A DNA stretch of 36,723 bases from Candidatus Aminicenantota bacterium (GCA_030610885.1 JAUWQW010000013.1:1-36723); one strand, 5' to 3'. Counted from the stretch's first letter, positions 1 to 36,723 are shown. Notes: a model not told the origin generated them from the letters alone. Numbers and translations: made by a program.

Positions 1-1
1 A

Positions 2-1528
2 GGGCAGAGTGTTTTGAAAAACGATGTTGTGCTGGATGATTACTGTCCACTCTGCCTACAAGAAAAGAGCAAAATAGAATTGATTGTAGAATTAAATGAA
101 AGGATTAAAGACTTAGAGGAACTAGAAATAGAGAAGGATAAGTTAGAAGAACAGGAACAAAAATTAAAAGATATTTTGCGAGTCAATATCAATACGATTG
201 ATGGATTACTCAAAGAGATGCTTTTCAAAGAGGAAAAGCAAGCCAAATTTTTTGAGAAGGTTCAGCAAATTAAAACCTCTTTGAATGCCTTTTCTGATGA
301 ATTTAAAAAGGAATTGATAGGTAAAGACCCAATTCAGGAGCCTAGCAAAATACAGATTGATAAGAAAGATATATCTGAACTTGCCAAGCAAGCACAAGGC
401 ATGGCAAAAACGCTCACAGAAAGTAAGAGATCAAATATAAAATTCCAAATATACACCAAGCTATTTCACGCAGTCACCGCTTACAATCAATATCAAAGCA
501 TTAAAAGACAACAAGAAATACTAACAAAACAACAAGTGACATTCCAACTGCTTTTTGCCGATTTTATTAAAAGGCAAGAAGAAGCTTTAAATGTGCTTCT
601 TAAAATGTTCTCCGCAAACATTGATGAATATTACACTACTATGAACCCCCATGAGAAAATTGAGGATATTAAGTTAGTACCAATTAAGGACAAAAACGAT
701 GACCTAGTCGGAATAACAATCGAATATAGCTTTTTTGATGAAACCAAAACGCCACCAATCGCCTATTTGAGTGAAAGTCACATTAACTGTCTTGGCCTAT
801 CTTTCTTTTTAGCTTCTGTTAAAGCATTCAATAAGCAGAACGAATTTTTTGTCCTTGACGATGTTATTTCAAGTTTTGACAGGCCACACAGATCAAGGTT
901 CGCAAAACTGCTAACTGACAAGTTCAGCAACTACCAAATTCTGTTACTTACACATGAACAGGGATTTTTTGAATTAGTGGCCAGTAATGTAAAAAGTAAA
1001 GGTTGGCTAATTCAAGATTTTAAGTGGTCAAAAGAGAACGGGGTAGGAATTGAAGAAGGCATAACTGATATCAAGGAACGTATTCTCAAGAAATTTGAGG
1101 CCGAAGACAAAGAAGGACTAGGTAATTATATCAGGATTTATACTGAAAAGGTAATGAAAGAAATAGCCTACGACATAGAGGCCCAAGTTGCTTTTAGATA
1201 TAATGAAATAAATGAAAAGAGAATGGCTGCTGAACTATTGGATGCTGTGCATGGTCGAATTTCAAAGAAGGGAAATGAATTAAAGGATAAGGCCAACATT
1301 CAAAAACTGAAGGGAATGCCAATGTTCATTGGTAATGTCACATCTCATGACAATGAGTTCACAGAAAGTATTGAGGACTTAGCAGCAATATGGGAAGATA
1401 TTGAGAAGACCATTCATATCTTTTACTGCGCCGAGTGTAGGAAGTTTATCTCTATCAAATATTTTGACAATGTGGAAAGCAAAATCAGGTGTGGGTGCGG
1501 CAAGTTGACTTACGATTGGAAGAAGTAA
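2..1528 (+). CDS. Rad50/SbcC-like zinc-hook ABC ATPase, 5'-truncated by the window edge
   Basis: The frame is open to base 2, so the TTG start in the ORF track is probably internal and the N-terminal Walker A half lies outside the window. Near the visible start is CPLC, a CxxC zinc-hook motif like those at the tip of Rad50 coiled coils. A long Lys/Glu-rich coiled coil follows. Then come the ABC signature region LSESHINCLGL, a Walker B-like FFVLDDVISSFD with D-loop, and an H-loop LLTHE. After the ATPase there is a helical region of about 150 residues, and the protein ends in a zinc-ribbon-like pattern (CAEC ... CGC). Known relatives are DNA-repair and phage-defence ATPases. The helical C-terminus could be an effector or partner-binding domain, which is inference. 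An attC-like site follows 71 nt after the stop, so the gene may be an unusually large integron cassette. Confidence 0.75.
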   Translation, partial: GQSVLKNDVVLDDYCPLCLQEKSKIELIVELNERIKDLEELEIEKDKLEEQEQKLKDILRVNINTIDGLLKEMLFKEEKQAKFFEKVQQIKTSLNAFSDEFKKELIGKDPIQEPSKIQIDKKDISELAKQAQGMAKTLTESKRSNIKFQIYTKLFHAVTAYNQYQSIKRQQEILTKQQVTFQLLFADFIKRQEEALNVLLKMFSANIDEYYTTMNPHEKIEDIKLVPIKDKNDDLVGITIEYSFFDETKTPPIAYLSESHINCLGLSFFLASVKAFNKQNEFFVLDDVISSFDRPHRSRFAKLLTDKFSNYQILLLTHEQGFFELVASNVKSKGWLIQDFKWSKENGVGIEEGITDIKERILKKFEAEDKEGLGNYIRIYTEKVMKEIAYDIEAQVAFRYNEINEKRMAAELLDAVHGRISKKGNELKDKANIQKLKGMPMFIGNVTSHDNEFTESIEDLAAIWEDIEKTIHIFYCAECRKFISIKYFDNVESKIRCGCGKLTYDWKK

Positions 1529-1599
1529 TGACCATCGCAAATTAAGTATATACATTTGGCAGCTATCATACTCGGCAAACAAGCCGTTGAGAAAGAAAC

Positions 1600-1672
1600 A
1601 CATAACAACTGCATCAACTCAGACTGGTAAATACACTTCGCTTCAAAATGCAGGTAAATGCAACCATTATGT
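1600..1672 (+). repeat. attC-like recombination site 1
   Basis: The outer boxes ACATAAC and ATTATGT pair except at one position. The inner arms are partly complementary (AACTGCATCAACTC against GGTAAATGCAACC). It lies directly after a gene and in the same orientation as two better sites downstream. This is the weakest of the three, judged by eye without a covariance search. Confidence 0.5.
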
Positions 1673-1710
1673 AGTATAAAAAATGTTTTTGTAAAATTCA
1701 CAAAAGTTTA

Positions 1711-1742
1711 TTGACATTAGATATTTTTTATACCAATATAAT
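1711..1742 (+). promoter_or_regulatory. Promoter upstream of the cassette gene at 1798
   Basis: TTGACA at 1711 is followed by AATATA (18-nt spacer), which overlaps a TATAAT (20-nt spacer). The stretch from TTTTTGTAAAATT through TTGACATTAGA resembles the DNA after attC site 3, so two cassettes may share a leader type. Confidence 0.5.
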
Positions 1743-1751
1743 ATCTTACAC

Positions 1752-1774
1752 ATAACAATACAAAAAGGAGTTAT
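1752..1774 (+). repeat. Shared leader element, copy A
   Basis: ATAACAATACAAAAAGGAGTTAT is one of three near-identical elements in the window (also near 3621 and 5057). It contains an AGGAG box and has complementary ends (ATAAC/GTTAT). The AGGAG is 27 nt from the annotated start at 1798, too far for normal use. A two-codon ORF (ATG AAG TAA) sits between them. Confidence 0.55.
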
Positions 1775-1797
1775 ACCTCTAAAAAGAATGAAGTAAT

Positions 1798-2922
1798 ATG
1801 AAGTCTCAAATAATACAACTTAACAAAGAATTTCTAGAAACTATTGATATCTTACCAGATCATAAAATTCAACCGCCACTCATAAGTTTATTTTATAATG
1901 TCAGGAGTCGGGAAACCTCAACGTCTGTTGCTTCATTTAATGGCTATAAATTAATTTTTTCACCTTCTGAAAATGAAAATATTACTGATGTAGTAAAAAG
2001 GGGACTTTTATTTGCAGATTTAGTAATTTTAAATCATCCAAATATTGATATTGAATCATCTTTTTGTTTATTTCTTGTCCCATCATGGTTTCCTGATAAA
2101 AAATATGATTATTCTGCACTACATGATAAGGAAATACCACCACATTTAATTTTGGGTGGTAATGCCACTATTGCGGCAGGTTCTAGAGCCAAATTGGCTG
2201 ATGGCTCATCAGATGGTGTGCCAGCTACTGGTAATTATTCACTTTTACCAGAAAATATTGCGAAATGGTGTGTTACCGAAGGTAAAGAATTGATTAATTC
2301 TGGTCAGGTTATGTATTGCCCAATAATCCCCCCTGCCTCTTGGGAGCAATACCTATACTCAAAGGGTGTTAATTTTCAATCATTTTATAAAACATATAGA
2401 ATTCTCCCCCAAAATCAATCTTATCTCGATGATAACGTTGCTCGTGCAATCCAACATATTGATCTACCATTAATAACAAATATTGATCTGAAAACTTTAA
2501 ATAAAATAAAAAATGATGAGCGTGATAGTTTTGAAAAATTTCGTTCATATATGTTACAAGCGATTAACTCAATGAATTTTGCTGCACATTCAGATAATTT
2601 TGATAAACAAATGAGTATAATGAATGAAAATATACGCGCTGGTATTGAAGAAGTAAGAAGTGTTCACAAAAAAATTAAAAAAATGAAATTTGCAGAATTA
2701 AATAAAATTATGTTTATTGCCTTGCCAACAATTGTTTCAGCATTTATAAATGATCCTAATATAAAAATTCTTGGTCCTACATTATCAATATCGCAAGCTG
2801 TAATTGAATATTTAAATCATTTATTTGCAAATATAAAGAATAAATCAGAATTAAAAACTAACCCTATGTATTTTCTTTGGAAGATTTCTAAGGAAAAGCC
2901 AAAGACTGATATAAAGGTCTAA
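1798..2922 (+). CDS. Uncharacterised 374-residue cassette protein
   Basis: I do not recognise this family. There is no signal peptide. The first 230 residues look like a soluble mixed fold with hydrophobic strands such as LLFADLVILNHP and SSFCLFLVPSWF, and a Gly/Ala-rich stretch GGNATIAAGSRAKLADG. A charged helical region (about 240-300) follows, then a more hydrophobic segment (about 302-340) that could be amphipathic or membrane-associated. The gene has its own promoter and is bracketed by attC-like sites at 1600 and 2932, the usual form of a one-gene integron cassette. The start ATG has no close Shine-Dalgarno. No function can be assigned; many cassette genes are orphans of this kind. Confidence 0.8.
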   Translation: MKSQIIQLNKEFLETIDILPDHKIQPPLISLFYNVRSRETSTSVASFNGYKLIFSPSENENITDVVKRGLLFADLVILNHPNIDIESSFCLFLVPSWFPDKKYDYSALHDKEIPPHLILGGNATIAAGSRAKLADGSSDGVPATGNYSLLPENIAKWCVTEGKELINSGQVMYCPIIPPASWEQYLYSKGVNFQSFYKTYRILPQNQSYLDDNVARAIQHIDLPLITNIDLKTLNKIKNDERDSFEKFRSYMLQAINSMNFAAHSDNFDKQMSIMNENIRAGIEEVRSVHKKIKKMKFAELNKIMFIALPTIVSAFINDPNIKILGPTLSISQAVIEYLNHLFANIKNKSELKTNPMYFLWKISKEKPKTDIKV

Positions 2923-2931
2923 TAAATAAAG

Positions 2932-3065
2932 GTATAACAATCGCATTAAGTCGGACGCTAAACAGCTCGGCGGTTATTCGGAATTTTGTCTTTCGCTTTT
3001 ACCTCAATGCTGATGCGTAAGTTGGTTGCTACGCATGTTTGGCGCCGCAGAAATTCATGTTAAGA
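2932..3065 (+). repeat. attC-like recombination site 2 (long, VCR-like)
   Basis: It starts GTATAAC AATCGCATTAAGTCGGACGC just after the stop of the 1798 gene and ends GGCGCCGCAGAAATTCAT GTTAAGA. The outer boxes and inner arms are imperfectly complementary. A central hairpin ATGCGTA/TACGCAT with a 10-nt loop fits a variable terminal structure. At about 134 bp it is close to the size of Vibrio repeats. It is far more GC-rich than its surroundings. Confidence 0.6.
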
Positions 3066-3099
3066 ATGTGTCTCATTCTTGAACAAACCTAAACATTAA

Positions 3100-3128
3100 T
3101 TGACATAAAAAATTCCGTATGCTCTAAT
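3100..3128 (+). promoter_or_regulatory. Promoter of the 85-residue membrane protein gene
   Basis: TTGACA at 3100-3105, a 17-nt spacer and TCTAAT at 3123-3128, between attC-like site 2 and the start at 3180. Confidence 0.55.
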
Positions 3129-3179
3129 AAATAATATAAAAATGAATTATAGGAAAAAAATAGTTAAAAGGGGGAAAAC

Positions 3180-3437
3180 ATGAAATTAAACGTAAAAGCA
3201 TTTGCTTTGACTTGTGCTTTGGTTTGGGGACTAGGATTGTTTCTTCTTACATGGTGGATAATTGCTTTTGATGGTGCAACAGGTGAAATCACATTTATCG
3301 GACGATTTTATCGTGGTTACTGCATAAGTCCTACGGGTAGCCTTATAGGCTTGGTTTGGGCATTCATAGACGGTTTGATTGGGGGTGCAATATTTGCGTG
3401 GCTTTATAATTTTATTTCTCGCCGTGCAGCAAAATAA
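3180..3437 (+). CDS. Small two-helix membrane protein (holin-like family)
   Basis: This 85-residue protein has two hydrophobic spans: about residues 8-30 (FALTCALVWGLGLFLLTWWII) and 55-78 (LIGLVWAFIDGLIGGAIFAWLYNF). A short polar loop containing GRFYRGYCISPTGS joins them, and the C-terminus is basic (SRRAAK). The pattern matches a widespread small bacterial family that databases often label 'bacteriophage holin'; as far as I know a holin function is unproven. The gene has a purine-rich RBS (AAAAGGGGGAAAAC), its own promoter, and attC-like sites on both sides, so it is probably an integron cassette. Membrane location is clear; the role is not. Confidence 0.8.
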   Translation: MKLNVKAFALTCALVWGLGLFLLTWWIIAFDGATGEITFIGRFYRGYCISPTGSLIGLVWAFIDGLIGGAIFAWLYNFISRRAAK

Positions 3438-3464
3438 AAATTGTTGAGAAACCAATATAAAAAC

Positions 3465-3540
3465 CTATAACAAATCACTCAACGCGACTATCTTTCGCGC
3501 TTTCAGCGCTCCAGCTGGCGGGTTAGTTTTGATGTTATAG
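3465..3540 (+). repeat. attC recombination site 3
   Basis: The terminal 7-mers CTATAAC and GTTATAG are perfectly complementary. Inner arms AATCACTCAACGCG and GGCGGGTTAGTTTTGAT pair imperfectly with bulges, and a GCGC-TTTCA-GCGC hairpin lies at the tip. Length (76 bp), position right after a gene, and the R''/R' boxes all fit integron attC sites. This is the clearest of the three. Confidence 0.75.
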
Positions 3541-3580
3541 AAAGAACATGTTTTTTGTAAAATTTTTTCTTATTTTTTGT

Positions 3581-3609
3581 TTGACTTTAGAGATTCGTCT
3601 AAATACAAT
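3581..3609 (+). promoter_or_regulatory. Promoter of the DUF4412-like gene
   Basis: TTGACT, a 17-nt spacer and TACAAT. The preceding TTTTTTGTAAAATT also occurs upstream of the promoter at 1711. Confidence 0.6.
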
Positions 3610-3620
3610 TATATTTCATA

Positions 3621-3645
3621 TATAACAATATAAATAGGAGTTATA
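3621..3645 (+). repeat. Shared leader element, copy B
   Basis: TATAACAATATAAATAGGAGTTATA has perfectly complementary 6-nt ends (TATAAC/GTTATA). It differs from copy C by one base over 23 nt. Its AGGAG lies 5 nt before a TTG that opens a tiny ORF. Confidence 0.6.
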
Positions 3646-3672
3646 TTGAAACTTAAAAGGAGGAAATCATGA
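3646..3672 (+). CDS. Possible 8-codon leader ORF coupled to the next gene
   Basis: TTG AAA CTT AAA AGG AGG AAA TCA TGA would encode MKLKRRKS. It follows AGGAG by 5 nt and ends in an ATGA overlap with the start of the gene at 3669. The internal AGGAGG is that gene's own RBS. This resembles translational coupling, but the ORF is short enough to arise by chance. Confidence 0.3.
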   Translation: MKLKRRKS

Positions 3673-4286
3673 GAAAGAAAATATCATTAGGATCACTTAC
3701 AATTATGCTGGTTCTTGCCTTTATTTTGTCAGGCATCAGTGTGCACGCCGCACAGTTTACAGCGGATCTGATAATTACCGGACCTGACACTGATTACACT
3801 TTCAAATTATATGTAAAAGATAATATGTACCGCCTGGAAAAGGTCAAAGGCGGTATAAAATTCCCGCCGTATCCAACCATTGTTAACAGAAACACCGGAC
3901 TGACCTGGGGGTTAAATCCGCAGGTGCGCCAGTATGTGGAGATGACTAATATCAGGCAAACTATGATGATGAACCCCATTATCGGTTGGGAATTTATGCG
4001 AAAAGACATGGAGAAGCAGCCAGGCCCTATTGAGACCTTAAGCGGATATACATGCGAGACAAGCATTTACCACGAACCAGGAAAATCTCGAATATCCGCC
4101 AAGATTTGGATCTCCCGAAAGCTTGATCATTTTATAAAGCAGGTTCATTACGCTGATAATAGTGATGCTATAATGGAACTTCAGAATATAAAAGAAGGAC
4201 CTGTGGACGAGGCCCTTTTCAAGATACCTCAGGACTATTCAAAGATGGAAATGCCTGATGAGAGGCAGGCCAAAACCGAACCTTAA
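3669..4286 (+). CDS. Exported DUF4412/LolA-like protein
   Basis: A clear Sec signal peptide (MRKKIS, hydrophobic core, then VHA-A cleavage near residue 27) leads a mature protein of about 178 residues. Alternating strands such as FTADLIITG, YTFKLYVKDNMYRLEK and SAKIWISRKLDHFIKQVHYA fit the half-barrel fold of DUF4412/LolA-like periplasmic proteins, and the ending LFKIPQDYSKMEMP is typical of that group. Role unknown; probably periplasmic and perhaps ligand- or lipid-binding. It starts 128 nt after attC site 3 with a strong AGGAGG RBS. Its GC content looks higher than that of the cassettes before it, suggesting a different origin. Confidence 0.75.
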   Translation: MRKKISLGSLTIMLVLAFILSGISVHAAQFTADLIITGPDTDYTFKLYVKDNMYRLEKVKGGIKFPPYPTIVNRNTGLTWGLNPQVRQYVEMTNIRQTMMMNPIIGWEFMRKDMEKQPGPIETLSGYTCETSIYHEPGKSRISAKIWISRKLDHFIKQVHYADNSDAIMELQNIKEGPVDEALFKIPQDYSKMEMPDERQAKTEP

Positions 4287-4359
4287 AAACCAAAATCAAT
4301 AGTAATATAAGCATCAGGGAAATGATTACATGATGTACGACAACCAATCATTTTGGTGA

Positions 4360-4770
4360 GTGCTTCATGACTGTGTGAGGGGTGACAGTGCTTTGGCCAC
4401 AAATTTACCTTCTGCATCATTAGCAGGTGCAGTTGCCCTTGCAATAGGTATTGGAATCCAGAATTTTCCTGAAGGCACTGCAGTTTCTGTCCCTTTACGA
4501 AGAGAGGGATTATCTAGACTTAAAAGCTTTTAGTATGGGCAACTATCAGGGATTGTTGAACCCATTGCAGGAGTTATAGGTGCAGCTGCAGTAATTTGGA
4601 TGCAACCGATTTTACCGTATGCCCTATCTTTTGCTGCAGGTGCTATGATTTATGTGGTAGTTGAAGAAGTTATCCCTGAATCGCAGTTGGATAAAAATAC
4701 AGATATTGCAACAATTGGAGCAATGATAGGTTTTGCCTTGATGATGACATTGGATGTTGCTTTTAGCTAA
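4360..4770 (+). pseudogene. ZIP-family metal transporter remnant (ZupT/GufA-like)
   Basis: Frame 1 from 4381 reads [19 protein letters not shown], then a TAG at 4531, then [20 protein letters not shown] ... [19 protein letters not shown] ... [14 protein letters not shown] and TAA. These are the last membrane helices of a ZIP transporter; the HNxPEG-type metal motif appears here as QNFPEG. The N-terminal half is missing (a TGA lies upstream at 4357), and the TAG interrupts the rest. Both lesions are needed to explain why no ORF was called. The gene is dead unless the TAG is read through. Confidence 0.8.
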
Positions 4771-4821
4771 AGAAAATATAGGAGATGAATATGAATAAAG
4801 AGATTCTTCCTTTGCCTGATA
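4771..4821 (+). repeat. 51-bp direct repeat, left copy
   Basis: It matches 9428-9478 with two mismatches (t/c and g/a). It covers an RBS and the first ten codons (MNKEILPLPD) of the methyltransferase gene found intact at 9448. Confidence 0.85.
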
Positions 4822-4889
4822 ATATGATAAAACGCTCCATCAAACTCAATCCTAAGTGGGCTAGCCATATCTGTAGTATAGCTCAATAA
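4791..4889 (+). pseudogene. 5' fragment of a methyltransferase gene
   Basis: Starting 5 nt after an AGGAG, the frame reads MNKEILPLPDNMIKRSIKLNPKWASHICSIAQ and stops. The first ten residues equal those of the methyltransferase at 9448; the rest diverges. It is probably a broken copy left by the event that placed the 5125-9272 operon between the two repeats. Confidence 0.65.
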
Positions 4890-5056
4890 GATTTATAAGT
4901 CAAAAACGGAGACCTGACCCCCAATAATAATGAACCGGGGAAATAATTCTTATCAAATATTCCTTGTAAACAATATAATTTTATGCTATTAATAATTCAT
5001 GGAGAAAAAACGATTTTCCTATGGTGTGTTTTTTTATGTTTGCCTACTAAAAAGTG

Positions 5057-5079
5057 TATAACAATATAAAAAGGAGTTA
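5057..5079 (+). repeat. Shared leader element, copy C
   Basis: TATAACAATATAAAAAGGAGTTA is nearly the same as copies A and B and lies 45 nt before the racemase-GNAT start. Here too the AGGAG is too far from the annotated ATG. Confidence 0.55.
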
Positions 5080-5124
5080 GCTGCCTACTGATAAATCAGC
5101 GAATAAATTATAGGTAAAGAAATT

Positions 5125-6780
5125 ATGAATAATCAAAATGAAGACAGCCTTTCACCACCATCAGTACAAAGAGAGTACGAAGATCCCTGGAATAAGCTTA
5201 ATATTGATCTTGAAGCTGTAAAATTTAATTATCGATATTTAAAATCACAACTTCCGCCAAGAGCGATATTTTACGCTGTCTTAAAATCCGATGCATACGG
5301 ACATGATCTTAAAGAAATTGGAAAGGTTCTTTCTCAATCTGGATGTATGCACTTTGCAGTTGAATCTCCACAAGAAGGAATTCGGCTTCGTAATGAAGGC
5401 ATTACTGGTGACATATTATTAATGAATCCAATCCCCACATGGATGGCTGAATTATCTATTCGACATGATTTAAGTGTGTCTGTAATTCATGAATCCATTT
5501 TACAGCCATTAGAAGAAGCAGCTCAACTAATGGGAAAGATTTGCCGAATTCATTTAAATGTAAATATTGGATTAAATCGGATGGGGATTGCGCCATCAAA
5601 AATACTTAAAATTGCCAAAGAAGCAGCTTCTAAACCACATATTGAATTAGAAGGATTGTTTGGGCAACCCAGTGATTCTACCAGCGATCTTGAGTCATTC
5701 AAGCATTTAAAAAATATTTATGAAAAACTAAAATCAGAAGATGTCGCCCCAATTTATTTGCATTTTGCAAACAGCACTACTTTTTTAGCTCATCCTGAAA
5801 CCATTGCCGATGGTGTACGCCTGGGGATATTATTATATGGCGTTCTTCCGCCAGAACAATACAAAGTAAAAACAAAACCAAATCAATTAAAACCTGTAAT
5901 GAGCTTAAAAACAGAAATCGTACAAATTAGACAATTGCCTATAGGAAGCAAAATTGGTTACCATTCCAAAGAAAAAACAGAACGAGATTTAATAATTGGC
6001 ACAATTCCAATTGGGTATAATCACGGTTTAGATCGTAAACTATTAAACGGTGGTTATGTAATTGTTCATGAACAAAAAGCGCTATTTATTGGTGCGATAT
6101 CGATGAATTCATCAACGATAGATATTACTGAAATTAAAGATGTTGAAATTGAGGATGAAGTAGTAATAATTGGTCGACAAGGAAAACAAGAAATCAACAT
6201 AAATGAACTGGCTGAAAAATCAGATACTATTGCTGCAGAATTAATGATGCGCTTTGGAAAAAGCATAGCCAGAAATTATCAAATAGACGAACAGGATGTT
6301 ACATCAGAAATTATTATTGAACAAAAAAAAACAGATGATATTCACATTCGATATTTTCAAACAGAAAATGAATTACCTGAATGGATGAATGTTTATAATA
6401 TTGCGAATTTTTTACAAACGCATCTTATACCATTCGATGACCCAAAAGATGTTATTTCTACTGCTGTTGAATATGCTTTGTCTGCTCATCCAGGCGGTAA
6501 AGGTTTTATTTTATTAGCCACAATTAATGAAAAGCTTCTTGGCGTTGTTGTTTGTATACGAATCGATAAAGTAGGTATTATACCTGAAAATTTAATTGTT
6601 TATGTTTGTGTTCATCAAAATTATCGGGGAAAAGGATTGGGCAGTCGGTTGGTTCAAGAAGCAATTGACTGCGCGGATGGTGATGTAAAATTACACGTGG
6701 AAAAGACAAATCCCGCTATAAAGCTTTATAAAAAATTGGGTTTTAAAGATGATTATATTGAAATGCGTTTTTTGAAATGA
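5125..6780 (+). CDS. Fused alanine racemase-family protein and GNAT acetyltransferase
   Basis: Residues about 25-395 are a fold-type III PLP racemase of the Alr family. The PLP lysine is K54 in YAVLKSDAYGHD. IHLNVNIGLNRMGI, GVRLGILLYG and IGTIPIGYNHG follow the family order, and a Tyr near 278 (SKIGYHSK) takes the place of the catalytic tyrosine. Residues about 405-551 are a GNAT domain with acyl-CoA loop YRGKGLGSRL and the typical NPAIKLYKKLGF. The natural inference is that one polypeptide racemises an amino acid and then N-acylates one enantiomer. The substrate cannot be read from the sequence. The gene heads a tight operon (12 and 11 nt gaps) with a methyltransferase and a sodium symporter. 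At 551 residues it is much longer than a plain Alr (about 360-380) because of the fusion. Confidence 0.88.
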   Translation: MNNQNEDSLSPPSVQREYEDPWNKLNIDLEAVKFNYRYLKSQLPPRAIFYAVLKSDAYGHDLKEIGKVLSQSGCMHFAVESPQEGIRLRNEGITGDILLMNPIPTWMAELSIRHDLSVSVIHESILQPLEEAAQLMGKICRIHLNVNIGLNRMGIAPSKILKIAKEAASKPHIELEGLFGQPSDSTSDLESFKHLKNIYEKLKSEDVAPIYLHFANSTTFLAHPETIADGVRLGILLYGVLPPEQYKVKTKPNQLKPVMSLKTEIVQIRQLPIGSKIGYHSKEKTERDLIIGTIPIGYNHGLDRKLLNGGYVIVHEQKALFIGAISMNSSTIDITEIKDVEIEDEVVIIGRQGKQEININELAEKSDTIAAELMMRFGKSIARNYQIDEQDVTSEIIIEQKKTDDIHIRYFQTENELPEWMNVYNIANFLQTHLIPFDDPKDVISTAVEYALSAHPGGKGFILLATINEKLLGVVVCIRIDKVGIIPENLIVYVCVHQNYRGKGLGSRLVQEAIDCADGDVKLHVEKTNPAIKLYKKLGFKDDYIEMRFLK

Positions 6781-6792
6781 GTATAATAATTT

Positions 6793-7854
6793 ATGGATTC
6801 TTTGCAAAAGAAATATGAGATAGATAAACACACATGGGATGAATGTGCAGAAACCTATGAACGCCAAATTGTGGGTGGACATCCTGATATTTTAGCGTTT
6901 GAAGAATTTGAAGAAGATTTTTTAGACCGTGTCCTTCGGTATTTGTCTGAAAAACAAAAGCGTCCCATCAAATTAATGGATATAGGCTGCGGATCAGGTC
7001 GTTTGCATGTACGATATGGCACTAAAACACACAGTATAGCTGAACTCGCTCAATCACATCCTTTGTCTTTATTAAAAATGAATTCCCCAAAGCTTGCTTA
7101 CGATCCAGTTATAGCGAAAAGTCTTATAGAAGTGTGGGGAATTGATTTCTCTCGAAAAATGATTGATTTGGCAAAAGATAAATTACAAAAAGTTGGTTTG
7201 AAAAATCATCATGAAATGGCACTAACATTTGAGCAAGGTTCTGCGTTTGAGTTAGAAGAACAATCGGGCGAGATTTTACCTGTTGCGATTTGTTTGGTGA
7301 ATTCTATTGGTGTTATGCAAGGCTTTGAAGGCGCAAATGAGTTATTTAAATCAATGCGTAGAGCTGTTGAATCGGCTAATGGAATTGCCATTATTTCCTG
7401 TTATCAACAAGAATATATCAAAAGTTATGGATTAGGGCAGTATGAATCGACAATAGATGTATCAGGGCAACCTATTTGGATGCAGCCCGACACTTATGCT
7501 TCGTCTCAATTCAAACAAATTCCAAAACAATATAAACTTGCGTATAGCAATGACAATAAATTGATAGTCGATGTTTTTGACTTGCATGATAATTTAATTA
7601 AAAAGGGTTATGTTTTAGTAAGAGACCCCGACAAAACTGAACAAACTATTAAAACAGGTGATATAAATACCTATTCAAAATATAAATCGCACTGGTATAG
7701 TTATGACCATATTGAAGAATTAATAAATGACCATTGGGAAACTCAAAAATCATATCATATTAAAACGCGATATTTAGATATCATAAGAGCAGAACCAGCT
7801 CAGATGGCAATTCTTGATTTTGGCGATCATCTTAAAAACATTTTTAAGCTCTGA
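6793..7854 (+). CDS. Class I SAM-dependent methyltransferase with an insert
   Basis: Motif I is LMDIGCGSGR (about residues 60-70). The acidic ribose-binding motif VWGIDFS comes only some 45 residues later instead of the usual 20 or so, because a segment including HVRYGTKTHSIAELAQSHPL is inserted. Later parts (PVAICLVNSIGVMQGFEG, ANGIAIISCYQ) fit the Rossmann-like fold. A beta-rich C-terminal region with YKSHWYSYDHIEELI may form the substrate lid. The gene lies between the racemase-GNAT gene and a transporter, so it probably methylates the same small molecule; this is inferred from operon position only. No good RBS is seen, and translation may be coupled to the gene before it. Confidence 0.82.
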   Translation: MDSLQKKYEIDKHTWDECAETYERQIVGGHPDILAFEEFEEDFLDRVLRYLSEKQKRPIKLMDIGCGSGRLHVRYGTKTHSIAELAQSHPLSLLKMNSPKLAYDPVIAKSLIEVWGIDFSRKMIDLAKDKLQKVGLKNHHEMALTFEQGSAFELEEQSGEILPVAICLVNSIGVMQGFEGANELFKSMRRAVESANGIAIISCYQQEYIKSYGLGQYESTIDVSGQPIWMQPDTYASSQFKQIPKQYKLAYSNDNKLIVDVFDLHDNLIKKGYVLVRDPDKTEQTIKTGDINTYSKYKSHWYSYDHIEELINDHWETQKSYHIKTRYLDIIRAEPAQMAILDFGDHLKNIFKL

Positions 7855-7865
7855 AAGGTGTTGTA

Positions 7866-9272
7866 ATGGAAAATCCCTGGATTCAATACATAATCATTGT
7901 TGTCTATTTTATTTTTATTGTTACGAAAGGAATTCGTCGCTCAAAAGAAATTAGTGATAGTGATGACTTTTTAGTTGCGGGACGTAATATTGGCTGGTTT
8001 TTTCTGCTTTGTACAATGGGGGCAACAGTCGTAGGTGGCGGCGCTTCAATTGGCGCTATTGGCAGAACTTATGAGTGGGGAATCCTGATGTTAGCGGTTT
8101 CTTCTGGCTGGTACATTCATTTTATATTTTCTGGTTTATTTGTAGCTCCCCGTTTTCGTGAAGCAGAACTTTATACTGTTGCTGGATATTTTGGTTATCG
8201 ATTTGGGGCGAAAAGTCGATTTATTGCTTTTATATTATCGCTTCTTTTTTCCATAGGTATATTAGGCGCGCAAATGGTGGCTTTCGGGAAAATCATCACG
8301 ACAATGATTCCTCAGTTATCTTACTTTTGGGCTGTTATTATTGGCGGTGGCATCGTTATTTTATACAGTACTGCTGGCGGACTGTTAGCTGTTATTCATA
8401 CTGATGTTTATCAATTTATTATATTAATTGTTGGTTTTGCGATTACTTTAATTCTTTGTGTACCTGATTTATTAACGAGCGCTAACCAAATTTCTGTTGT
8501 TGTGCCTACAGAATTTTTTCAATTAGACGGTGGAAAAGGTTGGTTATTTTTAGTGACGACGTTTATTGCCTTTTTATTAGGAGAAACATTTGCACCAAGC
8601 TATGCGACCAGATATTGTGTTGCCAAAAACATTAAAGAAACAAAGCAGGGTATTGTTGGCGCTGGTGTCTTTTTAGCATTAACATTTCCCATAATATTAT
8701 TTTTTATTGCTCTTTATGCCCGATTGCATTTCCCCAATATCGATCCGGAAATGGCGTTGCCAAAAACTATACTAAAGTTGAATAATCCTTATGTAGGTGG
8801 TTTAATTATCGCTGCTTTAATGAGTGCAGTTATGTCATCTGCTGATTCAATACTAAACTCATCTACTGCAATCTTTGTTAAAGATCTATACGAAGAATAT
8901 ATTGCTAAACTAAATACTAATACCCAAAAAGGTCTTTTAATTGCTCGTGTTAGTTCAGTAGTTTTAGGTGGATTAGGAATCCTTTTAGCGCTTATTTTAC
9001 CTAATATAATTGATTTGCTTCTTTTAACTTACAATCTTTGGGCTCCAGGTATTATTTTACCTGTAATTTTTGGTATATTTTCAAAACAAAGGTCAAAATC
9101 TTTAAACAATATTATTTTTATAACAATGCTCATTTCTACTGTTGCAACTATTGGCTATATGAATACGCAATATAAAGAAATAATTCAACCCAGTGTATTT
9201 GGTGTGGTTGTTTCATGTATATCCTTTTTAATATTAAAGATAACATTAATTAAGAAAAAAGGCAGAAAATAA
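7866..9272 (+). CDS. Sodium/solute symporter (SSS family)
   Basis: This 468-residue protein has about 12-13 hydrophobic helices. It shows family features: DDFLVAGRNIGW after helix 1, TVVGGGASIGAIGRTYEWG, the AELYTVAGYFGYRFG segment, GGLLAVIHTDVYQ, and SAVMSSADSILNSSTAIFVKDLY, which carries the Ser residues of the Na2 site. Members (PutP, PanF, SGLT-like) import amino acids, vitamins or sugars with sodium. An AAAGGTG box lies before the ATG. Placed last in the racemase-methyltransferase operon, it probably imports the pathway substrate or recovers its product. Confidence 0.9.
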   Translation: MENPWIQYIIIVVYFIFIVTKGIRRSKEISDSDDFLVAGRNIGWFFLLCTMGATVVGGGASIGAIGRTYEWGILMLAVSSGWYIHFIFSGLFVAPRFREAELYTVAGYFGYRFGAKSRFIAFILSLLFSIGILGAQMVAFGKIITTMIPQLSYFWAVIIGGGIVILYSTAGGLLAVIHTDVYQFIILIVGFAITLILCVPDLLTSANQISVVVPTEFFQLDGGKGWLFLVTTFIAFLLGETFAPSYATRYCVAKNIKETKQGIVGAGVFLALTFPIILFFIALYARLHFPNIDPEMALPKTILKLNNPYVGGLIIAALMSAVMSSADSILNSSTAIFVKDLYEEYIAKLNTNTQKGLLIARVSSVVLGGLGILLALILPNIIDLLLLTYNLWAPGIILPVIFGIFSKQRSKSLNNIIFITMLISTVATIGYMNTQYKEIIQPSVFGVVVSCISFLILKITLIKKKGRK

Positions 9273-9427
9273 ATTCATAAATTATGGGTAAAAATAGGGA
9301 CAGAGACCATTTATTTTATAAAGGTGTTTACTAAGTATTCAGCCAGGACAGTTGATTGACTTAAATAATCTTTAATGTTACTTTAATATGTAATCTATAA
9401 TAACATAAAAAGATATTATATCTTAAA

Positions 9428-9478
9428 AGAAAACATAGGAGATGAATATGAATAAAGAAATTCTTCCTTTGCCTGATA
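9428..9478 (+). repeat. 51-bp direct repeat, right copy
   Basis: Partner of 4771-4821 (49 of 51 identical). The two copies bracket about 4.6 kb containing the racemase-GNAT/methyltransferase/symporter operon. Confidence 0.85.
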
Positions 9479-10149
9479 AAAACGGCATTATAAAAGCACT
9501 TCCCATAGATATATCCAGAGAAAACATGCAGAGGATTAAGAAATTCGGGGCTTTTATGTTTTTATATGACTTTGCCCAGGATCGTTTTGTAAGGCCATGT
9601 ATTCATAAGGCTGACCCAAAAAAACATCGTGAAATACTGAAAAATCTAATTTCATCAGTAAAAAACTCCCGTGTTTTTGATATTGCCTGTGGAACTGGAG
9701 GTGCGATCACCTACTTTGATAGAAGCAATGAATATACAGGTCTTGATCTGTCATATTCTATGCTAAAGCAGGCTGTGAAAAAGGCTAAAAAGAAATCATT
9801 TCAAAAATCCAGATTTATTCAGGGAAATGCGGAAAAACTTCTTTTCGATGATGAATCTTTTGACTTTGTTTTAATGGACACAGCCTTGCATATGATACCT
9901 GAATACCATATGGCTATTGCAGAAATATCAAGGGTACTAAAAAAGGGTGGGGTATTTGTATGCAGTACTCCTGTTGTTGGAATCAGCAAAAAATTCGATT
10001 TTACGTGGAAGAAAATTTCAGACAAGCGAGACCTTCATTCTTTTTATGAAGCGGACATCCAGGATGCCTGCTCTCGTAATGGCTTAATATATATTCGTTT
10101 TAACACAAATGGTGGTGTACTCTATTTCCACGCACAGAAAAGAAAATGA
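9448..10149 (+). CDS. Class I SAM methyltransferase (UbiE/methyltransf_11-like)
   Basis: Motif I is VFDIACGTGGAI, the acidic motif is YTGLDLSYSM, and FDFVLMDTALHMI and RVLKKGGVFVCSTP complete the standard order. About 233 residues. I place the start at the second ATG (9448), 6 nt after AGGAG, because the ATG at 9442 touches the RBS. The substrate is unknown. A broken copy of the start lies at 4791 directly behind the ZIP remnant, so this gene may once have followed that transporter. It converges on the histidine kinase gene. Confidence 0.85.
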   Translation: MNKEILPLPDKNGIIKALPIDISRENMQRIKKFGAFMFLYDFAQDRFVRPCIHKADPKKHREILKNLISSVKNSRVFDIACGTGGAITYFDRSNEYTGLDLSYSMLKQAVKKAKKKSFQKSRFIQGNAEKLLFDDESFDFVLMDTALHMIPEYHMAIAEISRVLKKGGVFVCSTPVVGISKKFDFTWKKISDKRDLHSFYEADIQDACSRNGLIYIRFNTNGGVLYFHAQKRK

Positions 10150-10178
10150 TATAACCTGTTTATTAAAAAAGAGAACTC

Positions 10179-12446
10179 TCACTCCTCCAAAATCTCCCTT
10201 ATTTTTTCAGACAGACATTCCATATTAAATGGTTTCTGAATAAAGCCATTGCACCCACATTCCAGTATTTTGGTTGCCTGACCGTTCATGCTATATCCAG
10301 TAGAAAGCAGGACCTTGATATCTGTGTTTATCTCTTTTAAGGCATCATAGGTCTCTCCTCCACTCATTTCAGGCATGATCATATCAAGGATGACTAAATC
10401 AATAATATCTTTGTGTTTTTTAAAGACATCTATTGCCTCCTTACCACTTTTTGCAGAAAGCACCTTATACCCTAATTGCTCTAAAATGTCTTTGCTTACC
10501 TCAAGAACCATTTCCTCATCATCTATTAGAAGGATTATCTCGTGTCCTTTTACAATTTTTTTTCCTCTGGTTTCTGTTACATGATCCTTTATAGCTGTTT
10601 TTGATATAGGCAGGTATATGTTAATAGTCGTACCTGAGCCTTTCTCACTGTATACATTGACAATCCCTTTATGATTCTTTATGATACCATATACAGACGC
10701 CAGGCCCAGTCCAGCACCCTTACTTATATCCTTGGTGGTGAAGAATGGATCAAATATCTTTTGCCTTGTGGCTTGATCCATGCCTGCACCTGTGTCTGTC
10801 ACAGATACCTTCACATATTTACCGGGAGCCACATCATATGGCTTAATATAATTTTCGTTAAGATTAACATTAGCTGTCTCTAGATAGATCTCTCCTCCTC
10901 CCGGCATGGCTTGCCATGCATTAACGTAAATATTAAGAAGTACCTGCTCAATCTGTCCTCTATCAACATACACAGGCCAGATGTTATCCTGATATTTCTT
11001 ATGAATCTTTATCTCTTTTTTTGTGCGGCCAAACATATCAGAGGTGCTGGTAATAAGTACATTGATATCTGTGGATTTGATTTCATATTTCCCGCCCCTG
11101 GCAAAACCAAGGAGTTGTTTTGTTAGTTCTGACCCGCTTTGAATACATTGTTCGATATTTTTCAACCTGTTGTAATGAGGGTGTGTGGATTCGATACCTG
11201 TATACATTACGGATATATTCCCCTGAATAGCCATAAGCAAATTATTGAAGTCATGGGCAATTCCACCTGCTAGAGTGCCAATGGCTTCCATTTTCTGGGC
11301 ATGCTGAAACTGGTATTCAAGATTCTTTTTTTCAGTAAGGTCTAAAATAGATGCCACAGACCTATTTGTTCCCGGGATCATTGCAATAGAAATGAAGGCG
11401 TCTTTAACATTACCCATTCTGTCAATAAACTTGAACTCATAGTTTTTTGGGGCAGATTCTGGATCAAGCCTTCTTAATCTATTATAATTCTCCATTTTTT
11501 TTAGATCTTCTTTTGCTACAAATTCTGTCCACTTAAAATTACCTTGTATTTCGTCCTTAGAATATCCGGATAGCTTCTCAAACTCTGTGTTTACAAGCAC
11601 TATTGTTATATCTTCTTCAAAGATTCCCATTGCAGTAGCAGCAGTTTCAAATAGGACCTGATATCTTACCTCGCTTAGTTTAAGAGCCTTTTCTGCTTGC
11701 ACTCTTTCAGTGATATCCCGCACAATAGCCTGGATAAATAACTCGCCAGAGAGTGATATTCTGTTTAGAGAGACCTCAGCCTCAAATGGCGTGTTATCAT
11801 AACGGATATGACGCCACTGAAAGAATTGTGGCTGCCCTTTTAAAGCCGATTGTATCTTCTCCTGAGCCTTTTCTTTTGAATTTCGTCCATCGGGCTGTAG
11901 TTCTGGAGAGAAGCGGTATGGGGACTGGTCTAGAATCTGATTATAGCTGCATCTGAACATCTTCAGTGTTTTTAGGTTACACTCTATGAAACAATCTCCC
12001 TTCATCAGGAATATAGCGTCGCTTGCGTTTTCAAATATAGTGCGATAAAGCAGTTCACTCCTGTGTAGTTTTTCAATGGCTTGTTTGTACTCGTTTATAT
12101 CACGCACAACTACTATTAATCGTTCCTTTTCCCCAACAACACCTTTTTTGAGGTTACCCTCAACCCAGAACAATCGGCCAGACTTATCTTTAGCCTGCCA
12201 TTCAAAGAGTTGGGGCTTACCTTCAATCCCCTTCTTAATTTTATCTAAAACATCTGCTTTTGTGTATGGTGGAACACCTGCACTCAAGTTCTCTACATTC
12301 AAGTGTATGATCTCTTCTTTGGGGTATCCGTACATTTCACACGCCTTCCTGTTGACATCTAAAATATCGCCATTCTCTATATCATGGATAAATATGGCAT
12401 CATTAATCATATTAAATATTTCTTGATAATTATCCCTTTTAAACAT
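10179..12446 (-). CDS. Hybrid histidine kinase with three PAS domains and a receiver domain
   Basis: Domain order: PAS1 ([13 protein letters not shown]), PAS2 ([13 protein letters not shown]), PAS3 ([13 protein letters not shown]), dimerisation domain with phospho-acceptor in [11 protein letters not shown], a HATPase domain with N-box [11 protein letters not shown]-boxes DTGAGM and KGAGLGLA, then a C-terminal receiver (LLIDDEE ... phospho-acceptor [13 protein letters not shown]). No membrane helix or DNA-binding output is visible, so it is probably a cytoplasmic phosphorelay sensor. The ORF track uses a TTG at 12482; the ATG at 12446 gives a protein starting just before PAS1 and seems likelier, though neither has a clear RBS. 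No partner regulator is adjacent. Confidence 0.9.
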
Positions 12447-12522
12447 ATTAGTTATATTAAAAGAAATAATTAATAAAATCAATGCATTTTAATTAGAATT
12501 ATCTTGTTTTTTATTTAATTAC

Positions 12523-12551
12523 TTGAATAAGTGATTGTTTAACATTAGAAT
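12523..12551 (+). promoter_or_regulatory. Promoter giving a probably leaderless mRNA (kinase at 12558)
   Basis: TTGAAT, a 17-nt spacer and TAGAAT, with only 6 nt from the end of the -10 box to the ATG. No Shine-Dalgarno fits in that space. Confidence 0.55.
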
Positions 12552-12557
12552 CTAAGT

Positions 12558-13460
12558 ATGAAAAAGTATCTTGAAAAAAGAATAAAAAACATCAAAAAAA
12601 TAAAAAAAATAAGAAGCGAAGCATCAAATAGAAGCTTTTTCAGAATTTATAAGGATAATTATACCCTAGTTGCAATGGTATATCCTGAAGAGAATAGAGA
12701 TGAAATATCAAAGGTGGTTAAGTTCAGATCAATTTATGATGATAATAAAATCAATGTTCCTTTAATTTTAGATGTTATTGATAATAGAATTATAATTCAG
12801 GAGGATCTTGGATGTTTATCATTACAGAGGCTATTTTTGAAATCAAATATAAACAAAAAAAAAGGGATATTAAATCAAATATGTGAAATATTATTAAAGT
12901 TAAAACAAATATCAACAGATAACACAAAATCAATTCTTGATACAAAAAGAATGCTATGGGAAATGGATTTCTTTATCAAATATTTTGCATTAAATTTTTG
13001 CTCTACCTCAAAAGACATTGAGCAAATAAGAAATAATCTGTGCTCGATTGTTGATAAAATTACCAATATAGATACATTTGCTCATAGAGATTTTCATTCA
13101 AGAAATATGTTTTATTACAAAGACAAACTCTTTTTAGTTGATTTTCAGGATTCTCTAATAGGTCCGGAGTACTATGATCTTGTTTCTTTTGCGTTTGATT
13201 CTTACCTTGATTTAAAATCTATACGAAAATATCTTTTTGACATTTTATTAAAAAATAAATTTGAGATTAACTTCGAGAAATTATATTTAACAGCTATTCA
13301 GAGAAACATAAAAGCTCTTGGAACATTTGGATATCAGATAAAAATCAAAAACAATTTACTTTTTAAAAAATATGTAAATAGAACAATAAATTATGTTATT
13401 AATAATAAATTGTTTCCTGAATTCTCATATTTGTCATTATTCAAAAAAAATAAATTTTGA
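12558..13460 (+). CDS. AmgK-like sugar kinase (COG3178, APH fold)
   Basis: The N-terminus EASNRSFFRIYKDNYTLVAMVYPEE matches the COG3178 pattern 'RSFFR ... lvvM'. The catalytic loop is HRDFHSRNMFY, and the metal-binding stretch LVDFQDSLIGPEYYDLVSFAFDSYLDL is very typical of this group. Characterised members (AmgK) phosphorylate N-acetylmuramate/N-acetylglucosamine at the anomeric carbon for cell-wall recycling. Their usual partner MurU is not adjacent here. At 300 residues it is slightly short for the family, with a Lys/Ile-rich C-terminus. Kinase assignment is firm; the cell-wall sugar substrate is inference. Confidence 0.82.
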   Translation: MKKYLEKRIKNIKKIKKIRSEASNRSFFRIYKDNYTLVAMVYPEENRDEISKVVKFRSIYDDNKINVPLILDVIDNRIIIQEDLGCLSLQRLFLKSNINKKKGILNQICEILLKLKQISTDNTKSILDTKRMLWEMDFFIKYFALNFCSTSKDIEQIRNNLCSIVDKITNIDTFAHRDFHSRNMFYYKDKLFLVDFQDSLIGPEYYDLVSFAFDSYLDLKSIRKYLFDILLKNKFEINFEKLYLTAIQRNIKALGTFGYQIKIKNNLLFKKYVNRTINYVINNKLFPEFSYLSLFKKNKF

Positions 13461-13461
13461 G

Positions 13462-13490
13462 TTGAAAATTTAAAAAATTATATTATATAT
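13462..13490 (+). promoter_or_regulatory. Promoter of the structured RNA
   Basis: TTGAAA at 13462-13467 and an AT box (TATATA/ATATAT, 13484-13490) at a 16-17 nt spacing. The predicted start falls close to the first base of the RNA closing helix at 13498. Confidence 0.5.
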
Positions 13491-13497
13491 TTATATT

Positions 13498-13612
13498 GAG
13501 GCGGTGACTACGTACCCAAATACCGGAAACGAGGTTGAGAGCCCGGAGCGTGGGTTGCAGTTAACACTGATTCCTCCTTTGTGAGAACGCTTACCTCCTT
13601 GTAGCCCGCCTC
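13498..13612 (+). ncRNA. Structured small RNA candidate (class unassigned)
   Basis: This about 115-nt stretch is far richer in G+C than the DNA around it, has no ORF, and is closed by a perfect 7-bp helix GAGGCGG/CCGCCTC. Inside are CTAC/GTAG next to the closing helix, ACCCA/TGGGT enclosing CCGG...CCGG, a CAGT-TAAC-ACTG hairpin and a GTGAG-AACG-CTTAC hairpin. A promoter ends where the first strand begins. The closed-ends layout resembles 6S or SRP RNA, but I do not see the SRP apical sequence or a clear 6S signature. It might be a divergent 6S RNA, a leader of the glycosyltransferase gene, or a new class. Confidence 0.6.
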
Positions 13613-13691
13613 ATTGTTTAAAATTTTCCTTTTGAAATAATAAATATGTTATTTTCGACTGAGAGAGTGTATACTTAAATCTAAATAATAT

Positions 13692-14825
13692 ATGAAAAAG
13701 ATCAAGGTTGTTCACATAATTACGAAGCTTGAGCTTGGAGGAGCACAGATAAATACAATTTATACGTATAAAAATCTCAATCCAGAAGAATTTGATGCAT
13801 ATCTTGTTTGTGGCCATGGAGGACTCCTGACTAATAAAATAGAAAAGAGGGACAGATTTATAATTATTGAAAATTTACAAAGAGAGATAAACCCTGTTAA
13901 AGATTTAAAAACTTTTTTCCAGGTATTTAAAGTTTTGAAAAAAATAAACCCTGATATTGTTCATACACACTCTTCAAAAGCTGGGATTATAGGAAGGATG
14001 ATCGCATTTATCCTAAAAGTACCGGTTATTATTCATTCTGTTCATGGTTTTTCATTTTCTCCATTTCAATCTTTTTTAAAGAGGAATTTTTTTATGGTTT
14101 CAGAAAAGATTGTCTCCAAATTAACGACTCATTTTATTTTTGTATCAAATGATGATATTAAACTTGCCAAGCAAAAAAAATTGGTAAAAGATAATTACAC
14201 ACTTATAAGAAGTGGGTTTCAAATAGGGAGATTTTCAAAAAAGAGCTCTGGTTTAACTTATATAAGAAAAAAATATAATATAAAAGACAAAGATTTTGTG
14301 TGTGGAGTTATTGCTCCGTTTAAACCTCAAAAAGGGCTTTTTCATTTGATTGAAATCGCATCAATGATTTTAAAAAAGAGAAAGGATATTATTTTCTTTA
14401 TTGCAGGTGATGGTAAATTGAGAGAAGAAATTGAACATAGGTTGAAAAAAAAGGGAATATTAGAAAATTTTAGACTTCCTGGCTTTATGTTTGATATTGA
14501 AAATGCTATTGACATCTTTGATATAGGGATATCAACTGCTTTATGGGAAGGCTTACCTCAAAGTTTGATTCAAATGAGATTAAAGAAAAAACCAATTGTT
14601 GCAAGTAATATATCAGGGAATATAGAAGTTATAAAACATAATAAAAATGGATATCTTATTGATGTTTTTGATTATAGAAAGTTTTCTGAGAAAATCTTGT
14701 TTTTAGTAAACAATAAAAAAGAGAGAGAAAGACTTTCAAATTTTAAAGAGGATTTTTCAGAATGGGATGCAGATTTTATGGTAAAAGCTCAGGAGAGGTT
14801 ATATTTATTGTTAGGTAAAAACTGA
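13692..14825 (+). CDS. GT4-family glycosyltransferase
   Basis: This is a 377-residue GT-B protein. The N-terminal domain opens with VVHIITKLELGGAQ (the GGA donor-loop type), followed by IVHTHSSKAGIIGRM and VHGFSF. The C-terminal domain has GVIAPFKPQKGL, FIAGDGKLREEIE and STALWEGLPQSLIQMRLKKKPIVAS. In the usual E-x7-E motif the first Glu (WEG) is present, but the second position is Gln (IQM). Members build lipopolysaccharide, capsule or other surface glycans. Its neighbours are an AmgK-like kinase and a structured RNA, not a polysaccharide cluster, so the acceptor is unknown. Confidence 0.87.
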   Translation: MKKIKVVHIITKLELGGAQINTIYTYKNLNPEEFDAYLVCGHGGLLTNKIEKRDRFIIIENLQREINPVKDLKTFFQVFKVLKKINPDIVHTHSSKAGIIGRMIAFILKVPVIIHSVHGFSFSPFQSFLKRNFFMVSEKIVSKLTTHFIFVSNDDIKLAKQKKLVKDNYTLIRSGFQIGRFSKKSSGLTYIRKKYNIKDKDFVCGVIAPFKPQKGLFHLIEIASMILKKRKDIIFFIAGDGKLREEIEHRLKKKGILENFRLPGFMFDIENAIDIFDIGISTALWEGLPQSLIQMRLKKKPIVASNISGNIEVIKHNKNGYLIDVFDYRKFSEKILFLVNNKKERERLSNFKEDFSEWDADFMVKAQERLYLLLGKN

Positions 14826-14863
14826 TAAAATTTACAATTTGTGCAAGAACTATGGTTTTATCT

Positions 14864-14872
14864 TGTTATAAT
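14864..14872 (+). promoter_or_regulatory. Extended -10 promoter before the ECF sigma gene
   Basis: TG-T-TATAAT is a perfect extended -10 box ending 5 nt before the GTG start at 14878, which implies a leaderless message. No -35 match is obvious. Confidence 0.5.
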
Positions 14873-14877
14873 ATTAA

Positions 14878-15483
14878 GTGAAAGCAAATAATTTAATGTT
14901 CTCTGATGATGAAATTATAAAATCAGTTAAAAGTGGTAAAACTCAAAATTTTGAGATTATTATCAATAAATATAATAAAAAGGTATTGAATTTCATTAAT
15001 AGAATGATATTTGATCATGATGAATCTCAGAATATAAGTCAGGATGTTTTTTTTAAAGTATATGAAAATTTAAATAGATATAAAATGGAAGGAAATTTTC
15101 AGGCTTTTATATTTAAAATTGCAAAAAATTTAACTTTAAATTATATAAAAAAGAAAAAGCGTGTGCTTTTTTTTTCAGAACATTTTTATAATGGTATAGA
15201 GGGAAAATATTTTCAATATGAGGCAACACAATATAAAAATATTGAGGATAAAGTAAAAGAAGAATTGCTTATTTCATCTATAATGGAATTGAAAGAAAAT
15301 CAGAAAATTGCATTAATCTTAAAAGTTTATCTTGATTTTTCTTATAAAAATATTTCAAAAATAACAGGTTGGTCTATACCAAAAATCGAAACATTAATTT
15401 CAAGGGCAAAGAATACTTTAAAAAGAAAAATATTTCTGCAAGAAAATAAAGATAAGAATGTTTACAAAGTGAGGGAAAAATGA
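14878..15483 (+). CDS. ECF (RpoE-like) sigma factor
   Basis: This 201-residue protein has region 2 (YNKKVLNFINRMIFDHDESQNISQDVFFKVYENLNRYK ... FQAFIFKIAKNLTLNYIKKKKR) and region 4 (ENQKIALILKVYLDFSYKNISKITGWSIPKIETLISRAKNTLKRKI). It is followed with a 4-nt overlap (ATGA) by a zinc-finger anti-sigma gene and then two Spy-like genes, a typical envelope- or metal-stress operon. The GTG start sits directly after an extended -10 box; an in-frame ATG at 14896 is the alternative. It probably directs transcription of its own operon after release from the anti-sigma factor, by analogy with known ECF systems. Confidence 0.88.
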   Translation: MKANNLMFSDDEIIKSVKSGKTQNFEIIINKYNKKVLNFINRMIFDHDESQNISQDVFFKVYENLNRYKMEGNFQAFIFKIAKNLTLNYIKKKKRVLFFSEHFYNGIEGKYFQYEATQYKNIEDKVKEELLISSIMELKENQKIALILKVYLDFSYKNISKITGWSIPKIETLISRAKNTLKRKIFLQENKDKNVYKVREK

Positions 15484-15926
15484 AATGTAATAGAGTTAAA
15501 CTCTTGTTAAGTTCTTTTCAAGATAATGAACTTACAGAGAAGGAAAGAGCTGAAATCTTTTTACATTTAAAGAAGTGTGAAAAGTGTAAGTATGAATTAG
15601 AACAATTGGAGAACCTGAAAAAAGAAATAAAAAACTTAAATGAATTTGAACCAATACAAAATTTTACTTCTTTAGTTATGGATAAGATCAATAGAAAAAA
15701 GAGATTCAATATGTTTTCTATTCCCTCCCTGGTCTACTCATTTACTTTTATTCTCTTTTTTATTTTAGGATTCCTCATAAATGGCCCTTTAAAAAATAAT
15801 GTTGAAAACAAACAAAAAGAGATTTATATTTCTAATTTGCTCATGCAGGGCCAAGAATTGAGTTTGATTAATGTTCAAGATAAAACATTTAATATGTTGT
15901 ATAATGGTGATATAAATGAAAAATAA
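15480..15926 (+). CDS. Zinc-finger anti-sigma factor, membrane-anchored
   Basis: Residues 1-40 form a zf-HC2/ZAS domain: CNRVKLLLSSFQDNEL ... FLHLKKCEKCKYEL, with the HxxxCxxC ligands. One transmembrane helix lies at about residues 80-100 (FNMFSIPSLVYSFTFILFFILGFLI), and a short outer domain of about 45 residues follows. The topology fits holding the ECF sigma at the inner face while the outer part senses the envelope. It overlaps the sigma gene by 4 nt and the next gene by 11 nt. Confidence 0.85.
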   Translation: MKCNRVKLLLSSFQDNELTEKERAEIFLHLKKCEKCKYELEQLENLKKEIKNLNEFEPIQNFTSLVMDKINRKKRFNMFSIPSLVYSFTFILFFILGFLINGPLKNNVENKQKEIYISNLLMQGQELSLINVQDKTFNMLYNGDINEK

Positions 15927-16380
15927 ATGGATTAAAATAATTTTAGTTGCTTCTCTTACATTTAATATTGCTTTTATTTCAAAGGCAATTTACAATAGAG
16001 CTTTTTCAAAGGGCAAAACAAGTGCGGAGGATTTAACATTAAAAACCAGAATAGCACTTAATAATGACCAGAAAGAGAAATTAAGCTTAATTATGAAAAG
16101 ATTTAGAATTAATTTAGTCAAGTCTAAGAAGGATGTGCTTGAGAAAAGGATTGATATAATAGAGCAATTGAGTGACCCTGAATATGATCTGGATATTTTA
16201 AGAAGTAAAACAAATGAGCTTAGCGAAATTGAAAATCAGCTAAATCTAACTTTTGTTGAAACTTTGGTTGAAATAAGTGATGTTTTGAATTCTAAACAGA
16301 GACTCAATTTTTTGTTGAACTTGAGTGAAAATTGGTTTTTTATAAAACAAAAAGAGAACAATATAAAAAAGCTTAGGTAG
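15916..16380 (+). CDS. Membrane-anchored Spy/CpxP-like periplasmic sensor
   Basis: The N-terminus has a signal-anchor (KWIKIILVASLTFNIAFISKAIY). The rest is helical with the pattern TLKTRIALNNDQKEKLSLIMKRFRINLVKSKKDVLEKRIDIIEQLSDPEYDL ... VETLVEISDVLNSKQRLNFL, close to the heavy-metal-resistance/Spy-like families (CnrX, ZraP) in which the repeated 'L..eQ..kl' motif forms a four-helix hook. It probably works with the anti-sigma factor as stress sensor or chaperone. Translation overlaps the anti-sigma gene. Confidence 0.7.
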   Translation: MKNKWIKIILVASLTFNIAFISKAIYNRAFSKGKTSAEDLTLKTRIALNNDQKEKLSLIMKRFRINLVKSKKDVLEKRIDIIEQLSDPEYDLDILRSKTNELSEIENQLNLTFVETLVEISDVLNSKQRLNFLLNLSENWFFIKQKENNIKKLR

Positions 16381-16411
16381 ACATATATGTCTGCTAATAA
16401 AGGAGCAAAGC

Positions 16412-16912
16412 ATGAAGAAAAAATTAATGATTGTTATTATATGCTTGGTTGCATTTCTATTTAACTTGAATTTAAAAGCAAATATAGAAGGTCGAGATAT
16501 AATAAAAAAAAAACAAGCGGGTATTTTTTTAGCAGGAAAAAATCTTTTTGATGCCAGATTTATAATGAGATTTAAAGAAGATATTAATTTGAGCAAAGAG
16601 CAAGAAAAAAAAGTTGAGAATTTATTATTAGCATTTGAAGAAAACTCAATTAAGAAGAGTGCTGAGATAAAAATTAGAGAATTAAGATTTGCTTCATATT
16701 TAAATTCAGAAAAAATTAACAGGGGAAAAATAGAGAGACAATTAAAAACTATCAGTAAGATGAAGACAGATTTTCTTATTGATTATATTAATTATCTTTT
16801 AGATTTAAAGCAAATAATGACACCTGTACAAATTGAAAAATTAAAGGAAATTAAAAAGGGAATTATTATGAAATTTATAAAATTAAAAAAGAAAAATAAA
16901 GTAATACATTAA
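16412..16912 (+). CDS. Exported Spy/CpxP-like protein
   Basis: A signal peptide (MKKKLMIVIICLVAFLFNLNLKA-N) precedes a helical, very basic mature domain. Two Spy-type motifs are seen: DINLSKEQEKKVENLLLAFEENSIKKSAEIKIRE and DLKQIMTPVQIEKLKEIKKG, corresponding to the LTxxQ repeats. It follows the anchored paralogue by 31 nt with RBS AAAGGAG. This is a likely periplasmic chaperone or output of the sigma operon. Its stop codon lies in the loop of the bidirectional terminator that follows. Confidence 0.75.
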   Translation: MKKKLMIVIICLVAFLFNLNLKANIEGRDIIKKKQAGIFLAGKNLFDARFIMRFKEDINLSKEQEKKVENLLLAFEENSIKKSAEIKIRELRFASYLNSEKINRGKIERQLKTISKMKTDFLIDYINYLLDLKQIMTPVQIEKLKEIKKGIIMKFIKLKKKNKVIH

Positions 16913-16935
16913 AAAGTATTACATATTTTTTTTTA
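16901..16935. terminator. Bidirectional terminator between convergent genes
   Basis: GTAATAC and GTATTAC (7 bp, 8-nt loop) are followed by a long T run on the plus strand and preceded by A residues that serve the minus strand. It separates the sigma operon from the phosphatase gene. Confidence 0.6.
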
Positions 16936-17824
16936 TAACAACAATACTTACATCATCAGAAAATTTATTAAATTTAAGCATATCATCTATTATCTGATTA
17001 AAAATATCTTTAGCATTATATTTTTTTACTTTCTTAAGTATTATCTCAAGTTTTTGAGGGAAGTAAAAATCTTCTATATTTATATTATGTTCAGATAAAC
17101 CATCAGTATACAAAAGCAAAATATCCCCTGTCCCCATAAGATTTATCTCATTTATTGAATATTTTTTTTTATATCCTACTCTAGACAGATTCTTTCTAAA
17201 ATCAATATCTTCTCTTGATGGAAGTGTACCAATAGGCGGAAAATGAATAACTCTTTTCTGGCTTACTTCCATTAATTTATCATATTTATTTGAGAAAACC
17301 GCAGGATTGGGATGACCTGCATTAGTAAACCTGAACATGCCGTTTTCAGAGATCTCTCCATAGATCATTGTTATGAATTTAGAGAAACTTGAAGAACTGT
17401 AAAAACGTGAATTAATGTTTTCAAACAATTCAGTAGTAACCTGGCCATTTTGTTTTAATTCGTACATAACTCCAGTTAGAAAAGATTGATGGAGCATTGC
17501 TGCTAAAAGTGCATCTGTTATCTTGTGGCCTGAAACATCAGCAATTAAAATTCCTGCTTTTGTTTTATTTTGCTTAAGTCTTTCCGCAACATCTGTTCTG
17601 TTTATAACTATAGAATCTAAAATGCGTTTGTCCAGATCATAGCGTTTTTTAAAATCAACATAAATTATGTGATCTCCGCCAACAATTCCATTTAAAGGGA
17701 TTGTATCTCCATAAATATCAATTCCCTGCAGTTCTGGTATATCACCTGAACTCGGTTTTATATACCTGGCAATATCCTCAAAGTTCTTTAATTCATCTTC
17801 AAAAAAATCAATACTTTCAGTCAT
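16919..17824 (-). CDS. SpoIIE/RsbU-type PP2C serine phosphatase
   Basis: This 301-residue protein is made almost entirely of the phosphatase domain: GGDHIIYVDF, AGILIADVSGHKITDALLAAMLHQSF (metal-binding Asp), FRFTNAGHPNPAVF, GDILLLYTDGLSEH and SDDVSIVVIKK. Such enzymes dephosphorylate anti-sigma-factor antagonists or other partner-switch proteins. No sensor domain precedes it, and no STAS or HPK-like partner lies nearby, so its substrate must be encoded elsewhere. Confidence 0.87.
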   Translation of the reverse strand: MTESIDFFEDELKNFEDIARYIKPSSGDIPELQGIDIYGDTIPLNGIVGGDHIIYVDFKKRYDLDKRILDSIVINRTDVAERLKQNKTKAGILIADVSGHKITDALLAAMLHQSFLTGVMYELKQNGQVTTELFENINSRFYSSSSFSKFITMIYGEISENGMFRFTNAGHPNPAVFSNKYDKLMEVSQKRVIHFPPIGTLPSREDIDFRKNLSRVGYKKKYSINEINLMGTGDILLLYTDGLSEHNINIEDFYFPQKLEIILKKVKKYNAKDIFNQIIDDMLKFNKFSDDVSIVVIKKNM

Positions 17825-17865
17825 TTTAAATCCAGCCTAAACTTATTATATATTTTATTGTTAAT

Positions 17866-17894
17866 ATAGTATAAATTTATTGTTATTATACTAT
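17866..17894. promoter_or_regulatory. Inverted repeat upstream of the phosphatase gene
   Basis: ATAGTATAA-N11-TTATACTAT, a perfect 9-bp inverted repeat. It overlaps the expected -35 position of a minus-strand -10 (TATAAT, 17845-17850). It could be an operator; in such AT-rich DNA it could also be chance. Confidence 0.25.
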
Positions 17895-18075
17895 AAAACT
17901 ACACTTTTTAATAATAATTATTTTAGATTTTATCCAAATGATTATATTCTGGAATATCCTCACCTTTTATTTCCCTAATTATTTTATTTGAATAATATAT
18001 CTTTCAATAATAAAAACAATTAATGACCCAACTAAGTGCAATAAAAAAGAAGCCACAGGTTCATCAACTTTATTT

Positions 18076-18375
18076 TTATCTGAAGGAATTTCTTTTTTTC
18101 CAATATTTTGGTTTTCGGTTCAGATGCATTACTGCAATTATTATTATCTCCTTTTCCTTAATTTGATAAATGATTCCATAAGGGAATCTGTTTAATAAGC
18201 ATCTTCGTGTATTTTTAGATAGAACTGTCCATGCTTTAGGGAATGAAACAATATTTTCAACCGCAAAACAAATCTCCTTAGCGAATTCAAGTCCTAATCC
18301 TTCTTTACACTGATTATAATAGTCAACAGCTTCATTTAACTCTCTCTCAGCATCAGGATAAAACGAAAAATTCAT
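18076..18375 (-). CDS. ParE/RelE-family toxin
   Basis: 99 residues with the family pattern FSFYPDAERELNEAVDYYNQCKEGLGLEFAKEI ... ENIVSFPKAWTVLSKNTRRCLLNRFPYGIIYQI ... IIAVMHLNRKPKYWKKR. The ending H-x2-R-x-P-x-YW is typical of ParE-like toxins, which poison gyrase or cut mRNA. It overlaps the antitoxin gene by 4 nt, as is common in such pairs. Confidence 0.87.
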   Translation of the reverse strand: MNFSFYPDAERELNEAVDYYNQCKEGLGLEFAKEICFAVENIVSFPKAWTVLSKNTRRCLLNRFPYGIIYQIKEKEIIIIAVMHLNRKPKYWKKRNSFR

Positions 18376-18599
18376 AATTCAAGGCGATCAAAGATTTTCT
18401 TGAAAACTTCTTTACCTGGTTTTGTTTTTACTCTGCCTTTCTTTATATCTTCTACTCTTGCCTCTGCTTCCTTTGCCCATATTTTGTCAATTTCTCTACG
18501 AGTTGGATTTAAACTTAAAAGTAATGCTTCAATAATTTCAGCTCTTATTTCAACTGGCAATGAAAGAGCATCGTCTATTAGTTTCTCTGTTTTTATCAT
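18372..18599 (-). CDS. Antitoxin of the Unstab_antitox/TIGR02574 family
   Basis: 75 residues: DDALSLPVEIRAEIIEALLLSLNP ... EIDKIWAKEAEARVEDIKKGRVKTKPGKEVFKKI matches the addiction-module component family that pairs with ParE-like toxins. It is the first gene of a two-gene operon with a GAGG RBS and a promoter carrying a palindrome over its -10 box, as expected for self-repression. Confidence 0.87.
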   Translation of the reverse strand: MIKTEKLIDDALSLPVEIRAEIIEALLLSLNPTRREIDKIWAKEAEARVEDIKKGRVKTKPGKEVFKKIFDRLEL

Positions 18600-18619
18600 T
18601 TTCTTTACCTCATATATTT

Positions 18620-18648
18620 ATTATACATCAGTATAAATTTTATTGAAG
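18620..18648 (-). promoter_or_regulatory. Toxin-antitoxin promoter with operator palindrome
   Basis: On the minus strand TTCAAT, a 17-nt spacer and TATAAT. The palindrome TTATAC-ATCA-GTATAA (18621-18636) covers the -10 box, a classic place for toxin-antitoxin complex binding. Confidence 0.55.
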
Positions 18649-18760
18649 TAAAAAATAAATTTTAATAAAGAAACTATTTTTGTATAAGCTACCTCTGTTA
18701 GATGTTTTTTGAATCCACAACCATCTATTGCCAAATTTCAACTTGATTTATTTAAGGGGA

Positions 18761-18769
18761 TGTTATATT
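18761..18769 (+). promoter_or_regulatory. Extended -10 promoter before pgsA
   Basis: TG-T-TATATT ends 8 nt before the GTG start at 18778, implying a leaderless or nearly leaderless message. Confidence 0.45.
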
Positions 18770-18777
18770 TTTAGGGT

Positions 18778-19335
18778 GTGAAAAGTTATATTAATATTCC
18801 CAATTCCTTAAGTATTCTGCGGATATTAATGGTACCTGTTATTTTTATTTTAATTATAAAGAGTACTTATCAAAATTATCCCTTTTTAATCTTTATATAT
18901 GTATTTACAATCTCACTCGATTTTCTTGACGGATATTTTGCAAGAAAACTTTCTCAAGAAACTGAAGTTGGGAAAATTTTGGACCCTGTGGCTGACAAAT
19001 CACTTGTCTTTTTTGTTGTAATAGCATTGATAATAAAGTCAGACTTTCCATTATGGCTTGCTATTCCAATTTTTTCCAGAGATATAGTAATACTATTTGC
19101 AGGTTTAATCTTATTCAAAACCAGACATTTTATAGCACCATCAATTATTATAGGAAAAATTGTTTTTACAATTTTTGGCCTTTTGATTTTAATTTATATT
19201 ATTGATTTAAATGTTTTTATCAATCTTGAAATATTAAAAAGACTTTTAGCTGTTTTAAGCTTTGGTTTTTTAATCTGGTCATTCATTGAATACTATAGAA
19301 TCTATATGAGTATAAAAAATAATGAACAGATATGA
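18778..19335 (+). CDS. pgsA: CDP-diacylglycerol-glycerol-3-phosphate 3-phosphatidyltransferase
   Basis: This 185-residue integral membrane enzyme has the CDP-alcohol phosphotransferase motif D-G-x2-A-R-x8-G-x3-D-x3-D, seen as DGYFARKLSQETEVGKILDPVAD. The start NIPNSLSILRILMVPV is typical of PgsA. It makes phosphatidylglycerol phosphate from CDP-diacylglycerol and glycerol 3-phosphate. The GTG start follows an extended -10 box directly. Its stop overlaps the next gene's start by 4 nt. Confidence 0.88.
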   Translation: MKSYINIPNSLSILRILMVPVIFILIIKSTYQNYPFLIFIYVFTISLDFLDGYFARKLSQETEVGKILDPVADKSLVFFVVIALIIKSDFPLWLAIPIFSRDIVILFAGLILFKTRHFIAPSIIIGKIVFTIFGLLILIYIIDLNVFINLEILKRLLAVLSFGFLIWSFIEYYRIYMSIKNNEQI

Positions 19336-20234
19336 ATGAACTCTATTATTCTTTTAATACCTTTTTAAGACATAAATTCAATAATCAAAAGGTGAGGAAA
19401 ATTCCAATTAATGCAGGGTTTTCATGCCCGAATAAAGATAGTAAATTATCAGATAAAGGTTGTATTTTTTGTGATAGATTTGGCTCAGGACCTGTTAAAG
19501 CATATAATTTGTCAGTATTTGAACAGATTGAGAAATTTATTAAAGATCATCCTAAAGTTAAGTATATTGCGTATTATCAAGCTCACACAAACACATATGC
19601 TTCAGTTGAGGAATTAAGAAAAAAAATTGAAATTGTTTTTAATTTTAAAGATATAGTAAGTGTTTTTATTGGAACCAGACCTGATTCAATAAAAGATGAA
19701 GTATATCCTTTTCTTGAAGAATTAAATAATAGAACCTACCTTAGTGTAGAACTGGGTTTGCAATCAATACATTTAAAAAGTCTTAATTTCTTAAACAGAA
19801 ACCATTCATACAAGCAATTTCTGGATACATTTCAAAAACTAAAGCACATGAATATCGATGTTATCGTGCACCTGATTGTTGGTATCCCCGGAGAGACAAA
19901 GCAAGATATGCTTGAAACTGTAAAAGAGATGAATAGATTAAAACCTGCTGGTATTAAACTTCATTTAATGCATGTTTTAAAAGGAACCTCTCTTTATGAT
20001 TTATACAAAAGAGGAAGATTCAAATTATTGCAAAGGGAAGAATATGTAAATTTAATTGTATATTTACTCGAACACCTTGACTCTTCAATTGTTATTCACA
20101 GATTAACAGGTGAAAGAGATAAGGAGTTGTTTTATGCTCCAGAATGGGCTTTAAATAAAGCTGATATAATTAATTCAATAAGGTCAAAAATGAAAGAACT
20201 TAATACTTTTCAGGGTAAATTCATGAAATGTTAA
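19332..20234 (+). CDS. YhcC-like radical SAM protein (TIGR01212 family)
   Basis: 300 residues. The N-terminus (NTFLRHKFNNQKVRKIPINAGFSCPNKDSKLSDKGCIFCDRFGSG) carries the spaced Cys set typical of this family, in which C-PN-D precedes the CxxC pair. Later motifs are YYQAHTNTYAS, VFIGTRPDSI, SVELGLQSIHLKSL and HLIVGIPGETKQDML. The exact reaction of the family is not settled. It overlaps pgsA by 4 nt, so the two are co-transcribed. Confidence 0.87.
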   Translation: MNELYYSFNTFLRHKFNNQKVRKIPINAGFSCPNKDSKLSDKGCIFCDRFGSGPVKAYNLSVFEQIEKFIKDHPKVKYIAYYQAHTNTYASVEELRKKIEIVFNFKDIVSVFIGTRPDSIKDEVYPFLEELNNRTYLSVELGLQSIHLKSLNFLNRNHSYKQFLDTFQKLKHMNIDVIVHLIVGIPGETKQDMLETVKEMNRLKPAGIKLHLMHVLKGTSLYDLYKRGRFKLLQREEYVNLIVYLLEHLDSSIVIHRLTGERDKELFYAPEWALNKADIINSIRSKMKELNTFQGKFMKC

Positions 20235-20248
20235 AAGAATTTCTTAGA

Positions 20249-20283
20249 AAAAGTGGGGTTACAATAAGTGTTACCCCACTTTT
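20249..20283 (+). terminator. Hairpin terminator after the radical SAM gene
   Basis: AAAAGTGGGGT and ACCCCACTTTT form an 11-bp stem with a 13-nt loop, with A and T runs built into the arms, so it could act in both directions. Confidence 0.7.
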
Positions 20284-20392
20284 CCAAGTTAATATTAACT
20301 AAGACACACACAGTGTCTACAAACAATATATTCACAAATTCAATTTTTTCAAAATAATTTTTTTTTTAATGATAAAATCATACAAAAATAAT

Positions 20393-21229
20393 TTATTCTA
20401 TGAAATTTGTTTCTGTTCGCATTATAACAATTTTTAAATAGTATTTGAATAAAATAAATATTTGATATGCAATTATAGTTATAAAAAGGACAGACAAACT
20501 TTCTATTTGGTGCAATATAACAGATAAAAAAATTTGGACAAAAATTACTGCTAATATATATGAAATGAACATTAAGAGTATGTAAATTTTATTGGAGAAC
20601 ACAAATTTTATACCTTTTTTCATAGAAGATAAAAAATTCTTGTCATATTTTAGTTTGAAAATCCTTGAAAAATCATAAATTGCAATTGAAAAGATTGATA
20701 TAATTATACTTATAAAAATCCAGACATAGAATAGAATTTCTATTAAAAATTCGTTGGAAGAATTATTTTGAATTTTCCATATCAAGAAGCCAAAAATTAA
20801 ACAGAGCAAAAATACAACTACAAAGTTAACTAAATTTATAAAGAATATTTTGAGCATTTTAAAAAAGTTTTCAACTGAAGAAGAGATCAAATTTAAAAAA
20901 TTGTTTTTTTCTTTGTTTAATAAAACAGAATATATACCACCAGAAATAAAGATTGATATAATGGAAAACGCAATAATAACAAAAATGCAAATTGGGATTA
21001 AAGTTGGAAGCATTCCTTTGTAATTTCTAAAAATTTCAACCATGCAGGTAAAAAATCCATCGGAGCTCAATTTATTTAAAATTATTGATTCGCTCACTGC
21101 AAAAGAAATCGCTTTGTAGAAAGTAAAATATATGATAATACTGAAAAGTATATTGAATAACCATGCATATATTGCAATTTTTATATTCTTAATTCCTAAA
21201 CTTTTTGTTATAGCTTTTAATAATTTCAT
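20393..21229 (-). CDS. Six-helix membrane protein, uncharacterised
   Basis: 278 residues with six hydrophobic segments, for example IAIYAWLFNILFSIIIYF, LIPICIFVIIAFSIISIFI, FVVVFLLCLIFGFLI, YVWIFISIIISIFSIAI, IYILLMFISYILAVIFV and LSVLFITIIAYQIFI. The general look (paired helices, DFSRIFKLKYDKNFLSSMKKGIKFVFSN between them) resembles uncharacterised 'membrane domain' families, but I cannot name one. It is the last gene of a minus-strand operon with the M1 peptidase and galE (10-nt gap). Confidence 0.75.
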   Translation of the reverse strand: MKLLKAITKSLGIKNIKIAIYAWLFNILFSIIIYFTFYKAISFAVSESIILNKLSSDGFFTCMVEIFRNYKGMLPTLIPICIFVIIAFSIISIFISGGIYSVLLNKEKNNFLNLISSSVENFFKMLKIFFINLVNFVVVFLLCLIFGFLIWKIQNNSSNEFLIEILFYVWIFISIIISIFSIAIYDFSRIFKLKYDKNFLSSMKKGIKFVFSNKIYILLMFISYILAVIFVQIFLSVILHQIESLSVLFITIIAYQIFILFKYYLKIVIMRTETNFIE

Positions 21230-21239
21230 TTTAAACCTC

Positions 21240-23180
21240 CTACATAACTAAAAGACTCAATATGTTTTGAAATAAGAACCCAAATTTTGATGCTATGGTT
21301 TTTAATCTTGTTTTTTTAGGCTCCAGAATTTTTGAATTGTTTATTAAATTTTTATCAAGCAAAATTTTAAACTCAGGATCAATAGCAGCATATACAATAG
21401 GTGAATTCTCATAAAAAATTATCTTTTTCCATTTTTCTTTCTCTTTCCAGAAATATTTAATATGTTTACCATTTTTAAGTTTTATTAACAATTCAACAGG
21501 AAAGTATCCCTCATTTCTTGTAAAAATAGCTTCATTTCTATATTTAAATGGATTTGAATCTATTTTTTTTGATTCTACACAAAACACAGCATTATCAAGG
21601 TTTGATGAACCATTTATAAATTGATTAAATGCCCATGAAAAATCTTCATCCATAAATTCATTAAATGTGTTTATAAAGTCTTTTGTTTTTGGATGTTTAA
21701 ATTTAAACTTTTTAGCATAAAATTTGAAAAAATCATACATTTTATTCTTTCCAATGTAATTTTTTAAACTTCTTAAAAGAATGCTTGCTTTAGAATAAAC
21801 GTTATTTGCATAATATAAACCATTGAGGAATTTCCATGAATATTGGTTAACATTATCAATTGGTAGAAGTGACACGCAGCTTAAGCGATTTCTCTCCCAA
21901 TCATTTATGTTTATCAAACTTGAAGCAATAAAGGAATATGAATTTTTAAAATAAGCATCCAGAATCTCCATTTCAAAAAATGTATTGACCCCTTCATCAA
22001 GCCATGCTTCTCTGAATTCATCAGTTCCGACCATTCCATACCAGTATTGATGTCCAAATTCATGAATGGTTACAAGTTCAGTTAATTTCATAGATTTAGG
22101 TATAAAATTAAGATATCCTGCAGTAATTAATGTTGGATATTCCATACCTGCGGATCTCATCCCTTTTAATGGAGGATCAACAATGGTAATTTTTTTATAA
22201 GGATATGGAAAGATGTTTTCAGCATAAAAATTTAACGCGAATTTAAGAGAATTCAAATACCTTTGTTTTGCTTTTGAATGAAATGGGGATAAAAGCAATT
22301 CAATTGTTGTGTTTTCATCATTTCCATTTAATTTAATCTTTTCAATGACTTTTTTAAATTTAGGTGATGTAGCCCATGCAAAGTCATGAATGTTTTTTTC
22401 TTCATAAAAATATGTTATTGTTTTGTCTACATTTTTCTCTTTCTTAATGAGATTCCCGGTAGAACCAATTATAAAATTTTCAGGTATTGTAATATCAACT
22501 TTATATTCACCATAATCAGCAAAAAATTCTGAATATCTATGAAATTGGTGACAATTCCACTGCCCATCATTTTGTAAAACACCAATTTTAGGAAACCACT
22601 GCCCAAAGAAGAAATAATCATCTGCAAAACCTGTTCGTGCAATTATTTTAGGTATGGTTAAAATAAAATCCGTTTTAATTGTGACTGACTGATACGGTTG
22701 AATTGGTACCTCAAGACTGATTTCAATTACAGTTCTATCGTGTTTGTTTTGATCATCAGGTGATATGTAACGAATTTTTCCATATAATTCTTCTCCATTT
22801 ATTATTCTCATCCCTTTTATTTTTATTTCTCCAAATTGTAGCTTTTTGAGGTATCTTTTAGATTTTTTTTCAAATCCAGCTTCTTTTAAAAATGTTGATT
22901 TTGTATTTCTAAATGCATTGTAATATAAATGAAACCTTAGGTTACTTACAGGATTATCTGTTTTATTTATCCATGTTAAAATCTCAGATGCTTCAAGTTT
23001 TTTAACTTCAGGGAATAATTGGGCAGTAATTAAGTATTTTACTGTTGGCTCATCAATGTTCTCGTTGTTTTGCAAAATATCTAAGCTGTTCTCTTCCTTT
23101 TTTTCAATAGTATCTAATTGAGAACAAAGATAGAGTGAAAAAACTGTTAATAATAAAATAATTAAAATTGTTTTTTTCAT
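21240..23180 (-). CDS. M1-family zinc metallopeptidase, probable lipoprotein
   Basis: The N-terminus MKKTILIILLLTVFSLYLC-S has a lipobox-like LYLC, so this 646-residue protein is probably anchored on a membrane outside the cytoplasm. The catalytic site is IHEFGHQYWYG (HExxH, about residue 372) with the downstream Glu in REAWLDEGVNTFFE. The exopeptidase substrate loop appears as AGMEYP where GxMEN is usual. M1 enzymes trim N-terminal residues from peptides. It lies directly between galE (no gap) and a six-helix membrane protein. Confidence 0.87.
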   Translation of the reverse strand: MKKTILIILLLTVFSLYLCSQLDTIEKKEENSLDILQNNENIDEPTVKYLITAQLFPEVKKLEASEILTWINKTDNPVSNLRFHLYYNAFRNTKSTFLKEAGFEKKSKRYLKKLQFGEIKIKGMRIINGEELYGKIRYISPDDQNKHDRTVIEISLEVPIQPYQSVTIKTDFILTIPKIIARTGFADDYFFFGQWFPKIGVLQNDGQWNCHQFHRYSEFFADYGEYKVDITIPENFIIGSTGNLIKKEKNVDKTITYFYEEKNIHDFAWATSPKFKKVIEKIKLNGNDENTTIELLLSPFHSKAKQRYLNSLKFALNFYAENIFPYPYKKITIVDPPLKGMRSAGMEYPTLITAGYLNFIPKSMKLTELVTIHEFGHQYWYGMVGTDEFREAWLDEGVNTFFEMEILDAYFKNSYSFIASSLININDWERNRLSCVSLLPIDNVNQYSWKFLNGLYYANNVYSKASILLRSLKNYIGKNKMYDFFKFYAKKFKFKHPKTKDFINTFNEFMDEDFSWAFNQFINGSSNLDNAVFCVESKKIDSNPFKYRNEAIFTRNEGYFPVELLIKLKNGKHIKYFWKEKEKWKKIIFYENSPIVYAAIDPEFKILLDKNLINNSKILEPKKTRLKTIASKFGFLFQNILSLLVM

Positions 23181-24179
23181 TTATTCTCCTTTTTTGAGTT
23201 TTTTCTCCCATTCCCAGGCTGAATTTATAATAAACTCAAGATCATTGTATTTTGGACTCCAACCCAATTTATCTTTTATTAAGTTTGAATCAGCAATCAA
23301 AATGGGAGGGTCGCCTTCTCTTTTTTTTGAATTAACTGTTTTAAAGTTTACTTTTGTAACCTTTTTTGTTGTGTTTAAAACTTCTAATACTGAATATCCT
23401 TGTCCATACCCACAATTAAAAACTTTACTTTTTCTCTCTTTTTTTAAATAATTTAAGCAAAGGATATGTGCGTTTGATAAATCATCAATGTGGATGTAAT
23501 CTCTTATAGCTGTCCCATCAGGGGTGTTATAATCAGTCCCAAATATATTTAAACTTTCATATTCGCCCAATGCTGTTTTTAATGCAAGCGTAATAAGATG
23601 AGTTGGATTTTCATACTTCTGTCCAATTCTTAATTTTTTGTCAGCCCCAGCAACATTAAAATAGCGTAATGCAATATAATTGAAATTTTTATATATATAA
23701 GATATGTCTTCTAATAGTATTTCTGTAAACATTTTAGATCTCCCGTATGGATTCACTGGGTTAAGCTGTGAATTTTCTTTAACAGGAAACTCTTCTGAAA
23801 TTCCATACACAGCTGCACTTGATGAAAAAACAAAGTTTTCTACACCATTTTCAATGCATGATTTTATTAGATTTAATGAATTAAAAAAATTATTATTGTA
23901 ATATTTTATAGGTTTATTTACAGATTCTTCTACAACTATATATGCAGCAAAGTGAATAACACTTTTGATTTTGTACTTTTTAATTATTTTGGTTATTAGA
24001 TTCGTATCTTTTAAATCTCCTTTTATAAAATCTCCGTAAAGGACGAAATCTTTGTTCCCGGTTGACAAATTATCATAAACAATTGGCTTGTATCCTTGCT
24101 CGCCAAGATCTCTTACTACATGACTGCCTATGTATCCAGCACCTCCTGTAACAAGGATATTTTCTGTTGAATCGTGCAT
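23181..24179 (-). CDS. galE: UDP-glucose 4-epimerase
   Basis: 332 residues: NAD-binding loop VTGGAGYIGSH at the start, FSSSAAVYG, catalytic NPYGRSK (YxxxK), RYFNVAGAD, and GTAIRDYIHIDDLSNAH. These match GalE, which interconverts UDP-glucose and UDP-galactose (sometimes the N-acetyl forms). First gene of the operon with the M1 peptidase; the coding regions abut. Probably supplies galactose units for surface glycans. Confidence 0.92.
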   Translation of the reverse strand: MHDSTENILVTGGAGYIGSHVVRDLGEQGYKPIVYDNLSTGNKDFVLYGDFIKGDLKDTNLITKIIKKYKIKSVIHFAAYIVVEESVNKPIKYYNNNFFNSLNLIKSCIENGVENFVFSSSAAVYGISEEFPVKENSQLNPVNPYGRSKMFTEILLEDISYIYKNFNYIALRYFNVAGADKKLRIGQKYENPTHLITLALKTALGEYESLNIFGTDYNTPDGTAIRDYIHIDDLSNAHILCLNYLKKERKSKVFNCGYGQGYSVLEVLNTTKKVTKVNFKTVNSKKREGDPPILIADSNLIKDKLGWSPKYNDLEFIINSAWEWEKKLKKGE

Positions 24180-24197
24180 TTTTTATCTCTTTTAATA

Positions 24198-24226
24198 ATC
24201 TTACTCTATTTTGAAATATCATTCAA
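24198..24226 (-). promoter_or_regulatory. galE operon promoter
   Basis: On the minus strand TTGAAT, a 17-nt spacer and TAAGAT, followed by a short leader with an AAGAGAT RBS. Confidence 0.5.
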
Positions 24227-24291
24227 CTAGAATAATATTTCAAAATTATAGTTTTTTTAGCTTTTATTGTTAAACTAATTTAATATTATAT

Positions 24292-24320
24292 TTGACTTTT
24301 TTTTCAAAAGTAAATATTTT
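24292..24320 (+). promoter_or_regulatory. Promoter giving a probably leaderless diguanylate cyclase mRNA
   Basis: TTGACT, a 17-nt spacer and TATTTT; the GTG start lies 6 nt after the -10 box, with no RBS. Confidence 0.55.
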
Positions 24321-24326
24321 ATATGT

Positions 24327-25487
24327 GTGAGACTTCAAAATAATGACTTATCGGAGAGGGATGCAACAATAGCTCTTGCAATAGAAAATATTGTAGAAAA
24401 AAATTTTTGGCTCACAAAGATCAGGTGGGTGTTTTCATTATTTATTTTAATATTTTTTACAACATATAACTCATTACAAGACAAGGTATATATAGATTCT
24501 TATAGACTTTTTTTAGTGATTTTTCTAAGCGTTTTAGGGAATATTATTTTTATCTTTGCTTTAAAAAAGGAACCAAAGAAGTTATTAGAAAAGTTAGATT
24601 ATAATAAATTTTCATTTATTGCATCTCTTCAGTTAGATTTTGACCTTGTAGTACTTGCATTGTTAGTATACCTTTCTGCAGGATTTGAAAGCCCAGTAAT
24701 CGTTTTATTTATTTTTCATGTGATCATTTCAACATTCTTGGTTGAGCATCAGAAAGCATTTAAAAACACCTTAACTTCAATTGTGTTGCTTTTACTTATT
24801 TTTTTCAAAAATGAAGGTTTTGGTTTTTCTTCAGAAAAATTAGCTTCAATGATTGCTTTTAATACAATTTTATTTTTTTCATATTTTGTTTCAGCATATG
24901 TATCGAAAAATTTTAAAAAAAATGAGGCAATACTTCAAGAATTATTAAAAAAGACTAAAAGGTTATCAATTACAGATGGCTTAACAGGATTGTACAACCA
25001 GACACATTTTTTCTCTGTCCTTAAATCTGAGGTTGAAACATCAAAGAGGTATAATCTTGTGTTTTCTGTAATAATATTTGATGTTGATCATTTTAAAAAT
25101 TATAATGATAATAATGGACATATTCTTGGCTCAAAAGCGCTCGCAAAGGTTGGAACTGTTATGAAGAAAGCTTTTAGAGCAAGTGATATTTTAGCTAAAT
25201 ATGGGGGAGATGAATTTGTTATTATTCTTTCCAAAACAGATAAAATTGGGGCTTTTTTAGCAGCTGACAGATTAAGAGAAACCATTGAGAAGGAAGATTT
25301 TGTTGGAGGGGAAAAACAACCATTTGGAAAAATCACCATTTCTTTGGGGATTGCCAGTTATCCTTCTCATGGCTTAACTGATGAAGAAATTCTTAGTAAA
25401 GCTGATAAAGCCTTATATTTTGCAAAAGAAACAGGGAGGAACAAAACAATAATTTATAGTAAAAGTTTTGAAAGTATAGAATCTTAA
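24327..25487 (+). CDS. Membrane-bound diguanylate cyclase
   Basis: The first half (about 30-205) holds about six hydrophobic helices in a multi-helix sensory block. A short coiled stretch leads to the GGDEF domain (about 215-380): DGLTGLYNQTHFF, VIIFDVDHFKNYND, and the active site YGGDEF at about 291. An intact inhibitory RxxD (RASD) lies five residues before it. It should make c-di-GMP and be product-inhibited. No EAL domain is attached. Divergent from galE. Confidence 0.9.
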   Translation: MRLQNNDLSERDATIALAIENIVEKNFWLTKIRWVFSLFILIFFTTYNSLQDKVYIDSYRLFLVIFLSVLGNIIFIFALKKEPKKLLEKLDYNKFSFIASLQLDFDLVVLALLVYLSAGFESPVIVLFIFHVIISTFLVEHQKAFKNTLTSIVLLLLIFFKNEGFGFSSEKLASMIAFNTILFFSYFVSAYVSKNFKKNEAILQELLKKTKRLSITDGLTGLYNQTHFFSVLKSEVETSKRYNLVFSVIIFDVDHFKNYNDNNGHILGSKALAKVGTVMKKAFRASDILAKYGGDEFVIILSKTDKIGAFLAADRLRETIEKEDFVGGEKQPFGKITISLGIASYPSHGLTDEEILSKADKALYFAKETGRNKTIIYSKSFESIES

Positions 25488-25527
25488 AAATTTATTTTAT
25501 TTTTGATTTAATATAAAAGGAGTTATA

Positions 25528-26256
25528 ATGAAAAAAACAATAATTCTTGTTTTTTTAATATTGTTATTATCACTTCAGATTCATTCTGAAGGAGAGTGGG
25601 TGTTGGGATTTCATTTTTCTAAATGGTCAATAAACATTATCAGACAAATAATTGAAGATAATGTGATAGATGCTTTCGATGATTTTGATACTAGTAAGGG
25701 TGATTTGAATTTCGATTCAAATGGGAACAACTTTGGATTTGAAATAAATTATTTCCCAAAAGGCAAAGAAGGATCATTCTCCATAGGAATTTCATATGAA
25801 AGAAACAACTTTAAAGGAAAATTAACAGGGAATTATTCAGACAGTGATAATTTTGGTAATAAGGAAGAAATAGTTGGTAATGGTTCTTTTAGCCTACAAC
25901 CACATTCATTTAATATCAATTTATGCTGGGATTTATGGCCAAAATCCAGAGTTCATCCATATATTGGTTTTGGATTCGGAATTGGCCCATTGAATGGTGA
26001 AGGTGAATTAAATACGACGACTACTACCTATTACCATGGTTATACGCTGGTTGAAGAAACAAATGACAAAAAAACTTTAAAGGAAGCAATTAATGAACTT
26101 GATGATGAAGGCCAAGGATTTCCTCTTACTTTTTTCCCTATTATTCATCTAAGTTTAGGCTGCAAAGGAGAAGTTGTGAATAATCTCTATGTTTTTGTTG
26201 AAGTAGCAATTTATGATGGAACATTATTTAGAGGAGGAGTATTATATAGGTTTTAA
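25528..26256 (+). CDS. Outer-membrane beta-barrel-like protein
   Basis: A signal peptide (MKKTIILVFLILLLSLQIHSEG) precedes about 220 residues. Their alternating aromatic strands (WVLGFHFSKWSI, NNFGFEINYFPKG, GSFSIGISYERNNFKG, HSFNINLCWDLWPKSRVHPYIGFGFGIGP, YVFVEVAIYDGTLFRGGVLYRF) and C-terminal Phe are typical of small outer-membrane barrels of the OmpW/OmpA-beta type. Its strong AAAAGGAG RBS lies close after the diguanylate cyclase stop. Function unknown. Confidence 0.72.
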   Translation: MKKTIILVFLILLLSLQIHSEGEWVLGFHFSKWSINIIRQIIEDNVIDAFDDFDTSKGDLNFDSNGNNFGFEINYFPKGKEGSFSIGISYERNNFKGKLTGNYSDSDNFGNKEEIVGNGSFSLQPHSFNINLCWDLWPKSRVHPYIGFGFGIGPLNGEGELNTTTTTYYHGYTLVEETNDKKTLKEAINELDDEGQGFPLTFFPIIHLSLGCKGEVVNNLYVFVEVAIYDGTLFRGGVLYRF

Positions 26257-26322
26257 TTAGTTTAAAATATCTATTTTTATAAGTATATACATAAAACAAA
26301 TCTATAAAATAGTATCATAAAC

Positions 26323-26351
26323 TTGACATATATTTTTTTTTCTCTTATATT
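26323..26351 (+). promoter_or_regulatory. pepD promoter
   Basis: TTGACA, a 17-nt spacer and TATATT; the start codon follows 24 nt later with an AAGGAG RBS. Confidence 0.7.
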
Positions 26352-26375
26352 AGTTTCTAATATAAGGAGAATATA

Positions 26376-27830
26376 ATGAAATTCGAGCATGAAAAAACAA
26401 ATGAAATTTTGAAATGGTTTGAAGAGATAGCCTCAATCCCTAGATGTTCAAAGCATGAAGAAAAAATCTGTAAATGGCTACTTGATTGGGCTGAAGAACA
26501 CAATTTTGAAATTAAAAAAGATAAGGTTAATAACATTTTAATAAAGATACCTGGGTCAGAAGGATATGAAAATTCTAAAACAGTTGTTATTCAGGGGCAT
26601 ATGGATATAGTTTGTGAAAAAGAACCTGATTCAGATCATGACTTCACAAAAGACCCTATTAAAATGGTCTATGATGGAGAATGGCTCACTGCAGATAAAA
26701 CAACTCTTGGCGCTGATGATGGTATTGCCATAGCGATTGGTCTTGTTCTTGCTTTAGATAAAGATAACCCTCATCCTCCTTTAGAACTTCTATTTACAGT
26801 AGATGAGGAAACCGGGCTAACTGGAGCTAATGCATTAGAACCTGGATTTATAGATGGTAAGATTCTAATAAATATTGATTCAGAAGATGAAGGCGTTTTT
26901 ACTGTTGGATGCGCTGGTGGGATAAATACAAATTCGTTTTTACCAATAGATTATGAAGATGTACCTTATGGATTTAAACAATTTAAAATTAAAGCTGGAG
27001 GAATGAAGGGAGGACATTCTGGGATTGATATTGGGATAGGAAAAGCAAATGCTATAAAAATTTTAGCAAGAGTGCTTTATGAAATTAAAAAGAAAACATA
27101 TATAAGGATCTCAGATATTAAAGGTGGAAGTGCTCACAATGCTATACCAAGAGACACTGAAGCAATTGTTTTTATTCTTGAAAAGGATTTCAATGAAGTG
27201 CAGAATATTATTTCTGATTTTAATAAAATCTTAATAGATGAGTATAAGTTGGTAGATCCAAATATAAAAATTTCTATTGAGGATAATGGAAAAGGAAATT
27301 GCAAACAGGCTTTAACAGTTGGAAATAGTCAGAAACTTATTGAATTTATTTTTGCTATTCCTCATGGTGTTGCAGCAATGTCAAATGATGTTGGGGGACT
27401 TATTGAGACTTCGAATAATCTTGCAAATATCAAAATTGAAGATAATACTGTGAAAGTGCTTACAAGTCAGAGAAGCTCAGTAATGACAAGACTATATGCT
27501 ATTACATATGTTATAGAAGCAATTGCACGTTTAGCTGGTGGTGAAGCTAAAAGTGGTGATGGGTATCCAGCCTGGCATCCGAATATGGATTCTCCTTTAT
27601 TAGCCAGAAGTGTTAAATTGTATGAAAAACTTTTTAATAAAAAACCTGTTGTAGAGATTATTCATGCTGGATTAGAGTGTGGAATAATAGGAGATAAATA
27701 CCCTGGAATGGATATGATTTCAATCGGACCTGATTTGAGATATCCTCATTCACCAGAAGAAAAAGTTCATGTTGGAACAATAGGTAAGATCTGGGATTTT
27801 ACAGTTGCTTTATTAAAAGAGCTGAAATAG
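26376..27830 (+). CDS. pepD: Aminoacyl-histidine dipeptidase (M20 family)
   Basis: 484 residues, full length for PepD. Metal and catalytic motifs: VIQGHMDIVCEK, TLGADDGIAIAI, VDEETGLTGA and INIDSEDEGVFTVGCAGG; the lid domain has GGMKGGHSGIDIGIGKANAIK. It hydrolyses cytosolic dipeptides such as Xaa-His. Single gene with its own promoter, converging on the SPL-like gene. Confidence 0.92.
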   Translation: MKFEHEKTNEILKWFEEIASIPRCSKHEEKICKWLLDWAEEHNFEIKKDKVNNILIKIPGSEGYENSKTVVIQGHMDIVCEKEPDSDHDFTKDPIKMVYDGEWLTADKTTLGADDGIAIAIGLVLALDKDNPHPPLELLFTVDEETGLTGANALEPGFIDGKILINIDSEDEGVFTVGCAGGINTNSFLPIDYEDVPYGFKQFKIKAGGMKGGHSGIDIGIGKANAIKILARVLYEIKKKTYIRISDIKGGSAHNAIPRDTEAIVFILEKDFNEVQNIISDFNKILIDEYKLVDPNIKISIEDNGKGNCKQALTVGNSQKLIEFIFAIPHGVAAMSNDVGGLIETSNNLANIKIEDNTVKVLTSQRSSVMTRLYAITYVIEAIARLAGGEAKSGDGYPAWHPNMDSPLLARSVKLYEKLFNKKPVVEIIHAGLECGIIGDKYPGMDMISIGPDLRYPHSPEEKVHVGTIGKIWDFTVALLKELK

Positions 27831-27837
27831 TTACAAT

Positions 27838-28758
27838 TCATTTGCAAGCTGATTCATAAAGATATTTGTTGATTTTACTTTCAGTACAATATATTTCCGG
27901 GAAGATCTCTTCCCACACTTCAATGTCTTCCATACATAGATACAATGGGATTTTATCTGATATAATGGATTGAATTTCTTGTCTTATAAACTTAAATACT
28001 TCTATTCTTATGGGTTTAAAATATCTGTATTTTCCATCATATCCTTTTATTAATTCACCTGAGAAAAGAAAAGAATCTTTAAATTTAAAAATATGCTTTC
28101 GTAAAGAGTGTGGGAATCTTAAAATCCCCATACTCCACCATGCTATATTTTGGGGGTTTATTATTTTTGAAATTTTCACAATAAGGCTTCTGTAATAAGA
28201 TTTCCAATTTTCTATTAAAATAATTGGATCAAAGTGTAGCCCGATTTTATATCCTTTTGATTGCACTTCTGCAATAGCTCTTAATCTTAAATTTAGATCT
28301 GGACTAAAATGCTCTTCTCTTTCTATAATTATTTGTGGGTTTAATGACCATGAAACTACAATATTTTTCAAAACCTTTTTATATTTTAAAATAGAATTAA
28401 TATTTATAGATTTTGTTTTAAATTCAAAAATAACTTCAGGGAAATTCTCAAATATAGATAAAATTTTATTTGAATATTTTGTTTCTGTATCAAAAGCAAG
28501 GGAATCTGAAAGTTCACCAGTGCCTATTCTTAAGTATTTCTGTTTTTTTGTAAATCTTAGAAGTTCTTTTTCCATATCATCAATATTTGTAAAGAATATA
28601 GGGTCTTTAGTTTCCAGATAATCTTGAAGAATGCAGTATGAACATGAGTATGGACACCCGGTGTGTAGATTTAAATTGAAATATCCGCAAGAAATAGCTT
28701 CTGGAGAGCATGGACAATGCTTTATAAAATTTCCTTTCTGTTTTTCGAATTTGATCAT
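27838..28758 (-). CDS. Spore photoproduct lyase-like radical SAM protein (COG1533)
   Basis: 306 residues with the radical SAM cluster in HTGCPYSCSYCILQDYL (CxxxCxxC, about 35-42), and SPL-family features EFKTKSININ and VVSWSLNPQIIIEREEHFSPDLNLRLRAI. Many non-spore-formers carry such homologues, and few have known roles, so DNA repair is possible but unproven. It starts 4 nt after the stop of the phosphohydrolase gene, so the two are co-transcribed. Confidence 0.8.
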   Translation of the reverse strand: MIKFEKQKGNFIKHCPCSPEAISCGYFNLNLHTGCPYSCSYCILQDYLETKDPIFFTNIDDMEKELLRFTKKQKYLRIGTGELSDSLAFDTETKYSNKILSIFENFPEVIFEFKTKSININSILKYKKVLKNIVVSWSLNPQIIIEREEHFSPDLNLRLRAIAEVQSKGYKIGLHFDPIILIENWKSYYRSLIVKISKIINPQNIAWWSMGILRFPHSLRKHIFKFKDSFLFSGELIKGYDGKYRYFKPIRIEVFKFIRQEIQSIISDKIPLYLCMEDIEVWEEIFPEIYCTESKINKYLYESACK

Positions 28759-28762
28759 AATA

Positions 28763-30031
28763 TTACAAATTTATAGATTTTAATATTATGTTTTTTACAT
28801 CAAAAATAGTCATTTTCTCTGGAAGATATTCAGGTTTTGTTGTGAAGAAAAAGGCATTATCATAAATGTGCATTCCTGTAAAATGCGATTTTCCCCATTC
28901 TTCTTTTTTTTTTAATCCCCCTTTAAGATCAAAACCATGATTTGATAAAAGCAATATATCTGGAGCTGAATCAAGAAATCTGTTACTATATATCTCTTCT
29001 TTAAAATAGACTTTTTTTATAATTTTTTTACCTTCTATTTCATATTCTTCAAAGAGTTTTCTTATATCTTCTCTTACTTTTTTGTAGTCTTTTTTATCAA
29101 GCTTTGCTTTTGGATATTTATTTTTCAAATGAATATAAATTCTTGAGGGATCTAAAGCAAATGCGCTTGAATCTTCAGTTATTTCAGCAAGAGATTCGGG
29201 TTCATAAGTTTCTGTATTGAAAAATCCATATTTTCTCAATATTTGATTAATGTATATTTCCTTTTTTATAAGACCAAATCCATGATCTGAAAGCATTATT
29301 ATTTCAAATTCCTCTTTAACTTTAATTTTATTATAGAAATCCCCTATAATACTATCAATTTCTTCATAATAATTTTTAAAATCATTATGAAATTTATGAT
29401 TTTGATCTTCATATGCATCGTATAAAAAATGATGAAGTCTATCAGTTCCAGTTATTGTAAACATGAATAAATCCCAATTTTCATTTTTCCATAAAAAATC
29501 AGATACATTTTTTCTTACTTTTAAAGTGTACTGCAAATCAGAAATAAACTCTTTTTTTTTATCTTTACCTTTTGCAGCATTTATATCTACCTTGTAACCC
29601 TGATCCTCTAAAAATTTTAAATACTTTTCTGGATAAACAGCATTTTTTAAGTCAACAGAAATAAACCCTGATATTAAGACTCCTTGAATTTTTCTTGCTG
29701 GATAGGTTGATGGAAGGTTTATTACAACTGAATTCTTTTTTTTCTTACCTATATAATCAAAAAAGGTTGGACATTTCAAATCCTTGAAATTAGGGAATTT
29801 AATATCATAAGTTCCTTTATAAAGATCAACAAATCCAAATATACCGTGATTTCCTGAATCAGTACCTGTCATGAAACTAGACCAGGAAACAGAAGATATC
29901 TCTGGGATGGTTGCGCTCATTCTAACGCACTTTCCAGTCTTGAAGATTTCTTTTAAATTTTGCATTGTCCCTTCTTCTATGAGTTTTTTTATCATTTCAA
30001 AAGGTACTCCATCAAGCCCTATTATTAACAA
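28763..30031 (-). CDS. AP-superfamily phosphohydrolase/phosphomutase (COG3379)
   Basis: 422 residues: LIIGLDGVPFEMI gives the first metal Asp, ISSVSWSSFMTGTDSGNHGIFGF is the nucleophile region of this subgroup, FTITGTDRLHHFLYD and IIMLSDHGFG supply further ligands, and GMHIYDNAFF lies near the end. These proteins hydrolyse or transfer phosphodiesters, often on lipids or nucleotides; the substrate is unknown. The start is a TTG with no clear RBS; no in-frame ATG is available upstream. Confidence 0.82.
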   Translation of the reverse strand: MLIIGLDGVPFEMIKKLIEEGTMQNLKEIFKTGKCVRMSATIPEISSVSWSSFMTGTDSGNHGIFGFVDLYKGTYDIKFPNFKDLKCPTFFDYIGKKKKNSVVINLPSTYPARKIQGVLISGFISVDLKNAVYPEKYLKFLEDQGYKVDINAAKGKDKKKEFISDLQYTLKVRKNVSDFLWKNENWDLFMFTITGTDRLHHFLYDAYEDQNHKFHNDFKNYYEEIDSIIGDFYNKIKVKEEFEIIMLSDHGFGLIKKEIYINQILRKYGFFNTETYEPESLAEITEDSSAFALDPSRIYIHLKNKYPKAKLDKKDYKKVREDIRKLFEEYEIEGKKIIKKVYFKEEIYSNRFLDSAPDILLLSNHGFDLKGGLKKKEEWGKSHFTGMHIYDNAFFFTTKPEYLPEKMTIFDVKNIILKSINL

Positions 30032-30119
30032 TTTTTTATTTCTTTTTTTTAAAAATATTTTAACCCCCTAACTCTCAAACGAATTGCATATATTTCAGGT
30101 AATTTTTTGGCTTATTTTA

Positions 30120-30644
30120 TTAGTTTCTGCTATTTAACAATAAGTATTTTTTTGGGACAATTAATTTACTTGAAAAACCAATATTTGTAAGCATTATCAT
30201 TGCTCTTTTACAGTCTGGAAACTCTTCACAGAATATACCTTCCCATCCATCGAAATCACCTTCATCTATTAGAATATGGTCACCTTTTTTAAATGTTTCC
30301 TTTTCTTTCTTTAGCACAACAATCCCATTACTTTCTCTTGATTTAATATCTTCAATCTTATTATTATCAATTGTCCAGAGATAATTGCTTGACCCAAGAA
30401 TTTTTTTTACACCTTTAGCAAATCTGATCTTATGATATGACTCTTCTATTGAAAATTGTACGAAGAGATATCCATTGAATAAAGGAGTAACAACTTTTAT
30501 CTTTTTTTTACTTTTTTTTACTTTTTTTTTATATAGAGGTAAATAAACTTTTACTCCATAAAGTTTTAAGCTCTTTTCTGCGATAAATTCTTGTTTTGGT
30601 TTAACATTTACAACAAACCATGAATTGGAATTATTCATTTCCAC
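30120..30644 (-). CDS. NusG-family specialised antiterminator (RfaH/UpxY/LoaP-like)
   Basis: 174 residues: the NGN domain starts NSWFVVNVKPKQEFIAEKSLKLYGVKVYLPLYKKK and runs to LFNGYLFVQFSIEESYHKIRFAKGVKKILG. The KOW domain is FKKGDHILIDEGDFDGWEGIFCEE. The early 'Y.P.....' pattern and lone context mark a paralogue, not housekeeping NusG. Such factors typically load onto RNA polymerase at one operon, often for polysaccharides. Here it leads the phosphohydrolase and radical SAM genes (88-nt gap). The start is GTG at 30644 or ATG at 30638. Confidence 0.85.
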   Translation of the reverse strand: MEMNNSNSWFVVNVKPKQEFIAEKSLKLYGVKVYLPLYKKKVKKSKKKIKVVTPLFNGYLFVQFSIEESYHKIRFAKGVKKILGSSNYLWTIDNNKIEDIKSRESNGIVVLKKEKETFKKGDHILIDEGDFDGWEGIFCEEFPDCKRAMIMLTNIGFSSKLIVPKKYLLLNSRN

Positions 30645-30650
30645 ATTAAA

Positions 30651-30679
30651 ATTTTAAAACATTTCAGAAAAAATGTCAA
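30651..30679 (-). promoter_or_regulatory. Promoter of the NusG-like gene, probably leaderless
   Basis: On the minus strand TTGACA, a 17-nt spacer and TAAAAT, then 6 nt to the GTG at 30644. Confidence 0.65.
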
Positions 30680-30793
30680 TTTTCGAATTGAATCAAAAAA
30701 TGAATAACTTTACTTATTGTTGATTCATATTATCTTTATTTTTAATTATTTATCATAACGGATATATGTTATAATAAATAAAGGAGTTTTGCT

Positions 30794-31477
30794 TTGGCAA
30801 TTAAAAATGAAAAAAAAGAAATAAGGCCATTTATTTTAAAAAATGGGATTTTTGTTGCAGGGCATCCAAGAAGTGGCACTTCTCTTGTTTGTCAATTACT
30901 TGAAAGTGCAGGAGTAAATTTTCTTTCTGATGTTAAACCCGATCAATATAATAATGAAGGTTACTTTGAGTTGTCATCAGCTAAAGAACTTGAAAAAAGG
31001 TTAATTGATGAGGCTATGACAAACGAAAATATTATTTCATTAAATAAAATAGTTAAAACTTTAAATGACACAAAAGGATTATCAGGCTTAAAAATTGTTC
31101 ATATACCTTCAATATTCTTTTATAATCATATTGCAAAAAATATAAGAGCCATATTTATTTTCAGAAATCCTGCTGATGTTAAATCAAGCATGCTGAGAAG
31201 AGGTATTTCTAAATTCAAATTAACCTGGTTTGAAAATAACAATGCATTAATTTCTGCTTATGAAAATATAGAAAAGAGTATAATTTTAAGTTATGAATCT
31301 ATCATAGAAGGTAAATCTTGTGTAAAAAAGGCATTTAAAAAGTTGGGTTTCAATGTTGATATGACAGTTATAAAAAGAGGGAGTCAAACCCAGAAAAACA
31401 GTAAACTTGTTATTACTGATGAAGAAATAAAATTATATAAATTATTAAAAAAATTCGAAAAACAGATTTGTAAATAA
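30794..31477 (+). CDS. Sulfotransferase-family protein
   Basis: 227 residues. The PAPS-binding loop is FVAGHPRSGTSLVCQLLESAGV (residues about 20-42), and the 3'-phosphate motif appears as AIFIFRNPADVKSSMLRRG. Bacterial members sulfate glycans, lipids or small molecules. The TTG start is supported by AAAGGAG 8 nt upstream; an extended -10 (TG-T-TATAAT) lies shortly before. The gene stands alone and its acceptor is unknown. Confidence 0.82.
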   Translation: MAIKNEKKEIRPFILKNGIFVAGHPRSGTSLVCQLLESAGVNFLSDVKPDQYNNEGYFELSSAKELEKRLIDEAMTNENIISLNKIVKTLNDTKGLSGLKIVHIPSIFFYNHIAKNIRAIFIFRNPADVKSSMLRRGISKFKLTWFENNNALISAYENIEKSIILSYESIIEGKSCVKKAFKKLGFNVDMTVIKRGSQTQKNSKLVITDEEIKLYKLLKKFEKQICK

Positions 31478-31541
31478 ATTTTAAATAAAATAGGGAAATA
31501 TGCTGCTTACCGACACTCCAGTTGCAGTACTTTTAATGAAA

Positions 31542-32408
31542 TTAAGATTTTGTTTTCTTTATAAAACTTGAGGGTCCTGCTATCTGGGAACAACCATATT
31601 TATTTTTCATTTTCCCTGTCTTATAGTCAAGCTCAGATCCATGCGCAGAATGAGGGATCAGGTAAACAATGAGCATTAATACAGTAGCTGCAAAAGCCCA
31701 CCATTTACTTTTTTTCTTAAGAAAAAAAGCAAGAGCCCATAATATAACTATAAATAATATTTTATTATCAGTCAAATCTTTTCCAATAGGGAAACCTGTC
31801 CACCAATCATTAAATGCATATTTCTGTACTATGGGGCCAAATACCATTCCGCCAAATAAAATCATGACAAATGTGCATGTTATCATCCATGTGTAATTAC
31901 CATCTTTTCTGAGAATTTCCATGCCTGTTCTTATTGCGAACATAATTCCGAAAAACATAAAAATAATATGAATCATCAAAAATATTTTTGGTACTTTACC
32001 CTTAAATCTTATAACAATACTTTTACATTTGTTTAATTCAAGCTCTTTATTATTACAAACAACTTTTATCTTGTATTCTATTTTCCCTGCACAAGGTTGG
32101 CTCGGGATCTCTGTTACAAGTCTATATCCATCTCTCTTCATCTCTTTTTTTCCCCATTTATCATTGGAATTTAAACGTCTAAAAGAAAGTGATGCTCTCG
32201 TGTCTTCTTTCTTTGTTCTTATTGAAATACTTATATTTTTTGAAGAATTATTACTGCTTCTTGGCAGTTTATAGCTTACAATTTCTCCATTTAAGTGTTC
32301 TGTACTGTTTATGGGATGAGTTGGACCTGTTATATATTGGAAATATGCAATTAACAATGTTAAAACAAAAGCAATAATCCATAGTATAATTGAGGTTTTT
32401 CTTTTCAA
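31542..32408 (-). CDS. Conserved membrane protein with an exported domain
   Basis: 288 residues. A signal-anchor (IILWIIAFVLTLLIAYFQYI) is followed by an extracytoplasmic beta-rich domain of about 110 residues (ISIRTKKEDTRASLSFRRL ... QPCAGKIEYKIKVVCNNKEL). Four more helices follow: FLMIHIIFMFFGIMFAI, WMITCTFVMILFGGMVFG, FIVILWALAFFL and WAFAATVLMLIVYLI. A similar architecture is common in unnamed bacterial proteins, and I cannot assign a function. The TTG start has an AAGGA RBS. Confidence 0.75.
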   Translation of the reverse strand: MKRKTSIILWIIAFVLTLLIAYFQYITGPTHPINSTEHLNGEIVSYKLPRSSNNSSKNISISIRTKKEDTRASLSFRRLNSNDKWGKKEMKRDGYRLVTEIPSQPCAGKIEYKIKVVCNNKELELNKCKSIVIRFKGKVPKIFLMIHIIFMFFGIMFAIRTGMEILRKDGNYTWMITCTFVMILFGGMVFGPIVQKYAFNDWWTGFPIGKDLTDNKILFIVILWALAFFLKKKSKWWAFAATVLMLIVYLIPHSAHGSELDYKTGKMKNKYGCSQIAGPSSFIKKTKS

Positions 32409-32491
32409 GTTATTTCCTTAATACCTATTCAAATTCACATTTTAACAGATTATTTTTTATTCTCAAAGATAAAAATAGCATTGAGTGTTAA

Positions 32492-32635
32492 AAAAAGATT
32501 GAATATAAAATAAAAAAAAATTATATATTCGGAAGGAGTGATGACTATAATTTTTATTTTATTTCAAAACCAGGTGGAGAGAAAAATGACTCTAAGATGA
32601 ATTTTAGATTAATGTATAGAGTGAAAAAAGGGTAA
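32492..32635 (+). other. Intergenic stretch with a possible decayed gene end
   Basis: The 324-nt gap between 32409 and 32732 has no called gene. One open frame without a start codon reads YIFGRSDDYNFYFISKPGGEKNDSKMNFRLMYRVKKG, like the last strands of a barrel protein. It may be a remnant or chance. Confidence 0.2.
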
Positions 32636-32695
32636 ACATAGAAGGTAAATAAAGAAATTTTATAATTAATATTTAACTATTTTTTGTTAGGATTA

Positions 32696-32724
32696 TTGAC
32701 TTATGGAAAATTAACAAATAGAAT
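32696..32724 (+). promoter_or_regulatory. Promoter of the RodZ-like gene, probably leaderless
   Basis: TTGACT, a 17-nt spacer and TAGAAT, then 8 nt to the ATG at 32733. No RBS. Confidence 0.55.
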
Positions 32725-32732
32725 ATAAAATC

Positions 32733-33473
32733 ATGAGTAATTTAGGCAAATCATTGAAAAGAGAGCGGCTAAAAAGAGAAATTACTTTAACTCAAATTTC
32801 AGAAAAAACAAATATAAGTATAAATGTCCTAACAGCATTAGAAAATAATAGATTTGATGAAATACCAGGAAGATTTTATCTAAAAAATTATTTAAATAGC
32901 TATTTAGATGCTGTTAATATTGATAAAAAAAAATTTTTTGAAGAAAATAGAGAAATTATAAATTCTGTTAAAATTAAAAATGATTCTGAGCCTAAAATTT
33001 ATTTTAACAAATTGAGATATTCAAGATTTAAAAAGAAAAATTTTCTTGCACCTATTGTCCTCATTTTTGTTTTATTTGTTGGTTCTTTTTACTTTTTTTA
33101 CACATATAGACAAGATATAGCAAACATTTTTAAATCAATATCAGGCAAAAGAGAAATTCCGGAAACTGGAATAAATTTTAACTCAATGTTTAATAGATTT
33201 AGTTTTGATTATTCACCTATAAGTTTAGAAATAATCTTTGAAGGAGATTGCTGGACCCAAATTATTAGAGGAAATAAAATTGAGATAAAACAAATATATA
33301 AGAAAGGCGACAGAATAAAAATAATGGGATATAAATTATCTGTAATTCTTGGGAATCCTTCAAAGGTAAAATTTTATTTAAATAATAAGGAGCTCACATA
33401 TTTGAAAGATCTGAAGAAAATAGAGACAATTTCTATTAATCATTTCAATATAGATAGTTTTTTTAAAAAATGA
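32733..33473 (+). CDS. RodZ-like membrane-anchored HTH protein
   Basis: 246 residues: an N-terminal HTH_25 domain (LGKSLKRERLKREITLTQISEKTNISINVLTALENNRFDEIPGRFYLKNYLNSYLDAV), a basic linker, one transmembrane helix (about 105-125, APIVLIFVLFVGSFYFFY), and a C-terminal DUF4115-like beta domain (LEIIFEGDCWTQIIRGN ... KGDRIKIMGYKLSVILGNPSKVKFYLNN). RodZ links MreB to the wall-growth machinery. Overlaps the next gene by 4 nt. Confidence 0.85.
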   Translation: MSNLGKSLKRERLKREITLTQISEKTNISINVLTALENNRFDEIPGRFYLKNYLNSYLDAVNIDKKKFFEENREIINSVKIKNDSEPKIYFNKLRYSRFKKKNFLAPIVLIFVLFVGSFYFFYTYRQDIANIFKSISGKREIPETGINFNSMFNRFSFDYSPISLEIIFEGDCWTQIIRGNKIEIKQIYKKGDRIKIMGYKLSVILGNPSKVKFYLNNKELTYLKDLKKIETISINHFNIDSFFKK

Positions 33474-34498
33474 TAAATTTAATATCAAAAAATCCTCTTG
33501 TAAGGAGAATTGTTGAAAATAATGCGAACAAAGAAATGCTCGATTGGTTGCTGGAAAAACAGTTAGCTTTTACAGAAGAAGAGAATCTTGAAAGTCTTGT
33601 ATTTATTTTAAAGGATGAGGATTTAAAATCAAGAGCATTAGACTTACTAAAGAGCATACCCGGGTTTGTTAAAGAGAATTATGTTAAAAAAAAAGAATCA
33701 AATCATAGAGTTGTATATTATCTTTTACTCAAAGCTCTGGAATTTCATAATACAAATTTAATATCAAAAATAATCCAAAATCAAGCACTTCCATTTACAT
33801 TTTTATCAAAAATTGCAGAAGAAGGTAATACTTTTGATCTTGAAATATTGCTTGAAAACCAAATAAAGTTAATCGCTTATCCTGAAATAATGGATTTGAT
33901 GGAAAAGAATCCTAAAATTAATAATTTTATCAGAGGAAGGATAAATGAGATTAGAGAATTTTATCTGAACACTGAGAAAAGTGAAGATATCCCTGAAAAT
34001 GAATTGGTTGAAGAGGTTAAGGCTATTATTTCAAAAGATAAAGAGTTACTAAAAATAGAAATTGAAAAAAATGCTTTAACAATATTACAGAAAATAAATA
34101 CAATATCCATCTCTGAAAAAATAAAATTAGCTTTATTAGGAACTAAAGTTGAAAGAATGATATTAGTTAGAGATCCGAATAAGATAGTATCAAATGCTGT
34201 GATTGAAAGCCCGAAAATAAGTCAAGAAGAAATTTTATTATTAATTAAAAACAGGAGTGTCCCGGGCGAAATAATTGGAAAAATTGCTAAAAACAGGGAG
34301 TATACAAAAAACTATTCAATACTTGTTGGTCTTGTTCAAAACCCAAAAACTCCAATAGCAAATGCCATTTCATTTATTAAGAAACTTCATATAAAAGATT
34401 TGCAGTTGATTATTCGTGATAAAGAGGTAAATCCAATTATAAAGAATCTAGCCTTTAATTACTATAAAGGAAAATCTGGCATGAAAAAAGGTAGCTGA
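33470..34498 (+). CDS. Helical-repeat protein, uncharacterised
   Basis: 342 residues with no signal peptide or membrane helix. The C-terminal part (ISEKIKLALLGTKVERMILVRDPNKIVSNAVIESPKISQEEILLLIKNRSVPGEIIGKIAKNREYTKNYSILVGLVQNPKTPIANAISFIKKL) forms short helical repeats like those of leucine-rich-variant/DUF2336-type proteins. Similar proteins are found in several environmental Gram-negative phyla. Probably a scaffold; role unknown. It overlaps the RodZ-like gene by 4 nt, so the two are translated together and may work together at the membrane. Confidence 0.75.
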   Translation: MINLISKNPLVRRIVENNANKEMLDWLLEKQLAFTEEENLESLVFILKDEDLKSRALDLLKSIPGFVKENYVKKKESNHRVVYYLLLKALEFHNTNLISKIIQNQALPFTFLSKIAEEGNTFDLEILLENQIKLIAYPEIMDLMEKNPKINNFIRGRINEIREFYLNTEKSEDIPENELVEEVKAIISKDKELLKIEIEKNALTILQKINTISISEKIKLALLGTKVERMILVRDPNKIVSNAVIESPKISQEEILLLIKNRSVPGEIIGKIAKNREYTKNYSILVGLVQNPKTPIANAISFIKKLHIKDLQLIIRDKEVNPIIKNLAFNYYKGKSGMKKGS

Positions 34499-34552
34499 AC
34501 TGACATTAAGTCTTTTTTCTTTGATTATTTCTTAATATTTATCTGTTTATAA

Positions 34553-35047
34553 TTATGATTTCTTCTTTTTCATAAAATTTAAAATTGATTTTGGGATTTG
34601 GGAAGATAGATCATTTATAAGTGATGTTATTTCCTTAACTTTAACAAATATGTCATCCTCTCCAGCCCAATATGTTTTGATTTTATAAAGGATTTGAGTA
34701 TCAACTGTATTTATTATTTTATTTAAGATAATTATTGATACAAGTAAATCATCAACAAACCCGGCCACAGGAATAAAATCAGGAATAATATCAATAGGTG
34801 ATATTAGGTATACAAAAGCCATTAATATATAACTTTTTGTAAGAGGAGAAACCTCTTTATCCACTAACAGTTTTATCATAAGGTGGACAATGTCAGGAAG
34901 AATTAATAGATATTGTACGAATTTGTCTGTCCATTTCCCAGTTTTTTTATTTAACTTATCTTCTTTTGCCCATTTGCCAATCTTTTCCCTTAATTTTTGA
35001 TAAAAATCTTGGTATTTTTTTTCTTTTTTTTTTATTGAATTTCCCAT
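34553..35047 (-). CDS. DUF1232 (YkvA-like) protein
   Basis: The signature SPLTKSYILMAFVYLISPIDIIPDFIPVAGFVDDLLVSIIIL is the DUF1232 core, a short membrane-associated helical pair of unknown function. I shorten the ORF-track start (35092) to the ATG at 35047, because the extra codons are a perfect promoter (TTGACA-17 nt-TATAAT) and an RBS (GAGGAAAAAA) directly precedes this ATG. The protein is then 164 residues. Confidence 0.85.
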   Translation of the reverse strand: MGNSIKKKEKKYQDFYQKLREKIGKWAKEDKLNKKTGKWTDKFVQYLLILPDIVHLMIKLLVDKEVSPLTKSYILMAFVYLISPIDIIPDFIPVAGFVDDLLVSIIILNKIINTVDTQILYKIKTYWAGEDDIFVKVKEITSLINDLSSQIPKSILNFMKKKKS

Positions 35048-35063
35048 TTTTTTCCTCGAGAAA

Positions 35064-35092
35064 ATTATAATTCTTTTAAAATCTTTTGTCAA
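35064..35092 (-). promoter_or_regulatory. Consensus promoter of the DUF1232 gene
   Basis: On the minus strand TTGACA, a 17-nt spacer and TATAAT: a perfect match to the vegetative consensus, inside the ORF as called. Confidence 0.75.
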
Positions 35093-35143
35093 TAAAAGCT
35101 TACAGTTGACTATCAGTGGATTTATGGAAATTACATCTATTGC

Positions 35144-35172
35144 TTGACAATCAATTTTTTATATGATATTGC
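35144..35172 (+). promoter_or_regulatory. Promoter of the HU-Usp-dprA operon
   Basis: TTGACA, a 17-nt spacer and TATTGC, followed by a GGGAG RBS before the ATG at 35191. Confidence 0.5.
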
Positions 35173-35190
35173 ACTATTTGGGAGTATTAA

Positions 35191-35469
35191 ATGAATAAAA
35201 AAGATATATCTGAAATTATTTCGCGTAATCTTAGTATAAGAAAGTTTGAGGCTTATAATTTTATTGGTTTGTTAATTGAAGTCATAAATGAAAATTTAAA
35301 TAATGGCGAAAAAATCATTATATCAAATTTTGGTAAGTTTATTGTGGTGAAGCGAAACGAGAAGAAGGTAATAAATCCAAATAATAAAGAAATTATTATA
35401 ATTGCTTCTAAAAAAGTTGTTAAATTTTTTCCATCAAAAAATTTAAAGAAGAAAATAATAGGTAAATAA
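35191..35469 (+). CDS. HU/IHF-family DNA-binding protein
   Basis: 92 residues: MNKKDISEIISRNLSIRKFEAYNFIGLLIEVINENLNNGEKIIISNFGKFIVVKRNEKKVINPNNKEIIIIASKKVVKFFPSKNLKKKI follows the whole HU fold, with the DNA-binding arm around RNEKKVINPNNKE. The arm lacks the usual GRNPxTG wording, so it is a divergent member. First gene of an operon with a universal stress protein and dprA. Confidence 0.87.
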   Translation: MNKKDISEIISRNLSIRKFEAYNFIGLLIEVINENLNNGEKIIISNFGKFIVVKRNEKKVINPNNKEIIIIASKKVVKFFPSKNLKKKIIGK

Positions 35470-35470
35470 A

Positions 35471-36358
35471 ATGAAAAAGAAAATTTCAACTAAGATCAAA
35501 AACATTTTGTGGGCTACTGATTTTTCAAAAGAGAGTAAATCTTGCTTGCCTTACATTAAATTTTTTTCAAAAAAATTAAAGACAAAAAATCATGCATTAT
35601 ATATCCTTCCGAAATTTTCAGATTGGGTGTATGAAGCAGCCTTTTTTTCAAATGAAGAGTTAATTAAAGAGATAGAAAAAACTAAACAAAAATCTATGAA
35701 AAAGATAATAAATTACAGCAGTAAAGTTGGAATTTCTTTTAAAACAAAAATCTTGGAGGGGATTGCAAGTGAAGAGATAATTAAATATTCTGATGAGAAT
35801 GATGTTGATCTAGTTTTTGCTGGGAGAAGGGGGATTTCGGAGATAGAACAGATTTTAATAGGTTCTACAACTTCACGTCTTATAAGAAATTCAAATACTC
35901 CCGTTTTTGTAGTACCAAAACATAAGCGAGATGTTAAAATAGAGAAAATTCTCTCACCTGTAGATTTTAATGAGCTTTCTTTGCCTGAATTAAAATATTC
36001 TATTGCTATTGCCAAACAGATAAATGCAAAAATATATGTGGTGCACATTTCAGAATTTTTCAATTACAGAGTACCGGTTTTAAAAAGAGATAAGTTGATT
36101 GAGAAGATAAATATGAAAATTTTAGACATAGCTAAGCAGAACAATTATAGTATTGAAAATATTATTTATGATATGGGAGAGCCTGCTAAAAAAATAATTG
36201 AAATATCAAAAAAGAATAAGATAGATTTGATTGTAATGGCTTCAAATCAGAGAAAAGGACTTGAAAAGTTTTTTCTCGGTAGCATAACAGAAAAAGTTCT
36301 AATGTATTCAAATACACCAATACTAGTTCTGCCTCTCTCAGATAATGTATTGTCTTGA
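35471..36358 (+). CDS. Tandem-domain universal stress protein
   Basis: 295 residues with two UspA domains. Each ends in the nucleotide-binding G-x2-G-x9-G-(S/T) style loop: GRRGISEIEQILIGSTTSRLIRNSNTPVFVV and SNQRKGLEKFFLGSITEKVLMYSNTPILVL. Usually a soluble ATP-binding stress protein. It starts 1 nt after the HU gene and overlaps dprA by 14 nt. Confidence 0.88.
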   Translation: MKKKISTKIKNILWATDFSKESKSCLPYIKFFSKKLKTKNHALYILPKFSDWVYEAAFFSNEELIKEIEKTKQKSMKKIINYSSKVGISFKTKILEGIASEEIIKYSDENDVDLVFAGRRGISEIEQILIGSTTSRLIRNSNTPVFVVPKHKRDVKIEKILSPVDFNELSLPELKYSIAIAKQINAKIYVVHISEFFNYRVPVLKRDKLIEKINMKILDIAKQNNYSIENIIYDMGEPAKKIIEISKKNKIDLIVMASNQRKGLEKFFLGSITEKVLMYSNTPILVLPLSDNVLS

Positions 36359-36723
36359 TGAATCTAAGCTACATAGAATAGCAACTCATATTATTTGTTT
36401 TAAAAATCAAAAAGCGAGAAGAAGTTTAATAAAAGCTAATATTGATTTAAAAAAATTATATAAATTCAGCAAAAAAGAATTAAATTCTGTAGGTTTTAAT
36501 AAAGATGAAATAAATGATATTAAATTTAATTATAGAGAAATTGCTGAAAAAGAGATTCACAAGTGTAAATTAAATAATACCTACTTGATTTTTAAAGAAG
36601 ATGAATTTTACCCTTCACTCTTACCTGAAATTTATGACTCACCCGATTTTATCTATGTGATAGGAGATACTAGTGTTTTAAAAACGGTTAAAATTGCTGT
36701 GGTTGGCTCAAGAAGACCTAGCT
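36345..36723 (+). CDS. dprA: DNA processing protein DprA, 3'-truncated by the window edge
   Basis: Reading from the ATG at 36345: an N-terminal helical (SAM-like) domain, then FKEDEFYPSLLPEIYDSPDFIYVIGDTSVLKTVKIAVVGSRRPS, which contains the family landmarks 'YP..L..I.D.P..LY..G' and VGSR. DprA loads RecA on incoming single-stranded DNA in natural transformation. Only about 126 residues are in the window. The ATG lies 14 nt inside the Usp gene. Not in the supplied ORF track. Confidence 0.87.
   Translation, partial: MYCLDESKLHRIATHIICFKNQKARRSLIKANIDLKKLYKFSKKELNSVGFNKDEINDIKFNYREIAEKEIHKCKLNNTYLIFKEDEFYPSLLPEIYDSPDFIYVIGDTSVLKTVKIAVVGSRRPS

Follow-up and report, generated by a model that had tools for sequence, protein, structure and literature searches.

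The window, that is, the whole 36,723-nucleotide stretch of Candidatus Aminicenantota DNA analyzed here, is an entire contig of a 2.5-Mb genome. It carries three co-directional genes, encoding an alanine racemase (Alr)-GNAT acetyltransferase fusion, a methyltransferase, and a sodium:solute symporter (SSS), separated by gaps of 12 and 11 nt, exactly as called in the first-pass annotation. The features of the locus were as follows (evidence in parentheses).

4769..4822, plus strand: left-hand 54-bp direct repeat, matching the right copy at 52/54 positions
5078..9285, plus strand: transferred unit of 4.2 kb, 89.9% identical to G297 (L019) (blastn, boundary sequences)
5125..6780, plus strand: racemase-acetyltransferase fusion, 551 aa (Pfam, NCBIfam, homologues L002, L003, L004, L010, L018, and L005)
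5197..6279, plus strand: alanine-racemase-like domain, residues 25-385 (TIGR00492, Pfam, tree)
5284..5286, plus strand: codon of the PLP lysine, K54 (invariant across all compared racemases)
5959..5961, plus strand: codon of the second catalytic base, Y279 (invariant across 23 compared racemases)
6337..6777, plus strand: GNAT domain, residues 405-551, with the acetyl-CoA motif RGKGLG (Pfam, family alignment A5)
6793..7854, plus strand: class I SAM-dependent methyltransferase, 353 aa (domain matches, fold model with PDB matches)
7866..9272, plus strand: SSS family transporter, 468 aa (PF00474, 2e-45)
9426..9479, plus strand: right-hand 54-bp direct repeat (comprises the leader and initial codons of gene 9442-10149, which is intact)

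Between the window and its counterpart L002, dN/dS values of all three genes were 0.12 to 0.18, which indicates purifying selection. An Rfam scan of the window detected no known RNA, and the promoter and terminator scan was uninformative (35 promoter-like sites versus 25 expected). Elsewhere in the window, genes for a sigma factor, a zinc-finger anti-sigma-like protein, and a heavy-metal-resistance-like protein lie in a row (14878-16912) and form an ordinary ECF-type stress regulator cluster, and a ParE-type toxin gene is located on the minus strand (18076-18375).

The proposal that a racemase and an acetyltransferase are joined in one polypeptide was borne out by matches to Ala_racemase_N (6e-46), Ala_racemase_C (3e-35), and GNAT (6e-14) within a single open reading frame. 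The fusion scored 257 bits against the TIGR00492 alr model, above its cut-off of 168, and its homologues (L002, L003, L004, L010, L018, and L005) were 56 to 88% identical. The racemase half has kept its PLP lysine: K54 is the lysine previously pointed out in AVLKSDAYGHD, a motif that reads YGHD in the window and YGHG in the relatives. Along with K54, the catalytic tyrosine Y279 (which we take to be the equivalent of Tyr265 of Geobacillus Alr), the pyridine-nitrogen arginine R232, and the substrate arginine R152 are invariant, and both the PLP and the acetyl-CoA motifs are intact. Compared with 15 other alanine racemases, those of the fusion clade retain K54, Y58, R152, H213, R232, Y279, and Y298 and have the pocket changes H181Q, K145N, D300H, Y302L, and Y371A, at columns where no more than 3 of the 15 deviate from the consensus. 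Position 145 is presumably that of the carbamylated lysine of classical Alr; both this lysine and the canonical alanine pocket are absent from the fusion. It is likely that the substrate has been altered relative to Alr. The fold model of the fusion had a mean pLDDT of 64.6, with a poor GNAT half, and was left out of the fold search.

In the racemase tree, the fusion racemases formed one clade (support 100/100) on a long stem, separate from housekeeping alr. A gene above the alr cut-off was present in each of the nine genomes tested, and all six genomes with an Alr-type cassette (G000, G388, G162, G326, G297, and G412) had at least one extra alr outside it. We considered the fusion as the housekeeping racemase supplying D-alanine; the separate, above-cut-off alr of the window genome (G000:C104) disfavors this, so that the fusion probably does not serve as that enzyme. 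The fusion resembles Alr in its fold, PLP lysine, catalytic tyrosine, and model score but departs from it in the C-terminal GNAT domain, the modified pocket, and the presence of a housekeeping alr elsewhere in the genome.

The methyltransferase, with MDIGCGSGRL as motif I, matched class I models weakly (2.6e-9). It had rightly been called unusual: NCBIfam offers no good match for it, and a long insert separates its motif I from the acidic motif II. Most PDB matches of its fold model (mean pLDDT, 72) were small-molecule methyltransferases, and several belong to the amine N-methyltransferases. Among the best fold matches were glycine/sarcosine N-methyltransferase, CcbJ, CypM, MtfA, and EgtD, although identity was about 10% and TM-scores were low (0.3 to 0.43 by query length), and the window protein is longer and has its own C-terminal half. 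Its most plausible role, as far as we can infer, would be to N-methylate the product. The third gene is indeed an SSS transporter (SSF domain, 155.8 bits versus a gathering score of 22.8), with orthologues at 58 to 93% identity. Its sequence allowed no substrate assignment, as the best solved relatives were choline, sugar, and monocarboxylate transporters with weak scores.

Far from being rarely found together, the three genes occurred in the same order in four more genomes, spanning two phyla: G297 (L002/L019), G412 (L003, a KSB1 record), G162 (L010), and G326 (L018). Within these complete copies, the genes overlap or are a few bases apart, and partial copies were found at contig ends in L004 (fusion and start of the methyltransferase) and L005 (racemase half). 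Since it recurs in four other genomes, the order is not due to chance. The methyltransferase was detected in two other genomes of a 297-genome sample of the phylum and convincingly in three others of the 142 genomes of the class, and hence the set is rare and patchy. A search of a plasmid collection with the methyltransferase gave no match, and all seven convincing matches adjoin a GNAT of the family described below.

Genome G297 belongs to the same class as the window genome but to a different family. Both share 4,208 bp at 89.9% DNA identity (window 5078-9285; blastn), a stretch that begins 47 bp before the first ATG and ends 13 bp past the last stop codon, and there was no further blastn match between the rest of the window and the 19-kb G297 region. 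Because the similarity ends precisely at the operon, we conclude that the operon moves as a unit. The window and L002 racemases grouped in the tree with the KSB1 copies and not with L010 and L018, which are of the same class. The G+C content of the operon is 34% versus 29% for the remainder of the window. A binning artifact was ruled out, as two further genomes of the genus match the contig's flanks at 87 to 97%. The 54-bp repeat on both sides suggests an insertion with target duplication; since gene 9442-10149 is intact and has the right copy as its leader and start, the left copy is the duplicated, truncated one. In G388, a genome of the same genus, the contig ends at the homologous point of the insertion site. 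Altogether, there is hardly any doubt that the operon is a real, mobile, and functionally coherent module.

A loose neighborhood of unrelated enzymes, in which the fusion would simply be an additional alanine racemase without a special role, is scarcely credible. Every part does come from a large and common superfamily, but the order is conserved in two phyla despite different flanks, and the precise transfer of the unit, the purifying selection on all genes, and the non-orthologous replacement of the racemase (see below) all speak against it. The flanks also bear on a second possibility, in which the operon would provide a D-amino acid for building a cell-surface polymer, a lipid, or a secreted signal; acetylated and methylated, it would be attached to the envelope or released from it. 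Many bacteria release non-canonical D-amino acids, and glycosyltransferase-9-like, sulfotransferase, or sulfatase genes adjoin the operon in L002 and L010. However, these neighbors are not shared by the window, KSB1, G274, and G388 copies, the similarity stops exactly at the three genes, and the cassette is devoid of a ligase, an activating enzyme, and an exporter, so we consider such a role improbable.

Using the GNAT profile (A5), we found further members of what is apparently an undescribed cassette family, whose distribution beyond the two phyla comes from the plasmid collection. At all 18 places inspected, the cassette GNAT was fused or adjacent to an amino-acid isomerase, which could be Alr, an ornithine-racemase-like enzyme (Orr-like), both of these, or a lysine-2,3-aminomutase-like enzyme. 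An SSS gene was adjacent in 14 of the 18, and two of the other four places are at contig ends; no SSS was visible beside the G404 GNAT-Orr pair or the second pair of Persicobacter. Across the family, cassettes may have or lack the methyltransferase and an M20 deacylase; as most related cassettes do without the methyltransferase, it is an accessory. In Acetoanaerobium (L034:5143-6420), a distant GNAT of the same family was also seen in fusion with a threonine-synthase-like fold-II PLP enzyme.

The version in G274 (L009) has, in this order, a MarR-GNAT fusion, an Orr-like enzyme of 378 aa, the methyltransferase (44% identity), and the SSS (58%). Here, the GNAT is joined to MarR instead of a racemase, and since the methyltransferase and SSS are kept beside the Orr-like enzyme, Alr has been replaced by another PLP fold-III family. 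This enzyme, which has no Ala_racemase_C match and in this differs from Alr, fills the racemase place in cassettes of the G274 type and matched ornithine racemase Orr (NF040742) at 2e-83, but its 280 bits are below the cut-off of 480, and its substrate is therefore not assigned. The order MarR-GNAT, Orr, and SSS, without the methyltransferase, was found in G113, G250, G122, and G180, while in G196, also without it, the GNAT lacks MarR and is followed by Orr and SSS. In G388, a tight operon comprises GNAT, an M20 amidohydrolase, Alr, Orr, and SSS, and the same gene set is present on a Persicobacter plasmid (Bacteroidota). GNAT-Orr pairs were found in G404 and G405 and at another locus of the same Persicobacter plasmid (L044:9349-11202), where Orr is 83% identical to the first.

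In the KSB1 genome G474, the isomerase is lysine-2,3-aminomutase-like (TIGR03820, 1.3e-114; 383 bits, below the lysine cut-off of 525) and is accompanied by a distant member of the GNAT family (E value, 3.6e-19) and an SSS that is 54% identical to that of G388. The SSS of G388, Persicobacter, and G474 are only about 25 to 28% identical to the window type. The same four gene families, in the same order, precede the different cassettes of G474 and the L005 genome: a sigma-54 regulator (68% identity), a response regulator (37%), a zinc-ribbon protein (44%), and an FKBP-type isomerase (42%). In L003, an FKBP gene (44%) lies directly before the Alr-GNAT operon.

L079:2359-5334, L005:1453-4201, and L003:5525-5977: KSB1 upstream block

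This block may belong to the regulation of the cassettes. By their gene neighborhoods, the aminomutase-GNAT-SSS and Alr-GNAT versions appear as alternative cassettes in one KSB1 slot, and this common slot, along with the M20-Alr-Orr version of G388, makes the cassettes look functionally equivalent.

The swapping of isomerases also bears on a possible resistance module, in which an inhibitor-insensitive racemase would be combined with an acetyltransferase and a methyltransferase to render a small-molecule inhibitor harmless. Horizontal transfer, a modified Alr fused to GNAT, and weak matches to VanT and AAC-like models fit this explanation. Nevertheless, it does not account for the exchange of Alr for Orr or an aminomutase, the SSS importer is a constant, and the VanT models are far below their cut-offs (259 versus 460 bits), making resistance very unlikely.

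The MarR half of the G274 protein provided a different kind of evidence. Its plasmid relatives are MarR genes, which adjoin ectABC operons in the three annotated records opened (3/3); it is 44% identical over 153 aa to an ectABC-linked MarR and 46% identical to a Vibrio MarR. Proteins of the EctR/CosR type repress genes for ectoine and other compatible solutes (PMC7876524, PMC5924519). The fusion is present in G274, G113, G250, G122, and G180, and MarR is absent from the window copy.

L009:9767-10873; also L051, L052, L053, and L055: MarR-GNAT fusion

Such an EctR/CosR-like MarR-GNAT chain is possibly regulator and enzyme in one, responding to what its own active site produces. Besides, the M20 enzyme of G388 is closest to amidohydrolases and DoeB2 (5e-53, below the cut-off). 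The cassette shares with the ectoine system a GNAT that would acetylate a diamino acid and, in relatives only, this MarR domain and the M20 enzyme close to DoeB2. In contrast to that system, it has a racemase in place of the aminotransferase, no cassette copy contains ectB, ectC, or aspartokinase, and the GNAT is not EctA (18 bits against a cut-off of 120.6).

A 2,3-aminomutase and an acetyltransferase acting in succession are the known way of making the osmolyte N-epsilon-acetyl-beta-lysine (PMC12776343, PMC4685198). The reason given for acetyl-lysine osmolytes is that N-acetylation turns the positively charged lysine into a neutral zwitterion. The cassette has the same two-step logic as this ablA-ablB pathway, an amino-acid isomerase plus a GNAT acetyltransferase, and the relative in G474 pairs its GNAT with a KamA-family aminomutase and an SSS. 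The window, unlike this pathway, has a PLP fold-III racemase fused to GNAT rather than a radical-SAM aminomutase and adds the methyltransferase and SSS; its GNAT fits none of the equivalog models for known acetyltransferases. There is no lysine 2,3-aminomutase beside the window acetyltransferase, a KamA-family gene occupying that place only in G474, and no AblB model was among the NCBIfam matches at E values up to 1. Taken together, the MarR, aminomutase, and M20 evidence suggests that the isomerase makes an unusual beta- or D-isomer, which the GNAT neutralizes.

Accordingly worded for the window, our proposal is that the operon makes an osmolyte of the N-acetylated D-amino-acid type, to which we give a chance a little short of even. 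The Alr domain would invert an amino acid to its D-form; ornithine, lysine, or another diamino acid is the likeliest candidate, the Orr-like partner (2e-83) being what favors a diamino acid. The fused GNAT would then N-acetylate the D-amino acid, so that a reactive, charged precursor of proteins would become a neutral zwitterion that is metabolically inert; the methyltransferase could N-methylate the product further, toward a betaine-like solute, and the Na+ symporter would take up or recapture the product or its precursor. In this scheme, we infer the osmotic role, which amino acid is the substrate, that the product has the D-configuration, and where it is acetylated and methylated.

Synthesis of an osmolyte is favored by the pairing of GNAT with interchangeable isomerases at 18/18 places, by the known osmolyte route through an aminomutase and an acetyltransferase, and by the sharing of one KSB1 slot by alternative cassettes. 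The EctR/CosR-type MarR domain on the GNAT of relatives and the proximity of the G388 M20 enzyme to DoeB2, the N-acetyl-diaminobutyrate deacetylase of ectoine catabolism, point in the same direction, as do the separate housekeeping alr with the changed racemase pocket and the amine N-methyltransferases among the fold matches. It is weakened by the fact that the EctR-like MarR, the aminomutase, and the M20 enzyme are found in relatives and not in the window, that the GNAT is neither AblB nor EctA by NCBIfam and is distant in G474, where the aminomutase also falls below the lysine cut-off, and that the SSS of G388, Persicobacter, and G474 differ so much from the window type. The low TM-scores and the pLDDT of the methyltransferase model, as well as the G404 and second Persicobacter pairs without a visible SSS, weigh in the same sense.

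The alternative raised at first, detoxification of a D-amino acid, is less well supported than osmolyte synthesis. In its broader form, the SSS would import a D- or N-acetyl amino acid and the racemase would restore the L-form as a nutrient, with the GNAT (and M20 in some relatives) reversibly buffering a toxic D-amino acid and the methyltransferase as an accessory. D-Amino acids are common in anoxic sediments, the SSS adjoins the racemase, and G388 and Persicobacter have the M20 deacylase, all in keeping with scavenging. Yet no cassette copy includes a D-amino-acid oxidase, dehydrogenase, or deaminase, acetylation and methylation are of no help to catabolism, and the EctR/CosR-type MarR domain and the aminomutase version are left unexplained; we therefore regard scavenging or detoxification as unlikely, if less so than an envelope building block.

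As for the four-activity pathway originally suggested, its core stands: the set is conserved and co-occurs strictly, and L009 substitutes a non-orthologous Orr-like enzyme while keeping GNAT, methyltransferase, and SSS. Not supported as originally worded is the part of the methyltransferase, which is an accessory, and import need not come first. Searches of open-access papers returned nothing relevant on a racemase-GNAT pathway or a D-ornithine osmolyte; within these papers, no description of the racemase solution, the fusion, or the methyltransferase came up, while the logic of isomerase plus GNAT is already known. Slightly more doubtful than the osmolyte itself, but a real possibility, is a new class of compatible solutes, N-acetylated and here N-methylated D-amino acids, made by cassettes of an exchangeable isomerase and GNAT, with a racemase where the known route has an aminomutase, that pass horizontally from phylum to phylum and replace each other in one genomic slot.

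The analysis poses a concrete substrate question for GNAT and methyltransferase families that currently have no assigned function, and Persicobacter is a culturable carrier of the cassette. If the proposal is true, it would bring a further biosynthetic principle to osmoadaptation, in which an amino acid is made inert by inversion, instead of by a shift of its amino group, and is then neutralized by acetylation. It would also tie D-amino acids, which are common but poorly explained in marine sediments, to the salt tolerance of uncultured lineages.
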